Shown here piece by piece: positions 1 through 64,000 of a stretch of 64,000 bases of DNA (positions are counted from its first letter, which is position 1; each line of letters starts with the position of its first letter). Made by a program: the position numbers and the translations under genes. The notes under the pieces were generated by a model. That model saw only the letters and a program-made list of their open reading frames with translations. It made no database searches and had not been told where the DNA came from. The DNA is from Flavobacterium sedimenticola. GTDB taxonomy: Bacteria > Bacteroidota > Bacteroidia > Flavobacteriales > Flavobacteriaceae. The stretch is from contig NZ_JASGBP010000001.1 in the NCBI RefSeq assembly GCF_030053345.1, positions 1-64,000 of the forward strand, read 5' to 3'.

Positions 1-3000
1 ACTCGTCTCCGATGTAATCGCATTGGCATCGTTTTGAGCATCCGCTAAAGTCGTGTGGAACGTAACATCGGTAAGCGTCGGGTCGATACCTCCCAATATC
101 TCCGGTTCTACACTGCTTAAATCAAATGTCTCATACCCCACAGCACCCGTGTAATCACACAATTGGTAATCGGCTGGTGTAGTGGCCTCAGGGGTTGGGT
201 CTACAATCAATTGTAATTGTACATAGTTGGCACAACCGGTTAAGGTATAGAACACACGTACATAAATCGTTTGTGTACACGGATCGATATTGTAATACGG
301 ACTCGCTATAGGATTGGCGCCGGTCTCGGCATCGGTTTGGGTTTCGTGGTAGGTAATGGAAACTCCCGGTACCGGCCATACTCCTCCGGCAATCTCTACC
401 GAGGCATCTTCTAAATTAAATTCTCCGAAACAATCGTTGTTCGGATCACAATAGTGTAACGGTTGCGGCGTTAAGGCCACCGGTCCTTGAGTTACCTCTA
501 ACAACTGTGTTGTAGTGGCATAACAGCCCGTATCATTATCCTCAACGCGGATGTACACAATTTCGTTATCCGTACCGGTATAATCTAATGGGGCTGTAAT
601 TGGAGTGGTTTCGTTCTGTGCATCGAGTAAGGTGTTGTAATAGGTAACTGTTACATTGCCTACTCCTCCGGTTACTTGCGCTTCACTAACCGTCAAATCA
701 AACTGCGCCTGATTGCTCAAACCATTACTACATTGGAATATCGGGTCGGGTTGGGTAACACTCGGTAGCGGATTCACATTGATAAAGAATGAACTTACCG
801 TGTTACAACCCGTAGTAGTGTTGCGAATGTTAATCCATATCTCTTGCGGAGCCCCGATAACCGTATTGGTGTACAAGTTCGGTAACGAGTTGGTTTGGTT
901 AGCCGCATCAGTCGGGTTATCATAGTAACCGATAGCCACGTTGGTCTGACCGTTGGCAATCTCCAAATCTTTACTGTTTAAGGTAAAGACTTCCACACCA
1001 TCACCCGGATTGTTGTAATCACACAACTCGTAATCCGAAATCACCGGATTGGCCAATGGCAATGGGTTTATAATTAAATTAAAAGTTGTATTGGAGTAAC
1101 AAGCCGGAGAACCGTTGTTGTACGCTCTTACATAAATCGTTTGGAAGCCCGGGTCGATATTACAATACGGACTCGCCAGAGGGTTAGCACCCGTTTGCGA
1201 ATTGGTTAACGTCTCATGGAACGTAACCACTATATTAGGGTCACCTCCGGTAATCTCGTTGATCTTAGTGTTGAAATCAAAATTACAGTAAAAACCATCG
1301 TTATTGTTGCTGTCATCACATACCACATAATCCGTAGGTGTACTGATGACAGGTGCCGTGTTAACAGTCACGGTAGCGGAACCCGTTTGAGCTTGGCCGC
1401 AGGCAGGCGTGTTACCGCTACCATCCTGAACGCTTACCAGAGTGTAAGTGGTTGTAACAGTCAACGGACCCGTTAAAAGTCCAGCGCTACCTGAAGCATC
1501 CGTGGTAATGGTCTGATTTGGTCCGTTATTCACAGTGTACGTTACAGTTGTAAACGGAGAACCATTAAAAGAAATTGTGGTCGAATCCCCCGAGCATATC
1601 GTGGCAGTTCCCGAAATCGCTACAAAAGGCAGCGGAACAACGGTAACAATTGCGGAGCCAGTTTGTGTTTGTGAACAAGTTGTGGCTGGATTTACAACAT
1701 TAACCAAGTTATACGTTACAGAAGAAGTTAAAACCGGAGTTGTAATGGTTGCTATTCCGGTTCCGCTCAGCGTTACAGTCTGATTCGGATTTGAATTAAT
1801 ATTGTAGGTCACCACTGCATTAGGGGTTCCGGTAAATGTAATCACAGCTGTATTCCCGGAGCATATAGATGTAGTTCCCGAGATAGTAACCGTAGGCAAA
1901 GGATTCACTGTAACAACTGCTGAACCGGTAATTGCTCTGGTACAGTTGGTGGTGTTGTTTAAAACACTCACTAAGGTATACGTTGAATTCGCAGTTAAAT
2001 TAGGAGTGGTTACTGTATTGGTTCCGGTACCATCTAACACTACAGTTTGATTAGGACTACCATCTACCGTATAGGTAACGGTGGCATTCGGCGTACCGTT
2101 AAAGGTAATCACCGTATTGTTTCCGGAACAAATTGATGTTGTTCCCGAGATTGTTGCGGTTGGCAAAGGATTTACAACCAACTGAAAACTGGTGGTCCCA
2201 AAGCTGGTAGGATCGGAATTATCTTCTAATCTAACGTATATCGTTTGTCCGTTTGTCCCTGAAAAAGAAATAATAGGATTGATTGCATTTATGTCATTAT
2301 TGGCATCATTTTGAGAGAGATGATACGATACCGTATAATCTGCTGCGGGATAGGTTCCCAAAACTATGGCTGTTTGCGGTGTAAAATCAAAGTTTGCTGT
2401 ACCGCTGCCAAAACTGTTTTCGCATAGCGTTAACGTCGGTGGCGGATTAGGAATAGGGTCTGACGTACACAAAAGCGGATTGATATGTAGCGTAAATTGC
2501 GTTATGGCAATACAACCGGTCATATCGTCTTCAACTGCCGCATAAATAATTTCTCCATCAAAACCAATGTAGTTAGAAGGGTTCGAGATAGGTGCAATTA
2601 ATTCTTGAGCTTCGAATAACGTATGATGAAAAGTCAACGTATTACTTAATCCATTCAAAATAACCGGCGTGTTTTGAGTTAAGTCAAACGGGTTAGCGCA
2701 AACGGTCAAATCATTAGGCGTCCCTAAGTCCAAACCGGGAATGTATTCCACTATCACACAATCGGTTTGTTGACAACCGCTCGGATAGGTAATGGTAACA
2801 CAATATTCCCCTTCTTGAGTAACATCGAGCGTATGTCCGGTAGCCCCGGGAATCGTTCCGGTATTAAACGTCCAAGAATAGGTTGCTCCGACTATAGGTG
2901 TCGTACTAGCCTGAATTGTCAATGCTTCCGAGGCACAAATAGCATTAGTCCCCGAAAAATCTCCCAAACCATCATATTGTCCTGTTCCAGTAATATTAGC

Positions 3001-3855
3001 CGAACCGATATCAAAACTTCCGGCTCCTAAAAACACGGCCGAATCCAAGGCATTGTCATTTCGGTCAGCAATAACTAATTTTATGTGGTACACATTATTA
3101 GGAATAACCGCCGAAGTAGCCGTCATCAGAACGGTTTCCCCGTTAAAATTAGTAGCAGAAGTCACATCGTTTGGAGGTCCGTTGAAACCACCAAAATACC
3201 CCGGATTTACCGACGGACATCCTCCGTTAAACGCATTATCTCTAATGGTAATTACAGAAATAGGTGTTGTAGTACTCGGCACCAAAGCCAAGTTAGTCGT
3301 TGGTGTTCCGGCCGTAACGTTTGTTAAAAAAAAAGCAAAGGCATCCGAGAATGTACACTGGAAAGTCCCATACTCTTCCGAAACAAACAAGAAATCAAAA
3401 CTCATTTGATTGGTCAACGGAGTAAAATCAAATTCTAAAATCGTGGCATTGTTGTAATCTGTCAAACCGGGATCAATACCCAATCCTTGTATGTAGGTAA
3501 ACAAATCATTATCTCCCGGCCATCCGAAACCGCCATCACTCAGGGTAGAATCGTTGGGACCCGGCGCATTCATGACATTACCCGAAGACAAGATTACACC
3601 CGAAGTCAGTGGAAAGTTCGGATTGGTGTTTTGAAAATAGCCTATCCCGTTGGTAGACCCAAAGTTGGTTCCTGTACTCCACGTAATGTTACTTATCGTA
3701 CCCACACAAGAATTAGTTCCCCCTGTCGGATTCGAAAAAAGGACATCCTGTACTAACTGAGGAACAGTATAAGTGGTGGTGTTTACTGTAATAGCTTGGG
3801 AATAAGAATTTAAAACTCCGGCTATTAACAAAAGTAAAAGTAAAATCCTTTTCAT
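1..3855 (-). CDS. Giant choice-of-anchor L / Ig-like repeat surface protein (3' end outside window)
   Basis: Reading is open from an ATG at 3855 to the window edge, giving about 1285 residues with no stop, so the C-terminus is missing. A poly-leucine signal peptide (residues 1 to about 21, ending SYSQ) starts the protein. Residues about 25-285 look like a choice-of-anchor L domain, with the typical FDFLFVSEEY stretch, a Cys pair and a DAFAFFL segment. A PKD/Ig-like module follows (ICASEAL to CVIVEY), then Ser/Thr-rich modules of about 90-100 residues, three of which are near-identical tandem copies. Proteins of this type in Flavobacteria usually end in a type IX sorting domain; that end is not visible, so secretion by the SprA system is inference. 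The gene starts divergently from the NifU-like gene. Binding target is unknown. It is a probable adhesin or surface-layer component; the family is fairly sure, the function is not. Confidence 0.85.
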   Translation of the reverse strand, partial: MKRILLLLLLIAGVLNSYSQAITVNTTTYTVPQLVQDVLFSNPTGGTNSCVGTISNITWSTGTNFGSTNGIGYFQNTNPNFPLTSGVILSSGNVMNAPGPNDSTLSDGGFGWPGDNDLFTYIQGLGIDPGLTDYNNATILEFDFTPLTNQMSFDFLFVSEEYGTFQCTFSDAFAFFLTNVTAGTPTTNLALVPSTTTPISVITIRDNAFNGGCPSVNPGYFGGFNGPPNDVTSATNFNGETVLMTATSAVIPNNVYHIKLVIADRNDNALDSAVFLGAGSFDIGSANITGTGQYDGLGDFSGTNAICASEALTIQASTTPIVGATYSWTFNTGTIPGATGHTLDVTQEGEYCVTITYPSGCQQTDCVIVEYIPGLDLGTPNDLTVCANPFDLTQNTPVILNGLSNTLTFHHTLFEAQELIAPISNPSNYIGFDGEIIYAAVEDDMTGCIAITQFTLHINPLLCTSDPIPNPPPTLTLCENSFGSGTANFDFTPQTAIVLGTYPAADYTVSYHLSQNDANNDINAINPIISFSGTNGQTIYVRLEDNSDPTSFGTTSFQLVVNPLPTATISGTTSICSGNNTVITFNGTPNATVTYTVDGSPNQTVVLDGTGTNTVTTPNLTANSTYTLVSVLNNTTNCTRAITGSAVVTVNPLPTVTISGTTSICSGNTAVITFTGTPNAVVTYNINSNPNQTVTLSGTGIATITTPVLTSSVTYNLVNVVNPATTCSQTQTGSAIVTVVPLPFVAISGTATICSGDSTTISFNGSPFTTVTYTVNNGPNQTITTDASGSAGLLTGPLTVTTTYTLVSVQDGSGNTPACGQAQTGSATVTVNTAPVISTPTDYVVCDDSNNNDGFYCNFDFNTKINEITGGDPNIVVTFHETLTNSQTGANPLASPYCNIDPGFQTIYVRAYNNGSPACYSNTTFNLIINPLPLANPVISDYELCDYNNPGDGVEVFTLNSKDLEIANGQTNVAIGYYDNPTDAANQTNSLPNLYTNTVIGAPQEIWINIRNTTTGCNTVSSFFINVNPLPSVTQPDPIFQCSNGLSNQAQFDLTVSEAQVTGGVGNVTVTYYNTLLDAQNETTPITAPLDYTGTDNEIVYIRVEDNDTGCYATTTQLLEVTQGPVALTPQPLHYCDPNNDCFGEFNLEDASVEIAGGVWPVPGVSITYHETQTDAETGANPIASPYYNIDPCTQTIYVRVFYTLTGCANYVQLQLIVDPTPEATTPADYQLCDYTGAVGYETFDLSSVEPEILGGIDPTLTDVTFHTTLADAQNDANAITSETS
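1352..2165 (-). repeat. Three tandem ~270-bp Ig-like repeats inside the anchor-L protein
   Basis: Three consecutive units of about 267-271 bp lie at roughly 1352-1627, 1627-1894 and 1894-2165. Each encodes about 89-90 residues with the pattern ISGT-(T/A)-(S/T)ICSG near the start, then TVTYTV-type and PNQT(V/I) strands, and a closing GSA(T/I/V)VTV stretch. They are in frame, as expected for domain duplication. Confidence 0.8.
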
Positions 3856-3923
3856 GCTTAGTAGTTTAGTTGTGTTGGTTGGTTGTTTTTTTTCATTAAA
3901 TGTTAATTTAATGTTTAATTGTC

Positions 3924-3931
3924 CAAATATA
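3924..3931 (-). promoter_or_regulatory. Candidate -7 element for the anchor-L gene
   Basis: Read on the minus strand this is TATATTTG, an exact match to the Bacteroidota -7 consensus TAnnTTTG, about 70 nt upstream of the ATG at 3855. I could not find a well-placed TTG -33 element, so this is tentative. Confidence 0.4.
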
Positions 3932-3983
3932 AGTATTCACAGAAAATAACTTTGTTAAATTTGCAGAAAAATATTCCAAATCC

Positions 3984-4880
3984 ATGAAAATCATCATAAA
4001 AGAAACCCAAAATCCAACGATAATTAAATTTGAATTCCCCGATTTTATTACGCAAAACGAAAGTTTCGAATTCAAAAACATCGATGAAGCTAAAAATTCG
4101 CCTTTAGCCCAACAGTTATTCTACTTGCCTTTCGTAAAAACGGTATACATTTCGGGCAACTTTATCGCGGTTGAGCGTTTCAGTATCGTAGATTGGGCTG
4201 ATGTCAAAGAAGAAGTGGCCGAGCAAATCGAAAATTATGTCAACAATGGTGGTGTTATTGTACTTCCTCCCGAAAACCAAACCAGAAAAATGCCGGTTTC
4301 CGTATACGGAGAAACAACGCCTAACCCATCAGCTCTCAAGTTTGTAGTTAACAAAGCGTTGACCAAAACCACGGTTGAGTTTAAAAACATCGATGAAGCT
4401 CAAGCATCCCCATTGGCGCAGGAATTATTTAAGTTTCACTACGTAAAAGAAATTTTTATCTCTGAGAATTACGTATCCGTAACCAAATATGACAGTATTT
4501 CGTGGGACGAAATCACACTCGAATTACGCACATTTATCAAACAATTTATCGAAAACGGCGGTACGGTCATCGACGATAGCCTCATTCAAAATGACATCAA
4601 ACAAGAGAAACAGCAAATCAAAAACTTCGACAACCTGGATGTAACCTCACAACAAATTGTGAACATCCTCGAAGAATATGTGAAACCCGCGGTAGCAGCC
4701 GACGGCGGCAACATACTCTTCGACTCTTACGACGAAAAAGACAAAAAGGTAAAAGTGGTGCTTCAAGGTTCTTGCAACGGCTGTCCGTCATCGACCTTCA
4801 CCCTCAAAAACGGCATCGAAAACATGCTTAAAAGCATGCTCAACGACAACCAAATTGTAGTCGAAGCACTTAACGGATAA
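3984..4880 (+). CDS. NifU family iron-sulfur scaffold protein
   Basis: A 298-aa cytosolic protein. It has two successive Nfu-N-type domains (residues about 1-95 and 105-200, each with a KNIDEA..SPLAQ(Q/E)LF block) and a C-terminal NifU domain (about 220-298). The latter carries the CNGCPSS motif with Cys264 and Cys267, the pair that in this family binds a labile Fe-S cluster at a dimer interface for transfer to client proteins. The duplicated N-terminal domain is visible as strong internal similarity. Start chosen at the first ATG; a TAAATTTG box at 3956-3963 could be its -7 promoter element. A good intrinsic terminator follows, so it is probably monocistronic. The family assignment is firm; the clients are unknown. 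Confidence 0.92.
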   Translation: MKIIIKETQNPTIIKFEFPDFITQNESFEFKNIDEAKNSPLAQQLFYLPFVKTVYISGNFIAVERFSIVDWADVKEEVAEQIENYVNNGGVIVLPPENQTRKMPVSVYGETTPNPSALKFVVNKALTKTTVEFKNIDEAQASPLAQELFKFHYVKEIFISENYVSVTKYDSISWDEITLELRTFIKQFIENGGTVIDDSLIQNDIKQEKQQIKNFDNLDVTSQQIVNILEEYVKPAVAADGGNILFDSYDEKDKKVKVVLQGSCNGCPSSTFTLKNGIENMLKSMLNDNQIVVEALNG

Positions 4881-4908
4881 CCCTGTTTCAAAAAAAAGAA
4901 GTACCTTT

Positions 4909-4935
4909 AAGCGTCCGAAATTGGACGCTTTTTTT
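4909..4935 (+). terminator. Intrinsic terminator after the NifU-like gene
   Basis: An 8-bp stem (AAGCGTCC at 4909-4916 with GGACGCTT at 4923-4930), a 6-nt loop and a run of seven T, 29 nt after the stop codon. Confidence 0.88.
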
Positions 4936-4974
4936 ATAATTTTTTTGAAGCTTTTTCCCGCTATCCGTTACAAT

Positions 4975-5031
4975 CTTTTTGTTTTGTGCTCCAACTTCCC
5001 GATACTTCGGACACCGGCACAAAACAAAAAG
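4975..5031. repeat. Intergenic inverted repeat with perfect 15-bp arms
   Basis: The arm CTTTTTGTTTTGTGC (4975-4989) is exactly reverse-complementary to 5017-5031, with a 27-nt spacer that contains a CCCGATACTTCGG-type sequence; CTATCGGGG follows at 5043-5051. No T-run follows the second arm, so it is not a standard terminator. It resembles the short palindromic extragenic elements scattered through Flavobacterium genomes (from memory; not searched). Confidence 0.65.
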
Positions 5032-5065
5032 GATTTTCACTGCTATCGGGGCTAAACAATCCAAT

Positions 5066-7090
5066 ATGAACGAACTCCACCTCGAAACCAGTCCATACCT
5101 GCTCCAACACGCCAACAATCCTGTGCATTGGAAAGCTTGGAACGAGTCGGCTTTAGCGCAAGCTCAAAACCAAAACAAACTTATCATTATCAGTATCGGT
5201 TATTCGGCTTGTCATTGGTGCCATGTTATGGAACACGAGAGTTTCGAAGATACAGAAGTCGCAGCGGTAATGAATGCACACTTCATCAACATCAAAGTCG
5301 ACCGCGAAGAACGGCCCGATATCGATGCGGTGTACATGAAAGCGGTACAAGTCATGACCGGTCATGGCGGCTGGCCTATGAATGTGGTTACCTTGCCGGA
5401 CGGCAGACCCATTTGGGGCGGCACCTATTTCCGAAAAAACGAATGGATCAATGCCCTCGAAAAACTGCAGGAAATCTACCGGGAAAATCCCGAAACCATC
5501 TACGACTATGCCCAGCAACTTCACGAAGGGTTACAAACCATCAGCATCATCCCTAAAACCGCTTCGGAAACGGTATTCGACCCCAAAACACTGACCCAAC
5601 ATCTCGAAAAATGGCAACGCAGTTTTGATTGGGAGTTTGGCGGCATGGCGCGCGCACCCAAGTTTATGATGCCGACCAACTACGAGTTTTTATTGCGTTA
5701 CGGCTATCAAACCCAAAACACCGAGTTGCTCAATTTTGTCTATCTCACCCTAACCAAAATGGCTTATGGTGGTTTATTCGATACGGTTGACGGCGGTTTT
5801 TCTCGCTATTCGGTGGACTTGAAATGGCATGTACCCCATTTCGAAAAAATGTTGTACGACAACGGGCAACTGGTATCGCTCTATGCCAACGCCTACAAAC
5901 TTTCCGGCAATGACTTGTACAAGGAAATCATCGAAAAAACATTGCAGTTTGTGGAAAAAGAATGGCTTACCTCAGAAGGTAGTTTTTATGCCGCACTCGA
6001 CGCCGACAGCCTAAACTCGGAGAATCATTTGGAAGAAGGCGCTTTTTATGTGTGGACCAAGACCGAGCTGCAAGCACTCTTAGGAACCGATTACGAGTTG
6101 TTCTCCGAAGTTTTCAACGTAAACGATTTTGGCCATTGGGAACAGGGTAACTATGTGTTAATTCAAAATCAGTCAACGGAAACCATTGCGGCCCAACATC
6201 ACCTAGACACAGCCGTTTTAGCCGCAAAGAAGAAAAAATGGGAAAACCTCCTTTATAGTGCCCGGTCCAAACGAAGTAAACCCCGATTGGACGACAAATG
6301 CATCACCTCTTGGAACGCCATAATGCTCAAAGGCTTTGTAGATGCCTATAAGGCATTGGGCAATGTAAAATACTTGAACATTGCCCTGCAAAACGCGCGT
6401 TTTATTACGCAAAAACTTTGGTCACCTGAAGGTCATTTGTACCGAACCTACAAAAACGGAAAAGCCACTATTAATGCCTATCTGGAGGATTATGCTCAGG
6501 TTATCAACGCTTTGATAGCCTTGTATGAGGCAACTTTGGACGCGTCTTGGTTGGACACCGCCAAGCAACTCACCGATTATTGTTTTGATTTTTTTTATGA
6601 TAAAAAAGAAGCTTTTTTTGCATACACCTCGCAAAAAGACCAACCTTTGATTACTCCTCATTTTGAAACGGAAGATAATGTGATTCCGGCCGCCAATTCG
6701 GTGATGGCACACAATTTATTTCAATTGGGTATTTATTATCACAACACCTATTATGAATCGGTAGCCGAAAAAATGGTGCGCTATATGATGCCCAATATCG
6801 ATTATCCTTCTGCTTATTCCAATTGGTTACACCTTTCTTTGAAGTATTCGGAACAGAATCGGGAATTGGCCATTTGCGGCCCGGAAGCGTTGGACTATGT
6901 TTTCAAAATAAATCAAAAATACACCCCTAACATTGTGGTGGCGGGTACTCTCGACCAAAGCCATCTTCCTTTCTTAACCGGTCGTTCTTCTCAAAATCAG
7001 ACACTGCTGTATTTGTGTCAAAACAAGACTTGTCAACTACCAAGCACTGATTTTGAGCAAATTATACAGGAAATCACTTCGTTTTCTTAG
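5066..7090 (+). CDS. DUF255 thioredoxin-domain protein (YyaL/SPATA20 family)
   Basis: A 674-aa protein. The N-terminal 160 residues form the DUF255 thioredoxin-like domain with a CHWCHVM motif (Cys49 and Cys52) and the conserved VDREERPDID and MTGHGGWPMNV segments. The rest is an alpha/alpha-barrel region like N-acylglucosamine 2-epimerases and glycosidases, with the family motifs WHVPHFEKMLYDN and ALDADS. Its biochemical role is not established. Reading is open 29 codons further upstream, but that stretch is the intergenic inverted repeat and MNELHLETSPYLLQHANNPV is the usual family start, so the ATG at 5066 is chosen. No close co-directional partner points to a pathway. Confidence 0.9.
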   Translation: MNELHLETSPYLLQHANNPVHWKAWNESALAQAQNQNKLIIISIGYSACHWCHVMEHESFEDTEVAAVMNAHFINIKVDREERPDIDAVYMKAVQVMTGHGGWPMNVVTLPDGRPIWGGTYFRKNEWINALEKLQEIYRENPETIYDYAQQLHEGLQTISIIPKTASETVFDPKTLTQHLEKWQRSFDWEFGGMARAPKFMMPTNYEFLLRYGYQTQNTELLNFVYLTLTKMAYGGLFDTVDGGFSRYSVDLKWHVPHFEKMLYDNGQLVSLYANAYKLSGNDLYKEIIEKTLQFVEKEWLTSEGSFYAALDADSLNSENHLEEGAFYVWTKTELQALLGTDYELFSEVFNVNDFGHWEQGNYVLIQNQSTETIAAQHHLDTAVLAAKKKKWENLLYSARSKRSKPRLDDKCITSWNAIMLKGFVDAYKALGNVKYLNIALQNARFITQKLWSPEGHLYRTYKNGKATINAYLEDYAQVINALIALYEATLDASWLDTAKQLTDYCFDFFYDKKEAFFAYTSQKDQPLITPHFETEDNVIPAANSVMAHNLFQLGIYYHNTYYESVAEKMVRYMMPNIDYPSAYSNWLHLSLKYSEQNRELAICGPEALDYVFKINQKYTPNIVVAGTLDQSHLPFLTGRSSQNQTLLYLCQNKTCQLPSTDFEQIIQEITSFS

Positions 7091-7137
7091 AAAAAATTCG
7101 TACTATTGTTAGTAGTAACCAAATAAAAACAACAGGT

Positions 7138-7497
7138 ATGGGATTGGGTAATTTTTTTAAGAATTTATTCGGCGGCTCCAAAGGAAACGTCGGAGGACAA
7201 ACACAACAAATGGCGGAAGAAACCATTGAAAAAGTTAAAGACATGGCCGAACCGGTTGTGGATAAATTAGAAACGTTTGTGGAAACAGCTCAGGAAAAAA
7301 TCAGCGAGTTGGTGCCGCAAGCAGCCGACACGATTGAAAACGTAGTTGAAAATGCCAAAGAAAAAATCAGCACGTTTACGGAAAACGCCACCGACACCGT
7401 GAAAGAAAAAATCAGTGCCTTTACCGGTGACAGCTCCGAAAACACTGAAGAAGCTATTAAAGAAACGGTAAATCGTGTAGAAGAAGACGCGGACTAA
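7138..7497 (+). CDS. Small amphipathic-helix (YtxH/LEA-like) protein
   Basis: A 119-aa, highly charged protein with a short hydrophobic glycine-rich head (MGLGNFFKNLFGGSKG) and then almost entirely predicted helix. Related segments recur (QEKISEL, KEKISTF, KEKISAF, each preceded by an alanine-rich stretch), so it looks like a small repeat helix resembling YtxH-type or LEA-like stress proteins. There are no cysteines and no clear transmembrane helix. The ATG follows the A-rich spacer typical of this group. It ends 76 nt before mscS with a terminator in between. Envelope-stress role is a guess; reality of the gene is well supported by its composition and position. Confidence 0.7.
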   Translation: MGLGNFFKNLFGGSKGNVGGQTQQMAEETIEKVKDMAEPVVDKLETFVETAQEKISELVPQAADTIENVVENAKEKISTFTENATDTVKEKISAFTGDSSENTEEAIKETVNRVEEDAD

Positions 7498-7529
7498 TTT
7501 TAAAAATCAGTATTTTTGCTTTCATTATT

Positions 7530-7566
7530 ATCCCGAATCCCGAGACTTCGGGAAGGGATTTTTTTA
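7530..7566 (+). terminator. Terminator-like hairpin just upstream of mscS
   Basis: Two nested stems (CCCGA/TCGGG inside ATCCC/GGGAT) followed by seven T (7559-7565). It should end transcription from the 119-aa gene, but it lies only 8 nt before the mscS start codon. Confidence 0.75.
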
Positions 7567-7573
7567 TCAAAGC

Positions 7574-8407
7574 ATGGAAAAAAAAGAACTGGAATACATC
7601 CACTCATTCGCCGAATATGTTGACCGATTTATTCGGTTGCTGATTGATTATTCTCCTAAGCTCGTTTCAGCATTAATCATACTCTTCGTTGGGCTGTACG
7701 TCATTCGTTTCATCAACCGATTGGTTCGAAAAATAATGGTGAAACGAGAACTCGACCCCACCTTATCTAAGTTTTTAGCCGACAGTTTGCTTTGGGCGTT
7801 GCGGGTTTTACTTTTTGTGACTTTTATTTCAAAACTAGGTATCGAAACCTCGTCTTTTGTGGCTATCTTGGGAGCGGCCGGTTTAGCCATTGGCTTATCG
7901 TTGCAAGGCTCGCTTTCTAATTTTGCCGGCGGGATGTTGATTATCTTGTTCAAACCTTTTCGCGTAGGCGATACGATTGAAGCACAAGGCGTTGTCGGAA
8001 CGGTGTTAGAGATTCAGATTTTTGTCACTAAGTTAATCACCGGCAACAACCAAACCATCTTTGTGCCAAACGGTATTCTTTCAAACGGTGTGATTATCAA
8101 TTACTCCATGCAAGGTAACCGCCGAGCTGATTTGGTTTTTTCGCTTTCGTATGATACCAATATCAAAACTGCTAAAGATATTGTGATGCAGGTAATGTTA
8201 AACCACCCTAAGGTATTGAAGAATCCGGCACCAACGGTAACGGTACGCGACTTAACCGATTCGGCGATTCACTTATCCATTAAGCCGTGGGCTAAAAATG
8301 TCGATTTTGGTGATATGAGCTCGGATATTCTTGAAAACTGCAAAGAAGCTTTTGATGCTGCAGGCATCGTTACTCAACCTTTTGTCCGAGAAGCATCGAA
8401 AGGATAA
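7574..8407 (+). CDS. mscS: Small-conductance mechanosensitive channel, MscS family
   Basis: A 277-aa inner-membrane protein of the minimal MscS size. It has three hydrophobic segments (about residues 28-50, 70-90 and 95-125). The third is the glycine/alanine-rich pore helix (AILGAAGLAIGLSLQGSLSNFAGG), with the conserved GLSLQ and LSNFAGG parts. After it come the beta domain (PFRVGDTIE, FVPNG) and the C-terminal alpha/beta domain. The family opens under membrane tension to release solutes during hypo-osmotic shock. It converges on tsaB, with three bases between the two stop codons. Confidence 0.93.
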   Translation: MEKKELEYIHSFAEYVDRFIRLLIDYSPKLVSALIILFVGLYVIRFINRLVRKIMVKRELDPTLSKFLADSLLWALRVLLFVTFISKLGIETSSFVAILGAAGLAIGLSLQGSLSNFAGGMLIILFKPFRVGDTIEAQGVVGTVLEIQIFVTKLITGNNQTIFVPNGILSNGVIINYSMQGNRRADLVFSLSYDTNIKTAKDIVMQVMLNHPKVLKNPAPTVTVRDLTDSAIHLSIKPWAKNVDFGDMSSDILENCKEAFDAAGIVTQPFVREASKG

Positions 8408-8410
8408 TAC

Positions 8411-9070
8411 TTACTTGGTCAGCATAAAATCTTTCAGATAGAACGGCTCAAAATACGCCACATCTTCAAAAAGTTGCTGTTGGTATTTACCATAACTCAT
8501 AGCGCTCATGTGTTGGGCCGAAGGGAAAACAATTTCGGGCAGAAACACAAAATTCTCTCGAGTCAAAACCGTTTTGCATTTCTCCTGACAATCGCCCACT
8601 AAATATACGGTATCGGTAACCGAAGCATAACTTTCTGAGGTGAGAATTTCAGCTTGTACTTCCTGAATCTTTTTTTTATTACTATCAAAAACGGCACTGT
8701 ACACCTCCATTCTGCGTGCGTCAATCATGGGAATTACCCAACCGTCATTTTGAGAAACTGCGGCAGCCAAAACCGCTAACGTGTCTACCGCAATTAACGG
8801 AATTTGCAAGGCGTAACACAACCCTTTGGCCGCCGAAACACCAATGCGCAATCCGGTATATGACCCCGGACCTTTACTGACCGCTATAGCGTTCAGGTCT
8901 TTTAAATGAATCCCGCTCTCTTGTAAAATGTTCTCGATAAAAACATGCAATTTTTCGGCATGTGAATACCCCTGCTCGGCAATTTCTTGACACAAAATTG
9001 TAGTTCCGTTATGCGCCAGAGACACCGAACAATTTTTAGTAGCCGTTTCTATGTTTAAAATATAGGCCAA
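8411..9070 (-). CDS. tsaB: tRNA threonylcarbamoyladenosine biosynthesis protein TsaB
   Basis: A 219-aa ASKHA-fold protein. The N-terminal ILNIETATKNCSV block and KGPGSYTGLRIG motif are diagnostic of TsaB, the non-catalytic partner of TsaD (and TsaE) that makes t6A37 in ANN-decoding tRNAs. The start is a TTG at 9070, 4 nt after the stop of the efflux adaptor gene; it puts the first residues where family members begin, and no ATG is better placed. It is the last gene of the TolC-adaptor-tsaB unit. Co-transcription is inferred from spacing; no functional link to efflux is implied. Confidence 0.93.
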   Translation of the reverse strand: MAYILNIETATKNCSVSLAHNGTTILCQEIAEQGYSHAEKLHVFIENILQESGIHLKDLNAIAVSKGPGSYTGLRIGVSAAKGLCYALQIPLIAVDTLAVLAAAVSQNDGWVIPMIDARRMEVYSAVFDSNKKKIQEVQAEILTSESYASVTDTVYLVGDCQEKCKTVLTRENFVFLPEIVFPSAQHMSAMSYGKYQQQLFEDVAYFEPFYLKDFMLTK

Positions 9071-9074
9071 GGAA

Positions 9075-10370
9075 TTATTTTTTAGCTTTTTCTGTCTCTT
9101 TTTTCGATCTCACTTTGTCGCCCGATTTCAAGTCTTTAGTCACCGTGGTGTAGGGTCCTACGATTACTACATCGCCTTTCTTTAAGCCCGAAACTACTTC
9201 GATGTTCGTGTCGTCTTGAATTCCGGTTTTGATGACTCTGATTTTGGCTTTGTCACCTTCTTTTACAAAAACACATTCAAATTTTTTGTCGCTTTTGCCC
9301 AGGACTTTTTTGGCTTCGCCTTCCATCTTAGGTTCGTCTTTAGACGTTGCTGCTGTATCGTTTTTCACTACCACTGAACTGATAGGCACTCCGATTACTT
9401 TTTCTTTTCGCTTGGTAATGATATCAACCGTAGCGGTCATTCCGGGTCTGAACGGGGAATAGCTGGCCGGTTTGCCTTCCAATAAGTCTTGATACGATTC
9501 TTTTAGAATGCGAACTTTCACTTTAAAATTAGTTACCTGATCTGCCGTGGTAGTCGTACTGGCCGAATTGGAAATACTGGTTACGATTCCTTTAAACTCT
9601 TTTTTCAAATAGGCATCCACTTGTATTTTAGTGCTGTCGCCGATACTCACTTTCACAATATCATTTTCGTTGACATCTACTTCCACTTCCATATTATCCA
9701 AATTGGCCACTCTTAGCAATTCGGTTCCGGTCATTTGTTGCGTTCCCAAAACGCGTTCTCCTAATTCAACCCCTAAGGAAGAAATGGTACCGTCGGCCGG
9801 AGAATAAATGGTGGTTCGGCCTAAGTTGTCTTTGGCTTCTCTCACCGTAGCATTAGCACTTTGTACGTTGTAGTACGCCGACTCTTTGTTGGCTTTGGCC
9901 ACTTCAAAAGATGCCACGGCTTTATCCCATTCGGATTTGGAGATAATACCTTTATCGTAAAGTGTTTTACTGCGATCGTAACTGGCTTTGGCTTCTTTGA
10001 AAGAGGCATCGGCCTGACTTAAACCGGCTTTGGTTCCCGACAAATTAGAAACGGTTCGGTTGTAACCCGAAGTATATAAATCGGGATTTATCTTCACCAG
10101 AAGTTGTCCTTTTTTTACCACTTGTCCTTCTTTGACCGGCAAATCAATAATCTCTCCGGATACTTCAGATGAAATTTTCACTTCAATTTCGGGTTGAATT
10201 TTTCCGGTGGCAGAGACTGTTTCTACTATCGTAATTTCATCGGCCTGAGCGGTTTCAATTTCGACACCTTCCTCTTTATTACCAATAGCTCCCGATTTAG
10301 AAAGCAACAATAGTACTATTAAAATAAAAACTAAGATTCCTGTTATCCAGTATATTTTTTTCTTTGACAT
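9075..10370 (-). CDS. HlyD/MacA-type efflux periplasmic adaptor
   Basis: A 431-aa membrane fusion protein. One N-terminal transmembrane helix (about residues 6-23) is followed by a lipoyl/barrel-sandwich half (KISSEVSGEIIDLPVKEGQVVKKGQLL), a coiled-coil hairpin (about 110-185), the second lipoyl half (IYSPADGTISSLGVELGERV) and a beta-barrel domain. The C-terminal region is Lys/Glu-rich. Such proteins bridge an inner-membrane ABC or RND pump and TolC. It starts 3 nt after the TolC gene. A pump gene (for example MacB-like) is not present in the window, so the complete transporter cannot be named; MacA-like is the best guess. Confidence 0.9.
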   Translation of the reverse strand: MSKKKIYWITGILVFILIVLLLLSKSGAIGNKEEGVEIETAQADEITIVETVSATGKIQPEIEVKISSEVSGEIIDLPVKEGQVVKKGQLLVKINPDLYTSGYNRTVSNLSGTKAGLSQADASFKEAKASYDRSKTLYDKGIISKSEWDKAVASFEVAKANKESAYYNVQSANATVREAKDNLGRTTIYSPADGTISSLGVELGERVLGTQQMTGTELLRVANLDNMEVEVDVNENDIVKVSIGDSTKIQVDAYLKKEFKGIVTSISNSASTTTTADQVTNFKVKVRILKESYQDLLEGKPASYSPFRPGMTATVDIITKRKEKVIGVPISSVVVKNDTAATSKDEPKMEGEAKKVLGKSDKKFECVFVKEGDKAKIRVIKTGIQDDTNIEVVSGLKKGDVVIVGPYTTVTKDLKSGDKVRSKKETEKAKK

Positions 10371-10373
10371 GAT

Positions 10374-11750
10374 TTATGGTTTTTGAATGATTGGGATTCC
10401 AAAATAAAGTTCTACCACTTTGGTTTTAAATATGTAATCGTATTTGGCACGAATAGCATCGGATTGAGAATTCACATACAGTGTTTGGGCTTGGTTGTAA
10501 TCGAAGGTATTCATCATTCCTACTGCAAACTTTTCTTTGGCATAATTAAACGCTTCCAGACGGGCTTCTAAAGCCGCGATAGATGCCTCGTAGGTATTGA
10601 GCGCTCCTTTGGTATCGGTAATCGCTTTGTACACATTCGTTTCTAAATCGAGTTTGGCCTGCTCGAAAGCATTTTTGGATCTCTCGTAAGCGACTTTGTT
10701 TCGCTCGACATTATTTTTAGCGGAAAAACCATTAAAAATGGGAACACTGACTTGAACCCCGAAATTATGTCCTTTGTTATCGCTAAACTGATCGAAGACC
10801 GGTAGCGGGCCGGCAATGATTGGCACACCGTTACTATCTATACCGATAATTCGGTCCGAGTAACTGGCGTTAGTACCGAAATTATACCCAAAAGAAACGC
10901 TCGGCTGAAGCGCGCCTCTGGCGATTTTGACATCTCTTTCGGCGATGTCTAAATTGGCTTTTGCTATTTTAATTTCCACGCGTACTTCATTGGCTTTGGA
11001 TACAATAGCTTCGGGGGTTTCGGACATGACCGGACTTGCTTTAGCCTCAATATCCACATCGGCAATATCAAAAGCGGCAAAATCTTCCAAACGAAGCAAT
11101 TGCGCCAAACTCAATCGGGAAATCAGCAAACTGTTTTCGGCAGCCACCACTTTTTGTTTATCGGAAGCTACCGTTGCTCTCATATCCAATAAATCGCCTC
11201 TCGGAACCATTCCGGCGTCGACCAATTCTTGCGTGCGAACTAGTTGCTTTTCATCGTTAGCTAACTGAGCCTGTTGCACTTTTAGATTTTCTCTGTTAAA
11301 AAGAATATCCAAATAAGCATTGGCCACATACAACGAAATGTCGTCCTGCATTTTGGTTAATTGGTATTGAGCGGCCAGTTGGCTGAGTTTTGCTCTTCTC
11401 AATCGGTTTTGATTTTGCAATCCGTTGTAAATATCAACACTCGAACTCAAACTCATTTGGGTAAATTGCGTGGTCTGATTTTCTCGCGCATTAGTCACAG
11501 GATTGATGTTAGCTCCTATACTCCAAGAGTGAGATCCACTAGCATTTAAATTGGGCAAAAAGTTGCCGACAGCCGCTTTTTTTTCAATGTCGGCTAAGCG
11601 GACGTCTAATTCGGATTGCTTGATGGAAATATTGTTCTTGAGGGCATACTCAACACATTCCATGATGGTCCATTTTTTGGTTTGCGCCGAAGAAACTACT
11701 CCGAAAAGTAGCGCAAAACCAAACAAAAAGTAGGTGTTTATTATTTTCAT
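10374..11750 (-). CDS. TolC family outer-membrane efflux protein
   Basis: A 458-aa protein with a signal peptide (residues 1 to about 22, ending VVSSAQ) and two internally similar halves rich in long alpha helix, as in TolC/OprM trimers. Conserved features include ECVEYALKNN near the start, FLPNLNASGSHSW, the second-half LQPSVSFGYNFG, and VSVPIFNGF before the last helices. It forms the outer-membrane duct for efflux. It is first in the operon with the HlyD-type adaptor and tsaB. A TATCTTTG box at 11793-11786 (minus strand), 36 nt upstream of the ATG, could be its -7 element, although I see no matching TTG. Confidence 0.93.
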   Translation of the reverse strand: MKIINTYFLFGFALLFGVVSSAQTKKWTIMECVEYALKNNISIKQSELDVRLADIEKKAAVGNFLPNLNASGSHSWSIGANINPVTNARENQTTQFTQMSLSSSVDIYNGLQNQNRLRRAKLSQLAAQYQLTKMQDDISLYVANAYLDILFNRENLKVQQAQLANDEKQLVRTQELVDAGMVPRGDLLDMRATVASDKQKVVAAENSLLISRLSLAQLLRLEDFAAFDIADVDIEAKASPVMSETPEAIVSKANEVRVEIKIAKANLDIAERDVKIARGALQPSVSFGYNFGTNASYSDRIIGIDSNGVPIIAGPLPVFDQFSDNKGHNFGVQVSVPIFNGFSAKNNVERNKVAYERSKNAFEQAKLDLETNVYKAITDTKGALNTYEASIAALEARLEAFNYAKEKFAVGMMNTFDYNQAQTLYVNSQSDAIRAKYDYIFKTKVVELYFGIPIIQKP

Positions 11751-11907
11751 ATAGGATAGCGTAACGCTCGTTTTTCTTCCGTAAACAAAGATATCGCTTT
11801 TGTAATTTCTATCTTCATTTATATTTCTTTGATTTAGACATTTTTTTTTGAATAATGTTACAATAGTATTTCAGATTTAGATTTATTTTTACCGAAAATA
11901 ATTTTTC

Positions 11908-13299
11908 ATGTCCACGTTTAAAACGATTTTTCAGGTTGCAATCCTTTCATTTCTTATTAATGCATGCTCGACGGCAAAAAGAATTGAAGCCCTAAAACCA
12001 ATGCCTTCCAACGATGCGCCTATGGTTTATAAAACCAAGACTTCTTTTGTAAACATGCCTTTGGAAATTACGCTGAAAGAGATCGAAAGTCAATTAAACA
12101 AGACATTAACCGGTCAGATTTATGACGATTCCAATTTGGAAGATGATAAAACGGAAATGAAAATTTGGAAAACCGCTCCCATAAAAATTATCGAGAAAAA
12201 TGGCAAGATAGAAACGGTTATGCCTTTGAAAATTTGGTCTCGTTTTAAATACGGCACTGATTTTATGGGTTTAAACGATACCCGCGAAATTAATTTAAAC
12301 GGCACCATTACCATGATTAGCAGTGTTAGATTATCCAACTGGAAAATGACAACCATTTCTCAGATTGAAGATTTTGAGTGGTCTGAAAGTCCGACTATTT
12401 TGGTCGCCGGGAAAAATGTTCCGATTACGTATATTATCAATCCGACGCTTTCTATTTTCAAATCTAAAGTGGCTAAAAAAATTGATGCCGCCATAGAGAA
12501 ATCGTGTGATTTTAAGCCTTATGTTTTGGATGTTTTAGACAAAATCAGCACTCCGTTCCTCACCAGCGAACACTACCAAACCTGGTTTAAACTCATTCCG
12601 ATTGAAGTTTATGTGACGGATGCCATACTGGAAAAAACTCAAATTAAAATGGATTTGGGATTGAAGTGCAACATGCAAACCATGGTAGGCATGCAACCGA
12701 AAGAGGGTTTCAACCGGGATGCCATTCAATTTAAAGCGGTAACCAAAATGCCCAACTCGATTACTGCCAACATAGTGGGTATTTCGACCTATGAAAGTGC
12801 TTCCAAAATAATCACCGGAAATTTTAAAGGACAGGAATTTGCCTCGGGTAACCGAAAAATTACGGTGGAAGAGGTCTCTCTTTGGCAAAAAGACGGTAAA
12901 ATTATCATTGCTTTAACCATGAGCGGCAGCATTAACGGGACGATTTATTTGTCGGGTATCCCGAATTACAACAGCATTACCAAGGAAATTTATTTTGATC
13001 AAATGGATTATGTATTGGACAGCAAAGGAATTCTAACGCGAACTGCCAATTGGTTGTTGCAAGGTATGATTTTGAGAAAAATTCAGGAAAATTGCCGTTA
13101 TTCTATTAAAGAGAATTTGGAAGAAGGGAAAAAGAATATGTTGCCGTATTTGAATAATTATTCCCCTATGAAAGGGGTTTTTGTAAACGGCACAATGAAT
13201 GATTTTGAATTTGAAAAAGTAGAAATCACCGACAAAGCCATGATTGCATTTATTACCGCTACCGGAAAAATGAGTGTACGAATCGACGGAATGGATTAA
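11908..13299 (+). CDS. DUF4403 family lipoprotein
   Basis: A 463-aa protein whose first 21 residues form a lipoprotein signal (FLINAC, lipidation probably at the Cys of NACSTAK). The body is beta-rich and matches the DUF4403 family as I know it (for example the region with INLNGTITM and the repeated SG(S/N)INGTIYL-type strands). Function of the family is unknown; the fold may resemble lipid-binding tubular domains, but that is speculation. It is transcribed divergently from tolC and converges on the oxidase-assembly operon, sharing 4 nt with the end of the 84-aa CxxC gene. Confidence 0.82.
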   Translation: MSTFKTIFQVAILSFLINACSTAKRIEALKPMPSNDAPMVYKTKTSFVNMPLEITLKEIESQLNKTLTGQIYDDSNLEDDKTEMKIWKTAPIKIIEKNGKIETVMPLKIWSRFKYGTDFMGLNDTREINLNGTITMISSVRLSNWKMTTISQIEDFEWSESPTILVAGKNVPITYIINPTLSIFKSKVAKKIDAAIEKSCDFKPYVLDVLDKISTPFLTSEHYQTWFKLIPIEVYVTDAILEKTQIKMDLGLKCNMQTMVGMQPKEGFNRDAIQFKAVTKMPNSITANIVGISTYESASKIITGNFKGQEFASGNRKITVEEVSLWQKDGKIIIALTMSGSINGTIYLSGIPNYNSITKEIYFDQMDYVLDSKGILTRTANWLLQGMILRKIQENCRYSIKENLEEGKKNMLPYLNNYSPMKGVFVNGTMNDFEFEKVEITDKAMIAFITATGKMSVRIDGMD

Positions 13300-13550
13300 G
13301 ATTGATTGGCTTTCTTTTTACCGTAATACATTTTGTAAACCACAAAACCTATCCCGGCGACCAACAAATAAGGTATCGCCATCAAGAAAACGATGCCGTC
13401 ATTTACAGCTTCTACTTTGGCATTATCTCCTGAACTCTCTAAAGAAGCACGACACATCGCGCATTGGGAAAAAGAGAGCACAGGCAACAAACAATACGCA
13501 AAAATCAGTAATGCTAATTTTTGGCTTATCCCATTTCTCTTATCTTTCAT
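13296..13550 (-). CDS. 84-aa signal-anchored CxxC membrane protein in an oxidase-assembly operon
   Basis: A small protein with a cleavable-looking signal peptide (MKDKRNG... to LSFSQ), then at once CAMCR, a short polar stretch, one transmembrane helix (about residues 53-75) and a Lys-rich tail. The CxxC would therefore face the periplasm. The ATG at 13550 is chosen, 4 nt after the DUF420 stop; a longer reading from 13565 would overlap DUF420 and spoil the signal peptide. I recognise no named family. Its place after SCO and DUF420 suggests a thiol or copper role in oxidase assembly; that is inference from context. Confidence 0.75.
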   Translation of the reverse strand: MKDKRNGISQKLALLIFAYCLLPVLSFSQCAMCRASLESSGDNAKVEAVNDGIVFLMAIPYLLVAGIGFVVYKMYYGKKKANQS

Positions 13551-13554
13551 CGCT

Positions 13555-14145
13555 TTAATTGGCATAATACGGAGAAATCATCAAGTACACCAAAACCCCT
13601 GTCACGGCAACATACAACCAAATCGGGAATGTAATTTTGGCTAATTTCTTATGTCGGTCAAAATGCGCTGCCAAAGCTCTGACGTAAGTAACCAGTACCA
13701 AAGGAATAATCGCTACCGATAACACGATATGTGAAATAAGGATAAAGAAGTACACCAAACGCATCGAACCGGCATTGGCTAACTCGGTGGCATCCAAAAG
13801 ACCATCGTGATTAATATCGCCGTATTTGGTAGAATCGGCAGTCATATGATACGCCACATACATAACCAAAAAAATGACCGAACAAGCGATAGACAAAGTC
13901 ATCATTCTTTCGTGCACTTTTCGGTTTCCGTTTTTAATGGCCAAAACGCCCATCACTAAAAACAAAGCCGTCATGGCATTGATGGAGGCATAAATTGGCG
14001 GCAAAAAAGATAATGGTTCCACATCGAATCCGAAATCTTTGAGCTTCACCGTGAACAAAACGGCAACCGCAACGGGAATGATAATAGATACGGCAATGAT
14101 GGAACCTTTGAATTTTCCTTCCAGTGTTTTGGGTTCTTTACTCAT
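13555..14145 (-). CDS. DUF420 family membrane protein with EF-hand loop
   Basis: A 196-aa protein with about five transmembrane helices and His residues typical of DUF420 (HERMM, AYHMTAD, and HIVLS late in the chain). The family is usually found beside SCO and cytochrome oxidase genes (CtaM-like proteins) and is thought to help oxidase assembly. Residues 110-121 form a 12-residue DxNxDGxLDxTE loop that fits the EF-hand calcium-binding consensus, in a loop between helices. It overlaps the end of the SCO gene by 8 nt, so translation is probably coupled. Confidence 0.85.
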   Translation of the reverse strand: MSKEPKTLEGKFKGSIIAVSIIIPVAVAVLFTVKLKDFGFDVEPLSFLPPIYASINAMTALFLVMGVLAIKNGNRKVHERMMTLSIACSVIFLVMYVAYHMTADSTKYGDINHDGLLDATELANAGSMRLVYFFILISHIVLSVAIIPLVLVTYVRALAAHFDRHKKLAKITFPIWLYVAVTGVLVYLMISPYYAN

Positions 14146-14827
14146 TTAACAGGGTTTTTATATCTTCTATAATGGCTTTTACGCCTTCTTTTTCTAATCC
14201 GTCGTAATACAGTATAGGGTTACCGAATTTATCTTTACGACATCTGATGTTTCCTTCTTTATCAATCAAGGCAAATAATCCCGAATGTTCAAATCCACCT
14301 GAGGCATTTTTATTTTCGCCGGCATAGATATTAAATCCTTTGTTTGAAATGTCATAAATGTATTTTTTATCTCCGGTAAGCAAATGCCAATTGGTCGATT
14401 TCACTCCGATTAATTCGGCATGTTCCTTCAATACTTTGGCGGTATCGTATTCCGGATTGATGGATATAGAAGCAATTCCGAAATTAGGATTTCCGAAAAA
14501 TTCATTCTGAATGCTCACCATATTTTTATTCATAATAGGGCAAATAGACGGACAGGTAGAAAAGAAAAATTCTAAAACGTAGACTTTCCCTTTATATGTT
14601 TCATTACTAATCTTTACGTTGTTCTGATCGGTAAGTTCAAACTTTGGTGCCGGTCCGACAGTTATTAGGCCGGTTTCGGCACCTTTATTTTTATGATTGG
14701 AAACGGCGTCAATTCGGTCGCCTTGAACCACTGTATTGTTTTTAATCCGTTGCACTATTTTAGGGATAAATAAAATCCCGAAGACTAATATAACCAGCGA
14801 TAATCCTATATACGATTTATTTTTCAT
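14138..14827 (-). CDS. SCO family copper chaperone
   Basis: A 229-aa protein with one N-terminal transmembrane anchor (about residues 6-24) and a periplasmic thioredoxin fold. The copper ligands are intact: TCPSICP gives Cys92 and Cys96, and the distal ligand is His181 in FEHSGLF. SCO proteins deliver copper to, or reduce, the CuA site of oxidase subunit II; the likely client here is the CtaC protein encoded at 37852-39045. The gene follows the ligand-less Sco-like gene by 8 nt and overlaps DUF420. Confidence 0.92.
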   Translation of the reverse strand: MKNKSYIGLSLVILVFGILFIPKIVQRIKNNTVVQGDRIDAVSNHKNKGAETGLITVGPAPKFELTDQNNVKISNETYKGKVYVLEFFFSTCPSICPIMNKNMVSIQNEFFGNPNFGIASISINPEYDTAKVLKEHAELIGVKSTNWHLLTGDKKYIYDISNKGFNIYAGENKNASGGFEHSGLFALIDKEGNIRCRKDKFGNPILYYDGLEKEGVKAIIEDIKTLLNE

Positions 14828-14835
14828 GACAGTGA

Positions 14836-15492
14836 TTAGATTTTTCGATCGGCATTATTTCTTTTCAACGCCAAACGATACTCGGCTAATATGATTTTTA
14901 CATCATCCATCATATCATTGTGTAACTCGGAGGCAGAAGTAGTATTGTATCCTTCTTTGTATTCGGCTTCGCCCTGAACACTTTTCCCTTTGCGACCGCG
15001 TAGGTTTCTTTTTTTATCTACAATATAAACGTAAGACGTTCCGGAACGGTTATCGAGTTTTCCCAGCAACTTTAATTCATTAAAATAATTTTGAATTTCC
15101 TCGGGTTTGGCAAACACAAAATGATACCCGGACACTTTGGTAATTTTTCCGAGCTCTTTTAAGAGTTTTTGCGCTTGCTCTTGCGTACCGTCGGGCGCCA
15201 CAAATACCATTTGAAAATCTTTAAACTCATGGTACTTGTTATAAATTTTTTGGTTTAGGGTAAAAAAATTGCCGCTATTGGTCATAATGTCTTGACCCGG
15301 AAAACCTAAAATAGTGATTTTTTTATCTAAGGTTACCTCTTTGCCATCTAAAGATTGCCACTGCTGATTTACATCGGGGATATTTGGCGTTATCGTGGGC
15401 AAGGTAATAAAACTGTTGACCCCGGAAGCAAAGAAAAGATAGGCTACTATAGGCAGGATAAACAGTACAAAAAGGACAATATTTTTTTTCAT
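14836..15492 (-). CDS. Sco/thioredoxin-like membrane-anchored protein lacking metal ligands
   Basis: A 218-aa protein with an N-terminal membrane anchor (about residues 4-22) and a domain that follows the SCO layout. The segment ITILGFPGQDIM (residues 59-70) stands where SCO has its CxxxC, and RSGTSYVYIVD stands where SCO has HSG...ID. So neither the Cys pair nor the His ligand is kept. It is first in the operon before the true SCO gene. It may be a structural partner or redox-dead paralogue; function unknown. The gene is real by length, codon pattern and operon position. Confidence 0.75.
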   Translation of the reverse strand: MKKNIVLFVLFILPIVAYLFFASGVNSFITLPTITPNIPDVNQQWQSLDGKEVTLDKKITILGFPGQDIMTNSGNFFTLNQKIYNKYHEFKDFQMVFVAPDGTQEQAQKLLKELGKITKVSGYHFVFAKPEEIQNYFNELKLLGKLDNRSGTSYVYIVDKKRNLRGRKGKSVQGEAEYKEGYNTTSASELHNDMMDDVKIILAEYRLALKRNNADRKI

Positions 15493-15520
15493 GAAATGGC
15501 CAAAAACTATAGTACAAAAA

Positions 15521-15546
15521 TAAAAAAATCCCGATGGAATCGGGAC
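15521..15546 (-). terminator. Terminator after oxidase subunit IV
   Basis: A 7-bp stem (TCCCGAT at 15529-15535 with ATCGGGA at 15539-15545), 3-nt loop, and A-run 15522-15528 that reads as seven U on the minus strand. It separates the subunit operon from the SCO/DUF420 operon. Confidence 0.82.
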
Positions 15547-15567
15547 TTTTTTTGAATTAATATAGTG

Positions 15568-15924
15568 TTAAAAATTCCATTTAATAGTAGAATTTTTAAA
15601 AACCTCATATACATAATCGGCTTCAACAAGTAAGATGAATACGAGATACAAAACAAGGAAAATAACGGTGGCTACTACAGCCCAACGCAAACTACTTTTT
15701 TCACCTTCCATGTGCATGAAAGCCCAAACGATGTAGTATGCTTTGTATAACGTTAAAATAATAAACACCCAGTTAAGCAAATTCATGCTTAGAAAGTTAT
15801 TCATAAAAAGAAATTCCGGTCTTACAATACCTAAGGCAACCTCAATAATGGTTACAATAGATAATAAGATGAAAACTTTCCAGATTCTTGATGTATTGGA
15901 TACATGTTCGTGTGCGTGTGACAT
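15568..15924 (-). CDS. Cytochrome c oxidase subunit IV family protein
   Basis: A 118-aa protein with three transmembrane helices and the motifs YKAYYIVWAFMHMEGEK and W at the expected places of the prokaryotic CtaF/COX4-pro family. It is a small accessory subunit of haem-copper oxidase. A His-rich N-terminus (MSHAHEH) is notable. It is last in the ctaB/III/III/IV operon, 22 nt after the long subunit III gene and before a clear terminator. Confidence 0.88.
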   Translation of the reverse strand: MSHAHEHVSNTSRIWKVFILLSIVTIIEVALGIVRPEFLFMNNFLSMNLLNWVFIILTLYKAYYIVWAFMHMEGEKSSLRWAVVATVIFLVLYLVFILLVEADYVYEVFKNSTIKWNF

Positions 15925-15946
15925 AATAATCTATGTTTTTCTGTAA

Positions 15947-16975
15947 TTAAACTAAGTAGAAGAAAGTAAATACAAATACCCAAACTAAGTCAACGAAGTG
16001 CCAGTAAAGTCCAACTTTCTCCACCATTTCGTAACTTTTTCTCTTTTCGTAAGTTCCTAAAAGAACGTTGAAGTAAATGATAATATTGATAACTACACCT
16101 GAAAATACGTGGAAACCGTGAAATCCGGTGATGAAGAAAAAGAAATCGGCAAACAATTTACTACCGTATTCGTTTCGCTCCAAGTTAGCACCTTCTACGA
16201 CCAAATGAGCATTGGCCACCATGGTTTCAGAAGCTTCTCTGTTCAAAACCTCACGGTGCTTGTTTTTGTTCAAGCCCGGTTGCAACGATTTATTTTCTCG
16301 GTCTTCTTTCGTATCTCGGTAAATTTTTTCAGTTCTAACCAATAGTTCCGGATGCGCTTTGAAACCTGCCTGCACTTCAGCTACTGAATAAGACGGTAAT
16401 GATGGCTCACCTACAAACCATAAACCATTGCTCTTTTTGTGCTGCTCTCTCGCTTCAGGCAAAACCACGGCAACATCCTCTAATTTTACTCTTTTTCCGT
16501 TTTTATCCACAAACTGGATAATACTTCCGCCTTTGGTTTCGATAGCTCCGTATTCTCCTTTAATGAAGTTTTTCCACTCCCAAGCTTGCGAACCCACGAA
16601 GATTAAACCACCGACAATGGTTAACAACATATAAAACGCTACTTTCTTTTGTTTCATCTGATGTCCGGCATCAACAGCCAAAACCATAGTTACTGATGAG
16701 AAAATCAAAATAAAAGTCATTAAGGCCACATAATACATTGGCGCATCTACTCCATGCATAAACGGAAAGTGTGTAAACACTTCGTCAGCAATAGGCCAAT
16801 TATCGATAAATTTAAATCTTGAAAAACCGTATGCCGCAAGGAAACCGGAGAAGGTCAAAGCATCGGATACGATGAAAAACCACATCATCAATTTACCATA
16901 GCTGGCACCCATTGGTTCATTTCCGCCACCCCAAGTATTTTCGTTTGTATTTGCAGTAGTAACTGTAGCTCCCAT
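15947..16975 (-). CDS. Cytochrome c oxidase subunit III, long form with soluble insert
   Basis: A 342-aa protein. The helices of subunit III are visible: MMWFFIVSDALTFSGFLAAYG at the start, the GSQAWEW segment, then FFITGFHGFHVFSG and WHFVDLVWVFVF at the end. Between helix pairs there is a polar insert of about 110 residues (about 130-240) rich in Lys and Glu with no membrane character, which makes the protein longer than the usual 200-270. It lies 43 nt after a second, short subunit III gene. It should join the aa3 core encoded by ctaC-ctaD. Confidence 0.9.
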   Translation of the reverse strand: MGATVTTANTNENTWGGGNEPMGASYGKLMMWFFIVSDALTFSGFLAAYGFSRFKFIDNWPIADEVFTHFPFMHGVDAPMYYVALMTFILIFSSVTMVLAVDAGHQMKQKKVAFYMLLTIVGGLIFVGSQAWEWKNFIKGEYGAIETKGGSIIQFVDKNGKRVKLEDVAVVLPEAREQHKKSNGLWFVGEPSLPSYSVAEVQAGFKAHPELLVRTEKIYRDTKEDRENKSLQPGLNKNKHREVLNREASETMVANAHLVVEGANLERNEYGSKLFADFFFFITGFHGFHVFSGVVINIIIYFNVLLGTYEKRKSYEMVEKVGLYWHFVDLVWVFVFTFFYLV

Positions 16976-17018
16976 AAAAGTTATTCGTTAAAAAGTTCCC
17001 AAATTTAGATTTTTTTTC

Positions 17019-17609
17019 TTATTTAAAGAAATATAAAAAGAAAAACAAACAAATCCACAAGAAATCAAGAAAGTGCCAGTACATTGCACCTAGCTCAATT
17101 CCAAGTAATTGACTTGAATTGTATTTTTGTTTAAAATGATTATAAATTATGATTAAAAGTGAAATAATCCCTCCGGCCAAGTGTGCTAAGTGAACCACGG
17201 CTATTACATACAGGAAAGTAGTGGCAATATTGCTTTGCGGTCCGGTAAAATAATACCCTTGATTCATCAACTGACCAAAGCCTTCAAACTGTAAAAAAAC
17301 AAAAGCAGCACCCAGAATTAAAGTGACCCACAAAAAACCGGTGGTGGCACTTCTGTTATCCTTTGAAATTGCTTTTTTAGCCAAATGAAACGTCACGCTG
17401 CACAAAATAATGGCAAGAGTACTGAAATAAAAAGCTGTCGGAAACTGGAAGTCTTTCATCCAATCTTCTCTCGACTTACTTACGATAAAAGCACTGGTAA
17501 TCCCGGCAAACATCATAAACATGCTGGCCATGGCGAACCACAACAGCAACTTATACGAGCGTGCGGTTCTTTCTTTATGCTCTGCGGCAGTCATAGGGGT
17601 TGTTGCCAT
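17019..17609 (-). CDS. Cytochrome c oxidase subunit III, short form
   Basis: A 196-aa protein with five transmembrane helices of the haem-copper oxidase subunit III family, including the helix with EGFGQLMNQGYYFTGP, the VHLAHLAGG motif and the final WHFLDFLWICLFFFLYF. It starts 2 nt after the haem O synthase gene, so translation is likely coupled. With the 342-aa homologue next to it, this gives two subunit III-like proteins in one operon, an arrangement also common in Flavobacteria as I recall. Confidence 0.9.
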   Translation of the reverse strand: MATTPMTAAEHKERTARSYKLLLWFAMASMFMMFAGITSAFIVSKSREDWMKDFQFPTAFYFSTLAIILCSVTFHLAKKAISKDNRSATTGFLWVTLILGAAFVFLQFEGFGQLMNQGYYFTGPQSNIATTFLYVIAVVHLAHLAGGIISLLIIIYNHFKQKYNSSQLLGIELGAMYWHFLDFLWICLFFFLYFFK

Positions 17610-17611
17610 AA

Positions 17612-18514
17612 CTATCTTAAAAATTTATCTGTTATATAAACTATTTGTAACAAGGTAATGTATAACACACTCACCAACATTAACGTTCGGGCGGCTTTGG
17701 GAGTTCGTAATCGGTATAATCGCACGGCGTAAAAAATCATCCACAATCCCAACAAGAATACAATCCCGGCTGCTATTGGCGATATAAACAATTTCCCGGT
17801 ATACCCTAAACACGGCAACATGGAAGCGACCAGCAACCATATAGAATACAATATCGTTTGCAAAGCGGTCGAATTATCTCTTTTCCCGGTAGGCAACATA
17901 AAAAACCCGGCTTTTTCATAATCATCATACAAGAACCAGCCAATAGCCCAAAAATGAGGGAACTGCCAAAAAAATTGAATCAGGAACAGCGTTCCCGCTT
18001 CAATTCCGAAATTATCAGTAGCTGCCACCCAACCCAACATAAAAGGGATAGCACCCGGAAAGGCTCCCACAAAAACCGAGAGCGGAGTTACCGTCTTTAG
18101 CGGCGTATAAACACTGGTATATAAAAAAATAGAAATCGCACCAAACATGGCCGATTTCGGATTGATTAAATACAATAAAATTAAACCGATTATAGTAAGT
18201 AAGCTGGCCACAAACAAAGCATGGTTCGGCGCCATCCGTCCCGATGCTACCGGTCGGTTTTTGGTACGATCCATTAAGGCATCCAAATCTTTTTCAATAA
18301 CTTGATTGAACGCATTGGAAGCACCAACCATGCAATACCCTCCAACAGCCAACATCAAAAGTGTTGCGGATTGGAGACTTTCAAAATCAGGAACGCCCAA
18401 GAGATATCCGGCTATCGACGAAAACACCACACTGATGGCTAATCCTGCCTTCGTGATTTCTTTAAAATCTATTGCAATTTGTTTAAAAGAAAAAGTATTT
18501 GCCGTCGCGTTCAT
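17612..18514 (-). CDS. cyoE: Haem O synthase (protohaem IX farnesyltransferase)
   Basis: A 300-aa UbiA-family prenyltransferase with about eight to nine transmembrane helices; also called CtaB. The first Asp-rich motif is NQVIEKDLDALMDRTKNRP and the second region has YDDYEKAGFFMLP. It farnesylates haem B to haem O, the precursor of haem A for aa3-type oxidase. Start is the ATG at 18514 (MNATANTF); a longer reading from 18607 would run through the promoter and is rejected. It leads the operon with both subunit III genes and subunit IV. Haem A synthase (CtaA) is not in the window. Confidence 0.93.
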   Translation of the reverse strand: MNATANTFSFKQIAIDFKEITKAGLAISVVFSSIAGYLLGVPDFESLQSATLLMLAVGGYCMVGASNAFNQVIEKDLDALMDRTKNRPVASGRMAPNHALFVASLLTIIGLILLYLINPKSAMFGAISIFLYTSVYTPLKTVTPLSVFVGAFPGAIPFMLGWVAATDNFGIEAGTLFLIQFFWQFPHFWAIGWFLYDDYEKAGFFMLPTGKRDNSTALQTILYSIWLLVASMLPCLGYTGKLFISPIAAGIVFLLGLWMIFYAVRLYRLRTPKAARTLMLVSVLYITLLQIVYITDKFLR

Positions 18515-18533
18515 CGGTAATTGTAAGCTGCCG

Positions 18534-18565
18534 CAAAGGTACTTTATAGAAAACGATTTGACAAA
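18534..18565 (-). promoter_or_regulatory. Promoter of the haem O synthase / oxidase subunit operon
   Basis: On the minus strand TTTG (18565-18562), a 20-nt spacer, then TACCTTTG (18541-18534), an exact TAnnTTTG match. The predicted start of transcription is only about 16 nt before the ATG. Confidence 0.7.
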
Positions 18566-18676
18566 AACAATTGACAAAAAATATTGAAAAATTCCGTTTA
18601 CACCCAATCGCCTTTAGTTCTTCTGAACCGGGAAGTCTATCGGTTGGAATGCAACTTTGTACATCACCTTTACCAA

Positions 18677-18710
18677 CTAAAAAAAAGAGACCGATACAAC
18701 CGGTCTCTTT
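18677..18710 (-). terminator. Terminator after the fasciclin gene
   Basis: A perfect 10-bp stem (AAAGAGACCG at 18684-18693 with its complement at 18701-18710), a 7-nt loop and a U-rich tail on the minus strand, 22 nt after the fasciclin stop codon. Confidence 0.85.
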
Positions 18711-18732
18711 AATGGTAAAGAATTGTTGAAAT

Positions 18733-19350
18733 TTAGTTGATTGGCAACAAAACGGTATCAATCACGTGGATAATTCCGTTGGATGCCGAAATATTAGCCG
18801 CTGTAATCGTGGCAGTATTCCCTATCGCATTGATAGAACCTGACGGAGTTACCGAAAACTGACTTCCTAAAAGTGTTGTTATTTCACGTGTTCCGCGCTT
18901 AGGAACTACACTGTTAGCCGCACGTCTTCCCTCAGTCACATGATACAACAAAACATCTCTTACTAAGGGAGCCGGAAGCTCTGTTATGCTGCTCACATTT
19001 AATGCGGCATATAAATTTTGAAACGCTTGGTCGGTTGGAGCAAAAACGGTATACTGATCCGTACCGTTGGCAAACAAGTCTACCAAACCGGTATTCAATT
19101 CGCTGTCAACATACACCAATGCGTTTACCAATTCGTTAAACCCACCGTTAACTGCTATTCCGGCAATAGAAGAATTTCCGGGAGCCGGAGCACGATTGTA
19201 CGCATCAAAGGTTTCTTTGATGGAAAGTTTAGACGATGCAGTGTCATTAGACCCATTGTCGTCGGTAGAACATGATGTGAATCCGAATGCTGTCACAAAT
19301 AAAACCAACACGGTTTTAGCTACTGTTAGCGTGATGTTTTTGTTTTTCAT
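18733..19350 (-). CDS. Fasciclin-domain lipoprotein
   Basis: A 205-aa exported protein. The signal peptide ends in a lipobox (GFTSC), so lipidation near residue 27 is likely, followed by an Asn/Asp/Ser linker. One fasciclin (FAS1) domain covers about residues 60-205 with the classic H1 (TVFAPTDQAFQNL) and H2 (GIIHVIDTVLLP) segments and the LLYHV core. FAS1 domains usually mediate adhesion or matrix contacts. It is a single-gene unit with its own terminator. A TAACTTTG box at 19462-19455 on the minus strand is a possible -7 element. Confidence 0.9.
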   Translation of the reverse strand: MKNKNITLTVAKTVLVLFVTAFGFTSCSTDDNGSNDTASSKLSIKETFDAYNRAPAPGNSSIAGIAVNGGFNELVNALVYVDSELNTGLVDLFANGTDQYTVFAPTDQAFQNLYAALNVSSITELPAPLVRDVLLYHVTEGRRAANSVVPKRGTREITTLLGSQFSVTPSGSINAIGNTATITAANISASNGIIHVIDTVLLPIN

Positions 19351-19694
19351 AGGTAATGATTTTGACGTTATTATTGATACTTAATTAAAAATTCAAGCAA
19401 AATAAAAAGTAGGAAGTAGAGTGGGCGAATTAAAAATGTTTAACATTTTCACTTCAAAGTTAAACAAAAATTAATTTGCTCCTGAACTTTAGCAATACTT
19501 TAACTATCGTTTCAAGTTACTGAAAACGAGCACAAATCACCAAAAAGAGCTGTGAAAAGAATAAGAATTCCCCAAGGCCAAGGAATTGCCTCCTAAATTA
19601 AGAGGCAGCAGCCACAAGAGAATTTGTATAGGAAGAAGATACCGCCTAATCAAAAACGAGATTTTTAATTGCGAAAGTTTGAATCAAAAAAAGA
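19351..19694. other. 344-nt spacer between fasciclin and remB genes
   Basis: No convincing open frame. It holds two small hairpins, AATTCC/GGAATT (19566-19571 with 19582-19587) and TGCCTC/GAGGCA (19587-19592 with 19602-19607), neither with a U-run, so they may be remB 3' structures rather than a proven terminator. Confidence 0.5.
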
Positions 19695-21821
19695 TTAATA
19701 ATCGAAATACCAATTAAAAATGTCACAACGTAAGCCAATAGAAAACCAAGTGGTACTCTCTTTGACCGCCAAAGCAGTTTCGGTAGCCGGAGTAAAGTTT
19801 CGGTATATCAAACTTCCGAACACTTTCATATTCGTAACGGGATTCACCAAATAGCCGGCTTGCAAATCGGCAATAAAAACATTCGTACTGTTCCCTTGAC
19901 CTACAGTTACGCCTACATCATAAGGACGCCCTTCTTCATAATCACGGTAAATATCACTTCCGTAATTGAAGGTATCATTATCATTATTGAAGTCGAGCCC
20001 TCGCGTCCCAACCGTAATTTTAGCATCGGCAAAATAACGTCCGTTATGGTAGCGGGCAATGGCAATAAATTCTCTGAAATTACCGCCCCATTGGTGACCT
20101 AAGCTTTGGTTGTTGTGTCCATAATTGGTAATGACTTCGCTATGCGCATACACATAAGGACGCACTACATTATATTCGGTTTGCAACAATAAGTTTTTAA
20201 TGTTGAAGGCATTGAAGTATTTCGCTCCGAGTTGAAAACCAAACTTATTTTTCCAACTTTTTTCACCCGATTTAATGTCATTTAACGAAAACTCATCCAC
20301 TAAAAATTGGCCGTAAAACTGAATTTGATTATTCCACTTGTATTTGGAAGTTAACCCAAGCATCGCATTTCCGCTACGTGCCGAAGAAGCAAATTCAACC
20401 GAACGATAGAATATAATCGGGTTGACAAAACTCATATCAAAACCGCGGTTGTTTTTGTTGGTCCAAACCACCGATTCAAACAAACCGATATTCCATTTAG
20501 AGCTGATATTTAAACTTAAATAATGTGCCGCCGCAAACTTAGTCGCATAGGTTCGGTCTTGGGTCACATCAGGACGTACGTCTTTTAACCAAGTGTACAA
20601 ATTAGTGTATTTAATTTTCCAAAAAGTAGTGTTGAGTTTGAAATACGGATACGGACTCGCGCCATCACTCCACAACAGCGAACGATACCCATCGCCAATA
20701 AAGTTTCGCCCGTAACCCAAATTCATGTTGATAAACTTACTGGGCGTATAGGCTAAATTAGCTTCGGCCAACGGGAAATCGTAGGCGTCCGACTTGAATC
20801 TTTTGGCAATTCCCATACCCGGAATAATGGCCGGGTTTCCGCCTGCCGGCGCCAGCGACTCGGCGTAGCGGTTAAAATAATCCGCAAAGCGGCCCTGACT
20901 TTCAAAAACGGTAGTGGTGAAGTTGATTTCTTTACCTAAGCCGCCGTTAAACTGAATTCCGCGGGTATTTACGTAGGTATACTGAGCCACACTTGGGTCA
21001 CTTTTTCCGAATTGCAAGTCCACTATCGGATTGAGCGTAAACCAGTAATCTTCCCCTTGCATTTGAACCAAATTCTCATTCCAAAATTTCTTTCCCCACC
21101 AACCTTGTTTGTTTTTTAGCAGTGATTGATTGACTTGAGAAAAATTATAATATTTGGCTACATCAGCATAGGCATACGGCTTGGAACCGGTATGATTGTT
21201 GGCGCCCACCTGATTCATGTCGTCATCAAACTGCGCATAATAACTATGCGAAAAAGGAATGTTTAAATGACTTTGATATTGCGGATTATCAAACTTTCGA
21301 TACTTGATACTGTCTACTTCGGAAAGAAATTTATCATTGGGTTTGTATACATAACTCGCTTTCTCCGCAGCCGCTGCGGCTTCTTTTTCTGCGATTTTTG
21401 CCGCTGCAATTTCGGCCGAGCTTTGTAACGGTATGGCAATTCTGATGGTGTATTTCGCGTAAACAGGGCGGCCATTGTAGGTAGGCGGACTTATTTTCGG
21501 CATTTGTTCAAAAACTCTTTTGCTCTCTGCGATTAAAGCCTCATCTGAAGCGTCTACATAGATAACTTTGAAAGCCCCTTTATCGTTTACTTCAAAAATG
21601 ACAATGACAGTCCCTTTGAAATTATTTGCTTTTAACGACTCCGGAACTTTAAAATTTTGATAGACATTATCTTGCACCTGATTGTAAAAACACAGCTCTA
21701 AATCGGATTTGTCCAAACCTTCACAAGCAGGGAAAACCGGAAACTTCTCGGCGTTGGTTCGATTTACTTGTGCATTGGAAATTAAGGAAAATAAAAACAA
21801 TACAGAAAATAGGTTTCTCAT
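19695..21821 (-). CDS. remB: Gliding motility protein RemB (outer-membrane beta-barrel)
   Basis: A 708-aa protein with signal peptide (MRNLFSVLFLFSLISNAQ). Residues about 30-130 look like a TonB C-terminal domain: FPACEG with paired Cys, FKGTVIVIFEVNDKG, PPTYNGRPVYAKYTIRIAIP. An Ala/Glu-rich helix follows (about 135-155), then a long region of alternating strands ending WYFDY, typical of a barrel. I match it to RemB from Flavobacterium gliding work by overall character. The ATG at 21821 is chosen since it begins a proper signal peptide; the extra 25 codons upstream overlap the end of deoC. It lies 16 nt after deoC. Confidence 0.85.
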   Translation of the reverse strand: MRNLFSVLFLFSLISNAQVNRTNAEKFPVFPACEGLDKSDLELCFYNQVQDNVYQNFKVPESLKANNFKGTVIVIFEVNDKGAFKVIYVDASDEALIAESKRVFEQMPKISPPTYNGRPVYAKYTIRIAIPLQSSAEIAAAKIAEKEAAAAAEKASYVYKPNDKFLSEVDSIKYRKFDNPQYQSHLNIPFSHSYYAQFDDDMNQVGANNHTGSKPYAYADVAKYYNFSQVNQSLLKNKQGWWGKKFWNENLVQMQGEDYWFTLNPIVDLQFGKSDPSVAQYTYVNTRGIQFNGGLGKEINFTTTVFESQGRFADYFNRYAESLAPAGGNPAIIPGMGIAKRFKSDAYDFPLAEANLAYTPSKFINMNLGYGRNFIGDGYRSLLWSDGASPYPYFKLNTTFWKIKYTNLYTWLKDVRPDVTQDRTYATKFAAAHYLSLNISSKWNIGLFESVVWTNKNNRGFDMSFVNPIIFYRSVEFASSARSGNAMLGLTSKYKWNNQIQFYGQFLVDEFSLNDIKSGEKSWKNKFGFQLGAKYFNAFNIKNLLLQTEYNVVRPYVYAHSEVITNYGHNNQSLGHQWGGNFREFIAIARYHNGRYFADAKITVGTRGLDFNNDNDTFNYGSDIYRDYEEGRPYDVGVTVGQGNSTNVFIADLQAGYLVNPVTNMKVFGSLIYRNFTPATETALAVKESTTWFSIGLRCDIFNWYFDY

Positions 21822-21837
21822 CTTAAAGCAATATGTT

Positions 21838-22581
21838 TTAATAATTACCGGTAGCTGTTTTACCATCAGCGATGGTTTTGGCGGCCGAAGTTCCAATCCT
21901 TTTTACTCCTAAACGAATCATCTCTTCTGCTTCTTCATATGTGCGAACTCCGCCTGCTGCTTTTACCGGTAAAGGCGAAGCATTTTCCAACATCAGTATG
22001 ATTGTTGGTACTGTGGCTCCGTTAGGCTTGTTATTTTCGGTTTTATAAAACCCGGTGGAGGATTTAACAAAAACATTCGGAAAGCAATCTTCTTTGAAAT
22101 GGGTAATGACTACATTTTTAATCAAGGCCGAAATTTGAATTATCTGATCATCCGTGAGAGCCGCCACTTCAATAATCCATTTGGCTACTTTGTGATGGGC
22201 AAAGGCCAGTTGCGTTCCTTTTAATACTTCGGTCTTAACCGTTTCTGTGTCGCCTTTTTTGAAAGCCTCGTAGTTGCAAACATAATCGAGCTCGTCGACG
22301 CCGTCTTCAATGGCTTGTGTGGCTTCTTTCAATTTATCTTCAAGTGAATTCGTTCCTTCCGGAAAAGAAATAACAGTTCCGATGAGCAACTTTGAATTCG
22401 CCTTGGCAATCATCTCCTTGGCCATTTTTACATGGTTGGGACGAATCATAATCAGCTTGAAATTTTCATCGATGGCTTCCTGGATAAAGCTTTTCACAAC
22501 GTTGCGGTTTTCAGTTTCAGACAAGCCCGCTTGCGCTGCTGTTTTTAAATAGGTGGAATCGAGATACGGTTTTATATTCAT
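21838..22581 (-). CDS. deoC: Deoxyribose-phosphate aldolase
   Basis: A 247-aa class I aldolase (TIM barrel) that splits 2-deoxyribose 5-phosphate into glyceraldehyde 3-phosphate and acetaldehyde. Conserved blocks are present: DELDYVCNYEAF, the Schiff-base strand FVKSSTGF with its Lys, and the proton-relay Lys in PVKAAGGVRT. The start MNIKPYLDSTYLK at 22581 is preferred over a longer frame through a U-rich hairpin. It sits between the VanZ-like gene and remB. Confidence 0.95.
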   Translation of the reverse strand: MNIKPYLDSTYLKTAAQAGLSETENRNVVKSFIQEAIDENFKLIMIRPNHVKMAKEMIAKANSKLLIGTVISFPEGTNSLEDKLKEATQAIEDGVDELDYVCNYEAFKKGDTETVKTEVLKGTQLAFAHHKVAKWIIEVAALTDDQIIQISALIKNVVITHFKEDCFPNVFVKSSTGFYKTENNKPNGATVPTIILMLENASPLPVKAAGGVRTYEEAEEMIRLGVKRIGTSAAKTIADGKTATGNY

Positions 22582-22591
22582 GCGATAAAAG

Positions 22592-22631
22592 TAAAAAAAA
22601 ATCCGTCTCATTTCTTAAAAAAACAAGACGG
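22592..22631 (-). terminator. Terminator-like hairpin between vanZ-like gene and deoC
   Basis: Stem AGACGG/CCGTCT (22626-22631 with 22603-22608), a 17-nt loop and nine A at 22593-22601 that read as U on the minus strand. It ends only 11 nt before the deoC ATG. The long loop makes it weaker than the others. Confidence 0.5.
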
Positions 22632-22660
22632 TAATTCTATGGAAAACGAAATCTGATCTT

Positions 22661-23053
22661 TTAGTCTTTTTTAAGTCTTTGCATTCCAACCACCACAAAA
22701 AAAGCGGTGAATGCTCCGGCCAAATTGGCCAACACATCAAAGACATCGGCATGTCGGGTTACGGTAAAGGCTTCTTGTAAAAATTCAATCACAATACCAT
22801 ACAACAAAGAACACAAAACAATCTTCATAACATCCCGTACGCTAATCTGTCGTTGTTGTACATACTTGCTGTAACTCCACAGTAATGTAAACATGAAATG
22901 GAACGTAAAATGTCCGTACTTATCGGCGCCTTCTACCTTAACCTCGGGTAAATCCCCAAATCGCACCAGACAAAGAATCAGAATTAAAAAAGTCCAGCCA
23001 ATGGCCAGACTTCGTATTGTTTTCTTAAGCACCAATGAGTTCTTTGTAAGCAT
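22661..23053 (-). CDS. VanZ-like membrane protein
   Basis: A 130-aa protein with four hydrophobic helices and the VanZ-type motifs [15 protein letters not shown] and [22 protein letters not shown]. VanZ-like proteins are small membrane proteins of mostly unknown role (the founder gives low-level teicoplanin resistance); nothing here implies antibiotic resistance. The ATG at 23053 overlaps the end of gcvH by 29 nt. TTG (23035) or GTG (23032) would shorten that overlap and are real alternatives. It is probably translated with gcvH. Confidence 0.85.
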
Positions 23054-23405
23054 CACTGGACAATAATTCATCGATTTCCGACGGGTTGGCGATTTTCACT
23101 TTTATCATCCAACCTTTGCCGTACGGATCGGTATTAACCTGTTCCGGATTGGACTCTAAATCATCATTAAACTCGATGATTTCACCACTTAAAGGCAAGA
23201 ATAAATCGGATACGGTTTTCACCGCTTCCACAGTACCGAAAACTTCGTCTTTGTCGAGTGTTTGGTCTAAGGTTTCCACTTCTACATACACAATATCACC
23301 TAATTCTTTTTGAGCGAAATCGGTAATTCCTACAGTAGCGGTATCACCATCAACTAAAACCCATTCGTGGTCTTTTGTGTACTTTAAATTGCTTGGTATG
23401 TTCAT
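23025..23405 (-). CDS. gcvH: Glycine cleavage system H protein
   Basis: A 126-aa lipoyl carrier of the glycine cleavage complex. It shuttles the aminomethyl group from P to T protein. The lipoylation Lys lies in [11 protein letters not shown], and the usual YTKDHEWV start and [14 protein letters not shown] end are present. ATG at 23405 is chosen because the family begins just before YTKDHEWV. gcvP and gcvT are not nearby, which is common in this group. It has its own candidate promoter. Confidence 0.96.
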
Positions 23406-23495
23406 TCGTTTGTTTGTTTTATTCCGCGGCACTCCAACTAATTATTATTTCTTAATACCGGATGCCTCGGGTTATGTTGTGTTTTAAAATTTCTT

Positions 23496-23527
23496 CAAAA
23501 GTATGATTTCTGTACAAATTAATACAA
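23496..23527 (-). promoter_or_regulatory. Candidate promoter of gcvH
   Basis: On the minus strand TTG (23527-23525), 21-nt spacer, TACTTTTG (23503-23496), an exact TAnnTTTG match about 90 nt before the ATG. Confidence 0.5.
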
Positions 23528-23546
23528 TCTTTAACTCAAAACTTTA

Positions 23547-26500
23547 TTAATTTCCGAAATTATAACGCATGGTAAATCCGGTTCTGATATTGGTTAACGG
23601 GAACGAAGTGGATATAACCGGTTTAGAGAACGAATGATCATAGAAGAAAATAGCCGTCAGGTTTTTACTGAAGGAATAATCAGCCGTTAATTTTGCCGAC
23701 CAAATGTTTTGTCCGCCGCCCAACTGATTGTTATCGTAATCCAAATAACGAACAATGGTTTTGTTGTTTCGGTAGGAGAAATCTACTTTCACATTCAAAT
23801 CACTCTTGATGATTCCGGTAGGATTGTCGGCTAATTTCGAAGAGAAAATAACATCTTTGAAACGATAACCCAACCCAAGAATATACTCGTGTCCTTGTAC
23901 TTCGGTTAAGAGATTGTTGTCAAAACTCATCGATAAGCTTCGGTCCTTTTTCATCTCGGCTAAAATTTTGAATGAATTTTTCATTTCAAAATCCAAACGA
24001 ACTAACGGATTGAATTGCTCCACTAAGTTGATATTTCCGATGATGGTTTTGTTGTAGAAGTTACCGATACCGCCGTTATCCTGATTACTGCCGGAAGGAT
24101 TGTAATCAAAATTAGAACGGAAAGAATTGATGGTATACGAAGCACGATACGCATGCTGAATCGAGAAACGCTTGAATCGATCTTTAAAGAACTTGTAACG
24201 CATCAAACCGCTGTATTTGACATTCCAGTTCGGAATAGGCAAGTTGCGGAAAGCGCTCAGTGAAACACCGTCTGCTGATGTTCCTGTATAAGCTGCCATG
24301 AAAGCCGGAATTAGTACGGCTTGGTTGTTTTTACCAAAACCTATCGGGTAATCTTTGTTGGCTACATAAAAAGCATAATTCGGATCTGACGGTAGCGGAA
24401 TCGGGTTTGCCGGGTCTCCGTATCTCGGAATAGTACCACCATAGTATTCCGCTGCTAACCTATCCGCAATTTTGATACGGTTTGCTCTAAATTCGTCAAA
24501 AGTAACCGACCCGTTTTCGTCGCTTTTGCTAAAGGAAGTCCCGATTAAAACGGTAGAAATCGAGAAGTTTCCGAAACTGTAAGGCGAGCGCGGATTGTAC
24601 ATCCCGGTAGCTTCATCCACATCGTACTGCTCGGAATAATTTTCGGAATACGTTCGATTAGCCGTCAGATCGATTTTAAAATCAGGAAATAAATCCACGT
24701 TAGCCGTCATTTCCAAAGTCTTGGTAATGGTTTGGGTGTAGTTTTGATTAAAATCCGGATAGGTCGTTAACCAACCTCTTTTGGCTGCTTCATAGCGAAT
24801 ATCGTCTTGTGCACCGAATACGAACCCAAACGATGGTTTGGCCGAACCAAAGAAGCCTAAGCTTGGCAAGAATCCCGGAAGCATCGTTCCCTCGTTACGG
24901 GTATAATTAATCTGAACATTTTTAACGCTGGTTAATACCCCTTTCAATCCGTTTAAGAATTCATTAGAATTAGTGGCCGGTTGGTTTCGGGTATTGGTGA
25001 TTTTTTCACCCGGTTTTGGAGCGGCAGTTGGCTTTGGTGCCGTTGCCGGTTTTTTTCCTAAGCCCAAATACTTGTATAACAATTCCATGTTAAAGGCCGT
25101 ATTCAAACGATGGGAACCGGCATTTTGAATGGTGTTTCCAAGGTTGTATACTGTTCCGTCTACATCTTCTACGGAGGCCATCGCCAAGGAGGCCCGTTGC
25201 CAGCTGTAATCTCCGGTATAGGAATACGTCGATTTCACAAACGCTAAGAACGGTAATTTGTTGAGCGGCAATTCGTAGTTGACTACTATTTGTTGGTTGT
25301 GTTGGTTTGGCGTACCAATATTCCAGAAGTCGGTCCACAAGGTATAGCTGTTGTCCGGCACGTTATCTTCATTCAAATACGAACGCACAATATTATGGGT
25401 AGCCGCGGTGAAATTCACCTTCAAAGATTTGGTGATGTTATAGTTAAAACCATATTGGTAATTAAACATATAATTTCTGCGGAACAACGGATCAAGAGCA
25501 ATACCATCGACATCCACTTGTCGGAATTGCTGTCTGTTGTATTGTCGGTTAATATTAGAACTGAAGGAGATGCTCGCCGGCAGGTAATTGAAATTAAAGT
25601 CGCTCAGCATTTTCCAATAACTGCTCTTTTTAAAATACTTGCTTTTTTTGAACGGTTCCACCGTCTTCGGTTTGAAAGAATACGTATAATCGACAGAGGT
25701 GATTACTTGTTGATCCAAATAGTTTTCAATTTCATAATTGTGCTTTTCCGTTTCATTATACGAATACGAAAGGGTTAAATTCTCAGGATCATAGATGCGC
25801 TGTTTCTGTTCGGGCGCTCTTTCCTTTTTAACCCCGATAAAGTTAATGCTCTTTCTTTTGGTATAATCAATAGCTCGGTTTCGGATATTATCTCTTTCAG
25901 CAGCATCGGTGGTATTGTCTAATAACTGCTCCAATCGAATATCCTGTTGGTACGGATCGTATTCCGGTGTAATGGTTTCTTCTCCCACCGCATAATTAAA
26001 CGGCAAATTGATACCCCATTTTTTCGGCAATAGTTTGCCTAAACTAAAATTGGTTACAATGTTGTATTGTTGCATGTCTTCCCGACTTCTTTCATTCGGA
26101 CCGGCTTCCAAGGCTCCGAAACCAATCGTGCTCATTCTACCGGTAGCCGACATGTTGGCAAAATCGGCCATATTGGTATCCACATTGACTACGGCTGCCA
26201 TCCCGCCTTTGTTATCCATATCGGCAATGCGCAACTCGTTGAACCAAACTTCCCCTCTGACCCTGTCGGTATGGTTGTTTTTGATTCCCACCATTAGCGT
26301 TCGAACCAAACCGAAATTCGGGTTTCCTTTAATTCCCAATCGCAATAACGGATCTCCGTCACCATCCGGTAAAGTCCCATCGTCATCCGGATAATATATC
26401 CCTTCTCCCGGTAAACTGGCGGTATTGATTTGCAGGGCTCTGATTTTCATTTTGGTCAACAAATTCATAGCCAAATTCAACTCGTTTTCTTCCGGCCAAA

Positions 26501-29500
26501 TCACATCAGCCAGGGTAGCGCCAAACGGAGTAACCTTTAACGGAATCTCCACTTGATAATAGTTGTTGGTAAAGTCATTTCCAAAACGGATAAAGGCTAC
26601 CATTTGATTGTCTAACAAAGGAGAGGTATCTGTTGGTAAAGCCTCGGCATGCAAGAACATTTTCAGCTTGTTAAACTGACGCATGTCGACACTCACATTT
26701 TTGAATACCGCTCTCGAATCACCAACTTCCAACCCTTGTCCTCCGGCTCGTAATGACAGGGATTGTTCATTTTGATTGATGATTTGATTGTTCATATTTT
26801 GCTGCTCTCGGATAACTCCCGGTGGTGTTACATACCGTATCGGCACTCTGGCTGCATTTTCTTGGATATTCACCGCCAACACATCAAAATTAGTATTGTC
26901 ATCATCAGGGTCGTTATCGGTAGGTTGGAACGAATTCTCATAACGTCTCCATTCCCCGCGCACCAAATCTAAGGCTCCGAAACGAAGCGTGATGGGTTGT
27001 GTAAATCCGGTCATAAAAACTCTCATGAAACGAATGGAACGGAAATCGCTGATACTTCCCACAACGTTTTCGGGCTGTGTTACCGGAATTTTAAACTGAT
27101 ACCAACGGGCGCTGCCGGTATTCCCGTTGGGTAATTCGATACCATTGGTAGTTCGGATATCGGTGATAAAGTTTTGACCTACCTGCATATTCGGCGAAGA
27201 ACCCGGTTCCATTTTTACCCTATACTCGTAATAGGCATTCACGGTATTCATGGTATTGTCGCGGTTGATATCTTCCACATCGGGAATCGTTGTCGACCCT
27301 CGGTTGTTATTGGAAACCGCTACCGGAGAGTTGCCCTCTAATCCGTTGTAGTTTTTATATCTTTCAAAGATACTGGTTCCTGTGGCACTCAAGAAATATT
27401 GGTAATTATCGGCAGCCGGGTCATCATAGGTGGCATAGCCTCCGATTCCCGATAAATTGCGTTCCGCATCGTCATTCACACCGTCTAAACCAACATCTTG
27501 TGCATCCCGGTTAGCACCGTCAACATCAAAAGCATAAATTAAAGATTGGGAAGAAGGCACTTTTCCCCATACTGTAGTATTGGTCAGTGACTGCGAACTG
27601 CTGTTGGAAGGCAAACCGTTCTCATATTGTTTGCGCTCGTCTTTTAGGATGTCTTCAGATATCTCACCTAAGTTGAAATAAATATCTCCGGTGTTGGTGC
27701 TGCTGGCTTCCGCAGTAGGGTTGGCCGGATCGAAATACGGATCCATTACCCAAAACTGAATGTATTCAACGTTACTTTGCTCAAAGTTAGTCGAGTTAAT
27801 GGCCCGCATAATACCCCCAAAATTCTCAGCCGGATTGACAAACCCCGACGGATTCAGCGCTTCCGGATTGTAATTATATGGCCCTCTTTCGTTGGGATAG
27901 TACGTCAAGTCTAAGGTATTAATTACTTGAGTTTGACCCACGGCGATTTCCAAATTCGGGAACAATTCCCGGCTGAATATTCGTCGGGTACTGTTGAGCG
28001 AGATTCCGTCCTGACCGATGTCTCCCGGTGTTTCCACATACAACGTTGGATCAATAGTATACCAATTTAACTTGGCTCTTTTGAATCCATAGGACAAGTC
28101 GACCGCTGTGGATCCGAAATCATTATAATCTACTCCGGCTTGCCATCTTGGTGTGGAAGACAAACTCCACGACAGCGCCGAACGCATATCAATAGTGGTT
28201 TGCGAGCCCTCGAAGTCATCTACATAAACGGTTGATTCCCCTTGAAACTGATCGGCTTTTGGGGTATCGGGTTTCAAAAATGCCACTTCACCGCGCAAGG
28301 AGAAATTCGAAGGAACATCGGTATCAACATTTGGTAATTTATTCGCTAATCGTGTTAAGAATGGTACTTCGGTCGAATAATTCACATTGAATCCGAAAAT
28401 GGAATTGTTAACCGACTCCTGACCATAGTTCGATTTGTTGGTAAACGGTCTTTCTGTCATTTTGATGAAGGTACCCCCCACCAATAATTTATCGGAGAAT
28501 TTATGCTCCACATTGATTCCCATAAACCTTCTGGTTTGTTGCCCGAAGGTGGAGTTGTTTTCTACCGAAACCTGAATAGGTGTATTGGAAGCTTGCAACG
28601 AAGGATCTAAAATTTGAACCCGACCTGCTTGGTAATTAACACTGTAGTCTACGCCTTCCTGCAATACTCTTCCGCCGGCCGTCACTACTACCGAACCTCT
28701 CGGAACATTGTAGGCGCCGATTGGAATACCGTCTCCGCCGGTCGATTTAAATCTTCCTTTTAATTGAAATTTATTTTTGGCCGCATCCTGTAAAGCCGCT
28801 GCTTGCGTTCTGCGATACATTTCACGGAACACATATTTCTCCTGATTATCATTAAATGATGAAATTGAAGGAATATCGGCAAAATAATCCTGGTAATAAT
28901 CTTCAGCCGGATCTGTGGTTTTTAACTTGTCGAAAAGATGTTTACCAAAAGGCTCAACGGTAGTAAAAATGATGCGTCCGTTTTGTTGGTCTACGGTTAA
29001 TCCCGGCATAAAATCAAAAAAACCGTCTCCGCCTTCCTGAGGGTCATTGTTGTAATTTAATCGGTCTACATTGAATACTTTTAACAAGGGTGTTTCCGCC
29101 ACATTGGTAGGTAACGGCGAAGTACTGTTTGCCGGTGTAATATAGTTTAGCGGTGAAGGATCGGTGTACATAATATTCATCCTGAAATCTTCCTGCTCTA
29201 ATTGAAACGCGCCCGGAATTTGATAAATGTTTTTCATCATCAAGTTCCAAACCGGTTTTTGGACATTCGTTAAATTACTTTTGAGCATTTTCAAAATCAA
29301 ACTCTGGGAAGAAACGGTTTGATTGGAGGTGTCTGTGTTGTCTACGACTGTAGCATCAACGCCATCGGTCCCAAACTCTCCAACTTGATAGACATCATCA
29401 CCAATAGTATACTGATACGCTACGGCCAAGACTTCGTCGTTGGCCAAACGCTGTTGTAGTGAAACATACCCTAACTGCGGATGATAGGTAAATTCATTCG

Positions 29501-30854
29501 GGGCTAATTTTCGCGCATTCTCTAATTTGGAATAATCGGTTCCTTCATCTACTACGTTGTTGAATCCGGCACTGGATGTTACAATATCTCTGATGTTGGA
29601 ATTCAACAAACCGCCACCGGTTATAATAAGTTCGGGGTCGTATAGGTTATTGTTGTTGTCGGCCGGAACATTGCCTTCATTATCGGGTGGTGTTTGCGTG
29701 GAGTTGTAGACGAAGAAGTTCGCAGGTTGCGGTGTGATGGCCACTAAGCGGTTGTCCGGAATTCCGTTGTATTGCGACTCTCCCAAATCTTGAATCGCTA
29801 CAATATTTCTAAGGTTATTGTTGGTCGTGCTAACACGATTTTGACGGTTGGTAACCCACACTTCTATTCGGGTAATTTGTACACGACTGTTGATATACGG
29901 ATAATTGCGCAGGGCAAAATCATACTTGTTTCTAAAATATTGTGATAAGAAGAAGTGTCGGTCAGCATCATAATCCAATCCGAAGATTTCAAAATCCTGA
30001 ATGGTTCCGCCACCTTGAGCAGTTACCGATTTGGTTTGTGATTTTTGTTCTGAGAAAACGCCGGTTACCGTAGTCTTTCCGAATTGCAACTGTGCTTTTA
30101 CCCCAAACAAACTCTGAGCACCTCGAATCAGCGAATTGGTAAGCGGCATACTTACGTTACCGACTTCAATTTTCTGAATAATATCGTCTTCTGTTGGTGT
30201 ATATTCGAGTTTGATTAAGTTTTGAAAAGCAAAAGTTGATTCGGTATCATAATTCGCATTCACATTTAATCGTGTCCCCACTTTACCCATCAAACTCATG
30301 CTGATTCGCTGGTCAAAATCGAAAGTAGTTTGTGCTCTGTTTCGGGGAGAAAAAGCCGGATTATCCTGTTTGGTATACCGAACACCTAAATCCATTTCAA
30401 CCGATCCCGTCGGTTTTACGTCGATAGTATTGCCGCCGAAAATGGTTTCAAAAAAACCGGAATTTACATAGTATCTCGGCAATAAGTCTTTTTTGTTGGC
30501 TTCACTACCGTCTTTCTTACCGTCAATAGCATCTGATTTTGTTTTAAAATAATCGCGCATCGACTCTCTCAGCACCAGCTCCTCATATTCTTTCGGTGTT
30601 AAAATGATGGGATAATTAATATTGAACCCTTCAAATGTACTGGTGTAAATATAACGATTGGTTGCCGGATCATAGGTATAGGCATTCACAATACTGTTCG
30701 GGTTATTAATTTCAACTCTTCCGGTGGCGTATCCGGTTGAATCTTGAGCCGTCGGATTTATCTGAGAAAAAACAGTAACACTCAACAACATCATAATCCC
30801 AAAAAGGATTTTTTTTAAGTTGTCAAATGATTTTGTCGCGTATAGTGTTTCCAA
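23547..30854 (-). CDS. sprA: SprA, type IX secretion translocon / gliding protein
   Basis: A 2435-aa giant outer-membrane protein, close to the roughly 2400 residues of known SprA proteins. SprA forms the very large barrel channel through which type IX cargo crosses the outer membrane. The signal peptide (to TVFSQ) is followed by many aromatic beta strands, SprA-typical segments such as VYVDDFEGSQTTIDMRS and GEVWFNELRIADMDNKGG, and a C-terminal strand ending TMRYNFGN. A Pro/Ala/Lys-rich linker is encoded near 24960-25075. The start is TTG at 30854, 3 nt after the ruvA stop and in the same frame, with no ATG that would keep the whole signal peptide. Confidence 0.95.
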   Translation of the reverse strand: METLYATKSFDNLKKILFGIMMLLSVTVFSQINPTAQDSTGYATGRVEINNPNSIVNAYTYDPATNRYIYTSTFEGFNINYPIILTPKEYEELVLRESMRDYFKTKSDAIDGKKDGSEANKKDLLPRYYVNSGFFETIFGGNTIDVKPTGSVEMDLGVRYTKQDNPAFSPRNRAQTTFDFDQRISMSLMGKVGTRLNVNANYDTESTFAFQNLIKLEYTPTEDDIIQKIEVGNVSMPLTNSLIRGAQSLFGVKAQLQFGKTTVTGVFSEQKSQTKSVTAQGGGTIQDFEIFGLDYDADRHFFLSQYFRNKYDFALRNYPYINSRVQITRIEVWVTNRQNRVSTTNNNLRNIVAIQDLGESQYNGIPDNRLVAITPQPANFFVYNSTQTPPDNEGNVPADNNNNLYDPELIITGGGLLNSNIRDIVTSSAGFNNVVDEGTDYSKLENARKLAPNEFTYHPQLGYVSLQQRLANDEVLAVAYQYTIGDDVYQVGEFGTDGVDATVVDNTDTSNQTVSSQSLILKMLKSNLTNVQKPVWNLMMKNIYQIPGAFQLEQEDFRMNIMYTDPSPLNYITPANSTSPLPTNVAETPLLKVFNVDRLNYNNDPQEGGDGFFDFMPGLTVDQQNGRIIFTTVEPFGKHLFDKLKTTDPAEDYYQDYFADIPSISSFNDNQEKYVFREMYRRTQAAALQDAAKNKFQLKGRFKSTGGDGIPIGAYNVPRGSVVVTAGGRVLQEGVDYSVNYQAGRVQILDPSLQASNTPIQVSVENNSTFGQQTRRFMGINVEHKFSDKLLVGGTFIKMTERPFTNKSNYGQESVNNSIFGFNVNYSTEVPFLTRLANKLPNVDTDVPSNFSLRGEVAFLKPDTPKADQFQGESTVYVDDFEGSQTTIDMRSALSWSLSSTPRWQAGVDYNDFGSTAVDLSYGFKRAKLNWYTIDPTLYVETPGDIGQDGISLNSTRRIFSRELFPNLEIAVGQTQVINTLDLTYYPNERGPYNYNPEALNPSGFVNPAENFGGIMRAINSTNFEQSNVEYIQFWVMDPYFDPANPTAEASSTNTGDIYFNLGEISEDILKDERKQYENGLPSNSSSQSLTNTTVWGKVPSSQSLIYAFDVDGANRDAQDVGLDGVNDDAERNLSGIGGYATYDDPAADNYQYFLSATGTSIFERYKNYNGLEGNSPVAVSNNNRGSTTIPDVEDINRDNTMNTVNAYYEYRVKMEPGSSPNMQVGQNFITDIRTTNGIELPNGNTGSARWYQFKIPVTQPENVVGSISDFRSIRFMRVFMTGFTQPITLRFGALDLVRGEWRRYENSFQPTDNDPDDDNTNFDVLAVNIQENAARVPIRYVTPPGVIREQQNMNNQIINQNEQSLSLRAGGQGLEVGDSRAVFKNVSVDMRQFNKLKMFLHAEALPTDTSPLLDNQMVAFIRFGNDFTNNYYQVEIPLKVTPFGATLADVIWPEENELNLAMNLLTKMKIRALQINTASLPGEGIYYPDDDGTLPDGDGDPLLRLGIKGNPNFGLVRTLMVGIKNNHTDRVRGEVWFNELRIADMDNKGGMAAVVNVDTNMADFANMSATGRMSTIGFGALEAGPNERSREDMQQYNIVTNFSLGKLLPKKWGINLPFNYAVGEETITPEYDPYQQDIRLEQLLDNTTDAAERDNIRNRAIDYTKRKSINFIGVKKERAPEQKQRIYDPENLTLSYSYNETEKHNYEIENYLDQQVITSVDYTYSFKPKTVEPFKKSKYFKKSSYWKMLSDFNFNYLPASISFSSNINRQYNRQQFRQVDVDGIALDPLFRRNYMFNYQYGFNYNITKSLKVNFTAATHNIVRSYLNEDNVPDNSYTLWTDFWNIGTPNQHNQQIVVNYELPLNKLPFLAFVKSTYSYTGDYSWQRASLAMASVEDVDGTVYNLGNTIQNAGSHRLNTAFNMELLYKYLGLGKKPATAPKPTAAPKPGEKITNTRNQPATNSNEFLNGLKGVLTSVKNVQINYTRNEGTMLPGFLPSLGFFGSAKPSFGFVFGAQDDIRYEAAKRGWLTTYPDFNQNYTQTITKTLEMTANVDLFPDFKIDLTANRTYSENYSEQYDVDEATGMYNPRSPYSFGNFSISTVLIGTSFSKSDENGSVTFDEFRANRIKIADRLAAEYYGGTIPRYGDPANPIPLPSDPNYAFYVANKDYPIGFGKNNQAVLIPAFMAAYTGTSADGVSLSAFRNLPIPNWNVKYSGLMRYKFFKDRFKRFSIQHAYRASYTINSFRSNFDYNPSGSNQDNGGIGNFYNKTIIGNINLVEQFNPLVRLDFEMKNSFKILAEMKKDRSLSMSFDNNLLTEVQGHEYILGLGYRFKDVIFSSKLADNPTGIIKSDLNVKVDFSYRNNKTIVRYLDYDNNQLGGGQNIWSAKLTADYSFSKNLTAIFFYDHSFSKPVISTSFPLTNIRTGFTMRYNFGN

Positions 30855-30857
30855 AAA

Positions 30858-31439
30858 TTACAAATTTTTTAATGCTTGTTTAATTATTATTTCTGTCGTA
30901 GCCTGTGGATTTTCTTTGATGATTTTATCCACTACTTTTTCCGCATTCTTTCTGACATAACCCAAAACTTCCAAAGCAGATAACGATTCTTCTCTGTTTA
31001 TATTGTGTTGAGATGCTGAAATTTCATCTAAGTCATAGATTTTTAACACTTTTTCTTTTAAATCCAAAATCACTCTCTGGGCCGTTTTCCCACCGATTCC
31101 TTTAATGGATTGTATCGTACCCACATCACCACTTCCAATCGCTTGTATGATTTGCTTCGGATCTAGCGAGGAAAGCATGGTGCGGGCAATACCGGCACCT
31201 ATCCCCGATACCGACAACAGCAATCTAAAAAGTTCTCTTTCTGACTTTTCCATAAAACCAAAAAGAGCATGGGCATCTTCTTTAATTTGAAGATGCGTAT
31301 ACAGTTTGACAAAATCGGAATTGGGGAGTAATGAAAATGTATGTAAAGATATATTAACATGATAACCCACACCATTACAGTCGATTACCACCTCTGTTGG
31401 TGTTTTTTCGACTAATTTTCCCTGAATATGTGCAATCAT
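30858..31439 (-). CDS. ruvA: Holliday junction branch migration protein RuvA
   Basis: A 193-aa DNA-binding subunit of the RuvAB branch-migration motor. The N-terminal OB fold (MIAHIQGKLVEKTPTEVVID, GVGYHVNIS), the two helix-hairpin-helix motifs (LLSVSGIGAGIA and IQSIKGIGGKTAQRVI), and the C-terminal domain III that contacts RuvB are all present. It is followed directly by sprA. The partner ruvB lies about 3.5 kb upstream, separated by maeB and queG. Confidence 0.96.
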   Translation of the reverse strand: MIAHIQGKLVEKTPTEVVIDCNGVGYHVNISLHTFSLLPNSDFVKLYTHLQIKEDAHALFGFMEKSERELFRLLLSVSGIGAGIARTMLSSLDPKQIIQAIGSGDVGTIQSIKGIGGKTAQRVILDLKEKVLKIYDLDEISASQHNINREESLSALEVLGYVRKNAEKVVDKIIKENPQATTEIIIKQALKNL

Positions 31440-31458
31440 TTTAATTAAAATCTTATTT

Positions 31459-31466
31459 CAAATATA
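31459..31466 (-). promoter_or_regulatory. Candidate -7 element before ruvA-sprA
   Basis: TATATTTG on the minus strand, an exact TAnnTTTG match 20 nt before the ruvA ATG. No well-spaced TTG is seen upstream. Confidence 0.4.
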
Positions 31467-31522
31467 ACAAAATTCTTAAACAGACGTTATCGAAGCGTTA
31501 ATATCTGAACAATATACCAAAT

Positions 31523-33814
31523 CTATTTTGTTGTGGCTTTTTTACGTTTCTCTTTTTCTTGTGCATCCACCACGGCCACGGCCACCATATTGACCATTTC
31601 TTCCACACTCGCCCCCAATTGGAAAATATGCACTGCTTTTTCCATTCCCAACATAATCGGACCTACCGAATCTACCTTGTACAATTCTTTTAAAAGTTTG
31701 TAGTTGATGTTCGCGGCTTCTAAATTAGGGAACACTAATGTGTTCACTTTCTTTCCTGCCAATTTAGAGAACGGAAACTTCTTTTCCAACATTTCCTGAT
31801 TCAATGCAAAATCGGTTTGGATTTCCCCATCCACAATCAAATCCGGATAATATTTATGCAAATAAGCCACTGCTTCTCTGACTTTTGTAGCACTTTCATA
31901 GGAAGAAGACCCAAAATTAGAAAAGGAAACCATCGCAATTACGGGTTCCATCCCAAACATACGAACCGTTTTGGCCGTCATCAAAGCAATTTTGGCCAAC
32001 TCATCGGCCGTCGGATTCGGGTTGATGGCGGTATCCGATAAAAACATAGGACCGCGGTTGGTCATCATCATATTAGTCGTGGCAATCAGGGTAATTCCCG
32101 GTGCTTTTCCTATTAATTGCATCAACGGTTTTACGGTCGACGGGTAACTTCTGGAATAACCCGACACCATGGCATCAGCATCCCCTTCATTGACCATCAT
32201 CGCGGCAAAATAATTGCGTTCGCGCATCCATTTTTGAGCGTCCAAGAGTGAAATTCCGCGACGTTGTCTCGATTTCCAATACGTGTCGGCGTATTGCATG
32301 CGACGTTGGTCTTCTTCTTTGGTTTTGGGATCAAAAATAGGCACATCGGCTTCAAAACCAAGTTCTTCTTTGAGTTCCAAAATCAGTTCTTTGTTACCCA
32401 ATAAAATTGGTTTAGCAATACCTTCTTCGTAAGCAATTTGAGCCGCTTTCAAAACATCTAAGTGATCGGCTTCGGCAAAAACAACTCGTTTCGGATCGGT
32501 TTTTGCCCTATTCGACAAGAGTCTAACCATTTTGTTATCAGAACCGAGACGCTCTAATAATTCTTCTTCATACTTGCTCCAATCGGTAATCGGATGTAAG
32601 GCAACACCCGAATTCATGGCGGCTTTGGCCACTGCCGGTGCCACCACGGCTATCAATCGAGGGTCAAAAGGTTTGGGAATGATGTAATCTTTACCAAAAT
32701 TCAATCGGGTTTCGCCATAGGCTATGTTTACTTGTTCAGGCACCGGTTCCTTAGCTAATTCGGCCAAAGCATGTACGGCCGCCATTTTCATTTCTTCATT
32801 AATTTTAGTGGCTCGTACATCGAGTGCCCCACGGAAAATATACGGAAATCCGAGTACATTGTTCACTTGGTTCGGATGATCGGAACGACCGGTAGCCATG
32901 ATAATATCTTTGCGTGTCGCCACAGCTAAGTCGTAATCTATCTCGGGTATCGGATTGGCCATAGCAAATACGATAGGGTTTTTGGCCATGGAAAGTAACA
33001 TTTCGGGCGTTAAAATATTTCCGGCTGAGAGTCCTAAGAACACATCGGCTCCTACCATGGCATCGGCCAACGTAGTACCTTGTTTCCCGTGGGTATATCT
33101 TCGTTGCAAATCGGACAAGTCGGTTCGCTCGGGAGACAACACGCCATCTTTATCAAACATCACAATGTTTTCGGGTTTTACCCCCAACAAGATGTACAAA
33201 TTGGCACATGCCAAGGCAGCTGATCCGGCTCCTGAAACCACAATTTTAACCTCGGTGGTTTTCTTTTTGGCTAACTCCAACGCATTCAATAACGCAGCCG
33301 AGGAAATAATAGCCGTACCGTGTTGGTCATCGTGCATCACCGGAATGTTGAGCTCTTCCACTAAACGGCGCTCAATTTCAAACGACTCCGGTGCTTTGAT
33401 ATCTTCCAGGTTGATTCCGCCGAAAGTAGGCGCAATGTTTTTAACGGTTTCGATAAACTTATCGACGTCTTTGGTATCGACTTCAATGTCAAACACATCG
33501 ATGTCGGCGAAGATTTTAAACAACAACGCTTTTCCTTCCATTACTGGTTTGGACGCTTCGGGACCAATATCGCCCAAGCCCAAAACCGCAGTACCATTGC
33601 TGATTACAGCTACCAAATTTCCTTTGGCGGTATATTTATAGACATTATTGACATCTTTGGCAATCTCCAAGCAAGGTTCGGCAACACCCGGTGAATAGGC
33701 TAAGGATAAGTCTCTTTGTGTGGCGTATTTTTTGGTAGGCACAATTTTAATCTTACCCGGGGTAGGCTTGGCATGATATAAAAGCGCTTCTCTTCGCTTG
33801 CTGTATTTATTCAT
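31523..33814 (-). CDS. maeB: NADP-dependent malic enzyme with phosphotransacetylase-like domain
   Basis: A 763-aa MaeB-type protein. Residues about 1-420 form the malic enzyme: RDLSLAYSPGVAEPC at the start, the metal/active-site IKAPESFEIERRL, and the dinucleotide fold VVSGAGSAALACANL. Residues about 430-755 form the phosphotransacetylase-like domain (VVFAEADHLDVLKAA, MVNEGDADAMVSGYSRSYP), which in MaeB proteins is regulatory rather than catalytic. It converts malate to pyruvate and CO2 and yields NADPH. A TACCTTTG box at 33847-33840 on the minus strand is a possible -7 element. Confidence 0.95.
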   Translation of the reverse strand: MNKYSKRREALLYHAKPTPGKIKIVPTKKYATQRDLSLAYSPGVAEPCLEIAKDVNNVYKYTAKGNLVAVISNGTAVLGLGDIGPEASKPVMEGKALLFKIFADIDVFDIEVDTKDVDKFIETVKNIAPTFGGINLEDIKAPESFEIERRLVEELNIPVMHDDQHGTAIISSAALLNALELAKKKTTEVKIVVSGAGSAALACANLYILLGVKPENIVMFDKDGVLSPERTDLSDLQRRYTHGKQGTTLADAMVGADVFLGLSAGNILTPEMLLSMAKNPIVFAMANPIPEIDYDLAVATRKDIIMATGRSDHPNQVNNVLGFPYIFRGALDVRATKINEEMKMAAVHALAELAKEPVPEQVNIAYGETRLNFGKDYIIPKPFDPRLIAVVAPAVAKAAMNSGVALHPITDWSKYEEELLERLGSDNKMVRLLSNRAKTDPKRVVFAEADHLDVLKAAQIAYEEGIAKPILLGNKELILELKEELGFEADVPIFDPKTKEEDQRRMQYADTYWKSRQRRGISLLDAQKWMRERNYFAAMMVNEGDADAMVSGYSRSYPSTVKPLMQLIGKAPGITLIATTNMMMTNRGPMFLSDTAINPNPTADELAKIALMTAKTVRMFGMEPVIAMVSFSNFGSSSYESATKVREAVAYLHKYYPDLIVDGEIQTDFALNQEMLEKKFPFSKLAGKKVNTLVFPNLEAANINYKLLKELYKVDSVGPIMLGMEKAVHIFQLGASVEEMVNMVAVAVVDAQEKEKRKKATTK

Positions 33815-33894
33815 TTCGGTTTGTTTTGTTCTGACTTACAAAGGTAGAAGACTAACGGAAATATCGAAACATTTGGCTACTCTTTTAGCACGGT

Positions 33895-34818
33895 TTACTT
33901 TAAAAAAGCAATATTTCGTTGTAATCCTCGGTATTGGGTTCGTTTTACGGCTGAATTCTTAAACACTTTTCGAAAGGTATCTTCGGTAATTTCGTCCCAG
34001 TCCTTTTTGGTCATGGAAAGTAAATCGGGATGCGGTTGCCATAAAGGTTCACGATGTGGCTTAGAAAAACGGTTCCACGGACACACATCCTGGCAAACAT
34101 CGCAGCCGAACATCCAATCGTCGAATTTCCCTTTCATATCATTGGGGATGTTTTCTTTGAGTTCGATGGTAAAATACGAAATACATTTGCTGCCATCAAC
34201 TACATAAGGGGCTACTATGGCTTGTGTGGGACAAGCGTCGAGGCAAGCCGTGCAAGTGCCGCAGTGGTCGGTTGTGGGATTGTCATATTCCAATTCTAAA
34301 TCGACTATCAGCTCAGCGATGAAATAAAAAGAGCCGACTTGTTGGGTTAACAGATTGCTGTTTTTTCCAATCCAACCCAGACCGCTTTTGGCTGCCCAGG
34401 CTTTGTCTAATACCGGAGCCGAATCGACAAAAGCGCGACCGCCTACTTCACCGATTTCGGTTTGGATGTAATGCAACAAGGCTCTGAGTTTTTCTTTGAT
34501 GACAAAATGGTAATCCTGACCGTAGGCGTATTTGGAAATTTTATAGCTCTCGGGGTTTTGCTGTTCCTCGGGATAATAATTGAGTAGTAATGAAATCACA
34601 CTTTTGGCGTCGTCTACCAATAAGGTTGGGTTTAAACGCTTGTCAAAATGATTTTCCATGTACTGCATTTGACCGTGGTATCCGTTTTGGAGCCAGCGTT
34701 CCAAGCGCGGCGCTTCTTCTTCGAGAAAACCGGCTTGGGAAATCCCGCAAGAGAGAAAACCGAGGCGTTGGGCTTCGGCTTTTATTAATTGCGCGTATTT
34801 TGATGTATTGGCATTCAT
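33895..34818 (-). CDS. queG: Epoxyqueuosine reductase QueG
   Basis: A 308-aa B12- and Fe-S-dependent enzyme for the last step of queuosine synthesis in tRNA. Two ferredoxin-type clusters are evident ([14 protein letters not shown] and [13 protein letters not shown]), as is the WIGKNSNLL segment near the cobalamin region. ATG at 34818 ([10 protein letters not shown]) is chosen. An upstream frame to 34911 is translated repeat sequence and an ATG two codons earlier (34824) is possible. The gene follows ruvB with a palindromic element between them. Confidence 0.93.
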
Positions 34819-34851
34819 TGGCATTAGGGATTGGAGCATTTGTTTTAAGCT

Positions 34852-34925
34852 CTTTTGGGCGGAGCCCAAAAAGCGAGTGCGGAAAGCCCGGCCTGAGCTT
34901 GTGTAGGGCACAAGCGAAGGAAATG
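34852..34925. repeat. Palindromic extragenic element between ruvB and queG
   Basis: Two hairpins lie in about 70 nt. TTTTGGGC (34853-34860) pairs with GCCCAAAA (34864-34871), and GCTTGTG (34897-34903) pairs with CACAAGC (34909-34915). Between them is a GCGGAAAGCCCGG stretch. The GC-rich composition differs from nearby spacers. It looks like an interspersed Flavobacterium repeat (from memory). Confidence 0.6.
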
Positions 34926-34927
34926 CC

Positions 34928-35950
34928 CTAGAACAATCCGCCTTGTATGTTGGTGTTGATTTTACCTAAATGCTTGTAGGCTTTCTCGGTGACTTCACGG
35001 CCTCGTGGCGTTCTGACGATGAACCCCTCTTGGATGAGGAACGGTTCGTAGACCTCCTCGATGGTTTCACCGCTTTCGGAAACTGCTGTGGCTAGCGTGG
35101 AAAGACCCACCGGACCGCCTTTGAACTTATCGATGATGGTGGATAAGATTTTGTTGTCCATTTCGTCTAACCCATGCGCATCGACGTGGAGTGCTTGGAG
35201 TGAAAAACGGGCAATTTCGATATCGATTTTGCCATTCCCTTTGATTTGGGCGAAATCACGGACACGACGTAACAACGCATTAGCGATACGCGGTGTCCCG
35301 CGGCTGCGACCGGCAATTTCGATGGCGGCTTCCATGGTAATCGGCATTTTGAGAATACCGGAACTGCGTTGTACGATAGTAGTGAGTAATTCGGTGTTGT
35401 AATATTGCAAACGACTTTGGATGCCGAAACGGGCGCGCATGGGCGCGGTGAGCAAACCGGAACGCGTAGTGGCGCCAACTAAAGTAAAAGGATTTAAGTT
35501 GATTTGAACACTGCGAGCATTTGGGCCGGACTCAATCATGATATCAATTTTGAAATCTTCCATAGCCGAATAGAGGTATTCCTCAACGACGGGACTGAGT
35601 CGGTGAATTTCATCGATAAACAACACATCGCGCTCCTCGAGATTGGTGAGTAATCCGGCTAAATCTCCCGGTTTATCTAAAACGGGACCGGACGTGATTT
35701 TGATGCCGACACCGAGTTCATTAGCTAAAATATTGGCTAAGGTTGTTTTTCCTAATCCCGGAGGACCATGAAAAAGGGTATGGTCGAGTGCTTCGCTGCG
35801 CAGGTTGGCTGCTTCTACAAAAACTTTTAGGTTTTCGAGTACCTGATCCTGACCGGTAAAATCGTCAAAACTGAGTGGTCTTAATCTTTTTTCAAGATCA
35901 AGTTCCTCGGGATTATAATTGAAATTGGTCGGATTTAGATTTTCGTTCAT
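34928..35950 (-). CDS. ruvB: Holliday junction DNA helicase RuvB
   Basis: A 340-aa AAA+ ATPase that drives branch migration with RuvA. Walker A (GPPGLGKTT), Walker B (LFIDEIHRL), sensor 1 (GATTRSG) and the arginine finger region (APMRARFG) are intact, followed by the RuvB C-terminal winged helix ending at RTPRGREVT. On the minus strand a TATATTTG box (35962-35955), with TTTG 16 nt further upstream, is a likely promoter just before the ATG. Confidence 0.97.
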
Positions 35951-35954
35951 AGCA

Positions 35955-35982
35955 CAAATATAGGATAAAGTTTGATGCCAAA
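35955..35982 (-). promoter_or_regulatory. Candidate ruvB promoter
   Basis: Minus-strand TTTG (35982-35979), 16-nt spacer and TATATTTG (35962-35955). The spacer is slightly short, and the upstream box lies at the base of the ctaD terminator. Confidence 0.4.
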
Positions 35983-36012
35983 AAAAATGCCTTTCAGGTG
36001 AAAGGCATTTTT
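35979..36012 (-). terminator. Terminator of the act-cta operon
   Basis: An 11-bp stem (AAATGCCTTTC at 35985-35995 with 36000-36010), a 4-nt loop and a U-run on the minus strand, 18 nt after the ctaD stop. It is nearly symmetric and could work both ways. Confidence 0.88.
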
Positions 36013-36029
36013 TTATATGAGTTTGAGGA

Positions 36030-37829
36030 TTAGTGGTGTAATTGCTGTTCTCCTTCTTTCATCGGTACATTTTGAGGAACGAAATCTTCATCGTGACCCG
36101 GTTTACTGTAATCGTAAGGCCATCTGTGTACGTGAGGAATTTCGCCCGGCCAGTTGCCGTGGATGTGCTCGATTGGTGCGGTCCACTCCAAGGTATTGGA
36201 TTTCCAAGGATTTTGAACAGTACGTTTTCCGTAGAAGATACTGCTGAAGAAGTTGTAAATAAATACTAACTGGAAAACACCCCCAACTAAGGCAAACGTG
36301 GTAATAATTACGTTTACATTTTGTAAATCGTCAAATAACGGGAAGTTGGTATTGGTGTAATAACGACGTGGTAATCCGGCCATACCGATAAAGTGCATTG
36401 GGAAGAATACTCCATACGCACAAACAGCGGTAACCCAAAAGTGAACGTATCCTAAGTTTTTGTTTAACATTCTTCCGAACATTTTAGGGAACCAGTGGTA
36501 AATACCGGCAAACATACCGTATAAAGCAGAAATACCCATTACCAAGTGGAAGTGTGCTACTACGAAGTAGGTATCGTGCACGTTGATATCCAAAGTACTA
36601 TCCCCTAAGATGATTCCCGTTAAACCTCCGGTGATGAAGGTAGAAACCAATCCGATAGAGAACAACATCGCAGGGTTTAACTGCAAGTTCCCTTTCCATA
36701 GCGTGGTAATATAGTTGAATGCTTTTACGGCAGAAGGAATCGCAATCAATAAGGTAGTAAAGGTAAATACCGAACCTAAGAACGGATTCATCCCTGAAAT
36801 AAACATATGGTGACCCCAAACGATAGTAGATAAGAAAGCGATAGCAATAATCGACATAATCATCGCGCGGTAACCGAAGATAGGTTTACGAGAGTTGGTC
36901 GCAATTACCTCAGAAGTAATACCCAACGCCGGTAACAATACAATGTATACTTCCGGGTGACCCAGGAACCAGAATAAGTGTTCAAACAATACCGGAGAAC
37001 CTCCTTGGTAGTGTAATACTTCGCCTGCAATGTAAATATCCGATAAGAAGAACGAAGTTCCGAAGCTTCTGTCCATGATCAACATTAAGGCCGCAGACAA
37101 CAGTACCGGGAATGAGATAACCCCGATGATAGCTGTGATAAAGAAAGCCCATACAGTTAGCGGTAATCTTGTCATTGACATCCCTTTTGTTCTAAGGTTG
37201 ATTACGGTAACAATATAATTCAAGGATCCTAAAAGTGATGATGCAATAAAGATGGCCATAGATACTAACCATAATGTCATACCGGCTCCTGAACCCGACA
37301 TCGCTTGTGGTAAGGCACTCAAAGGCGGATAAATAGTCCAACCTGCTGATGCCGGTCCTGACTCAACAAATAATGAGATAACCATTACCACACTGGACAA
37401 GAAGAACAACCAATATGACACCATATTTAGAAATCCTGAAGCCATATCTCGGGCACCAATTTGCAACGGAATTAATAAGTTACTGAAAGTACCGCTCAAA
37501 CCGGCTGTTAGTACAAAGAATACCATGATAGTACCATGTATCGTAACGAGTGCTAAATACGTTTCATTATTCATCACACCACCCGGTGCCATTCTTTCGC
37601 CAAGGAAAAAACTGAAAACTTTAAAAGATTCTTCCGGCCAAGCCAATTGCATTCTGAATAGCATAGACATTCCAACACCAATGATTCCCATAATAATACC
37701 GGTAATAAGGTATTGCTTAGAGATCATCTTATGGTCAATACTAAAGATATATTTAGTAATGAACGTATCTTTATGGTGGTGTTCGTGTGCGTCGTGACCG
37801 TGATCGTGATTGTGAGCTACTGCTGACAT
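36030..37829 (-). CDS. ctaD: Cytochrome c oxidase subunit I (aa3-type, A1 class)
   Basis: A 599-aa subunit with about 12 transmembrane helices and a His-rich cytosolic N-terminus. Ligands are intact: haem a His in TIHGTIMV, CuB residues in GHPEVY and GHHMF, and the haem a/a3 His residues in [15 protein letters not shown]. The Glu in GHPEVY marks an A1-type proton channel. It reduces oxygen to water with proton pumping. It is the last gene of the act-cta operon, 22 nt after subunit II. Confidence 0.96.
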
Positions 37830-37851
37830 ATAGATAAACTTTTAAATTTTA

Positions 37852-39045
37852 TTATTGTTTCATTTCTGCCTGTGCAACAACGGTAGTATCAGCAGCAGGA
37901 GCTGCAGCTGAATCTTTAGGTTGTTGCGTTGCACTTTCTTCAGAAGCTTTTGCTTCGGCTGCAGCTGTTTTCACAGCTTGTACAATGGTTTTAGGTGAAT
38001 TCTCTTTTAACCAATTTTTGAAATCTTCCGGAGAATCCACTACGATTTTCATTTGCATGTTGTAGTGTGAAGCACCACAAATTTTGTTACACAACAATAA
38101 GTAGTCAAAAGTATACGGGTCAAGAGCTGTTTGTCCTTTTGCCACTAACTCTTCACTCTTCTTTGCTCTGATTGCGTTGATATTGGCCACTTTTTGAATG
38201 ATAGCCGGTTTTTCTCTCATTTCGGCCGTAGTTAATGTTGGCACAAACGAGAAAGAAGTCACCATACCCGGAACACAGTTCATCTGTGCTCTAAAGTGCG
38301 GCATGTAGGCAGAGTGTAAAACATCTTGCGAACGCATTTTAAAGATTACTCTTTTCCCTTTAGGGATATGCAACTCAGCTGCTGTGAAATCGTCCTGGGC
38401 ATTTGGATCAGACAAATCAACCCCTAAATTATTTACACCTTCGATGTATCGTACATTCGCTTTTCCTAAAACATTATCGGCTCCGGCATAACGCGCTTCC
38501 CATTTAAATTGTTGGGCGTATAATTCGATAACAATAGCATCTTGCTCGTCTTTTTCATCGACAAACATGATGTTAGTCCATGCATATAAGCCGTATAAAA
38601 TTAAACCGGCTAATACCACCGCAGGGATAATACTCCAGATGAATTCTAACTTGTTGTTATCGGCAAAATACAATGCCTTTTGTCCTTGTCTCCCTCTGTA
38701 TTTAAAAGCAAAATAGTGTAATAACGCTTGAGTAACGGTTTGAACAATAAAGATTAAAACCAAGGAAATCACCATTAGTCTGTCTACTTCAGGTCCGTGT
38801 TCGGAAGCTGAATCTCCAATCAGCGGTAAATCACTATAATACAATAAGCATAGTATTGTTGTTAAATAAATAAAGCCTAAGAAAGCAAACATCAAAAAGC
38901 CATTTACTTTATTATCATTATCATTTGCTATTTGAGTGTCATTCACATTTCCACTGCCAACTTGAGTTAAGTCAAATATCTTCGTTAACTGCCACAGGGC
39001 AACTGCTAATAAGACTACAACTGTAAGTACCAAAAAAGTTGTCAT
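37852..39045 (-). CDS. ctaC: Cytochrome c oxidase subunit II
   Basis: A 397-aa subunit with three predicted transmembrane helices and a periplasmic CuA domain. CuA ligands are intact: VLHSAYMPHF gives the upstream His, and CNKICGASHYNM gives the two Cys, the His and the Met. There is no CxxCH, so electrons must arrive from an external or ACIII cytochrome c and the enzyme is aa3, not caa3. An Ala/Glu-rich tail of about 50 residues follows. It is likely the client of the SCO protein at 14138-14827. Confidence 0.95.
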   Translation of the reverse strand: MTTFLVLTVVVLLAVALWQLTKIFDLTQVGSGNVNDTQIANDNDNKVNGFLMFAFLGFIYLTTILCLLYYSDLPLIGDSASEHGPEVDRLMVISLVLIFIVQTVTQALLHYFAFKYRGRQGQKALYFADNNKLEFIWSIIPAVVLAGLILYGLYAWTNIMFVDEKDEQDAIVIELYAQQFKWEARYAGADNVLGKANVRYIEGVNNLGVDLSDPNAQDDFTAAELHIPKGKRVIFKMRSQDVLHSAYMPHFRAQMNCVPGMVTSFSFVPTLTTAEMREKPAIIQKVANINAIRAKKSEELVAKGQTALDPYTFDYLLLCNKICGASHYNMQMKIVVDSPEDFKNWLKENSPKTIVQAVKTAAAEAKASEESATQQPKDSAAAPAADTTVVAQAEMKQ

Positions 39046-39065
39046 TTGTAATTTACTTTAAAATA

Positions 39066-40433
39066 TTAATAATGAAAATGTTTACTTTCTTCAATAAACG
39101 GATTGCGTTTTGGTTCTAATGGGGCTTTCGTAAGGGCATTGAATACCACGAAAATAAACAACCCAAAGAAAAACAATACGGATGCAATTTCAGGGATACC
39201 AATAAACCATTGGTCTCCTACGGTAGCCGGCATAATCATGTTGAAGAAGTCAACATAGTGGCCCAACAAGATTACAATTCCCGCCATAACGATAATCCAA
39301 GTGATACGTTTGAAATCGGTATTGATTAAAACCAAGAACGGGAACACAAAGTTCATTACTACCGCACCAAAGAACGGCAAATTGAAATGCTCAATTCTGG
39401 TTTTGAAGTAGGTTACCTCTTCCGGTATGTTAGAGTACCAAATCAACATGAATTGTGAGAACCATAAGTAGGTCCAAAATACACTGATACCAAACATGAA
39501 TTTAGATAAGTCATGAATGTGGCTTGAGTTCACATTTGGTAAATATCCTTTAGATTTTAGGTAAAGGGTTACCATAGAGATGGCCGTAATACCGCTTACA
39601 AAGAAACTGGCAAAAACATACCAACCGAACAAAGTACTGAACCAATGCGGGTCAACCGACATAATCCAATCCCATGACATAATTGATTCGGTAACAATAA
39701 AGAACACCAAGAATGCCGCTGATATTTTGAAATTCTTTTTGTAAAAAGAATTGTCGCTGGCCTCATCTTGTGCCAAACAATTTTTTCTGGATAAGTAACG
39801 ATACAAATTCCAACCTGCAATAAAGATAGCCGCTCTGATAATCCAAAAAGCAAAATTCAAATACCCCGATTTACCGGCGATCAAATGATCGTAATTTTTA
39901 TGTCCTACCTCGGTAACTCCGTCTTTCATCCATACAAATAAGTGATTGAAATGGAGACCTGATAATAGTAACAATACAAATAAGATAATAGAGCCCGGCA
40001 ACAAATAAGCGGTGATACCTTGCATTACACGGAATAACACAGGAGACCAACCGGCTTGTGCCACTTGTTGAATCGCATAGAAAGCCAAAGCGCCTAAAGC
40101 GATTAACATGAAAAACAAACAGGCTACGTATAAAGCTGCCCAAGGCTTATTTTGCAATTGGTGCAAAACATGCTCTAAATGTTCAGTATGTTCAGCACTG
40201 GCTTTAGCATCGTGCCCGGCCGCTGGTGCAGTGTGCTCCGTTGAAGTACCATGTGCATCGTGAGCAGTTGCATTCGCTTCATGGCCGCCACCGTGATGTT
40301 CTTCGGCTTTCAAAATGGCCTCCACATCTGCAGTAGTCTTTGGTGCAGTTAAAAAACCATAACCAATCCCTAGGATACCGACGATCATTAGGACAAAAGA
40401 AAAGGTTTTTAATTTACTTGAAAATGTATACAT
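39066..40433 (-). CDS. actF: Alternative complex III subunit ActF
   Basis: A 455-aa integral membrane protein with about ten helices, of the quinol:cytochrome c oxidoreductase quinone-binding subunit 2 family. After the first helix, residues about 40-85 are a His/Ala/Glu-rich periplasmic-type loop (EEHHGGGHEAN, TEHTAPAAGHDAK). Family segments such as SWDWIMSVDPHWFSTLFGWYV are present. ActF is an NrfD-like partner of ActC without assigned cofactors. It lies 27 nt after actE and 20 nt before ctaC. Confidence 0.93.
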   Translation of the reverse strand: MYTFSSKLKTFSFVLMIVGILGIGYGFLTAPKTTADVEAILKAEEHHGGGHEANATAHDAHGTSTEHTAPAAGHDAKASAEHTEHLEHVLHQLQNKPWAALYVACLFFMLIALGALAFYAIQQVAQAGWSPVLFRVMQGITAYLLPGSIILFVLLLLSGLHFNHLFVWMKDGVTEVGHKNYDHLIAGKSGYLNFAFWIIRAAIFIAGWNLYRYLSRKNCLAQDEASDNSFYKKNFKISAAFLVFFIVTESIMSWDWIMSVDPHWFSTLFGWYVFASFFVSGITAISMVTLYLKSKGYLPNVNSSHIHDLSKFMFGISVFWTYLWFSQFMLIWYSNIPEEVTYFKTRIEHFNLPFFGAVVMNFVFPFLVLINTDFKRITWIIVMAGIVILLGHYVDFFNMIMPATVGDQWFIGIPEIASVLFFFGLFIFVVFNALTKAPLEPKRNPFIEESKHFHY

Positions 40434-40460
40434 ATCTATAACAATCTGTTTGTTCTACAA

Positions 40461-41024
40461 TTATAATTTACTTTTGAGTTGCATTACATATGCTGCCACT
40501 TGCCAACGCTCTGTTTGACTTAACTGATTGGCATGAGAACCCATGGAGTTTAATCCGTAAGTTACCACGTGGAAAATACTTCCTTCGTTGATGACTCTGT
40601 CTTTATAACTTGGCACACCTAAGAACTTCTCATTGCTTACTAATTTACCTTTACCGTCTCCGGTAGTACCATGACAAATGGCACAGTATATTGTAAAAAG
40701 CTCTTCTGCTTTTTTCATATCCACTTGGGTAGAATCTAATGGTGACTTCAAGTTAGCGGCTTTCACAGCCACTAAAGCTTCCGGAGTGTTTGGGTATTCG
40801 TAAGGCACAAAACCTCTTTTGATGGAGCCATCAGCCGGCTCTTGCCCTTCTTTCCCTTTAAGTCCGGTAGGTGAATTGAAAGCATCAGACTCTGAATAAG
40901 TCTCATAAGCCACAGATTCGTACATATTTGGCATATACTGATAGTTTGGCTTCTCGTCATTTTTACATGAAGATACACCTACTACGATACCTAACACTAC
41001 TGTTATTTTAAGTAAACTTTTCAT
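40461..41024 (-). CDS. actE: Alternative complex III monohaem cytochrome ActE
   Basis: A 187-aa lipoprotein cytochrome c. The signal ends in a lipobox (GVSSC), the single haem motif is CAICHG, and a distal Met is likely in NSMGSHANQ. ActE is a monohaem exit subunit of ACIII and a plausible electron donor to the CuA site of ctaC. It starts 8 nt after actD. Confidence 0.93.
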   Translation of the reverse strand: MKSLLKITVVLGIVVGVSSCKNDEKPNYQYMPNMYESVAYETYSESDAFNSPTGLKGKEGQEPADGSIKRGFVPYEYPNTPEALVAVKAANLKSPLDSTQVDMKKAEELFTIYCAICHGTTGDGKGKLVSNEKFLGVPSYKDRVINEGSIFHVVTYGLNSMGSHANQLSQTERWQVAAYVMQLKSKL

Positions 41025-41032
41025 ATCTAATA

Positions 41033-41560
41033 TTAATGCTTATCAATTACTTTTACTTCAACTGCACCGGTTTCTTGAAAGAATTTCACCAATTCAGCTT
41101 CATTATCATGCACCGCCACTTCCATTAAAAAGTGATCATCGGTTGTTCTTACATCAGGGTTTTCCGCTTGCTTGAATGGCCATAATCTACTTCTCATGTA
41201 AAAAGTAATCACCATCAAGTGGGCAGCAAAGAATACGGTCATCTCAAACATAACCGGAACAAAAGCCGGCATGTTTTGATAATAGGCAAAACTAGGTTTC
41301 CCCCCGATATCCTGCGGCCAATCTTGTATCATGATGTAATTCATCATGGTGGTGGCCACTGTTAATCCTATACATCCGTAAATGAAAGCACAGATGGCTA
41401 AACGTGTCGGAGCAATGCCCATTGCTTTATCCAAACCGTGTACCGGAAATGGAGTAAAAACTTCTTCAATGTGATGATGCGCAGCTCTGGTTTTGTGTAC
41501 TGCATCCATCAATACATCATCATCATTGTATATTGCGTGTATAACTTTATTACTACTCAT
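41033..41560 (-). CDS. actD: Alternative complex III subunit ActD (DUF3341)
   Basis: A 175-aa protein with a cytosolic N-terminal domain (IEEVFTPFPVHGLDKAMG is typical of DUF3341), two transmembrane helices (about residues 55-75 and 100-120) and a charged C-terminus. It is a small structural subunit of ACIII with no cofactor. Spacing of 8 nt on both sides places it firmly in the operon. Confidence 0.92.
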   Translation of the reverse strand: MSSNKVIHAIYNDDDVLMDAVHKTRAAHHHIEEVFTPFPVHGLDKAMGIAPTRLAICAFIYGCIGLTVATTMMNYIMIQDWPQDIGGKPSFAYYQNMPAFVPVMFEMTVFFAAHLMVITFYMRSRLWPFKQAENPDVRTTDDHFLMEVAVHDNEAELVKFFQETGAVEVKVIDKH

Positions 41561-41568
41561 AGCAATTA

Positions 41569-42978
41569 TTAATGTTTATCTGAATGATTGTGACCTTTTG
41601 CTTCTCTTTCTCTTTTATAGTTTTCTCCCGAAGATTTCAAAATGGTTTTTACCTCCGCCTGAGCAATCACAGGGAATGTTCTGGCATACAAAAGGAATAA
41701 CACAAAGAAGAAACCTATGGTACCGATAAAGATTCCGATATCGATGTATGTAGGTTGGAACATGGTCCATGAAGACGGCAGGTAATCTCTGTGCAATGAA
41801 GTCACGATGATTACAAAACGCTCAAACCACATACCAATGTTAACTACAATAGAGATGATGAAAGAGAACATGATGCTGGTTCTCAATTTTTTGAACCACA
41901 TGAACTGTGGAGAGAACACGTTACAAGTCATCATCGACCAATACGCCCACCAGTAAGGACCGGTAGCTCTGTTCAAGAACGCATATTGTTCGTACTCTAC
42001 ACCTGAATACCAAGCCACAAATAACTCCGTGATATAGGCTACACCTACAATCGAACCGGTAATCATGATGATGATGTTCATCAATTCGATATGTTGGATG
42101 GTAATGTAAGCTTCAAGATTAGACACTTTTCTCATGATGATCAAAAGTGTGTTTACCATTGCGAAACCGGAGAAAACGGCACCGGCAACGAAATAAGGCG
42201 GGAAAATGGTGGTATGCCATCCCGGAATTACCGAGGTAGCAAAGTCAAAGGATACAATAGTGTGTACTGAAAGTACTAATGGAGTTGCTAAACCGGCCAA
42301 AACTAAAGAAACCTCTTCAAAACGTTGCCAATCTTTAGCTCTACCACTCCATCCGAAAGAAAGGATAGAATAAATTCTTTTTGTGAAAGGCGTTACGGCA
42401 CGGTCTCTTAGCATCGCGAAATCGGGTAATAAACCTGTCCACCAGAACACCAAGGATACCGAAAGATAGGTCGAAATCGCGAATACGTCCCACAATAACG
42501 GAGAGTTGAAGTTAACCCACAAAGAACCGAATTGGTTTGGAATCGGCACTACCCAGTAGGCTAACCATGGACGACCCATGTGAATAATCGGGAATAATCC
42601 GGCTTGAATTACCGAGAAGATGGTCATTGCTTCTGCCGAACGGTTAATGGCCATTCTCCATCGTTGACGGAATAATAATAATACCGCAGAGATAAGTGTT
42701 CCGGCGTGACCGATACCTACCCACCAAACGAAATTGGTAATATCCCAAGCCCAACCTACAGTTTTATTTAATCCCCATGATCCGATACCGGTAGAGATGG
42801 TGTATACAATACAACCTATTCCCCAAAGGAAAGCGATTAATGCGATAGAAAATACAGTCCACCACTGTTTATTGGCTCTTCCTTCTACCGGAGCGGCTAC
42901 ATCTACAGTTACATCGTGATAAGTTTTATCTCCGATAACTAAAGGTTTTCTAATGGGTGCTTCGTAATGAGACGACAT
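41569..42978 (-). CDS. actC: Alternative complex III NrfD/PsrC-like subunit ActC
   Basis: A 469-aa membrane protein with about ten helices of the NrfD/PsrC family. Conserved stretches include WAWDITNFVWWVGIGHAGTLISA, FDFATSVIPGWHTTIFPPYFVAGA and the WYSGVEYEQYAF loop. In ACIII this subunit holds the quinol oxidation site near the ActB Fe-S clusters. It is third in the operon, 39 nt after actB and 8 nt before actD. Confidence 0.95.
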   Translation of the reverse strand: MSSHYEAPIRKPLVIGDKTYHDVTVDVAAPVEGRANKQWWTVFSIALIAFLWGIGCIVYTISTGIGSWGLNKTVGWAWDITNFVWWVGIGHAGTLISAVLLLFRQRWRMAINRSAEAMTIFSVIQAGLFPIIHMGRPWLAYWVVPIPNQFGSLWVNFNSPLLWDVFAISTYLSVSLVFWWTGLLPDFAMLRDRAVTPFTKRIYSILSFGWSGRAKDWQRFEEVSLVLAGLATPLVLSVHTIVSFDFATSVIPGWHTTIFPPYFVAGAVFSGFAMVNTLLIIMRKVSNLEAYITIQHIELMNIIIMITGSIVGVAYITELFVAWYSGVEYEQYAFLNRATGPYWWAYWSMMTCNVFSPQFMWFKKLRTSIMFSFIISIVVNIGMWFERFVIIVTSLHRDYLPSSWTMFQPTYIDIGIFIGTIGFFFVLFLLYARTFPVIAQAEVKTILKSSGENYKREREAKGHNHSDKH

Positions 42979-43017
42979 AATCCTTTATATTGTTTCTTAA
43001 TTAATTACTATTTGATA

Positions 43018-46000
43018 CTAGGTATTTCTAACTTTAACGTGATAGAATACATTTGGTTTAGTTCCTACGTGCTCCAACAAATGGTACATTCTGTTGCTCT
43101 CTGCTAACTTAGCCACTTGGCTTTCTTTGTTGTTCACATCTCCGAAGACCATAGCACCACTGCTACAAGCAGCCGAACATGCTGTTTGGAACTCGTCGGT
43201 AGCCACTTCTCTTCCTTCGCGTTTGGCTGTTAAGATAGTCAACTGTGTTTTTTGGATACACATTGAACATTTCTCCATAACCCCACGTGAACGAACGTTC
43301 ACATCAGGATTCACCACCATACGTCCTAAGTCATCATTCATGTGGAAATCAAACTCATCATTATTGTTGTATAAGAACCAGTTAAAACGACGTACTTTGT
43401 ACGGACAGTTGTTCGCACAGTAACGCGTTCCCACACAACGGTTGTAAGCCATTTGGTTTTGACCTTGACGTCCGTGAGAAGTAGCGGCAACCGGGCAAAC
43501 AGTTTCACATGGTGCGTGGTTACAGTGTTGACACATTACCGGTTGGAAAGCTACTTGAGGATTATCGGCCGGACTTTCCATCTGACCGAATCCGCCCAAC
43601 GAACCTTTGTCACCAAATAGTCCGTTAAAGCTTTCTTTTTTCTCGTTATCTTGTTCAAACGTTTCTTCTGATGAATAGTATCTGTCGATACGCAACCAGT
43701 GCATATCACGACTTCTTCTTACTTCCGACTTACCGACTACCGGTACATTGTTTTCGGCATGACAAGCAATCACACAAGCGCCACATCCGGTACAAGCATT
43801 TAAGTCGATTGATAAATTAAAATGATGTCCAACCGAACGGTCAAAAGACTCCCATAAATCTACTGAAGTAGCTTCTACTTCTTTGTGATCCAGAGATACT
43901 TTCGGTGTTGGGTTCCAAACATCCGGTTCATCGAATTTAGCCGTAAACACTGTAAGCGTGGTTTCTTTAATAATATCGCCACGACCCATTAATGTTTTTT
44001 GTGATTGCACACAAGCAAATTCGTGTTCTCCCGCAGCTTTGGTTAAGGAAGCCGCTTGAACATTATTGAAATTATTGTATAGCGCATACGCATTAACTCC
44101 TACTTGCATTTCTTCCTTAAGTCCGGCTTTTTTACCGTAACCTAAAGCCAAACCAATAGTACCCGGAGCTTGTCCCGGTTGAATAATCACCGGAGCCGTT
44201 ACGGAAACGTTACCTACTTTTACAGTAGCATAACTTCCGTTAAGACCACCATTGGCAACGATTTCATTGGTTAATTGTTTCTTCTCAGCATCCGCTCTTG
44301 AAATCGTAATATAGTTATCCCAAGACACTCTGGTAATCGGATCCGGGAACTCTTGCAACCATGGGTTGTTCGCTTGTTGTCCGTCACCAAGACCGGTTTT
44401 GGTATATAAAACCAATTCGAATTCGCCTTCTGATTTGGCTTGTGCTAAAGCATTAGCTGCAGCTGTATAATCCGCTGAACCCGCCGTGGTCGGAACCGGA
44501 GCGCCAACTACTAAACCATCATGTAAAGCCTTATTCCATGTCATGCCGTTTAAGTAGACTGCTGCGTTGGCTTTGATATAATCGTAAAAAGAAGCGCTGT
44601 TTCCTGTCCATGACAACAACCCTTCTTGGAATTGTTTAGAACTGAACAACGGACGAATAGTAGGTTGCACTAAAGAATAGGTTCCTTTAGTCAACACCAA
44701 ATCGTTCCAAGATTCTAAATAATGGGGAGCAGGGATGGCAATATTGGTTACTGAAGCCGTCTCATCTTCTCTTAATGAAAATGCTGCAGATAATTTTACT
44801 TTTTTCAAACCGCTAACAAATTCTTTGCTGTTAGCTAATGTATATACCGGATTCACATCACTCATAATTAGAGTGTGTACACTACCGGCATTCATGTCAG
44901 CAATCAACTGGGCCACTTTAGCATCAGAACCTTTACGGATTTGACGAGTTCCTGCAGTTGAAAAAGCCTCACTAGCCAAAGCTTGGTTGATAGCCAACAC
45001 TAATAATTGAGCGTTCTTGTCTTGAATACCGCTCACTAATACGCCTTTGCTTCCGGCAGATTTTAATTGTTGGGCAGCCTTAACTACTACATCTTCATTC
45101 GCTATTTTCCCGATAGCCACACTAGCACCGGTCACTATGCTGTATATTTTAACAAGCGCTTGCTTTTGAGCAGCCACCGTCATAGGTACGCGCTTATCAG
45201 CAGCAGCACCCGACAAGGTCATGTTCGCTTCAAACTGAAAGTGCTTGGACATTTTTCCTTTTTGAGGGATTCTGCCTTGAGCATATCCGGCATCATAACC
45301 GCCGCCTTGCCAATCACCTAAGAAATCAGCACCTACAGAAACAATAGTAGCCGCTTTTGAAAAATCGTAATCCGCCAAAGCACGCTCGCCGTAAACTGCT
45401 TCGAAAGCATCTAGAGCGGCTGATTCGGAAACAGCATCATAAACCACGTGCTTAGCGGTTGGATTTTGAGCAATAAACTCGGCAATTAATTTTTCGGTAG
45501 AAGGACTGGCTAGTGTACCGGTTAACAATACTACTTGTCCCCCTTTTGCTTTAGCGTCGGCCAAACTCGCCTTTATTTTCAAATCAGCTGCCGCCCAAGT
45601 GGCGTCTTTTTGATCTATCTTAGTCACCTTCAAACGCATATTGTCGTACATCGACAATACAGAAGCATGCACTCTGGCATTAGCGGTGAATTTAGCACCG
45701 ACCAACGTATTATTCTCAATTTTGATTGGGCGCCCTTCTCTTGTTTTTACCAACAAATTAGCAAAATCAAAACCATCAAACATGGTAGTGGCGTAAAAAT
45801 CAGCCACACCCGGGATGATTTGCTCCGGTTGTAAAACATATGGAATTGACTTGTGGACCGGACCTTCACAAGCTGCTAAAGTAGCCGCCGCAGTACTAAA
45901 TCCAACGTATTTCAAGAAATCACGACGAGTTGTTGAGGAAGAAGACAACGAATCCTTGTCAGACAGAAAGGTATCTGTCGGAATTTCTTCTACGAATTCA

Positions 46001-46080
46001 TTATTTCTAAGCGTCTCAACAATAGAACTATTTTCGTTTAGCTCCTCAACACTTTTCCAGTATTTTTTGTTCGATGACAT
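43018..46080 (-). CDS. actB: Alternative complex III Fe-S subunit ActB
   Basis: A 1020-aa periplasmic protein exported by Tat: TTRRDFLKYVGF at about residues 50-61, then LAAC at 68-71, so it may also be a lipoprotein. The middle is a molybdopterin-oxidoreductase-like domain, which in ACIII lacks a molybdenum cofactor. The C-terminal ferredoxin-like part has four cysteine groups (CTGCGACVIAC, CQHCNHAPCETVCP, CVGTRYCANNCPYK, CSMCIQ plus ACSAACSSGA), enough for one 3Fe-4S and three 4Fe-4S clusters. It carries electrons from quinol toward the haem subunits. Confidence 0.96.
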   Translation of the reverse strand: MSSNKKYWKSVEELNENSSIVETLRNNEFVEEIPTDTFLSDKDSLSSSSTTRRDFLKYVGFSTAAATLAACEGPVHKSIPYVLQPEQIIPGVADFYATTMFDGFDFANLLVKTREGRPIKIENNTLVGAKFTANARVHASVLSMYDNMRLKVTKIDQKDATWAAADLKIKASLADAKAKGGQVVLLTGTLASPSTEKLIAEFIAQNPTAKHVVYDAVSESAALDAFEAVYGERALADYDFSKAATIVSVGADFLGDWQGGGYDAGYAQGRIPQKGKMSKHFQFEANMTLSGAAADKRVPMTVAAQKQALVKIYSIVTGASVAIGKIANEDVVVKAAQQLKSAGSKGVLVSGIQDKNAQLLVLAINQALASEAFSTAGTRQIRKGSDAKVAQLIADMNAGSVHTLIMSDVNPVYTLANSKEFVSGLKKVKLSAAFSLREDETASVTNIAIPAPHYLESWNDLVLTKGTYSLVQPTIRPLFSSKQFQEGLLSWTGNSASFYDYIKANAAVYLNGMTWNKALHDGLVVGAPVPTTAGSADYTAAANALAQAKSEGEFELVLYTKTGLGDGQQANNPWLQEFPDPITRVSWDNYITISRADAEKKQLTNEIVANGGLNGSYATVKVGNVSVTAPVIIQPGQAPGTIGLALGYGKKAGLKEEMQVGVNAYALYNNFNNVQAASLTKAAGEHEFACVQSQKTLMGRGDIIKETTLTVFTAKFDEPDVWNPTPKVSLDHKEVEATSVDLWESFDRSVGHHFNLSIDLNACTGCGACVIACHAENNVPVVGKSEVRRSRDMHWLRIDRYYSSEETFEQDNEKKESFNGLFGDKGSLGGFGQMESPADNPQVAFQPVMCQHCNHAPCETVCPVAATSHGRQGQNQMAYNRCVGTRYCANNCPYKVRRFNWFLYNNNDEFDFHMNDDLGRMVVNPDVNVRSRGVMEKCSMCIQKTQLTILTAKREGREVATDEFQTACSAACSSGAMVFGDVNNKESQVAKLAESNRMYHLLEHVGTKPNVFYHVKVRNT

Positions 46081-46111
46081 CGTATATAAATATTAGCTTC
46101 TTAATAATTGA

Positions 46112-47455
46112 TTAATAGTGGCACTTACCACATTCTAAACCTCCCATTTGCGCTGCAGTTAATTTCTCTACACCGTACTTTTTGGAAAGCTCTTCGTGAA
46201 TTTTAGTATAGTAAGCATTGCCTTCCATCTTAACATCAGTTTCACGGTGACACTTAATACACCAACCCATTGTTAAAGGAGCAAATTGTTTTTGAACTTC
46301 GTAGGTTTCAACCGGTCCGTGACATTTTTGACACTCAATTCCCGCAACGGTAACGTGCTGTGAGTGGTTGAAATATGCAAAATCAGGCAAGTTGTGAATA
46401 CGCACCCATTTCACAGGTTGTGTTTTTCCGGTATATTTTTGAGTAGCTTTATCCCAACCTACTGCATCATATAATTTTTGAATCTGAGCATCGTAAAACG
46501 GCTTTCCGTAACCGTCTGTATTGGTAGTATCCGAAACCTCAGAAATATTTTTATGACAGTTCATACAAACATTTAAGGACGGAATACCGGCATTTTTACT
46601 TACTCTGGCTGCAGAGTGACAATATTTACAGTCGATACCGTTAACCCCGGCATGAACTCTGTGCGAATAGTGAATCGGCTGTATCGGAGCGTAATCCTGA
46701 TCTACACCAACCTGCATCATCCAACCGTATACAAAGTAACCACTGGCCAACAAAAGGAAGATGGAAGCCACCAATACCAAAAATTGATTTCTAGCAAATG
46801 CTTTCCACAAAGAAACTGAACTTTCTTTCTCAGCCACTTGGATTCCGTTAGCTTTAGCCACTTTAGTCAACACATTATTCACAAAGAACAACATGACAAC
46901 CAACATCAACATCACCAAGGACAATGCGCCAAGAATAACATTGTTAGAAAGACCGCTTTCTTCAACCGGAGCTCCTTTTCCATCCGGAGTAACTCCAGGC
47001 GCTTTAACTTCCGCCTTAGGCTCAGAAGTATACGCAATGATATTATCAATATCTGTTGTAGACAACTGCGGGAAAGCAGTCATTACGGCTTTGTTGTTTT
47101 CTTCAAAAATTTTGATTGCTTTGGCATCACCGGATTTAATCAAAGCAGAGCTGTTGTTAATCCACTTGTACAACCATTCTTTGTCGTACTTAGCCGCCAC
47201 ACCTCTCAGTGCCGGTCCGGTCATCTTTTTATCCAAAGCGTGACAAGCCGCACAGTTGGCGCCAAACAAAGCTTTACCGGCTGCAGCGTCACCCGTTCCG
47301 GCTGCAGGAGCAGTTGCAGCAGCTGCAGGAGCAGCAGCGGCATCAGTGGCCGGTGGTGTAGTTTGTGAAAAAGAAGTGAAGGAGAATGTTAGCATTAACG
47401 CTAAACTAAAGACTATTTTCCTTGAAATCGAATTATGGTTACCCACTTTTTTCAT
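46112..47455 (-). CDS. actA: Alternative complex III multihaem cytochrome ActA with extra N-terminal haem domain
   Basis: A 447-aa membrane-attached cytochrome c with six CxxCH motifs. The first (CAACH, with Met in VMTAFPQ) lies in an N-terminal class I cytochrome domain after a signal peptide and an Ala/Pro-rich linker. Two hydrophobic helices follow (about residues 170-195 and 225-245). The other five motifs (CKYCH, CMNCH, CQKCH, CIKCH, CGKCH) make the usual pentahaem ActA part. It is the first gene of the operon, with a strong promoter upstream. Confidence 0.94.
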   Translation of the reverse strand: MKKVGNHNSISRKIVFSLALMLTFSFTSFSQTTPPATDAAAAPAAAATAPAAGTGDAAAGKALFGANCAACHALDKKMTGPALRGVAAKYDKEWLYKWINNSSALIKSGDAKAIKIFEENNKAVMTAFPQLSTTDIDNIIAYTSEPKAEVKAPGVTPDGKGAPVEESGLSNNVILGALSLVMLMLVVMLFFVNNVLTKVAKANGIQVAEKESSVSLWKAFARNQFLVLVASIFLLLASGYFVYGWMMQVGVDQDYAPIQPIHYSHRVHAGVNGIDCKYCHSAARVSKNAGIPSLNVCMNCHKNISEVSDTTNTDGYGKPFYDAQIQKLYDAVGWDKATQKYTGKTQPVKWVRIHNLPDFAYFNHSQHVTVAGIECQKCHGPVETYEVQKQFAPLTMGWCIKCHRETDVKMEGNAYYTKIHEELSKKYGVEKLTAAQMGGLECGKCHY

Positions 47456-47541
47456 ATAGTATAATGATTATCGACTAATTTTGGCACGATTTTTAACGAT
47501 TGCTTTTGAGCTAAAAACCGACACTTTATTAAAAACTTGCA

Positions 47542-47571
47542 CAAAAATACGACTTATGTACTATTATCAAA
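47542..47571 (-). promoter_or_regulatory. Promoter of the act-cta operon
   Basis: On the minus strand TTTG (47571-47568), an 18-nt spacer and TATTTTTG (47549-47542), an exact TAnnTTTG match. The leader to the actA ATG is about 80 nt. Confidence 0.75.
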
Positions 47572-47627
47572 ACCTTAAATATATCTTAAATAACAATTTA
47601 TATCAATTCTAAATAACAAATTGTGTC

Positions 47628-47655
47628 TTGTTTAATTTTTTAAGTTTTACATTTG
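47628..47655 (+). promoter_or_regulatory. Promoter of the SPOR-domain gene
   Basis: TTG (47628-47630), a 17-nt spacer and TACATTTG (47648-47655), an exact match. It rules out a TTG start at 47653 and supports the ATG at 47674. Confidence 0.72.
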
Positions 47656-47673
47656 TATAAAAATCAAATCATT

Positions 47674-48063
47674 ATGACCATTTTGACCAAAACAAAGCTG
47701 TTTTACTTGACTTTATCCCTGCTTTTTTTTACACAAAAAAGCCGGAGTCAGGAGGAAAAAGTAACCTTACATCAAGACCCGAAGTTTGAGCAGCTTTTAA
47801 ATGAAAAAAGAAAGATAAACAGCTCAATTACTATCAATGATCGCTACAAAATTCAGATTTTTAACGGAGATAGTGAAAATTCAAAAAAAACGTTGATTGA
47901 TTTTAAAAAGGAATATAAAACTCTTGATGCAACCATCGTCTTTAGTACACCCCAATACAAAGTTTGGGTCGGCAATTTTAAAACTCGAATTGAAGCTGAA
48001 AAAAACCTAGAGTTACTCAAAAAAAGATATCCCAATGCTTTTCTGATAAAGCCAAACAAATAA
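47674..48063 (+). CDS. SPOR-domain exported protein
   Basis: A 129-aa protein with a signal peptide (residues 1 to about 25, FYLTLSLLFFTQKSRS) and one SPOR domain (about 55-129). The SPOR features are YKIQIFNGDSE at the start, YKVWVGNFKTRIEAEKNLELLKKRYP and FLIKPNK at the end. SPOR domains bind denuded peptidoglycan glycans; such small proteins are common in Flavobacteria. It is transcribed away from act and converges on infB. Confidence 0.9.
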   Translation: MTILTKTKLFYLTLSLLFFTQKSRSQEEKVTLHQDPKFEQLLNEKRKINSSITINDRYKIQIFNGDSENSKKTLIDFKKEYKTLDATIVFSTPQYKVWVGNFKTRIEAEKNLELLKKRYPNAFLIKPNK

Positions 48064-48093
48064 AAAAAGGCCCCAAAATCGGGGCCTTTTTTT
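48062..48093. terminator. Bidirectional terminator between the SPOR gene and infB
   Basis: An 11-bp stem (AAAAAGGCCCC at 48064-48074 with 48081-48091) and a 6-nt loop, with A and T tracts on both sides. It serves the plus-strand SPOR gene and minus-strand infB, whose stop codon abuts it. Confidence 0.9.
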
Positions 48094-50806
48094 ATTTCAA
48101 TTTTTTCTTCACTTCCACTTCCTGGAAAGCTTCGATAACATCATATTCGTGAATGTCGTTGTAGTTCTTAATCTGCATTCCACAGTCATATCCTTTGGAC
48201 ACTTCCTTCACATCATCTTTAAAGCGTTTCAGTGTGGCCAATTCTCCGGTGTAAATAACTACCCCTTCGCGAATAAGACGAATTTTAGAGTTTCTGAAGA
48301 TCTTACCATCGGTGACCATACAACCGGCGATAGTACCGACTTTAGATATTTTAAAGGTCTCCCGAATCTCGGCAGTTCCGGTAATTTCTTCTTTCAATTC
48401 CGGTGACAACATACCTTCCATGGCGTCTTTCAAGTCGTCGATGGCATCGTAAATAATCGAGTAGTTTCGGATATCGATTTCCTCCTTATCGGCCAATTGC
48501 TTGGCATTTCCGGAAGGACGCACGTTAAATCCGATAATAATCGCATCGGAGGCCGAGGCTAGCAATACGTCAGATTCCGTAATCGCTCCAACGCCTTTAT
48601 GAATAATTCTGATTTGAATTTCTTCAGTAGATAGTTTGGAGAAGGAATCCGATAAGGCTTCTACCGAACCGTCTACATCTCCTTTTAAGATAATATTTAA
48701 CTCTTTGAACTGACCCAAAGCGATACGGCGACCAATTTCGGCCAATGTAATGTGCTTTTGGGTACGCACCGATTGTTCGCGTAATAATTGCGTACGTTTG
48801 GCGGCAATTTGTTTTGCTTCTCTTTCGTCTTCGAAAACATTGAATTTATCTCCGGCAGTTGGCGCTCCGTCCAAACCTAAAATAGAGATAGGTGTTGATG
48901 GTCCGGCCGTAGTCACGTTATGACCCCGTTCATCGTGCATTGCTTTGATTTTACCGTGATTTTTACCCGCCAATACATAATCTCCCACTTTCAAAGTACC
49001 GGCTTGTACTAAAACTGTAGACACATAACCTCTTCCTTTGTCTAAGAAAGCCTCTACTACGGTTCCGACAGCAGGTTTTTTCGGATTGGCTTTCAAGTCT
49101 AATAACTCCGCTTCCAACAATACTTTTTCCAGCAATTCTTTTACACCGGTTCCGGCTTTTGCAGAGATATCATGGGATTGGTACTTACCACCCCAATCTT
49201 CTACTAACAAATTCATACCGGCCAATTGTTCTTTAATTTTTTCCGGATTAGCCGCCGGTTTATCCACTTTGTTAATAGCAAAAATCATGGGAACTCCGGC
49301 CGCTTGCGCATGACTGATTGCTTCCTTGGTTTGCGGCATAATATCGTCGTCCGCTGCAATCACAATGATGGCAATATCGGTCACTTGAGCCCCACGAGCA
49401 CGCATAGCCGTAAAGGCTTCGTGACCCGGTGTATCTAAAAACGTAATCGATTGCCCATTATCCAACTCTACTCCGTAAGCACCGATGTGTTGGGTAATTC
49501 CTCCCGATTCCCCGGCAATAACATTCGTTTTACGGATGTAATCGAGTAATGATGTTTTACCGTGATCTACGTGACCCATAACGGTAACAATAGGCGCGCG
49601 GTGAACTAAATCTTCCGGTTTGTCTTCCACCACTTCAATCGCTTCTTCAATATCGGTAGTGATAAACTCTACTTCATAGCCAAACTCATCGGCTACAATA
49701 GACAAGGTTTCCGCATCCAAACGCTGGTTCATGGTAACCATGATTCCCAAGGCCATACACGTTCCGATAACTTTGGTAATCGGCACATCCATCATGGTTG
49801 CAATTTCTCCGACGGTCACAAATTCTGTTACTTTCAGAATTTTGCTTCCTTCTTCCAATGCCTGCATTTCTTCTTCAGAACGCTGACGGTGAGAATCACG
49901 TTTGTCCCGACGGTATTTGGCTGCTTTGGATTTGTTTCCTTTTCCTTGTAAACGCTCTAGCGTTTCTTTGATTTGGTTTTTAACTTCTTCTTCTGTTGGC
50001 TCTACTTTTTGTACTATCGCGGGACGGTTACCCTTTTGGAATCCGGGTTTTCCGCCAAACTTAGCGTCTTTATTTTGAGCACCGCCAACTGCCGGTCTTT
50101 GTTCTCCGGGCTTTGGCGCAATTCTTTTTCTTTTGTTTTTATTGCTGTTCGCATTTTGTCCTGCCGCCGCATTAGGAGTAGCGGTATTGGCTTTAGCATC
50201 TTTTTTGAAATCCTCTTTTTTCTTTTTAGGCTTTTCAAACTGTGATAAATCGATGACCTGACCTGTTAAAGTAGTTCCCGATAATTTTTGATACTGTGTG
50301 GTAAAAGTTTCATCGGCTGTCGTTTCTTCTTTTACAAGAACTTCTTTTGGTGCACTTACCTTCTCGGTTTTCTCCTCAACAACTTCTTTTTTCTTTTCTT
50401 TGGGTTCTTCAGTAGAACTTTCCGTTGGCTGTGCCACCGGCGCTTTAGGTTCCAAATCAATTTTACCGACTTGTTTCGGACCGGTTACCACCGCTTTAGC
50501 CTTGATAAGCTCCAACCGTTGACGTTCCTCTTCTTGCTTTCGCTTATCTTCAATTTCTTTTTCACGCTCTAAACGAAGCGCTTCTTTCTCTTTTCTGATT
50601 TCTTCACTTACGCCTTTAGAAGCTTCTTTGTTCCCTTTGTCTCCTGCAAATTGGCCACAAAGAATATTATACACTTCGTCGGAAATCTTTGTATTCGGAC
50701 TTGCTTCAATAGCAATCCCTCTATCTTTCAGATAATCTACAGCTCTTTCCAAAGAAATATTTAATTCCCTTAAAACTTTATTAATTCTAATGTTTCCTTC
50801 AGACAT
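48092..50806 (-). CDS. infB: Translation initiation factor IF-2
   Basis: A 904-aa GTPase that places initiator tRNA on the ribosome. The N-terminal IF2-N domain is followed by a long Lys/Glu- and Ala/Pro-rich linker, a second IF2-N segment and the G domain with [17 protein letters not shown] and NKVDKP. Domains II to IV end at VKKKLK. It is third in rimP-nusA-infB, an order found in many bacteria. Confidence 0.97.
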
Positions 50807-50848
50807 AAAATGTTTTTAATGTTATGGTTGATGTGTTGTGGCGAAAGA

Positions 50849-52090
50849 TTAGTCCTCGAACTCTTCTTTCAATATTTTTATTACTTCTAAAATAGTTTCT
50901 TCTTCCAAATCGGTTCTTCTCACCAAATCAGCCACATCTTGATTCAGGATACTGCGAGCGGTATCTAAACCGATTTTAGCAAACTCATCAATTACCCATC
51001 CGTCGATTTCATCGGAGAACTCTGTTAATTCAACATCATCTTCTTCGATAGCGCTGCCTTCGCGAATCACATCCAACTCATAACCGGTTAATAATCCGGC
51101 TAACTTAATATTGTGTCCGCCGCGACCGATAGCCTTAGATACTTCTTCCAATTTAAGGAATACTTCAGCTCTTTTTTTCTCTTCATCAATTTTAACCGAA
51201 GATACTTTGGCAGGGCTTAACGCTCTGGTAATATACAACTGAATGTTGTTGGTGTAATTGATTACGTCAATATTTTCGTTCCCTAACTCACGAACAATAC
51301 CGTGAATACGAGAACCTTTCATTCCCACACAAGCGCCAACCGGATCAATTCTGTCATCATACGAATCTACGGCTACTTTGGCTTTTTCGCCCGGAATACG
51401 TACTACTTTTTTAATCATAATCAAACCGTCAAAAACTTCCGGAATTTCTTGCTCGAACAATTTTTCCAGGAATTTATCCGCCGTTCTCGACATGATAATT
51501 TGAGGCTTATTGCCTTTCAACTCAACGCTTTCAATGATTCCGCGCACATTGTCTCCTTTACGGAAGAAGTCGGACGGAATTTGTTTTTCTTTCGGCAATA
51601 CAATTTCGTTTCCTTCATCATCCACCAAAATTACAACTCTTGGTCTAACATGATGCACTTCGGCAGTATAAATTTCACCTATCAAATCTTTAAATTGTTT
51701 ATAAAGATTGGTGTTGTCGTGTTCGTGAATTTTGGAAATCAAATTTTGACGCAATGCTAAAATGGCTCTTCTACCTAAATCGATTAATTTCACCTCCTCG
51801 GATACATCTTCTCCTACTTCAAAGTCGGGCTCAATTTTACGCGCTTCAGACAAGGCAATTTGTTGGTTTTCATCCTCCACCTCACCATCAGCGACCACCA
51901 CGCGATTTCTCCAAATCTCCATATCTCCTTTGTCGGGATTGATAATGATATCAAAGTTGTCATCAGAACCGTATTTTTTCTTCAATGCGTTTCTGAACAC
52001 ATCCTCCAAAATCGCCATAAGCGTTACTCGATCAATAAGTTTATCATCTTTAAACTCTGAAAATGATTCGATTAATGCAATATTTTCCAT
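50849..52090 (-). CDS. nusA: Transcription termination/antitermination factor NusA
   Basis: A 413-aa RNA-polymerase-binding protein with an N-terminal domain (ALIESFSEFKDDK, LMAILEDVFRNALKKKYG), an S1 domain, and KH domains (GACVGMKGSRI, AIGRGGHNIKLA). It stops soon after the KH part, with only a short acidic end, so the two acidic repeats of E. coli NusA are missing, as is usual outside Proteobacteria. It starts 11 nt after rimP. Confidence 0.96.
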   Translation of the reverse strand: MENIALIESFSEFKDDKLIDRVTLMAILEDVFRNALKKKYGSDDNFDIIINPDKGDMEIWRNRVVVADGEVEDENQQIALSEARKIEPDFEVGEDVSEEVKLIDLGRRAILALRQNLISKIHEHDNTNLYKQFKDLIGEIYTAEVHHVRPRVVILVDDEGNEIVLPKEKQIPSDFFRKGDNVRGIIESVELKGNKPQIIMSRTADKFLEKLFEQEIPEVFDGLIMIKKVVRIPGEKAKVAVDSYDDRIDPVGACVGMKGSRIHGIVRELGNENIDVINYTNNIQLYITRALSPAKVSSVKIDEEKKRAEVFLKLEEVSKAIGRGGHNIKLAGLLTGYELDVIREGSAIEEDDVELTEFSDEIDGWVIDEFAKIGLDTARSILNQDVADLVRRTDLEEETILEVIKILKEEFED

Positions 52091-52101
52091 GTCTGTTTTT
52101 A

Positions 52102-52566
52102 TTAAAATATTATTATAACAATTGCTTCTTTTATGTCTGCATAAGGAATATCCCGTTGGTGCTCAACCGTTTCTTTTCCTTTGCCTATTTTTTTGGGCTC
52201 TCTCGCCTTCCACGAAAGCGTGATGTAATCATCCGAAGCTTCAATAAGCGTAGCCTCGATAGTTTCGGAGGCTGTTTTTACTTTGAGTGTTCGGCCTATA
52301 TTTTTTTTAAACTGTCTGACCAATTTTAAGGGCGTTGACACTCCGGCTGAAGCCACTTCAAGTGAAAAATCCTGCTCTTCTCTGTCTAAATTGTGCTCGA
52401 TGGCCCGACTGATATCAATACAATCTTGTAAAGATACGCCATTATCGCCATCCAAGGTAACCATTATTTTGTAACTGTCTGTAATGGTTAAGTCTACAAG
52501 AAACAGCGAAGGCTTTTCCTGCAATCCTTTTTCTAACAAATCAGCAACTTTTTCTTTGAATGTCAT
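52102..52566 (-). CDS. rimP: Ribosome maturation factor RimP
   Basis: A 154-aa factor for 30S maturation. The RimP features are [29 protein letters not shown] in the N-terminal domain and the [11 protein letters not shown] start of the Sm-like C-terminal domain. ATG at 52566 is chosen; a longer frame to 52602 would encode part of a hairpin in the leader. It opens the rimP-nusA-infB operon. Confidence 0.93.
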
Positions 52567-52574
52567 ACTTGTAT

Positions 52575-52600
52575 AAAAAGAGGGAAGCGATGCTTCCCTC
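52575..52600 (-). promoter_or_regulatory. Terminator-like hairpin in the rimP leader (candidate attenuator)
   Basis: On the minus strand GAGGGAAGC pairs perfectly with GCTTCCCTC (52600-52592 and 52588-52580), with a 3-nt loop, then UUUUU (52579-52575). It lies after the predicted transcription start and ends 8 nt before the rimP ATG. The neighbouring upstream gene is divergent, so it does not end another transcript. Confidence 0.6.
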
Positions 52601-52631
52601 ATTATTTAATTTTGAATGGTAAATAACGCTG

Positions 52632-52660
52632 CAAATATAGTTATTTTTTTAAAAATCAAA
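52632..52660 (-). promoter_or_regulatory. Promoter of rimP-nusA-infB
   Basis: Minus-strand TTTG (52660-52657), 17-nt spacer, TATATTTG (52639-52632), an exact match. It places transcription start near 52628 and gives a leader of about 60 nt. Confidence 0.78.
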
Positions 52661-52664
52661 AACC

Positions 52665-52695
52665 TTTGCCAAATCAAAAAAAAATAATACCTTTA
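52665..52695 (+). promoter_or_regulatory. Candidate promoter of the universal stress protein gene
   Basis: TTTG (52665-52668), 19-nt spacer, TACCTTTA (52688-52695), seven of eight bases of TAnnTTTG, about 44 nt before the ATG. It lies back to back with the rimP promoter. Confidence 0.5.
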
Positions 52696-52738
52696 TATTG
52701 TTAATAATTTACAACCCAATACATACCTTTTTACCATT

Positions 52739-53563
52739 ATGAAAAAAATATTAGTCCCAACAGACTTCTCGGAACACGCCGGTTACGCCCTTAAGGTGGC
52801 TGCTCAAATTGCAAAAAAAAACAACGGTGAAATTTTTCTTCTCCACATGTTGGAATTACCACATCAAGCCAGTGATGCTGTAGGTTCCGGACATGATTTG
52901 CCGGAGATTATGTTGTTTAAAAATGCCGCCATCAACAAGTTGGAAGAGTTGATGGACGACCCGAGTTTGGACGGCATAAAAGTTTCGGAAATCATACAAT
53001 TCGAATTGGCTTTTGACGGTATCATGAATATCAGCAAGAAAAATGATGTTGATTTAATTGTTATGGGTTCTCATGGTGCCAGCGGCTTCAAAGAAATGTT
53101 TATTGGTTCTAATGCTGAGAAAGTTGTTCGCAACTCTGATATTCCGGTATTGATTATCAAGAAAGAAGCCGGAGATTTTGAAGTCAATAAGTTTGTTTTT
53201 GCTTCTGACTTTTCAGATGAAATTCGAAAACCATTTGCCAAAGTAGTGGAATTCGCCAATAAGTTCAATGCCGAATTACATCTGGTTATGATTAACACCC
53301 CCAGCAGTTTTAAACCAACGCATATTGCCAAAGATATCATGGACAGTTTCATTTCCAACTTTAGCATCAATAAATTTTCCACAAACATTTACAATGATGT
53401 GAATGTTGAAAACGGGGTCTTAAACTTTGCGAATCATATCGATGCCGATTTGATTGGCATGAGTACGCATGGCCGAAAAGGATTGGCTCACTTCTTTAAC
53501 GGAAGCATTAGTGAAGACCTGGTAAATCACGCCGTAAGACCGGTGGTGACTTTTAAAATATAA
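52739..53563 (+). CDS. Tandem-domain universal stress protein
   Basis: A 274-aa cytosolic protein with two UspA domains (about residues 1-145 and 150-274). The first has the nucleotide-binding pattern GSHGASG followed by GSNAEKV; the second has STHGRKG then GSISEDL. Both fit the G-x2-G-x9-G(S/T) ATP-binding type. Such proteins respond to starvation or redox stress; the exact role is unknown. It stands alone between a divergent rimP operon and a terminator shared with tRNA-Gln. Confidence 0.92.
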   Translation: MKKILVPTDFSEHAGYALKVAAQIAKKNNGEIFLLHMLELPHQASDAVGSGHDLPEIMLFKNAAINKLEELMDDPSLDGIKVSEIIQFELAFDGIMNISKKNDVDLIVMGSHGASGFKEMFIGSNAEKVVRNSDIPVLIIKKEAGDFEVNKFVFASDFSDEIRKPFAKVVEFANKFNAELHLVMINTPSSFKPTHIAKDIMDSFISNFSINKFSTNIYNDVNVENGVLNFANHIDADLIGMSTHGRKGLAHFFNGSISEDLVNHAVRPVVTFKI

Positions 53564-53580
53564 CCAACTGTTACAGAAAC

Positions 53581-53610
53581 AAAAAAGCCTCTCAAATGAG
53601 AGGCTTTTTT
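53581..53610. terminator. Bidirectional terminator between the stress protein gene and tRNA-Gln
   Basis: A 13-bp stem (53581-53593 with 53598-53610, GC-rich core GCCTCTC/GAGAGGC), a 4-nt loop and A/T tracts on both sides. Confidence 0.88.
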
Positions 53611-53611
53611 G

Positions 53612-53682
53612 TTGGCCCACTAGGACTCGAACCTAGAAAGACGGCACCAAAAACCGTAGTGTTACCATTACACCATAGGCCA
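53612..53682 (-). tRNA. tRNA-Gln (anticodon UUG)
   Basis: A 71-nt cloverleaf on the minus strand. The acceptor TGGCCTA pairs with TGGGCCA (one G-U), the D stem is GTGT/ACAC, the anticodon stem ACGGT/GCCGT holds the loop TTTTGGT (anticodon TTG), and the T arm has the GGTTCGAGTCC core. CCA is not encoded. It has a good promoter upstream and a terminator right after it. Confidence 0.95.
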
Positions 53683-53746
53683 TTTAAATCATTAAACACA
53701 ATCACATACTAAGTTCGAAGAACCTGCGTTTTGCTTAATGCGAGTG

Positions 53747-53777
53747 CAAATTTAGAACAATTTTTATTTTACACAAA
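53747..53777 (-). promoter_or_regulatory. Promoter of tRNA-Gln
   Basis: Minus-strand TTTG (53777-53774), 19-nt spacer, TAAATTTG (53754-53747), exact match, about 65 nt before the tRNA 5' end. Confidence 0.7.
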
Positions 53778-53948
53778 CAATTCTTAGAAAAAAATAAATC
53801 ATTGTCACGAAGGATGTCTATTCATAATCCTAATAAACTTGTACTTAATTTGTTATTGGGATGAGAATTTTTTGTTAATGCCCTTTTAATTGCGTCAAAA
53901 AAAATAGTTTCTTTGTATCCGATAACAAACCCTTCTCATTTCTTACAT

Positions 53949-56900
53949 ATGATGAATTTTAACTTCAACAAATGGAATACCGTTTTAGGATGGACAACAT
54001 TTGCTATTGCGCTAATCACCTATACCTTAACAGTTGAACCCACCATGAGTTTTTGGGATTGCGGCGAATACATCTCAACTGCAGCCAAGCTTGAAGTAGG
54101 TCATCCGCCGGGGGCACCGTTATATCAATTATTGGGCGCTTTCTTTGCGATGTTCGCCTTTGGCAAAGAAAATATAGCGTTGATGGTAAACATGATGTCT
54201 GTATTCTCAAGTGCCTTCACCATATTGTTTATGTTTTGGTCTTCGACCATTTTATTACGAAAAATTGTTTCAACATATACCGAACTGGATAAAAATAAAG
54301 CTATTGTCATTTTAGGGAGTTCTTTTGTAGGGTCACTGGCCTTCACTTTTTCGGATAGTTTTTGGGCGAGTGCCGTGGAAGCTGAAGTGTATGCCATGGC
54401 ATCGTTATTTATTGCGCTGTTATTTTGGTTGGCTTTGCGATGGGAAGAAGACATGCACAAACCCAAAGGAAATCGTTGGTTGTTGCTTATTTCACTGTTA
54501 ATCGGGCTTTCGTTTGGGGTTCATTTCATGGCCTTGCTGACCATTCCTTCTATAGGCTTCTTGTACTTCTTTAAAAACTTCCAAAAGGTAACTGTCAAAA
54601 ACTTTATCATCGCCAACATTATCATTGTGGCCATATTATTGTTTATTTTCAAACTGTTATTACCCTATACTTTGGCATTCTTCGGAAAAATGGAAATCTT
54701 TATGGTAAACAGCATCGGATTGCCATTTAATTCCGGAACTATCATTGCCGCGTTACTCATTGTTGCTTTTTTCTATTTTGGTTTGAAGTACACTCGAGAG
54801 AAAGGTCATCCTTTTTACAACACAGCATTATTATGCATCCTGTTTGTACTGATTGGTTTTTCTACCTGGATGATGTTGCCCATCCGCGCTAATGCCAATG
54901 TAGTCATTAATGAAAACAAACCCTCCGACGCGGCCGAGGTTTTAGCCTACTATAACCGTGAACAGTATGGCGTGAATCCATTATTTTACGGTCCGCAATA
55001 CACCGATACGTTTGCCGGTTTAGATGAAGAACAACCTTATCTTGACAAAGCTCCTAACTATGAAAGAGATTATAAAACTGGCAAATATGTCATTGTAAAC
55101 AATTACAAAAACGCCGAGCAAAATACTGCCGATGATCATAAAGCCTTTTTACCTCGATTATGGAGTACCGATCATATTGAAAATTATATTGAGTTTACCG
55201 GGGTGCCGAAATTCAGGCTTAACCCAAATTATGATTATGCGGCAGAGCTTCCGCAATATGTTGACGTAGATACCTTAAGTGAGGAACAGTTAGCACAAGC
55301 TGCTGAGCAACTCCGGGAGTTGATGCAAAAAAACGTAGCCGATTTTAAAACAGCATACGCCCAAAAACAAGTCGATAAAGAAGATTACATTGATTTTCTG
55401 AAAAAATACAGTGATTACATTATTGTAGAAAAACCATCCGCTTGGGACAACTTGAGCTTTATGGTGGAATACCAGTTTGGCTACATGTATGGCCGTTATT
55501 TATTGTGGAATTTTGTCGGAAGACAAAACGACATTCAGGGAAAATACGACAATCTCGACGGGAACTGGATCAGCGGCATCAAATTTATCGATGAAATTCA
55601 CTTAGGCAAAGGCTCTCAAACCAACTTACCCGATGATGTCAAAAACAATAAAGGAAGAAATGTATATTATTTCATTCCGTTTATCATTGGATTAATCGGA
55701 TTGATGTACCATGCCCAAAGAGACTTAAAAAGTTTCTATGTCTTATTGGCGCTGTTCCTGTTTACCAGCATAGCACTCAAAATATTCTTGAATGAAAGAC
55801 CTTTTGAACCTCGTGAAAGAGATTATGCCTTGGTGGGTTCCTTTTATGTATTTGCCATTTGGATCGGATTTGGAGTGTATGCCATCTACGAAATTGTATG
55901 CGATTATATTAAATCCAAAATAACCGGCCCTGTCGTTGTTGGGCTATGTTTATTGGGCGTTCCGGTTTTAATGGCGTCTCAAAATTGGGACGATCACGAC
56001 CGCTCCAATCGTTACACGGCTCCGGCTATGGCCATAAATTACCTAAACTCGTGCGACAAAAACGCCATTATTTTTACCATTGGTGATAACGATACCTTCC
56101 CGTTATGGTATGCTCAGGAAATAGAAGGCATCCGACCGGATGTTAAAATCATCAACACCCAGTTATTTATGACCGATTGGAATATCGATCAGGCAAAATT
56201 CAAAACCTACGAAGCTGAAGGATTGCCGATTTCGTTTGAACACCATGAGTACGTGGGTGACAAATTGGACTATGTGGCTCATATTCCGAAAACAGATGCC
56301 CGCTGGGAAATAAAATCGTTCATCGATTTCATCAAAAATCCTAAATCCATTTTTGACTTGCCTAACGGACAAACCATTCATTTTTATCCTACCAATAAAA
56401 TCAGAATTCCGGTAGACAAAAATGCCATTATCAAAAACAAAGTAGTAGCCCCTAAATACTACGATTCTATCGTTCCTTATATTGATTTGGATATCAAAGG
56501 AAGTGCTATGTACAAAAATCGCCTGATGATGTTGGATGTGATAGCCAACAACAATTGGGAAAGACCTATCTATTTTACCGGTGGAAGTTTTGGCGATGAC
56601 GATTATTTATGGATGAAAGATTACCTTCAATTGGACGGTCTCGTATATAAGTTAGTGCCGATTAAAACGCCTGTTGATAAAGAAAACCCATACGATATGG
56701 GGCAAATTGACAGCGAAAAGATGTACCGTCAGGTCATGAATTGGACTTGGGGTAATGGTGAGCTCACCACTATTTATCATGACCCGGAAACTCGTAAAAA
56801 CAGTATTTCGTATCGCACCAATATGGCGCGTTTGATGGAGTTACTCATCAATGAAAACAAAACAGACAAAGCCAAAAAAATCATCGAATTGGGCATCACG

Positions 56901-57224
56901 AAAATGCCAATGGATTATTACGGCTATTACACCATGCTCGAACCTTTTGCCGGTGGTTATTATGCCGTGGGCGAGAAAGCAAAAGCGCGAGAATTGTTGG
57001 AAAAATTAATGACCAAATACAAGCAAAATCTAACGTATTACGCCGGAATCCAACCGTCTATTCAAAACGGAATTGCTACCGACATTATCACCGATATCGA
57101 GCGGTACAGAAGTCTGTTAATTGTGATGAAAGACCGTGGCGACTTAGAATTTTACAACAAAAACAAGCCTGTTTTCAACTCGTATGTAAAACGATTTGCA
57201 CGATTTGGAAGGGATTTGGAATAA
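53949..57224 (+). CDS. DUF2723 membrane protein (GT117 / TMEM260 family)
   Basis: A 1091-aa protein. Residues about 1-330 hold roughly nine transmembrane helices of the DUF2723 type, with TVEPTMSFWDCGEYI and HPPGAPLYQLLGAFF, followed by more helices near 560-690 and a large soluble C-terminal domain with a TPR-like end (AKKIIELGITKMP, AKARELLEKLM). The family is related to GT-C glycosyltransferases; human TMEM260 is a protein O-mannosyltransferase. So a role in protein or surface glycosylation is plausible but not shown. Start at ATG 53949; ATG 53952 is as good. Confidence 0.88.
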   Translation: MMNFNFNKWNTVLGWTTFAIALITYTLTVEPTMSFWDCGEYISTAAKLEVGHPPGAPLYQLLGAFFAMFAFGKENIALMVNMMSVFSSAFTILFMFWSSTILLRKIVSTYTELDKNKAIVILGSSFVGSLAFTFSDSFWASAVEAEVYAMASLFIALLFWLALRWEEDMHKPKGNRWLLLISLLIGLSFGVHFMALLTIPSIGFLYFFKNFQKVTVKNFIIANIIIVAILLFIFKLLLPYTLAFFGKMEIFMVNSIGLPFNSGTIIAALLIVAFFYFGLKYTREKGHPFYNTALLCILFVLIGFSTWMMLPIRANANVVINENKPSDAAEVLAYYNREQYGVNPLFYGPQYTDTFAGLDEEQPYLDKAPNYERDYKTGKYVIVNNYKNAEQNTADDHKAFLPRLWSTDHIENYIEFTGVPKFRLNPNYDYAAELPQYVDVDTLSEEQLAQAAEQLRELMQKNVADFKTAYAQKQVDKEDYIDFLKKYSDYIIVEKPSAWDNLSFMVEYQFGYMYGRYLLWNFVGRQNDIQGKYDNLDGNWISGIKFIDEIHLGKGSQTNLPDDVKNNKGRNVYYFIPFIIGLIGLMYHAQRDLKSFYVLLALFLFTSIALKIFLNERPFEPRERDYALVGSFYVFAIWIGFGVYAIYEIVCDYIKSKITGPVVVGLCLLGVPVLMASQNWDDHDRSNRYTAPAMAINYLNSCDKNAIIFTIGDNDTFPLWYAQEIEGIRPDVKIINTQLFMTDWNIDQAKFKTYEAEGLPISFEHHEYVGDKLDYVAHIPKTDARWEIKSFIDFIKNPKSIFDLPNGQTIHFYPTNKIRIPVDKNAIIKNKVVAPKYYDSIVPYIDLDIKGSAMYKNRLMMLDVIANNNWERPIYFTGGSFGDDDYLWMKDYLQLDGLVYKLVPIKTPVDKENPYDMGQIDSEKMYRQVMNWTWGNGELTTIYHDPETRKNSISYRTNMARLMELLINENKTDKAKKIIELGITKMPMDYYGYYTMLEPFAGGYYAVGEKAKARELLEKLMTKYKQNLTYYAGIQPSIQNGIATDIITDIERYRSLLIVMKDRGDLEFYNKNKPVFNSYVKRFARFGRDLE

Positions 57225-57242
57225 TCCTCTTATAAACCTTAA

Positions 57243-57282
57243 GATGTGCCAATTGGAAACCGCTAATTGGCACATTTTTTTT
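57243..57282 (+). terminator. Terminator after the DUF2723 gene
   Basis: A 10-bp stem (TGTGCCAATT at 57245-57254 with 57265-57274), a 10-nt loop and eight T. It ends only 11 nt before the next start codon. Confidence 0.85.
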
Positions 57283-57293
57283 ATATTTAACCT

Positions 57294-57983
57294 ATGAGTT
57301 TATGGGTCAAAACCAATCGTTTCGTTAAAACCATTTTTCCCAACTATATTTGGGCTATCCCTACGGATTCAAAGGAAGTCTTTCTCACCTTTGATGACGG
57401 TCCGATTCCCGAAATTACCGAATGGGTGTTGCATCAATTGGAACAATACAATGCCAAAGCTACTTTCTTTTGCATCGGTGATAATATTCAAAAACATCCT
57501 GCTGTTTTTCAAAAAGTAACGGCTCAAGGCCACGCCATAGGCAATCATACGTTTAACCATCTTAAAGGATGGAAAGTTTCGTTGGAAGACTACATTGAAA
57601 ATACCAAAAAATGTTCGGTTACTATGGCCAACCACCTTCAGAATTCTGAACCCGGTCACTTATTCCGACCTCCTTACGGCAAAATCAAACGGGCACAAGC
57701 CAAAGCGCTCCGCCACTTAGGATATAAAATTATTATGTGGGATGTAATCAGCATGGATTTTGATGCCTCGGTCTCACCCGAAAAATGTTTGGAAAATGTA
57801 ATAAAAAATGTGGAAAACGGAAGTATAATCGTGTTTCACGACAGCGTGAAAGCATGGAAAAACTTAGAATATGTTTTGCCTAAAACGCTGGAATTTTTGC
57901 AAGAAAAGGGATTTGTATGTTCAAAAATAAACGAACCATCACCGCTTGACGGGATTACAATTGCTCCTGAACCAAAGCAATGA
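57294..57983 (+). CDS. Polysaccharide deacetylase family protein (NodB homology)
   Basis: A 229-aa protein with a full NodB domain. Motif 1 is LTFDDGP, motif 2 HAIGNHTFNH gives the metal His pair, motif 3 FRPPYGK, then WDVISMDFD and the final VFHDS. It probably removes acetyl groups from peptidoglycan or a surface polysaccharide. There is no cleavable signal peptide, though the region near residues 15-25 is hydrophobic. The last 29 nt overlap the end of the convergent thioredoxin-like gene. Confidence 0.9.
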   Translation: MSLWVKTNRFVKTIFPNYIWAIPTDSKEVFLTFDDGPIPEITEWVLHQLEQYNAKATFFCIGDNIQKHPAVFQKVTAQGHAIGNHTFNHLKGWKVSLEDYIENTKKCSVTMANHLQNSEPGHLFRPPYGKIKRAQAKALRHLGYKIIMWDVISMDFDASVSPEKCLENVIKNVENGSIIVFHDSVKAWKNLEYVLPKTLEFLQEKGFVCSKINEPSPLDGITIAPEPKQ

Positions 57984-58251
57984 TACTGTTGGCGTCCAAC
58001 TCTCCGGACTGTCTCCAAACCATTTGGCCGTCTTTGTAAATCATTAAAGTTGGCAATCCTTTAATACGCAAGGCATCGGCTAACTCCTGATTTTTATCGA
58101 CATCAATTTTAATCACCTTTGCTTTATCTCCCAAGGCTGCCGCTACATCTCTGATTACAGGATGCATAGAAACTGAGGACTCGTTCCACTCTGTGTAAAA
58201 ATCAATTAACACAGGCACTTGAGCATTGATTAATTCTCCGAATTTTGACAT
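57955..58251 (-). CDS. Thioredoxin-fold protein without active-site cysteines
   Basis: A 98-aa single-domain thioredoxin fold. The hydrophobic strand VLIDFYTEW, the KVIKIDVDKNQELA strand, the cis-Pro loop IKGLPTLMIYKDG and the C-terminal helix are all typical. But the CGPC position reads NESS (residues 23-26), and there is no cysteine in the whole protein. It cannot act as a dithiol reductase and may be a binding or scaffolding protein. It lies 75 nt after the metallophosphoesterase gene on the same strand. Confidence 0.88.
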   Translation of the reverse strand: MSKFGELINAQVPVLIDFYTEWNESSVSMHPVIRDVAAALGDKAKVIKIDVDKNQELADALRIKGLPTLMIYKDGQMVWRQSGELDANSIIALVQEQL

Positions 58252-58326
58252 AAAACCAAAATATTTTTAGTTTCTTTTAAAGTAAAAAAAGAAATATTAA
58301 ACCACAAATGTAGCATTTTTAACCAA

Positions 58327-59559
58327 TTATGCTACTTTTTCCCTTTTTTTTAGTTCAAAAACCGTTATTTCAGGCCAAATTCCAACTCTACCCGGATACG
58401 CATGAAAACCCAAACCGCGATTTACGTATATATAGCGACCTACATTTTCATATAATCCGGCCCATTGTTTGTATACGTACTGCACCGGACTCCAGCGCAC
58501 TAGACCCGGAATTTCTATCCCAAATTGCAACCCATGCGTATGACCGGAAAGCGTCAGTTGAAAATGTTTTTCATGATTCTTGACTTCGTATTCCCAATGG
58601 CTCGGGTCGTGACTCATCAATATCTTAAAATCTTGAGCACTTAAGCCTTCGGAAGCTTTGGCCAAATCTCCGGCTTGCTTAAAGTTCTTGCCCCAATTTT
58701 CAACGCCAACCAACGCTATCTCACTATTTCCTTTTTTAATTTTGGTGTGTTGGTTCAATAACAAGTCAAATCCAATCTGACCATATAATGCTTTGATGGC
58801 TTCAAAATTCTCATCTTTCGCTTGTTGCGAAGGCCAATCGATATATTCCCCGTAATCATGATTCCCTAAAACGGCATATTTCCCGTACTCGTGGTTTTCA
58901 ATTTTGTTGAAGGTATCAATCCACGGATGCATTTCGGTCGCGTGTGTATTGACAATATCGCCGGTAAAAACCATCATGTCTGTTTTATGCTGATTAATCA
59001 AATGCACGGCATATTCTATTTTTTCCGGATCGTCAAAACTACCGCTATGAACATCCGAAATTTGGGTGATGGTGAAACCGTCAAAGTCATCCGGCAAATC
59101 TTCAAAGAATAAAGTCTGTTTCAGCACTCTGAAGTTGTACTTCCCTTTGGTCATTCCGTATAAAAGTGACGTAAACGGTATCGCCGCAACGACCAAAGCA
59201 ACCTGACTCACAAATCGTCTTCGTTCGGGCAAAAAATCCCTGTTCTGGATATCGCCCATGAAATAGGTGATAAATCCCGAAAATACGCGGTACACATCTT
59301 CCATCAACATAAATCCGGTGAGCAATAATTTCGGAATAAACAACAGCAATAATAATCCCAGCGTAAATAAGGTTCGGCTGTTTTGACCTACCCTGCGATC
59401 AAACTGTGAAAATTGATAAAAAATATACAGTACAGCCGCCAAAGAAATAACCTGATAGGCCATCAAAATCCATTTGGTTTTGGTCACGGTTTTAAAAGCC
59501 TGAAACGCATAAACCTCAACAACAGCAATAAACAGGAAGAAAAAAATCCAACGAAACAT
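58327..59559 (-). CDS. Membrane-anchored metallophosphoesterase
   Basis: A 410-aa protein. About four transmembrane helices lie in residues 1-135, followed by a calcineurin-like phosphoesterase domain. All metal-binding blocks are visible: TQISDVHSGS, FTGDIVN, VLGNHDYG, SHDP and LSGHTHGLQFG. Substrate unknown; membrane-linked relatives such as YkuE act on UDP-diacylglucosamine-like or other lipid phosphates. Probably co-transcribed with the thioredoxin-like gene. Confidence 0.92.
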   Translation of the reverse strand: MFRWIFFFLFIAVVEVYAFQAFKTVTKTKWILMAYQVISLAAVLYIFYQFSQFDRRVGQNSRTLFTLGLLLLLFIPKLLLTGFMLMEDVYRVFSGFITYFMGDIQNRDFLPERRRFVSQVALVVAAIPFTSLLYGMTKGKYNFRVLKQTLFFEDLPDDFDGFTITQISDVHSGSFDDPEKIEYAVHLINQHKTDMMVFTGDIVNTHATEMHPWIDTFNKIENHEYGKYAVLGNHDYGEYIDWPSQQAKDENFEAIKALYGQIGFDLLLNQHTKIKKGNSEIALVGVENWGKNFKQAGDLAKASEGLSAQDFKILMSHDPSHWEYEVKNHEKHFQLTLSGHTHGLQFGIEIPGLVRWSPVQYVYKQWAGLYENVGRYIYVNRGLGFHAYPGRVGIWPEITVFELKKREKVA

Positions 59560-59690
59560 TTTAAAATTTTTAACAAAATAACGAAGAAACCCAACATAAT
59601 TGTGCGCTGTTTAACTATTTTTAACTAAAATATTTCTGTTCTTCGGAACTCAAAGTTTCGTTACCTTTACGCTTTATAATTTTTTTCAAA

Positions 59691-62555
59691 ATGTCACAAC
59701 AAAAACGCCTTTTCCTTCTCGATGCTTACGCCTTAATTTTTCGCGGCTACTACGCTTTTATCAAAAATCCCCGAATCAATTCCAAAGGAATGGACACTTC
59801 GGCCATCATCGGATTTATGAATTCTTTGATGGATGTTATAAAGCGCGAAAAACCCGACCATTTGGCTGTAGCTTTTGACAAAGGCGGAAGTGATTATCGC
59901 AACGAAATGTATCAGGAATACAAGGCACATCGCGATGAAACGCCGGAAGCCATCAAAATTGCGGTTCCCTATATTCAGGAATTACTACGCGCTATGCACA
60001 TTCCCATTATGGAAAAAGCGGGTTTTGAAGCCGATGATTTGATTGGTACGCTCGCTAAGCAAGCCGAAAAAGAAGGCTATCAAGTGTTTATGGTAACGCC
60101 CGATAAAGATTTTGCCCAATTGGTTTCCGAGAATATATTTATGTACAAACCGGCGCGATTAGGAAACGACATCGAAATTTGGGGTGTGCCCGAAGTGTTG
60201 GAAAAATTTGAAATTGAAACACCGGAACAGGTGATTGATTTTCTCGGCATGATGGGCGATTCTGCCGATAATATTCCGGGATTTCCGGGTGTGGGCGAAG
60301 TAACCGCCAAAAAACTCATCAAAGAGTTCGGCACCATGGAAAATCTTTTGGAGAATACCGACAAACTCAAGGGTGCGCTAAAAGACAAGATTGAAAACAA
60401 CAAAGAACTCGGTATTCTATCCAAAAAATTAGCCCGTATTATGTTGGATTGTCCGGTTGAATTTAACGCTGAAGATTTTGCGTTATCCAAACCCGATGTC
60501 GAAAAAACCGATGCTTTATTTATGGAATTGGAATTCCGTCAAATGAAAGCCCAATTCGACAAATTTTTCGGTACCGGAAAAGAATACGACGAAATTGAAA
60601 CCAATGGCAATGGTGAAAGCGCTGAAGAAGCACCCAAAGCAGTGAAAAAACCGGCCACTAAAAAATCGAATGAAGACCAATTTGATTTATTTGGTTTTTC
60701 GGATGAGGACAACGGCGAAAGTAAACCGCATTCGTACTATGCTACTTTAGAAAATACCCCGCATCATTACCAAACAGTGCAAGGCGATTTACCGGTAAAA
60801 TTATTGCTGCAAAACCTATTGAATCAAACTTCGGTTTGTTTTGACACCGAAACCACCGGTATTGATGCTTTGAATGCCGAACTGGTAGGCATGTCTTTCT
60901 CTTTTGAAAAAGGAAAAGGCTTTTATGTGCCGTTTCCCGAAAACCGAGAAGAAGCCCAAACTTTGGCAGATAAATTCAAACCGTTTTTTGAAAATGAGGC
61001 GATTGAAAAAATCGGTCAAAACATGAAATACGACCTTAAAATATTGTCTCATTACGGTATTCAGGTCAAAGGCAAATTATTCGACACCATGATTGCGCAT
61101 TACCTCATCAATCCCGATATGCGGCACAACATGGATGTGTTGAGTGAAACCTATTTGAAATATTCGCCCAAATCCATCGAAACCCTTATCGGTAAAAAAG
61201 GCAAAAACCAACTGTCAATGCGCGATGTGCCGTTGGAAGATATTAAAGAATACGCTACTGAGGACGCCGATGTGACCTTCCAACTGGCCGCACATTTTCA
61301 ACCGATACTGGAGAAAGTCGGCACCAAAAAACTGTTTGACGAAATCGAAATTCCATTAGTTCCGGTATTGGCCGCTATGGAAACCGAAGGCATTCGTTTG
61401 GATGTTCCGTTCTTACAATCGATGTCGACCGAAATAGATACCGAAATTAAAACACTGGAACACAAAATATACGAAATGGCCGGTGAGAAGTTCAACTTAG
61501 CCTCGCCCAAACAACTTGGTGCTATTTTATTTGAAAAGATGAAAATCGGCGGAGCCAAACAAAAGAAGACCAAAACCGGGCAATATGCCACCGGGGAAGA
61601 AGTGTTGAGTTATTTGGCCAACGAACATCAGATTGTAAAAGATATTTTAGATTGGCGCCAAATGGTGAAATTGCAAAGCACGTATATCGAAGCGTTACCC
61701 AATCAGGTGGATCCGAAAACACAGCGCGTACACACCGATTACATGCAAACCGTTGCCGCTACCGGCCGTTTGAGTTCCAATAATCCGAACTTGCAAAACA
61801 TTCCGATTCGAACCGAGCGCGGGCGCCAAATCCGTAAAGCTTTCATCGCTCGAAACGAAAATTACACCTTGCTCTCTGCCGATTACTCTCAAATCGAATT
61901 GCGAATCATTGCCGCATTATCAGGCGAGGAAAACATGATTAAAGCCTTTCAAAACCATGAAGACATTCACCGCAGTACAGCGGCTAAAGTATTCCATGTG
62001 CCTTTGGAAGAAGTTACTAAAGAACAACGAAGCAATGCCAAAACGGTGAACTTCGGTATCATTTACGGTGTTTCGGCTTTTGGATTGAGCAACCAAACTT
62101 CCTTGTCGCGTTCCGAAAGCGCTGCTTTGATTGATGCTTATTACAAAACCTATCCGAAGCTCAAATCGTATATGTCGGAACAAGTTGAATTTGCGCGACA
62201 TAACGGTTATGTACAGACAGTTTCGGGCCGTCGACGCTATTTAAAAGACATCAATTCGGCTAATGCCGTGGTGCGCGGTGCCGCCGAACGAAATGCTGTG
62301 AATGCACCCATCCAGGGAAGTGCGGCTGACATCATTAAAATTGCGATGATTAACATTCACAAGAAGCTGACGACCGAAAATTGGCAGTCCAAAATGCTGT
62401 TACAAGTCCACGATGAACTTGTTTTTGATGTGCACAACTCAGAACTGGAGCGAATCAAACCGATGATTAAGCACGAAATGGAAAACGCGTTCAAGCTAGC
62501 TGTACCGCTGGAAGTAGAACTCGGAACGGGGAAAAATTGGCTGGAAGCACATTGA
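59691..62555 (+). CDS. polA: DNA polymerase I
   Basis: A 954-aa enzyme with all three domains: 5'-nuclease (residues about 1-290, LLDAYALIFRGYYAF and helix-hairpin-helix GFPGVGEVTAKK), 3'-5' proofreading exonuclease (about 360-550) and polymerase (about 560-954, LSADYSQIELR, KTVNFGIIYG, QVHDELVFDV). Exo motifs look intact: CFDTETTG, GQNMKYDLKIL and YATEDADV. It works in Okazaki fragment maturation and repair. Confidence 0.97.
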   Translation: MSQQKRLFLLDAYALIFRGYYAFIKNPRINSKGMDTSAIIGFMNSLMDVIKREKPDHLAVAFDKGGSDYRNEMYQEYKAHRDETPEAIKIAVPYIQELLRAMHIPIMEKAGFEADDLIGTLAKQAEKEGYQVFMVTPDKDFAQLVSENIFMYKPARLGNDIEIWGVPEVLEKFEIETPEQVIDFLGMMGDSADNIPGFPGVGEVTAKKLIKEFGTMENLLENTDKLKGALKDKIENNKELGILSKKLARIMLDCPVEFNAEDFALSKPDVEKTDALFMELEFRQMKAQFDKFFGTGKEYDEIETNGNGESAEEAPKAVKKPATKKSNEDQFDLFGFSDEDNGESKPHSYYATLENTPHHYQTVQGDLPVKLLLQNLLNQTSVCFDTETTGIDALNAELVGMSFSFEKGKGFYVPFPENREEAQTLADKFKPFFENEAIEKIGQNMKYDLKILSHYGIQVKGKLFDTMIAHYLINPDMRHNMDVLSETYLKYSPKSIETLIGKKGKNQLSMRDVPLEDIKEYATEDADVTFQLAAHFQPILEKVGTKKLFDEIEIPLVPVLAAMETEGIRLDVPFLQSMSTEIDTEIKTLEHKIYEMAGEKFNLASPKQLGAILFEKMKIGGAKQKKTKTGQYATGEEVLSYLANEHQIVKDILDWRQMVKLQSTYIEALPNQVDPKTQRVHTDYMQTVAATGRLSSNNPNLQNIPIRTERGRQIRKAFIARNENYTLLSADYSQIELRIIAALSGEENMIKAFQNHEDIHRSTAAKVFHVPLEEVTKEQRSNAKTVNFGIIYGVSAFGLSNQTSLSRSESAALIDAYYKTYPKLKSYMSEQVEFARHNGYVQTVSGRRRYLKDINSANAVVRGAAERNAVNAPIQGSAADIIKIAMINIHKKLTTENWQSKMLLQVHDELVFDVHNSELERIKPMIKHEMENAFKLAVPLEVELGTGKNWLEAH

Positions 62556-62648
62556 TTTTAAGGTGAACAATAGGTAAACATCGGCAGAAATAGCCTTTTC
62601 GCTTCAATTTATTTAGTACTTTTAGGTAACCAAAAAATGCTATGAATT

Positions 62649-63551
62649 TTGGAAACACTAAAAACCATATTGTATTTCTCCATCTTTAGATATCCGCTGA
62701 AGTTGGAAGAAATCCATAGTTACACCAACTATGAACACCTTTCGGACACCGAAAACGAATTGACGCATTTAATCCATGAAAAAATCCTCACCAAGGTAGA
62801 TGATTTTTACGTCTATGGCAGCGATTTAGATTCGGTTATTAAACGCCTGCGCGGAAATCTGTACGCCGACAGGGCACTGAAAAAAGCCCGAAAAAAAGCC
62901 CGGTTTATTGCTAAATTCCCGTTTGTAAAAGCCGTTGGCGTATCGGGTTCTCTCTCCAAAGGGTATTACGACAGTGGCAGTGACATTGATTTCTTTGTGA
63001 TTACGCAACCCGGAAAATTATGGCTTTGCCGTACTTTTTTGATGTTGTACAAAAAGATTTTTTTGTTGAATTCCCGAAAATACTTTTGCATCAACTATTT
63101 CGTGGCGGCTAATCAGTTAGAGATTGAAGAAAAAAACCGTTTTACCGCTACCGAAATGAAAACGCTCATACCGATGCAAGGAAAAGCCGTATTTGAAGAT
63201 TTCTTCCGAAAAAATATTTGGGTAAACGATTATTTCAATAAATTCAAACCCAACCTGTCTGCGGTACCCAATGCCAAAAAACCATTCTTTACAAAATCGG
63301 TTGAGTTTGCGTTTAGCAATCCTATTGGGAATGGTGTAGATATGGTATTCAAAAGAATAACCATCCATAAATGGAAAGCAAAATTCCGATTCATGAATGA
63401 TGAAGATTTTAAAATTGCCTTAAAATCAACCCGAAATATTTCGAAGCATCATCCTTCGCATTTTCAAAAGAAAGTGATTTTGGCGCTGAATACAAAAATT
63501 GAAGAAGTCAGCGATAATTACAATATCAATTTAGCCAAAGAACATGTCTGA
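62649..63551 (+). CDS. Nucleotidyltransferase-domain protein with unusual start
   Basis: A 300-aa protein. An N-terminal helical region precedes a nucleotidyltransferase motif, GVSGSLSKGYYDSGSDIDFF, with the GS and D-x-D parts of the Pol-beta-type NTP transferase fold (about residues 97-116). The rest is unassigned. In this frame the only starts are TTG at 62649 or ATT at 62646, after a TGA at 62643-62645. An ATG at 62642 is one base out of frame, so either TTG is used or one T in the run 62647-62650 is extra. It overlaps the next gene by 8 nt, so the two are likely coupled. Confidence 0.75.
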   Translation: METLKTILYFSIFRYPLKLEEIHSYTNYEHLSDTENELTHLIHEKILTKVDDFYVYGSDLDSVIKRLRGNLYADRALKKARKKARFIAKFPFVKAVGVSGSLSKGYYDSGSDIDFFVITQPGKLWLCRTFLMLYKKIFLLNSRKYFCINYFVAANQLEIEEKNRFTATEMKTLIPMQGKAVFEDFFRKNIWVNDYFNKFKPNLSAVPNAKKPFFTKSVEFAFSNPIGNGVDMVFKRITIHKWKAKFRFMNDEDFKIALKSTRNISKHHPSHFQKKVILALNTKIEEVSDNYNINLAKEHV

Positions 63552-64000
63552 TATTCTTTTTTCGCATTCCTACTATTACCAACTCGACCCGAAGCAATGG
63601 AAAAACAAAACGCCTTTCCCGCCATTGGGAACGCTGTATGCGGCCTCACTGATGCGAAAAAACGGATTTACCGTTGATTTATTCGACACCAACTTATTGG
63701 ACTCTCCACAAACCATTACAACCCGACTAAAACGAAACACCCCGACATATTTAGTCATCTTCGACGATGGTTTTAACTATTTGACCAAAATGTGTCTGAC
63801 CAATATGCGGGAAGCCTGTTTTGAAATGATAGCCATCGGAAAGTTGTTTGGCTGTACTGTGATTGTGAACAGCTCCGATGCAACAGACCATTACAAAGAC
63901 TATTTGAAAATGGGTGCCGATTTTGTTTTATTGGGCGAAGGTGAAATGACGTTGTTGGAATTACTGCAGACTTTAGAGGGTAAAAAAACCGTTGAATCCG
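63544..64000 (+). CDS. B12-binding-domain (probably radical SAM) protein, 5' part
   Basis: ATG at 63544 and 152 codons to the window end with no stop. The start (ILFSHSYYYQLDPKQW, FPPLGTLYAASLMRKNGFTVDLFDTN) and the ADFVLLGEGEMTLLELL segment are the usual cobalamin-binding domain of B12-binding radical SAM enzymes. The radical SAM CxxxCxxC cluster would lie beyond the edge. Substrate unknown. It overlaps the nucleotidyltransferase gene by 8 nt and may begin a biosynthetic cluster. Confidence 0.8.
   Translation, partial: MSDILFSHSYYYQLDPKQWKNKTPFPPLGTLYAASLMRKNGFTVDLFDTNLLDSPQTITTRLKRNTPTYLVIFDDGFNYLTKMCLTNMREACFEMIAIGKLFGCTVIVNSSDATDHYKDYLKMGADFVLLGEGEMTLLELLQTLEGKKTVES

Follow-up and report, generated by a model that had tools for sequence, protein, structure and literature searches.

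The rimP-nusA-infB operon in the window (the whole stretch of 64,000 nt of Flavobacterium sedimenticola DNA that was analysed) is preceded by a short leader in which a promoter is followed by a hairpin and a run of U. Judged by comparison with related genomes, the hairpin is not a chance feature, and its position and that of the promoter have been kept through evolution. It is probably an intrinsic terminator serving as a promoter-proximal, antiterminator-free attenuator, by which NusA would exert feedback on rimP-nusA-infB. More tentatively, the element can be regarded as nusA's own attenuator and not that of rimP, kept across much of the Bacteroidota in sequence-divergent forms and possibly retained ahead of nusA when rimP is gone, with very small genomes lacking both.

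Leader of the rimP-nusA-infB operon

The features of the leader and operon are given in Table 1. Transcription is predicted to start near position 52628 (minus strand), and 31 nt separate the -7 box from the hairpin. Reading of the minus strand confirmed the promoter described in an earlier sequence-only reading, of Bacteroidota type with a 17-nt spacer and an exact -7 element. The coordinates and description of the hairpin given there also hold: a perfect 9-bp hairpin about 28 nt past the predicted start, followed by five U and ending 8 nt before the ATG (U tract end at 52575, rimP ATG at 52566). The upstream neighbour of rimP is a divergent, putative universal-stress-type gene (named by its sequence) that starts at 52739.

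Table 1. Positions of the leader elements and genes of the rimP-nusA-infB operon in the window.
Feature	Position	Strand	Basis
Bacteroidota sigma-A-type promoter, TTTG (52660–52657), 17-nt spacer, TATATTTG (52639–52632)	52632–52660	minus	Direct reading; TAnnTTTG ahead of the hairpin in 109 of 110 rimP loci
5′ leader from the predicted start, including AU-rich helix 1 (52627–52620 with 52608–52601)	52601–52628	minus	MFE and centroid fold
Terminator hairpin GAGGGAAGC-ATC-GCTTCCCTC, perfect 9 bp, arms 52600–52592 and 52588–52580, loop of 3	52580–52600	minus	Direct reading, terminator scan, fold
U tract UUUUU (TTTTT, 52579–52575), then AUAC	52571–52579	minus	Direct reading and leader alignment
rimP from the conserved ATG 52566; frame also open from ATG 52602	52102–52566	minus	ORF reading and homologue search
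nusA, second gene of the operon	50849–52090	minus	ORF reading
infB, third gene of the operon	48092–50806	minus	ORF reading

The predicted fold of the leader consists of two adjoining helices, with the AU-rich helix 1, a feature absent from the sequence-only reading, directly 5′ of the terminator. The folding energy of the 58-nt leader is -17.4 kcal/mol, compared to -5.07 (sd 2.31) for dinucleotide shuffles (z = -5.34). Between 45 and 64 kb, 33 terminator-like sites were counted against 18.0 (sd 4.7) in shuffles, and the rimP leader hairpin ranks third among them (9 pairs, 6 G-C). A search of the genome for its sequence, allowing up to 3 mismatches, gave this site alone. A strong terminator-like hairpin of 17–18 pairs, readable on both strands, lies past infB at 48058–48097, beside a convergent gene.

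The stability of the leader hairpin (-14.5 kcal/mol) is about that of the ten 3′ terminators of the window (-10.5 to -20.5 kcal/mol); read-through would therefore have to be efficient for an operon that carries core genes. The signature of a weak terminator was looked for, and both hairpin and U tract were found to be similar to those of the window's 3′ terminators; for this reason no weakness is claimed for the leader terminator. A separate structured RNA, Flavo-1 (RF01705), was matched in the window at 4950–5057 (minus strand, 76.3 bits); according to the passage on it in a study of F. psychrophilum (PMC9723704), its function could not be clarified.

Conservation in flavobacterial rimP loci

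rimP was present in 194 of 199 genomes of the genus, and 30 loci were retained. The best 80 rimP loci of a second named collection were added, giving a total of 110 loci, with some organisms in both sets. The order TAnnTTTG, GAGG...CT(C/A) hairpin and T run was found in 109 of these, the sole exception (L083) being a locus at a contig edge where the sequence begins within rimP. The hairpin starts 24–32 nt past a -7 box in 108 of the 109, and nusA was located by tblastn in all 110. When a fixed terminator criterion was applied, 96 of 96 distinct family leaders passed, compared to 4 of 1920 shuffles.

Covariation in the stem was counted on 52 distinct leaders, hand-chosen out of 93. The pattern used for selection comprised TAnnTTTG, GAGG, (C/T)CT(C/A) and two T, and the invariance of those letters is partly due to it. 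An alignment of leaders, in search of paired stem changes, had been proposed in the sequence-only reading; the stem proved to be kept. Of its cells, 99.8% are paired, and four of eight pairs, all four unaffected by the selection pattern, have changed in a compensatory way (G-C to C-G, G-C to A-U, A-U to C-G). The basal GAGG/CCUC is nearly unvarying over the 52 leaders, in part because the pattern held it, and the four T directly 3′ of the stem are invariant, two of them being demanded by the pattern. Helix 1 (7 pairs) has 77.2% of cells paired over the same leaders, against 31.1% when shifted by one column, and two-sided change in five of the seven pairs.

A covariance model of promoter and leader gave one strong match (56–87 bits) in 60 of 61 genomes of the genus; part of these hits arise by construction, as some of the model sequences were drawn from the same genomes. 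The genome that forms the exception is merely 60% complete. All other matches scored at most 37.6 bits, at least 22 bits lower than the strong match of the same genome. Among the hit loci examined, the hairpin starts 33–44 nt ahead of rimP in 30 of 30. The basal GAGG/CCTC is seen also in ordinary-looking terminators of the family, and so does not have to represent a specific binding site. A family-wide hairpin pattern was found in 67 of 249 cases, a count that is an underestimate (the pattern demanded a T absent in Flavobacterium), includes ordinary terminators and does not represent a rate.

Distribution across the order, class and phylum

A wider set of 80 rimP loci from the order, class and phylum yielded 78 distinct leaders, of which 66 passed a strict terminator criterion, compared to 31 of 1560 shuffles. 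A hairpin with a larger loop is discernible by eye in several of the 12 failures. A second, order-level set gave 11 passes among 20 leaders. Two of these (L289 and L290) are hairpins further upstream, and both loci also carry a GAGGGGAC hairpin directly past the promoter near rimP. The nine failures are all from a single family (f2), in which 25 of 26 loci share a distinct conserved leader whose loop is longer. The f2 leader (L292–L297, L306–L308, L329–L344) is strongly conserved and reads TTTACGG, A tract, AAGGC, loop, GCCTTTTTTCGTA; pairing of its TACG and A tract with the U tract and CGTA would be possible.

The stems diverge in sequence among lineages, examples being GAGGGGAC/GTCCCCTC, GAGGGAAC/GTTCCCTC and GGAAGGGGC/GCCCCTTC. 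A terminator with arms of unequal composition was found in 67 of the 80 wide loci, with the 5′ side G-rich in 58 and C-rich in 9. The C-rich 5′ arm, the reverse of the usual arrangement, occurs in distant members of the phylum (L142, L143, L145, L155, L163, L170, L171, L187 and L190), e.g., AGTCCCGC/GCGGGACT. Some leaders have merely 8–12 nt from the -7 box to the stem, which would leave little room for an antiterminator in several lineages. The interpretation of the hairpin as a leader attenuator, first made from the window's letters, is supported by this distribution: the hairpin hardly shifts in relation to promoter and operon, and terminators recur before the operon across the phylum.

nusA genes without an upstream rimP

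A match to the RimP_N domain was absent in 4 of 218 genomes and, in a second set, in 34 of 146. Among the 20 of these 34 that were listed, 14 are tiny (0.3–0.6 Mb) and six are larger. Two of the larger six were left out, G691 because nusA lies at a contig edge and G714 because a piece of rimP is present. The G714 piece holds unread bases and was overlooked by both domain searches, so that the absence of a RimP_N match is not proof of rimP loss. In G682, G657, G659 and G653 (92–99% complete), no rimP was found ahead of nusA and the second RimP domain had no match over the cut-off. All four carry a terminator 20–146 nt ahead of nusA, behind a TAnnTTTG box. In G682 this is GGAGGGGAC, and three relatives of the same family have rimP behind a AGGAGGGGAC hairpin. 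The four genomes retain infB next to nusA, and the data therefore do not separate NusA from IF2. In two other loci (L247, L249), no infB match was found within the examined flank 3′ of nusA, and the gene may be farther off.

A family designated f31 gave a similar picture. No RimP match was found in the three genomes tested genome-wide, and no rimP-like frame in the nusA flanks of 23 of 23 loci. The strict criterion was passed by 14 of the 23 nusA leaders and a loosened one by 22, compared to 0 and 2 of 1150 shuffles that preserved base composition only. A GGGC...GCCC motif, the same as that printed for the rimP-leader (PMC2965389), is present in 21 of the 23. In tiny genomes (0.3–0.6 Mb; L235, L238, L240, L241 and L246), nusA is kept and neither a leader hairpin nor a rimP match was found (five of five); a further nine tiny-genome loci begin at nusA and are outside this count. 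The leader hairpin is thus dispensable in such genomes. With tiny genomes excepted, the terminators ahead of nusA in the order-level genomes and in f31 indicate that the leader accompanies nusA rather than rimP. That the leader is found before nusA without an upstream rimP bears on which operon product feeds back, a question posed in 2010 (PMC2965389), and argues against RimP.

Proposed mechanism

The terminator ends about 50 nt past the predicted start of rimP-nusA-infB transcription. RNA polymerase would either halt at the U tract, giving a transcript of about 50–55 nt, or continue into the operon. NusA, the operon's own product, would most likely stimulate stopping at the leader terminator: plentiful NusA would lead to more termination and less operon mRNA, and scarce NusA to read-through into the operon. 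The element would be a bare terminator, its efficiency being set by the transcription machinery. From the comparative data we infer actual termination, partial read-through and NusA as effector, the last because of the B. subtilis nusA precedent reviewed in PMC12288461 and the argument made for the rimP-leader (PMC2965389).

An antiterminator was searched for in the 93 distinct leaders. Pairing between the 5′ part of the leader and the 5′ stem arm was no stronger than in shuffles, and none of the 93 has a competing duplex that comes within 5 kcal of the hairpin's stability. NusA feedback fits both the absent antiterminator and the leader ahead of nusA genes without rimP. nusA and infB are core genes. 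A conserved terminator about 50 nt past their promoter bears on whether NusA stimulates termination in Bacteroidota.

Alternative explanations

An ATG at 52602, at the base of the hairpin and not noted in the sequence-only reading, is in phase with rimP, has an A-rich context and opens a 166-aa frame (52602–52564 region, minus strand). Translation might then cross the hairpin, with RimP starting at this codon or a short leader peptide from it controlling the terminator, and an ATG does stand at the hairpin base in 83 of the 93 distinct leaders. However, only 33 of the 93 have an ATG or GTG at that place in the rimP frame, close to the one third that chance would give; in 53 the start opens a different frame, of varying length, and 7 lack a start codon. 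No conserved short frame over the terminator was found in the 93 leaders, neither frames nor lengths being conserved, and in some lineages the rimP start lies 88–129 nt from the hairpin. Since the ATG ahead of the hairpin is not conserved in frame, both a leader peptide and an N-terminal extension of RimP were rejected on these frame statistics, and translation across the hairpin is considered very unlikely. An automatic gene call from ATG 52602 may make rimP too long; the conserved start is ATG 52566. Even less credible, to the point of being nearly dismissed, is that the hairpin ends a transcript arriving from upstream and plays no part in the control of rimP. A sense terminator in an upstream gap is usually that of the gene before it: such terminators were found in 4 of 25 gaps in the window, all four past a co-directional gene, and in none of nine genes with other kinds of neighbour (this control took rimP from ATG 52602, thus excluding its own leader). 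The gene upstream of rimP is divergent, however, with the rimP promoter lying between it and the hairpin, and in 109 of 110 loci the promoter comes first, ahead of the hairpin.

The hairpin could also act as a structure of the 5′ end, making the operon mRNA more stable or blocking 5′-end-dependent decay, the U run being incidental. Its closeness to the 5′ end, 8–12 nt past the -7 box in some lineages, and the almost wholly folded 5′ end in the window would suit such a role. A stabiliser would not need the four invariant T past the stem (52 leaders; two by the selection pattern), and hairpin and T run are retained together across the leaders tested with the fixed criterion, which makes this explanation improbable. 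Somewhat less so, and still on the unlikely side, is a conserved leader terminator with an effector other than NusA, whether IF2, RimP or a fixed partial terminator that sets a basal level or couples to RNA polymerase speed. The compact leader has no sensor domain and is compatible with a constitutive partial terminator, and infB still adjoins nusA in the four order-level genomes without rimP. Against these, RimP as sole effector is unlikely because nusA genes with no rimP before them also have the terminator; retention across the phylum with compensatory changes suggests regulation instead of a fixed setting; and in the case of IF2, L247 and L249 have no infB match in the examined flank 3′ of nusA, though it may be farther off. 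An attenuator responding to NusA is the reading preferred here.

Comparison with known systems

The mechanism that controls nusA in B. subtilis is not known to involve an antiterminator. That gene is described in a review (PMC12288461) as controlled by NusA-stimulated termination in its 5′ leader. The window's element resembles it in that an intrinsic terminator, located in the 5′ leader, would govern transcription into nusA; NusA dependence is reported there (PMC12288461), whereas here it is inferred.

The rimP-leader (Naville and Gautheret 2010, PMC2965389) is presented in that paper as a short terminator with a G-rich 5′ arm, a C-rich 3′ arm, a T stretch and a GGGc(...)gCCC motif, at a variable distance from the gene, with a general form without visible antiterminator and with NusA as the best candidate regulator. 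The element of the window is likewise located in the 5′ leader of rimP-nusA-infB, has the form of a terminator (96 of 96 distinct family leaders pass the terminator criterion), has G-rich 5′ and C-rich 3′ arms and a T stretch, and lacks an antiterminator structure (none in 93 leaders). Unlike the GGGc...gCCC of the rimP-leader (PMC2965389), its stem, GAGGGAAGC/GCTTCCCTC, has GGG...CCC but no GGGC. The terms 'bacteroid' and 'flavobacter' have no occurrence in the main text of PMC2965389. The Rfam family 'rimP' (RF01770) gave no match above the cut-off in 21 genomes, including that of the window, and none at the leader up to an E value of 10; Rfam as a whole gave no credible match at the rimP leader. 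A match to STnc290 (27.3 bits, cut-off 60) was attributed to chance similarity between hairpins.

In F. psychrophilum, a structured 5′ element upstream of rimP, occurring also in other genera of Flavobacteriaceae and without an Rfam hit, is reported in one sentence by Guerin et al. (2021, PMC9723704). It is very probably the same element as that of the window; the entry gives no structure or mechanism. In the open-licence literature searched, no other paper describing the Bacteroidota rimP element was found, nor any account of nusA or infB control in Bacteroidota. The sequence-only reading had set aside the E. coli nusA leader as a different one, which needs correction, as it is not simply different.

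The kind of attenuator is already known from the rimP-leader and B. subtilis nusA, as is, in outline, a structured flavobacterial element before rimP (PMC9723704). As far as the open-licence literature searched goes, what is new are the stem's compensatory changes, the element's distribution across the phylum, the absence of both a conserved frame and an antiterminator, and the occurrence before nusA genes without rimP. If the element is indeed nusA's own, then, together with the Firmicute and gammaproteobacterial leaders, antiterminator-free feedback by NusA would be near-universal, and perhaps an ancestral bacterial circuit.
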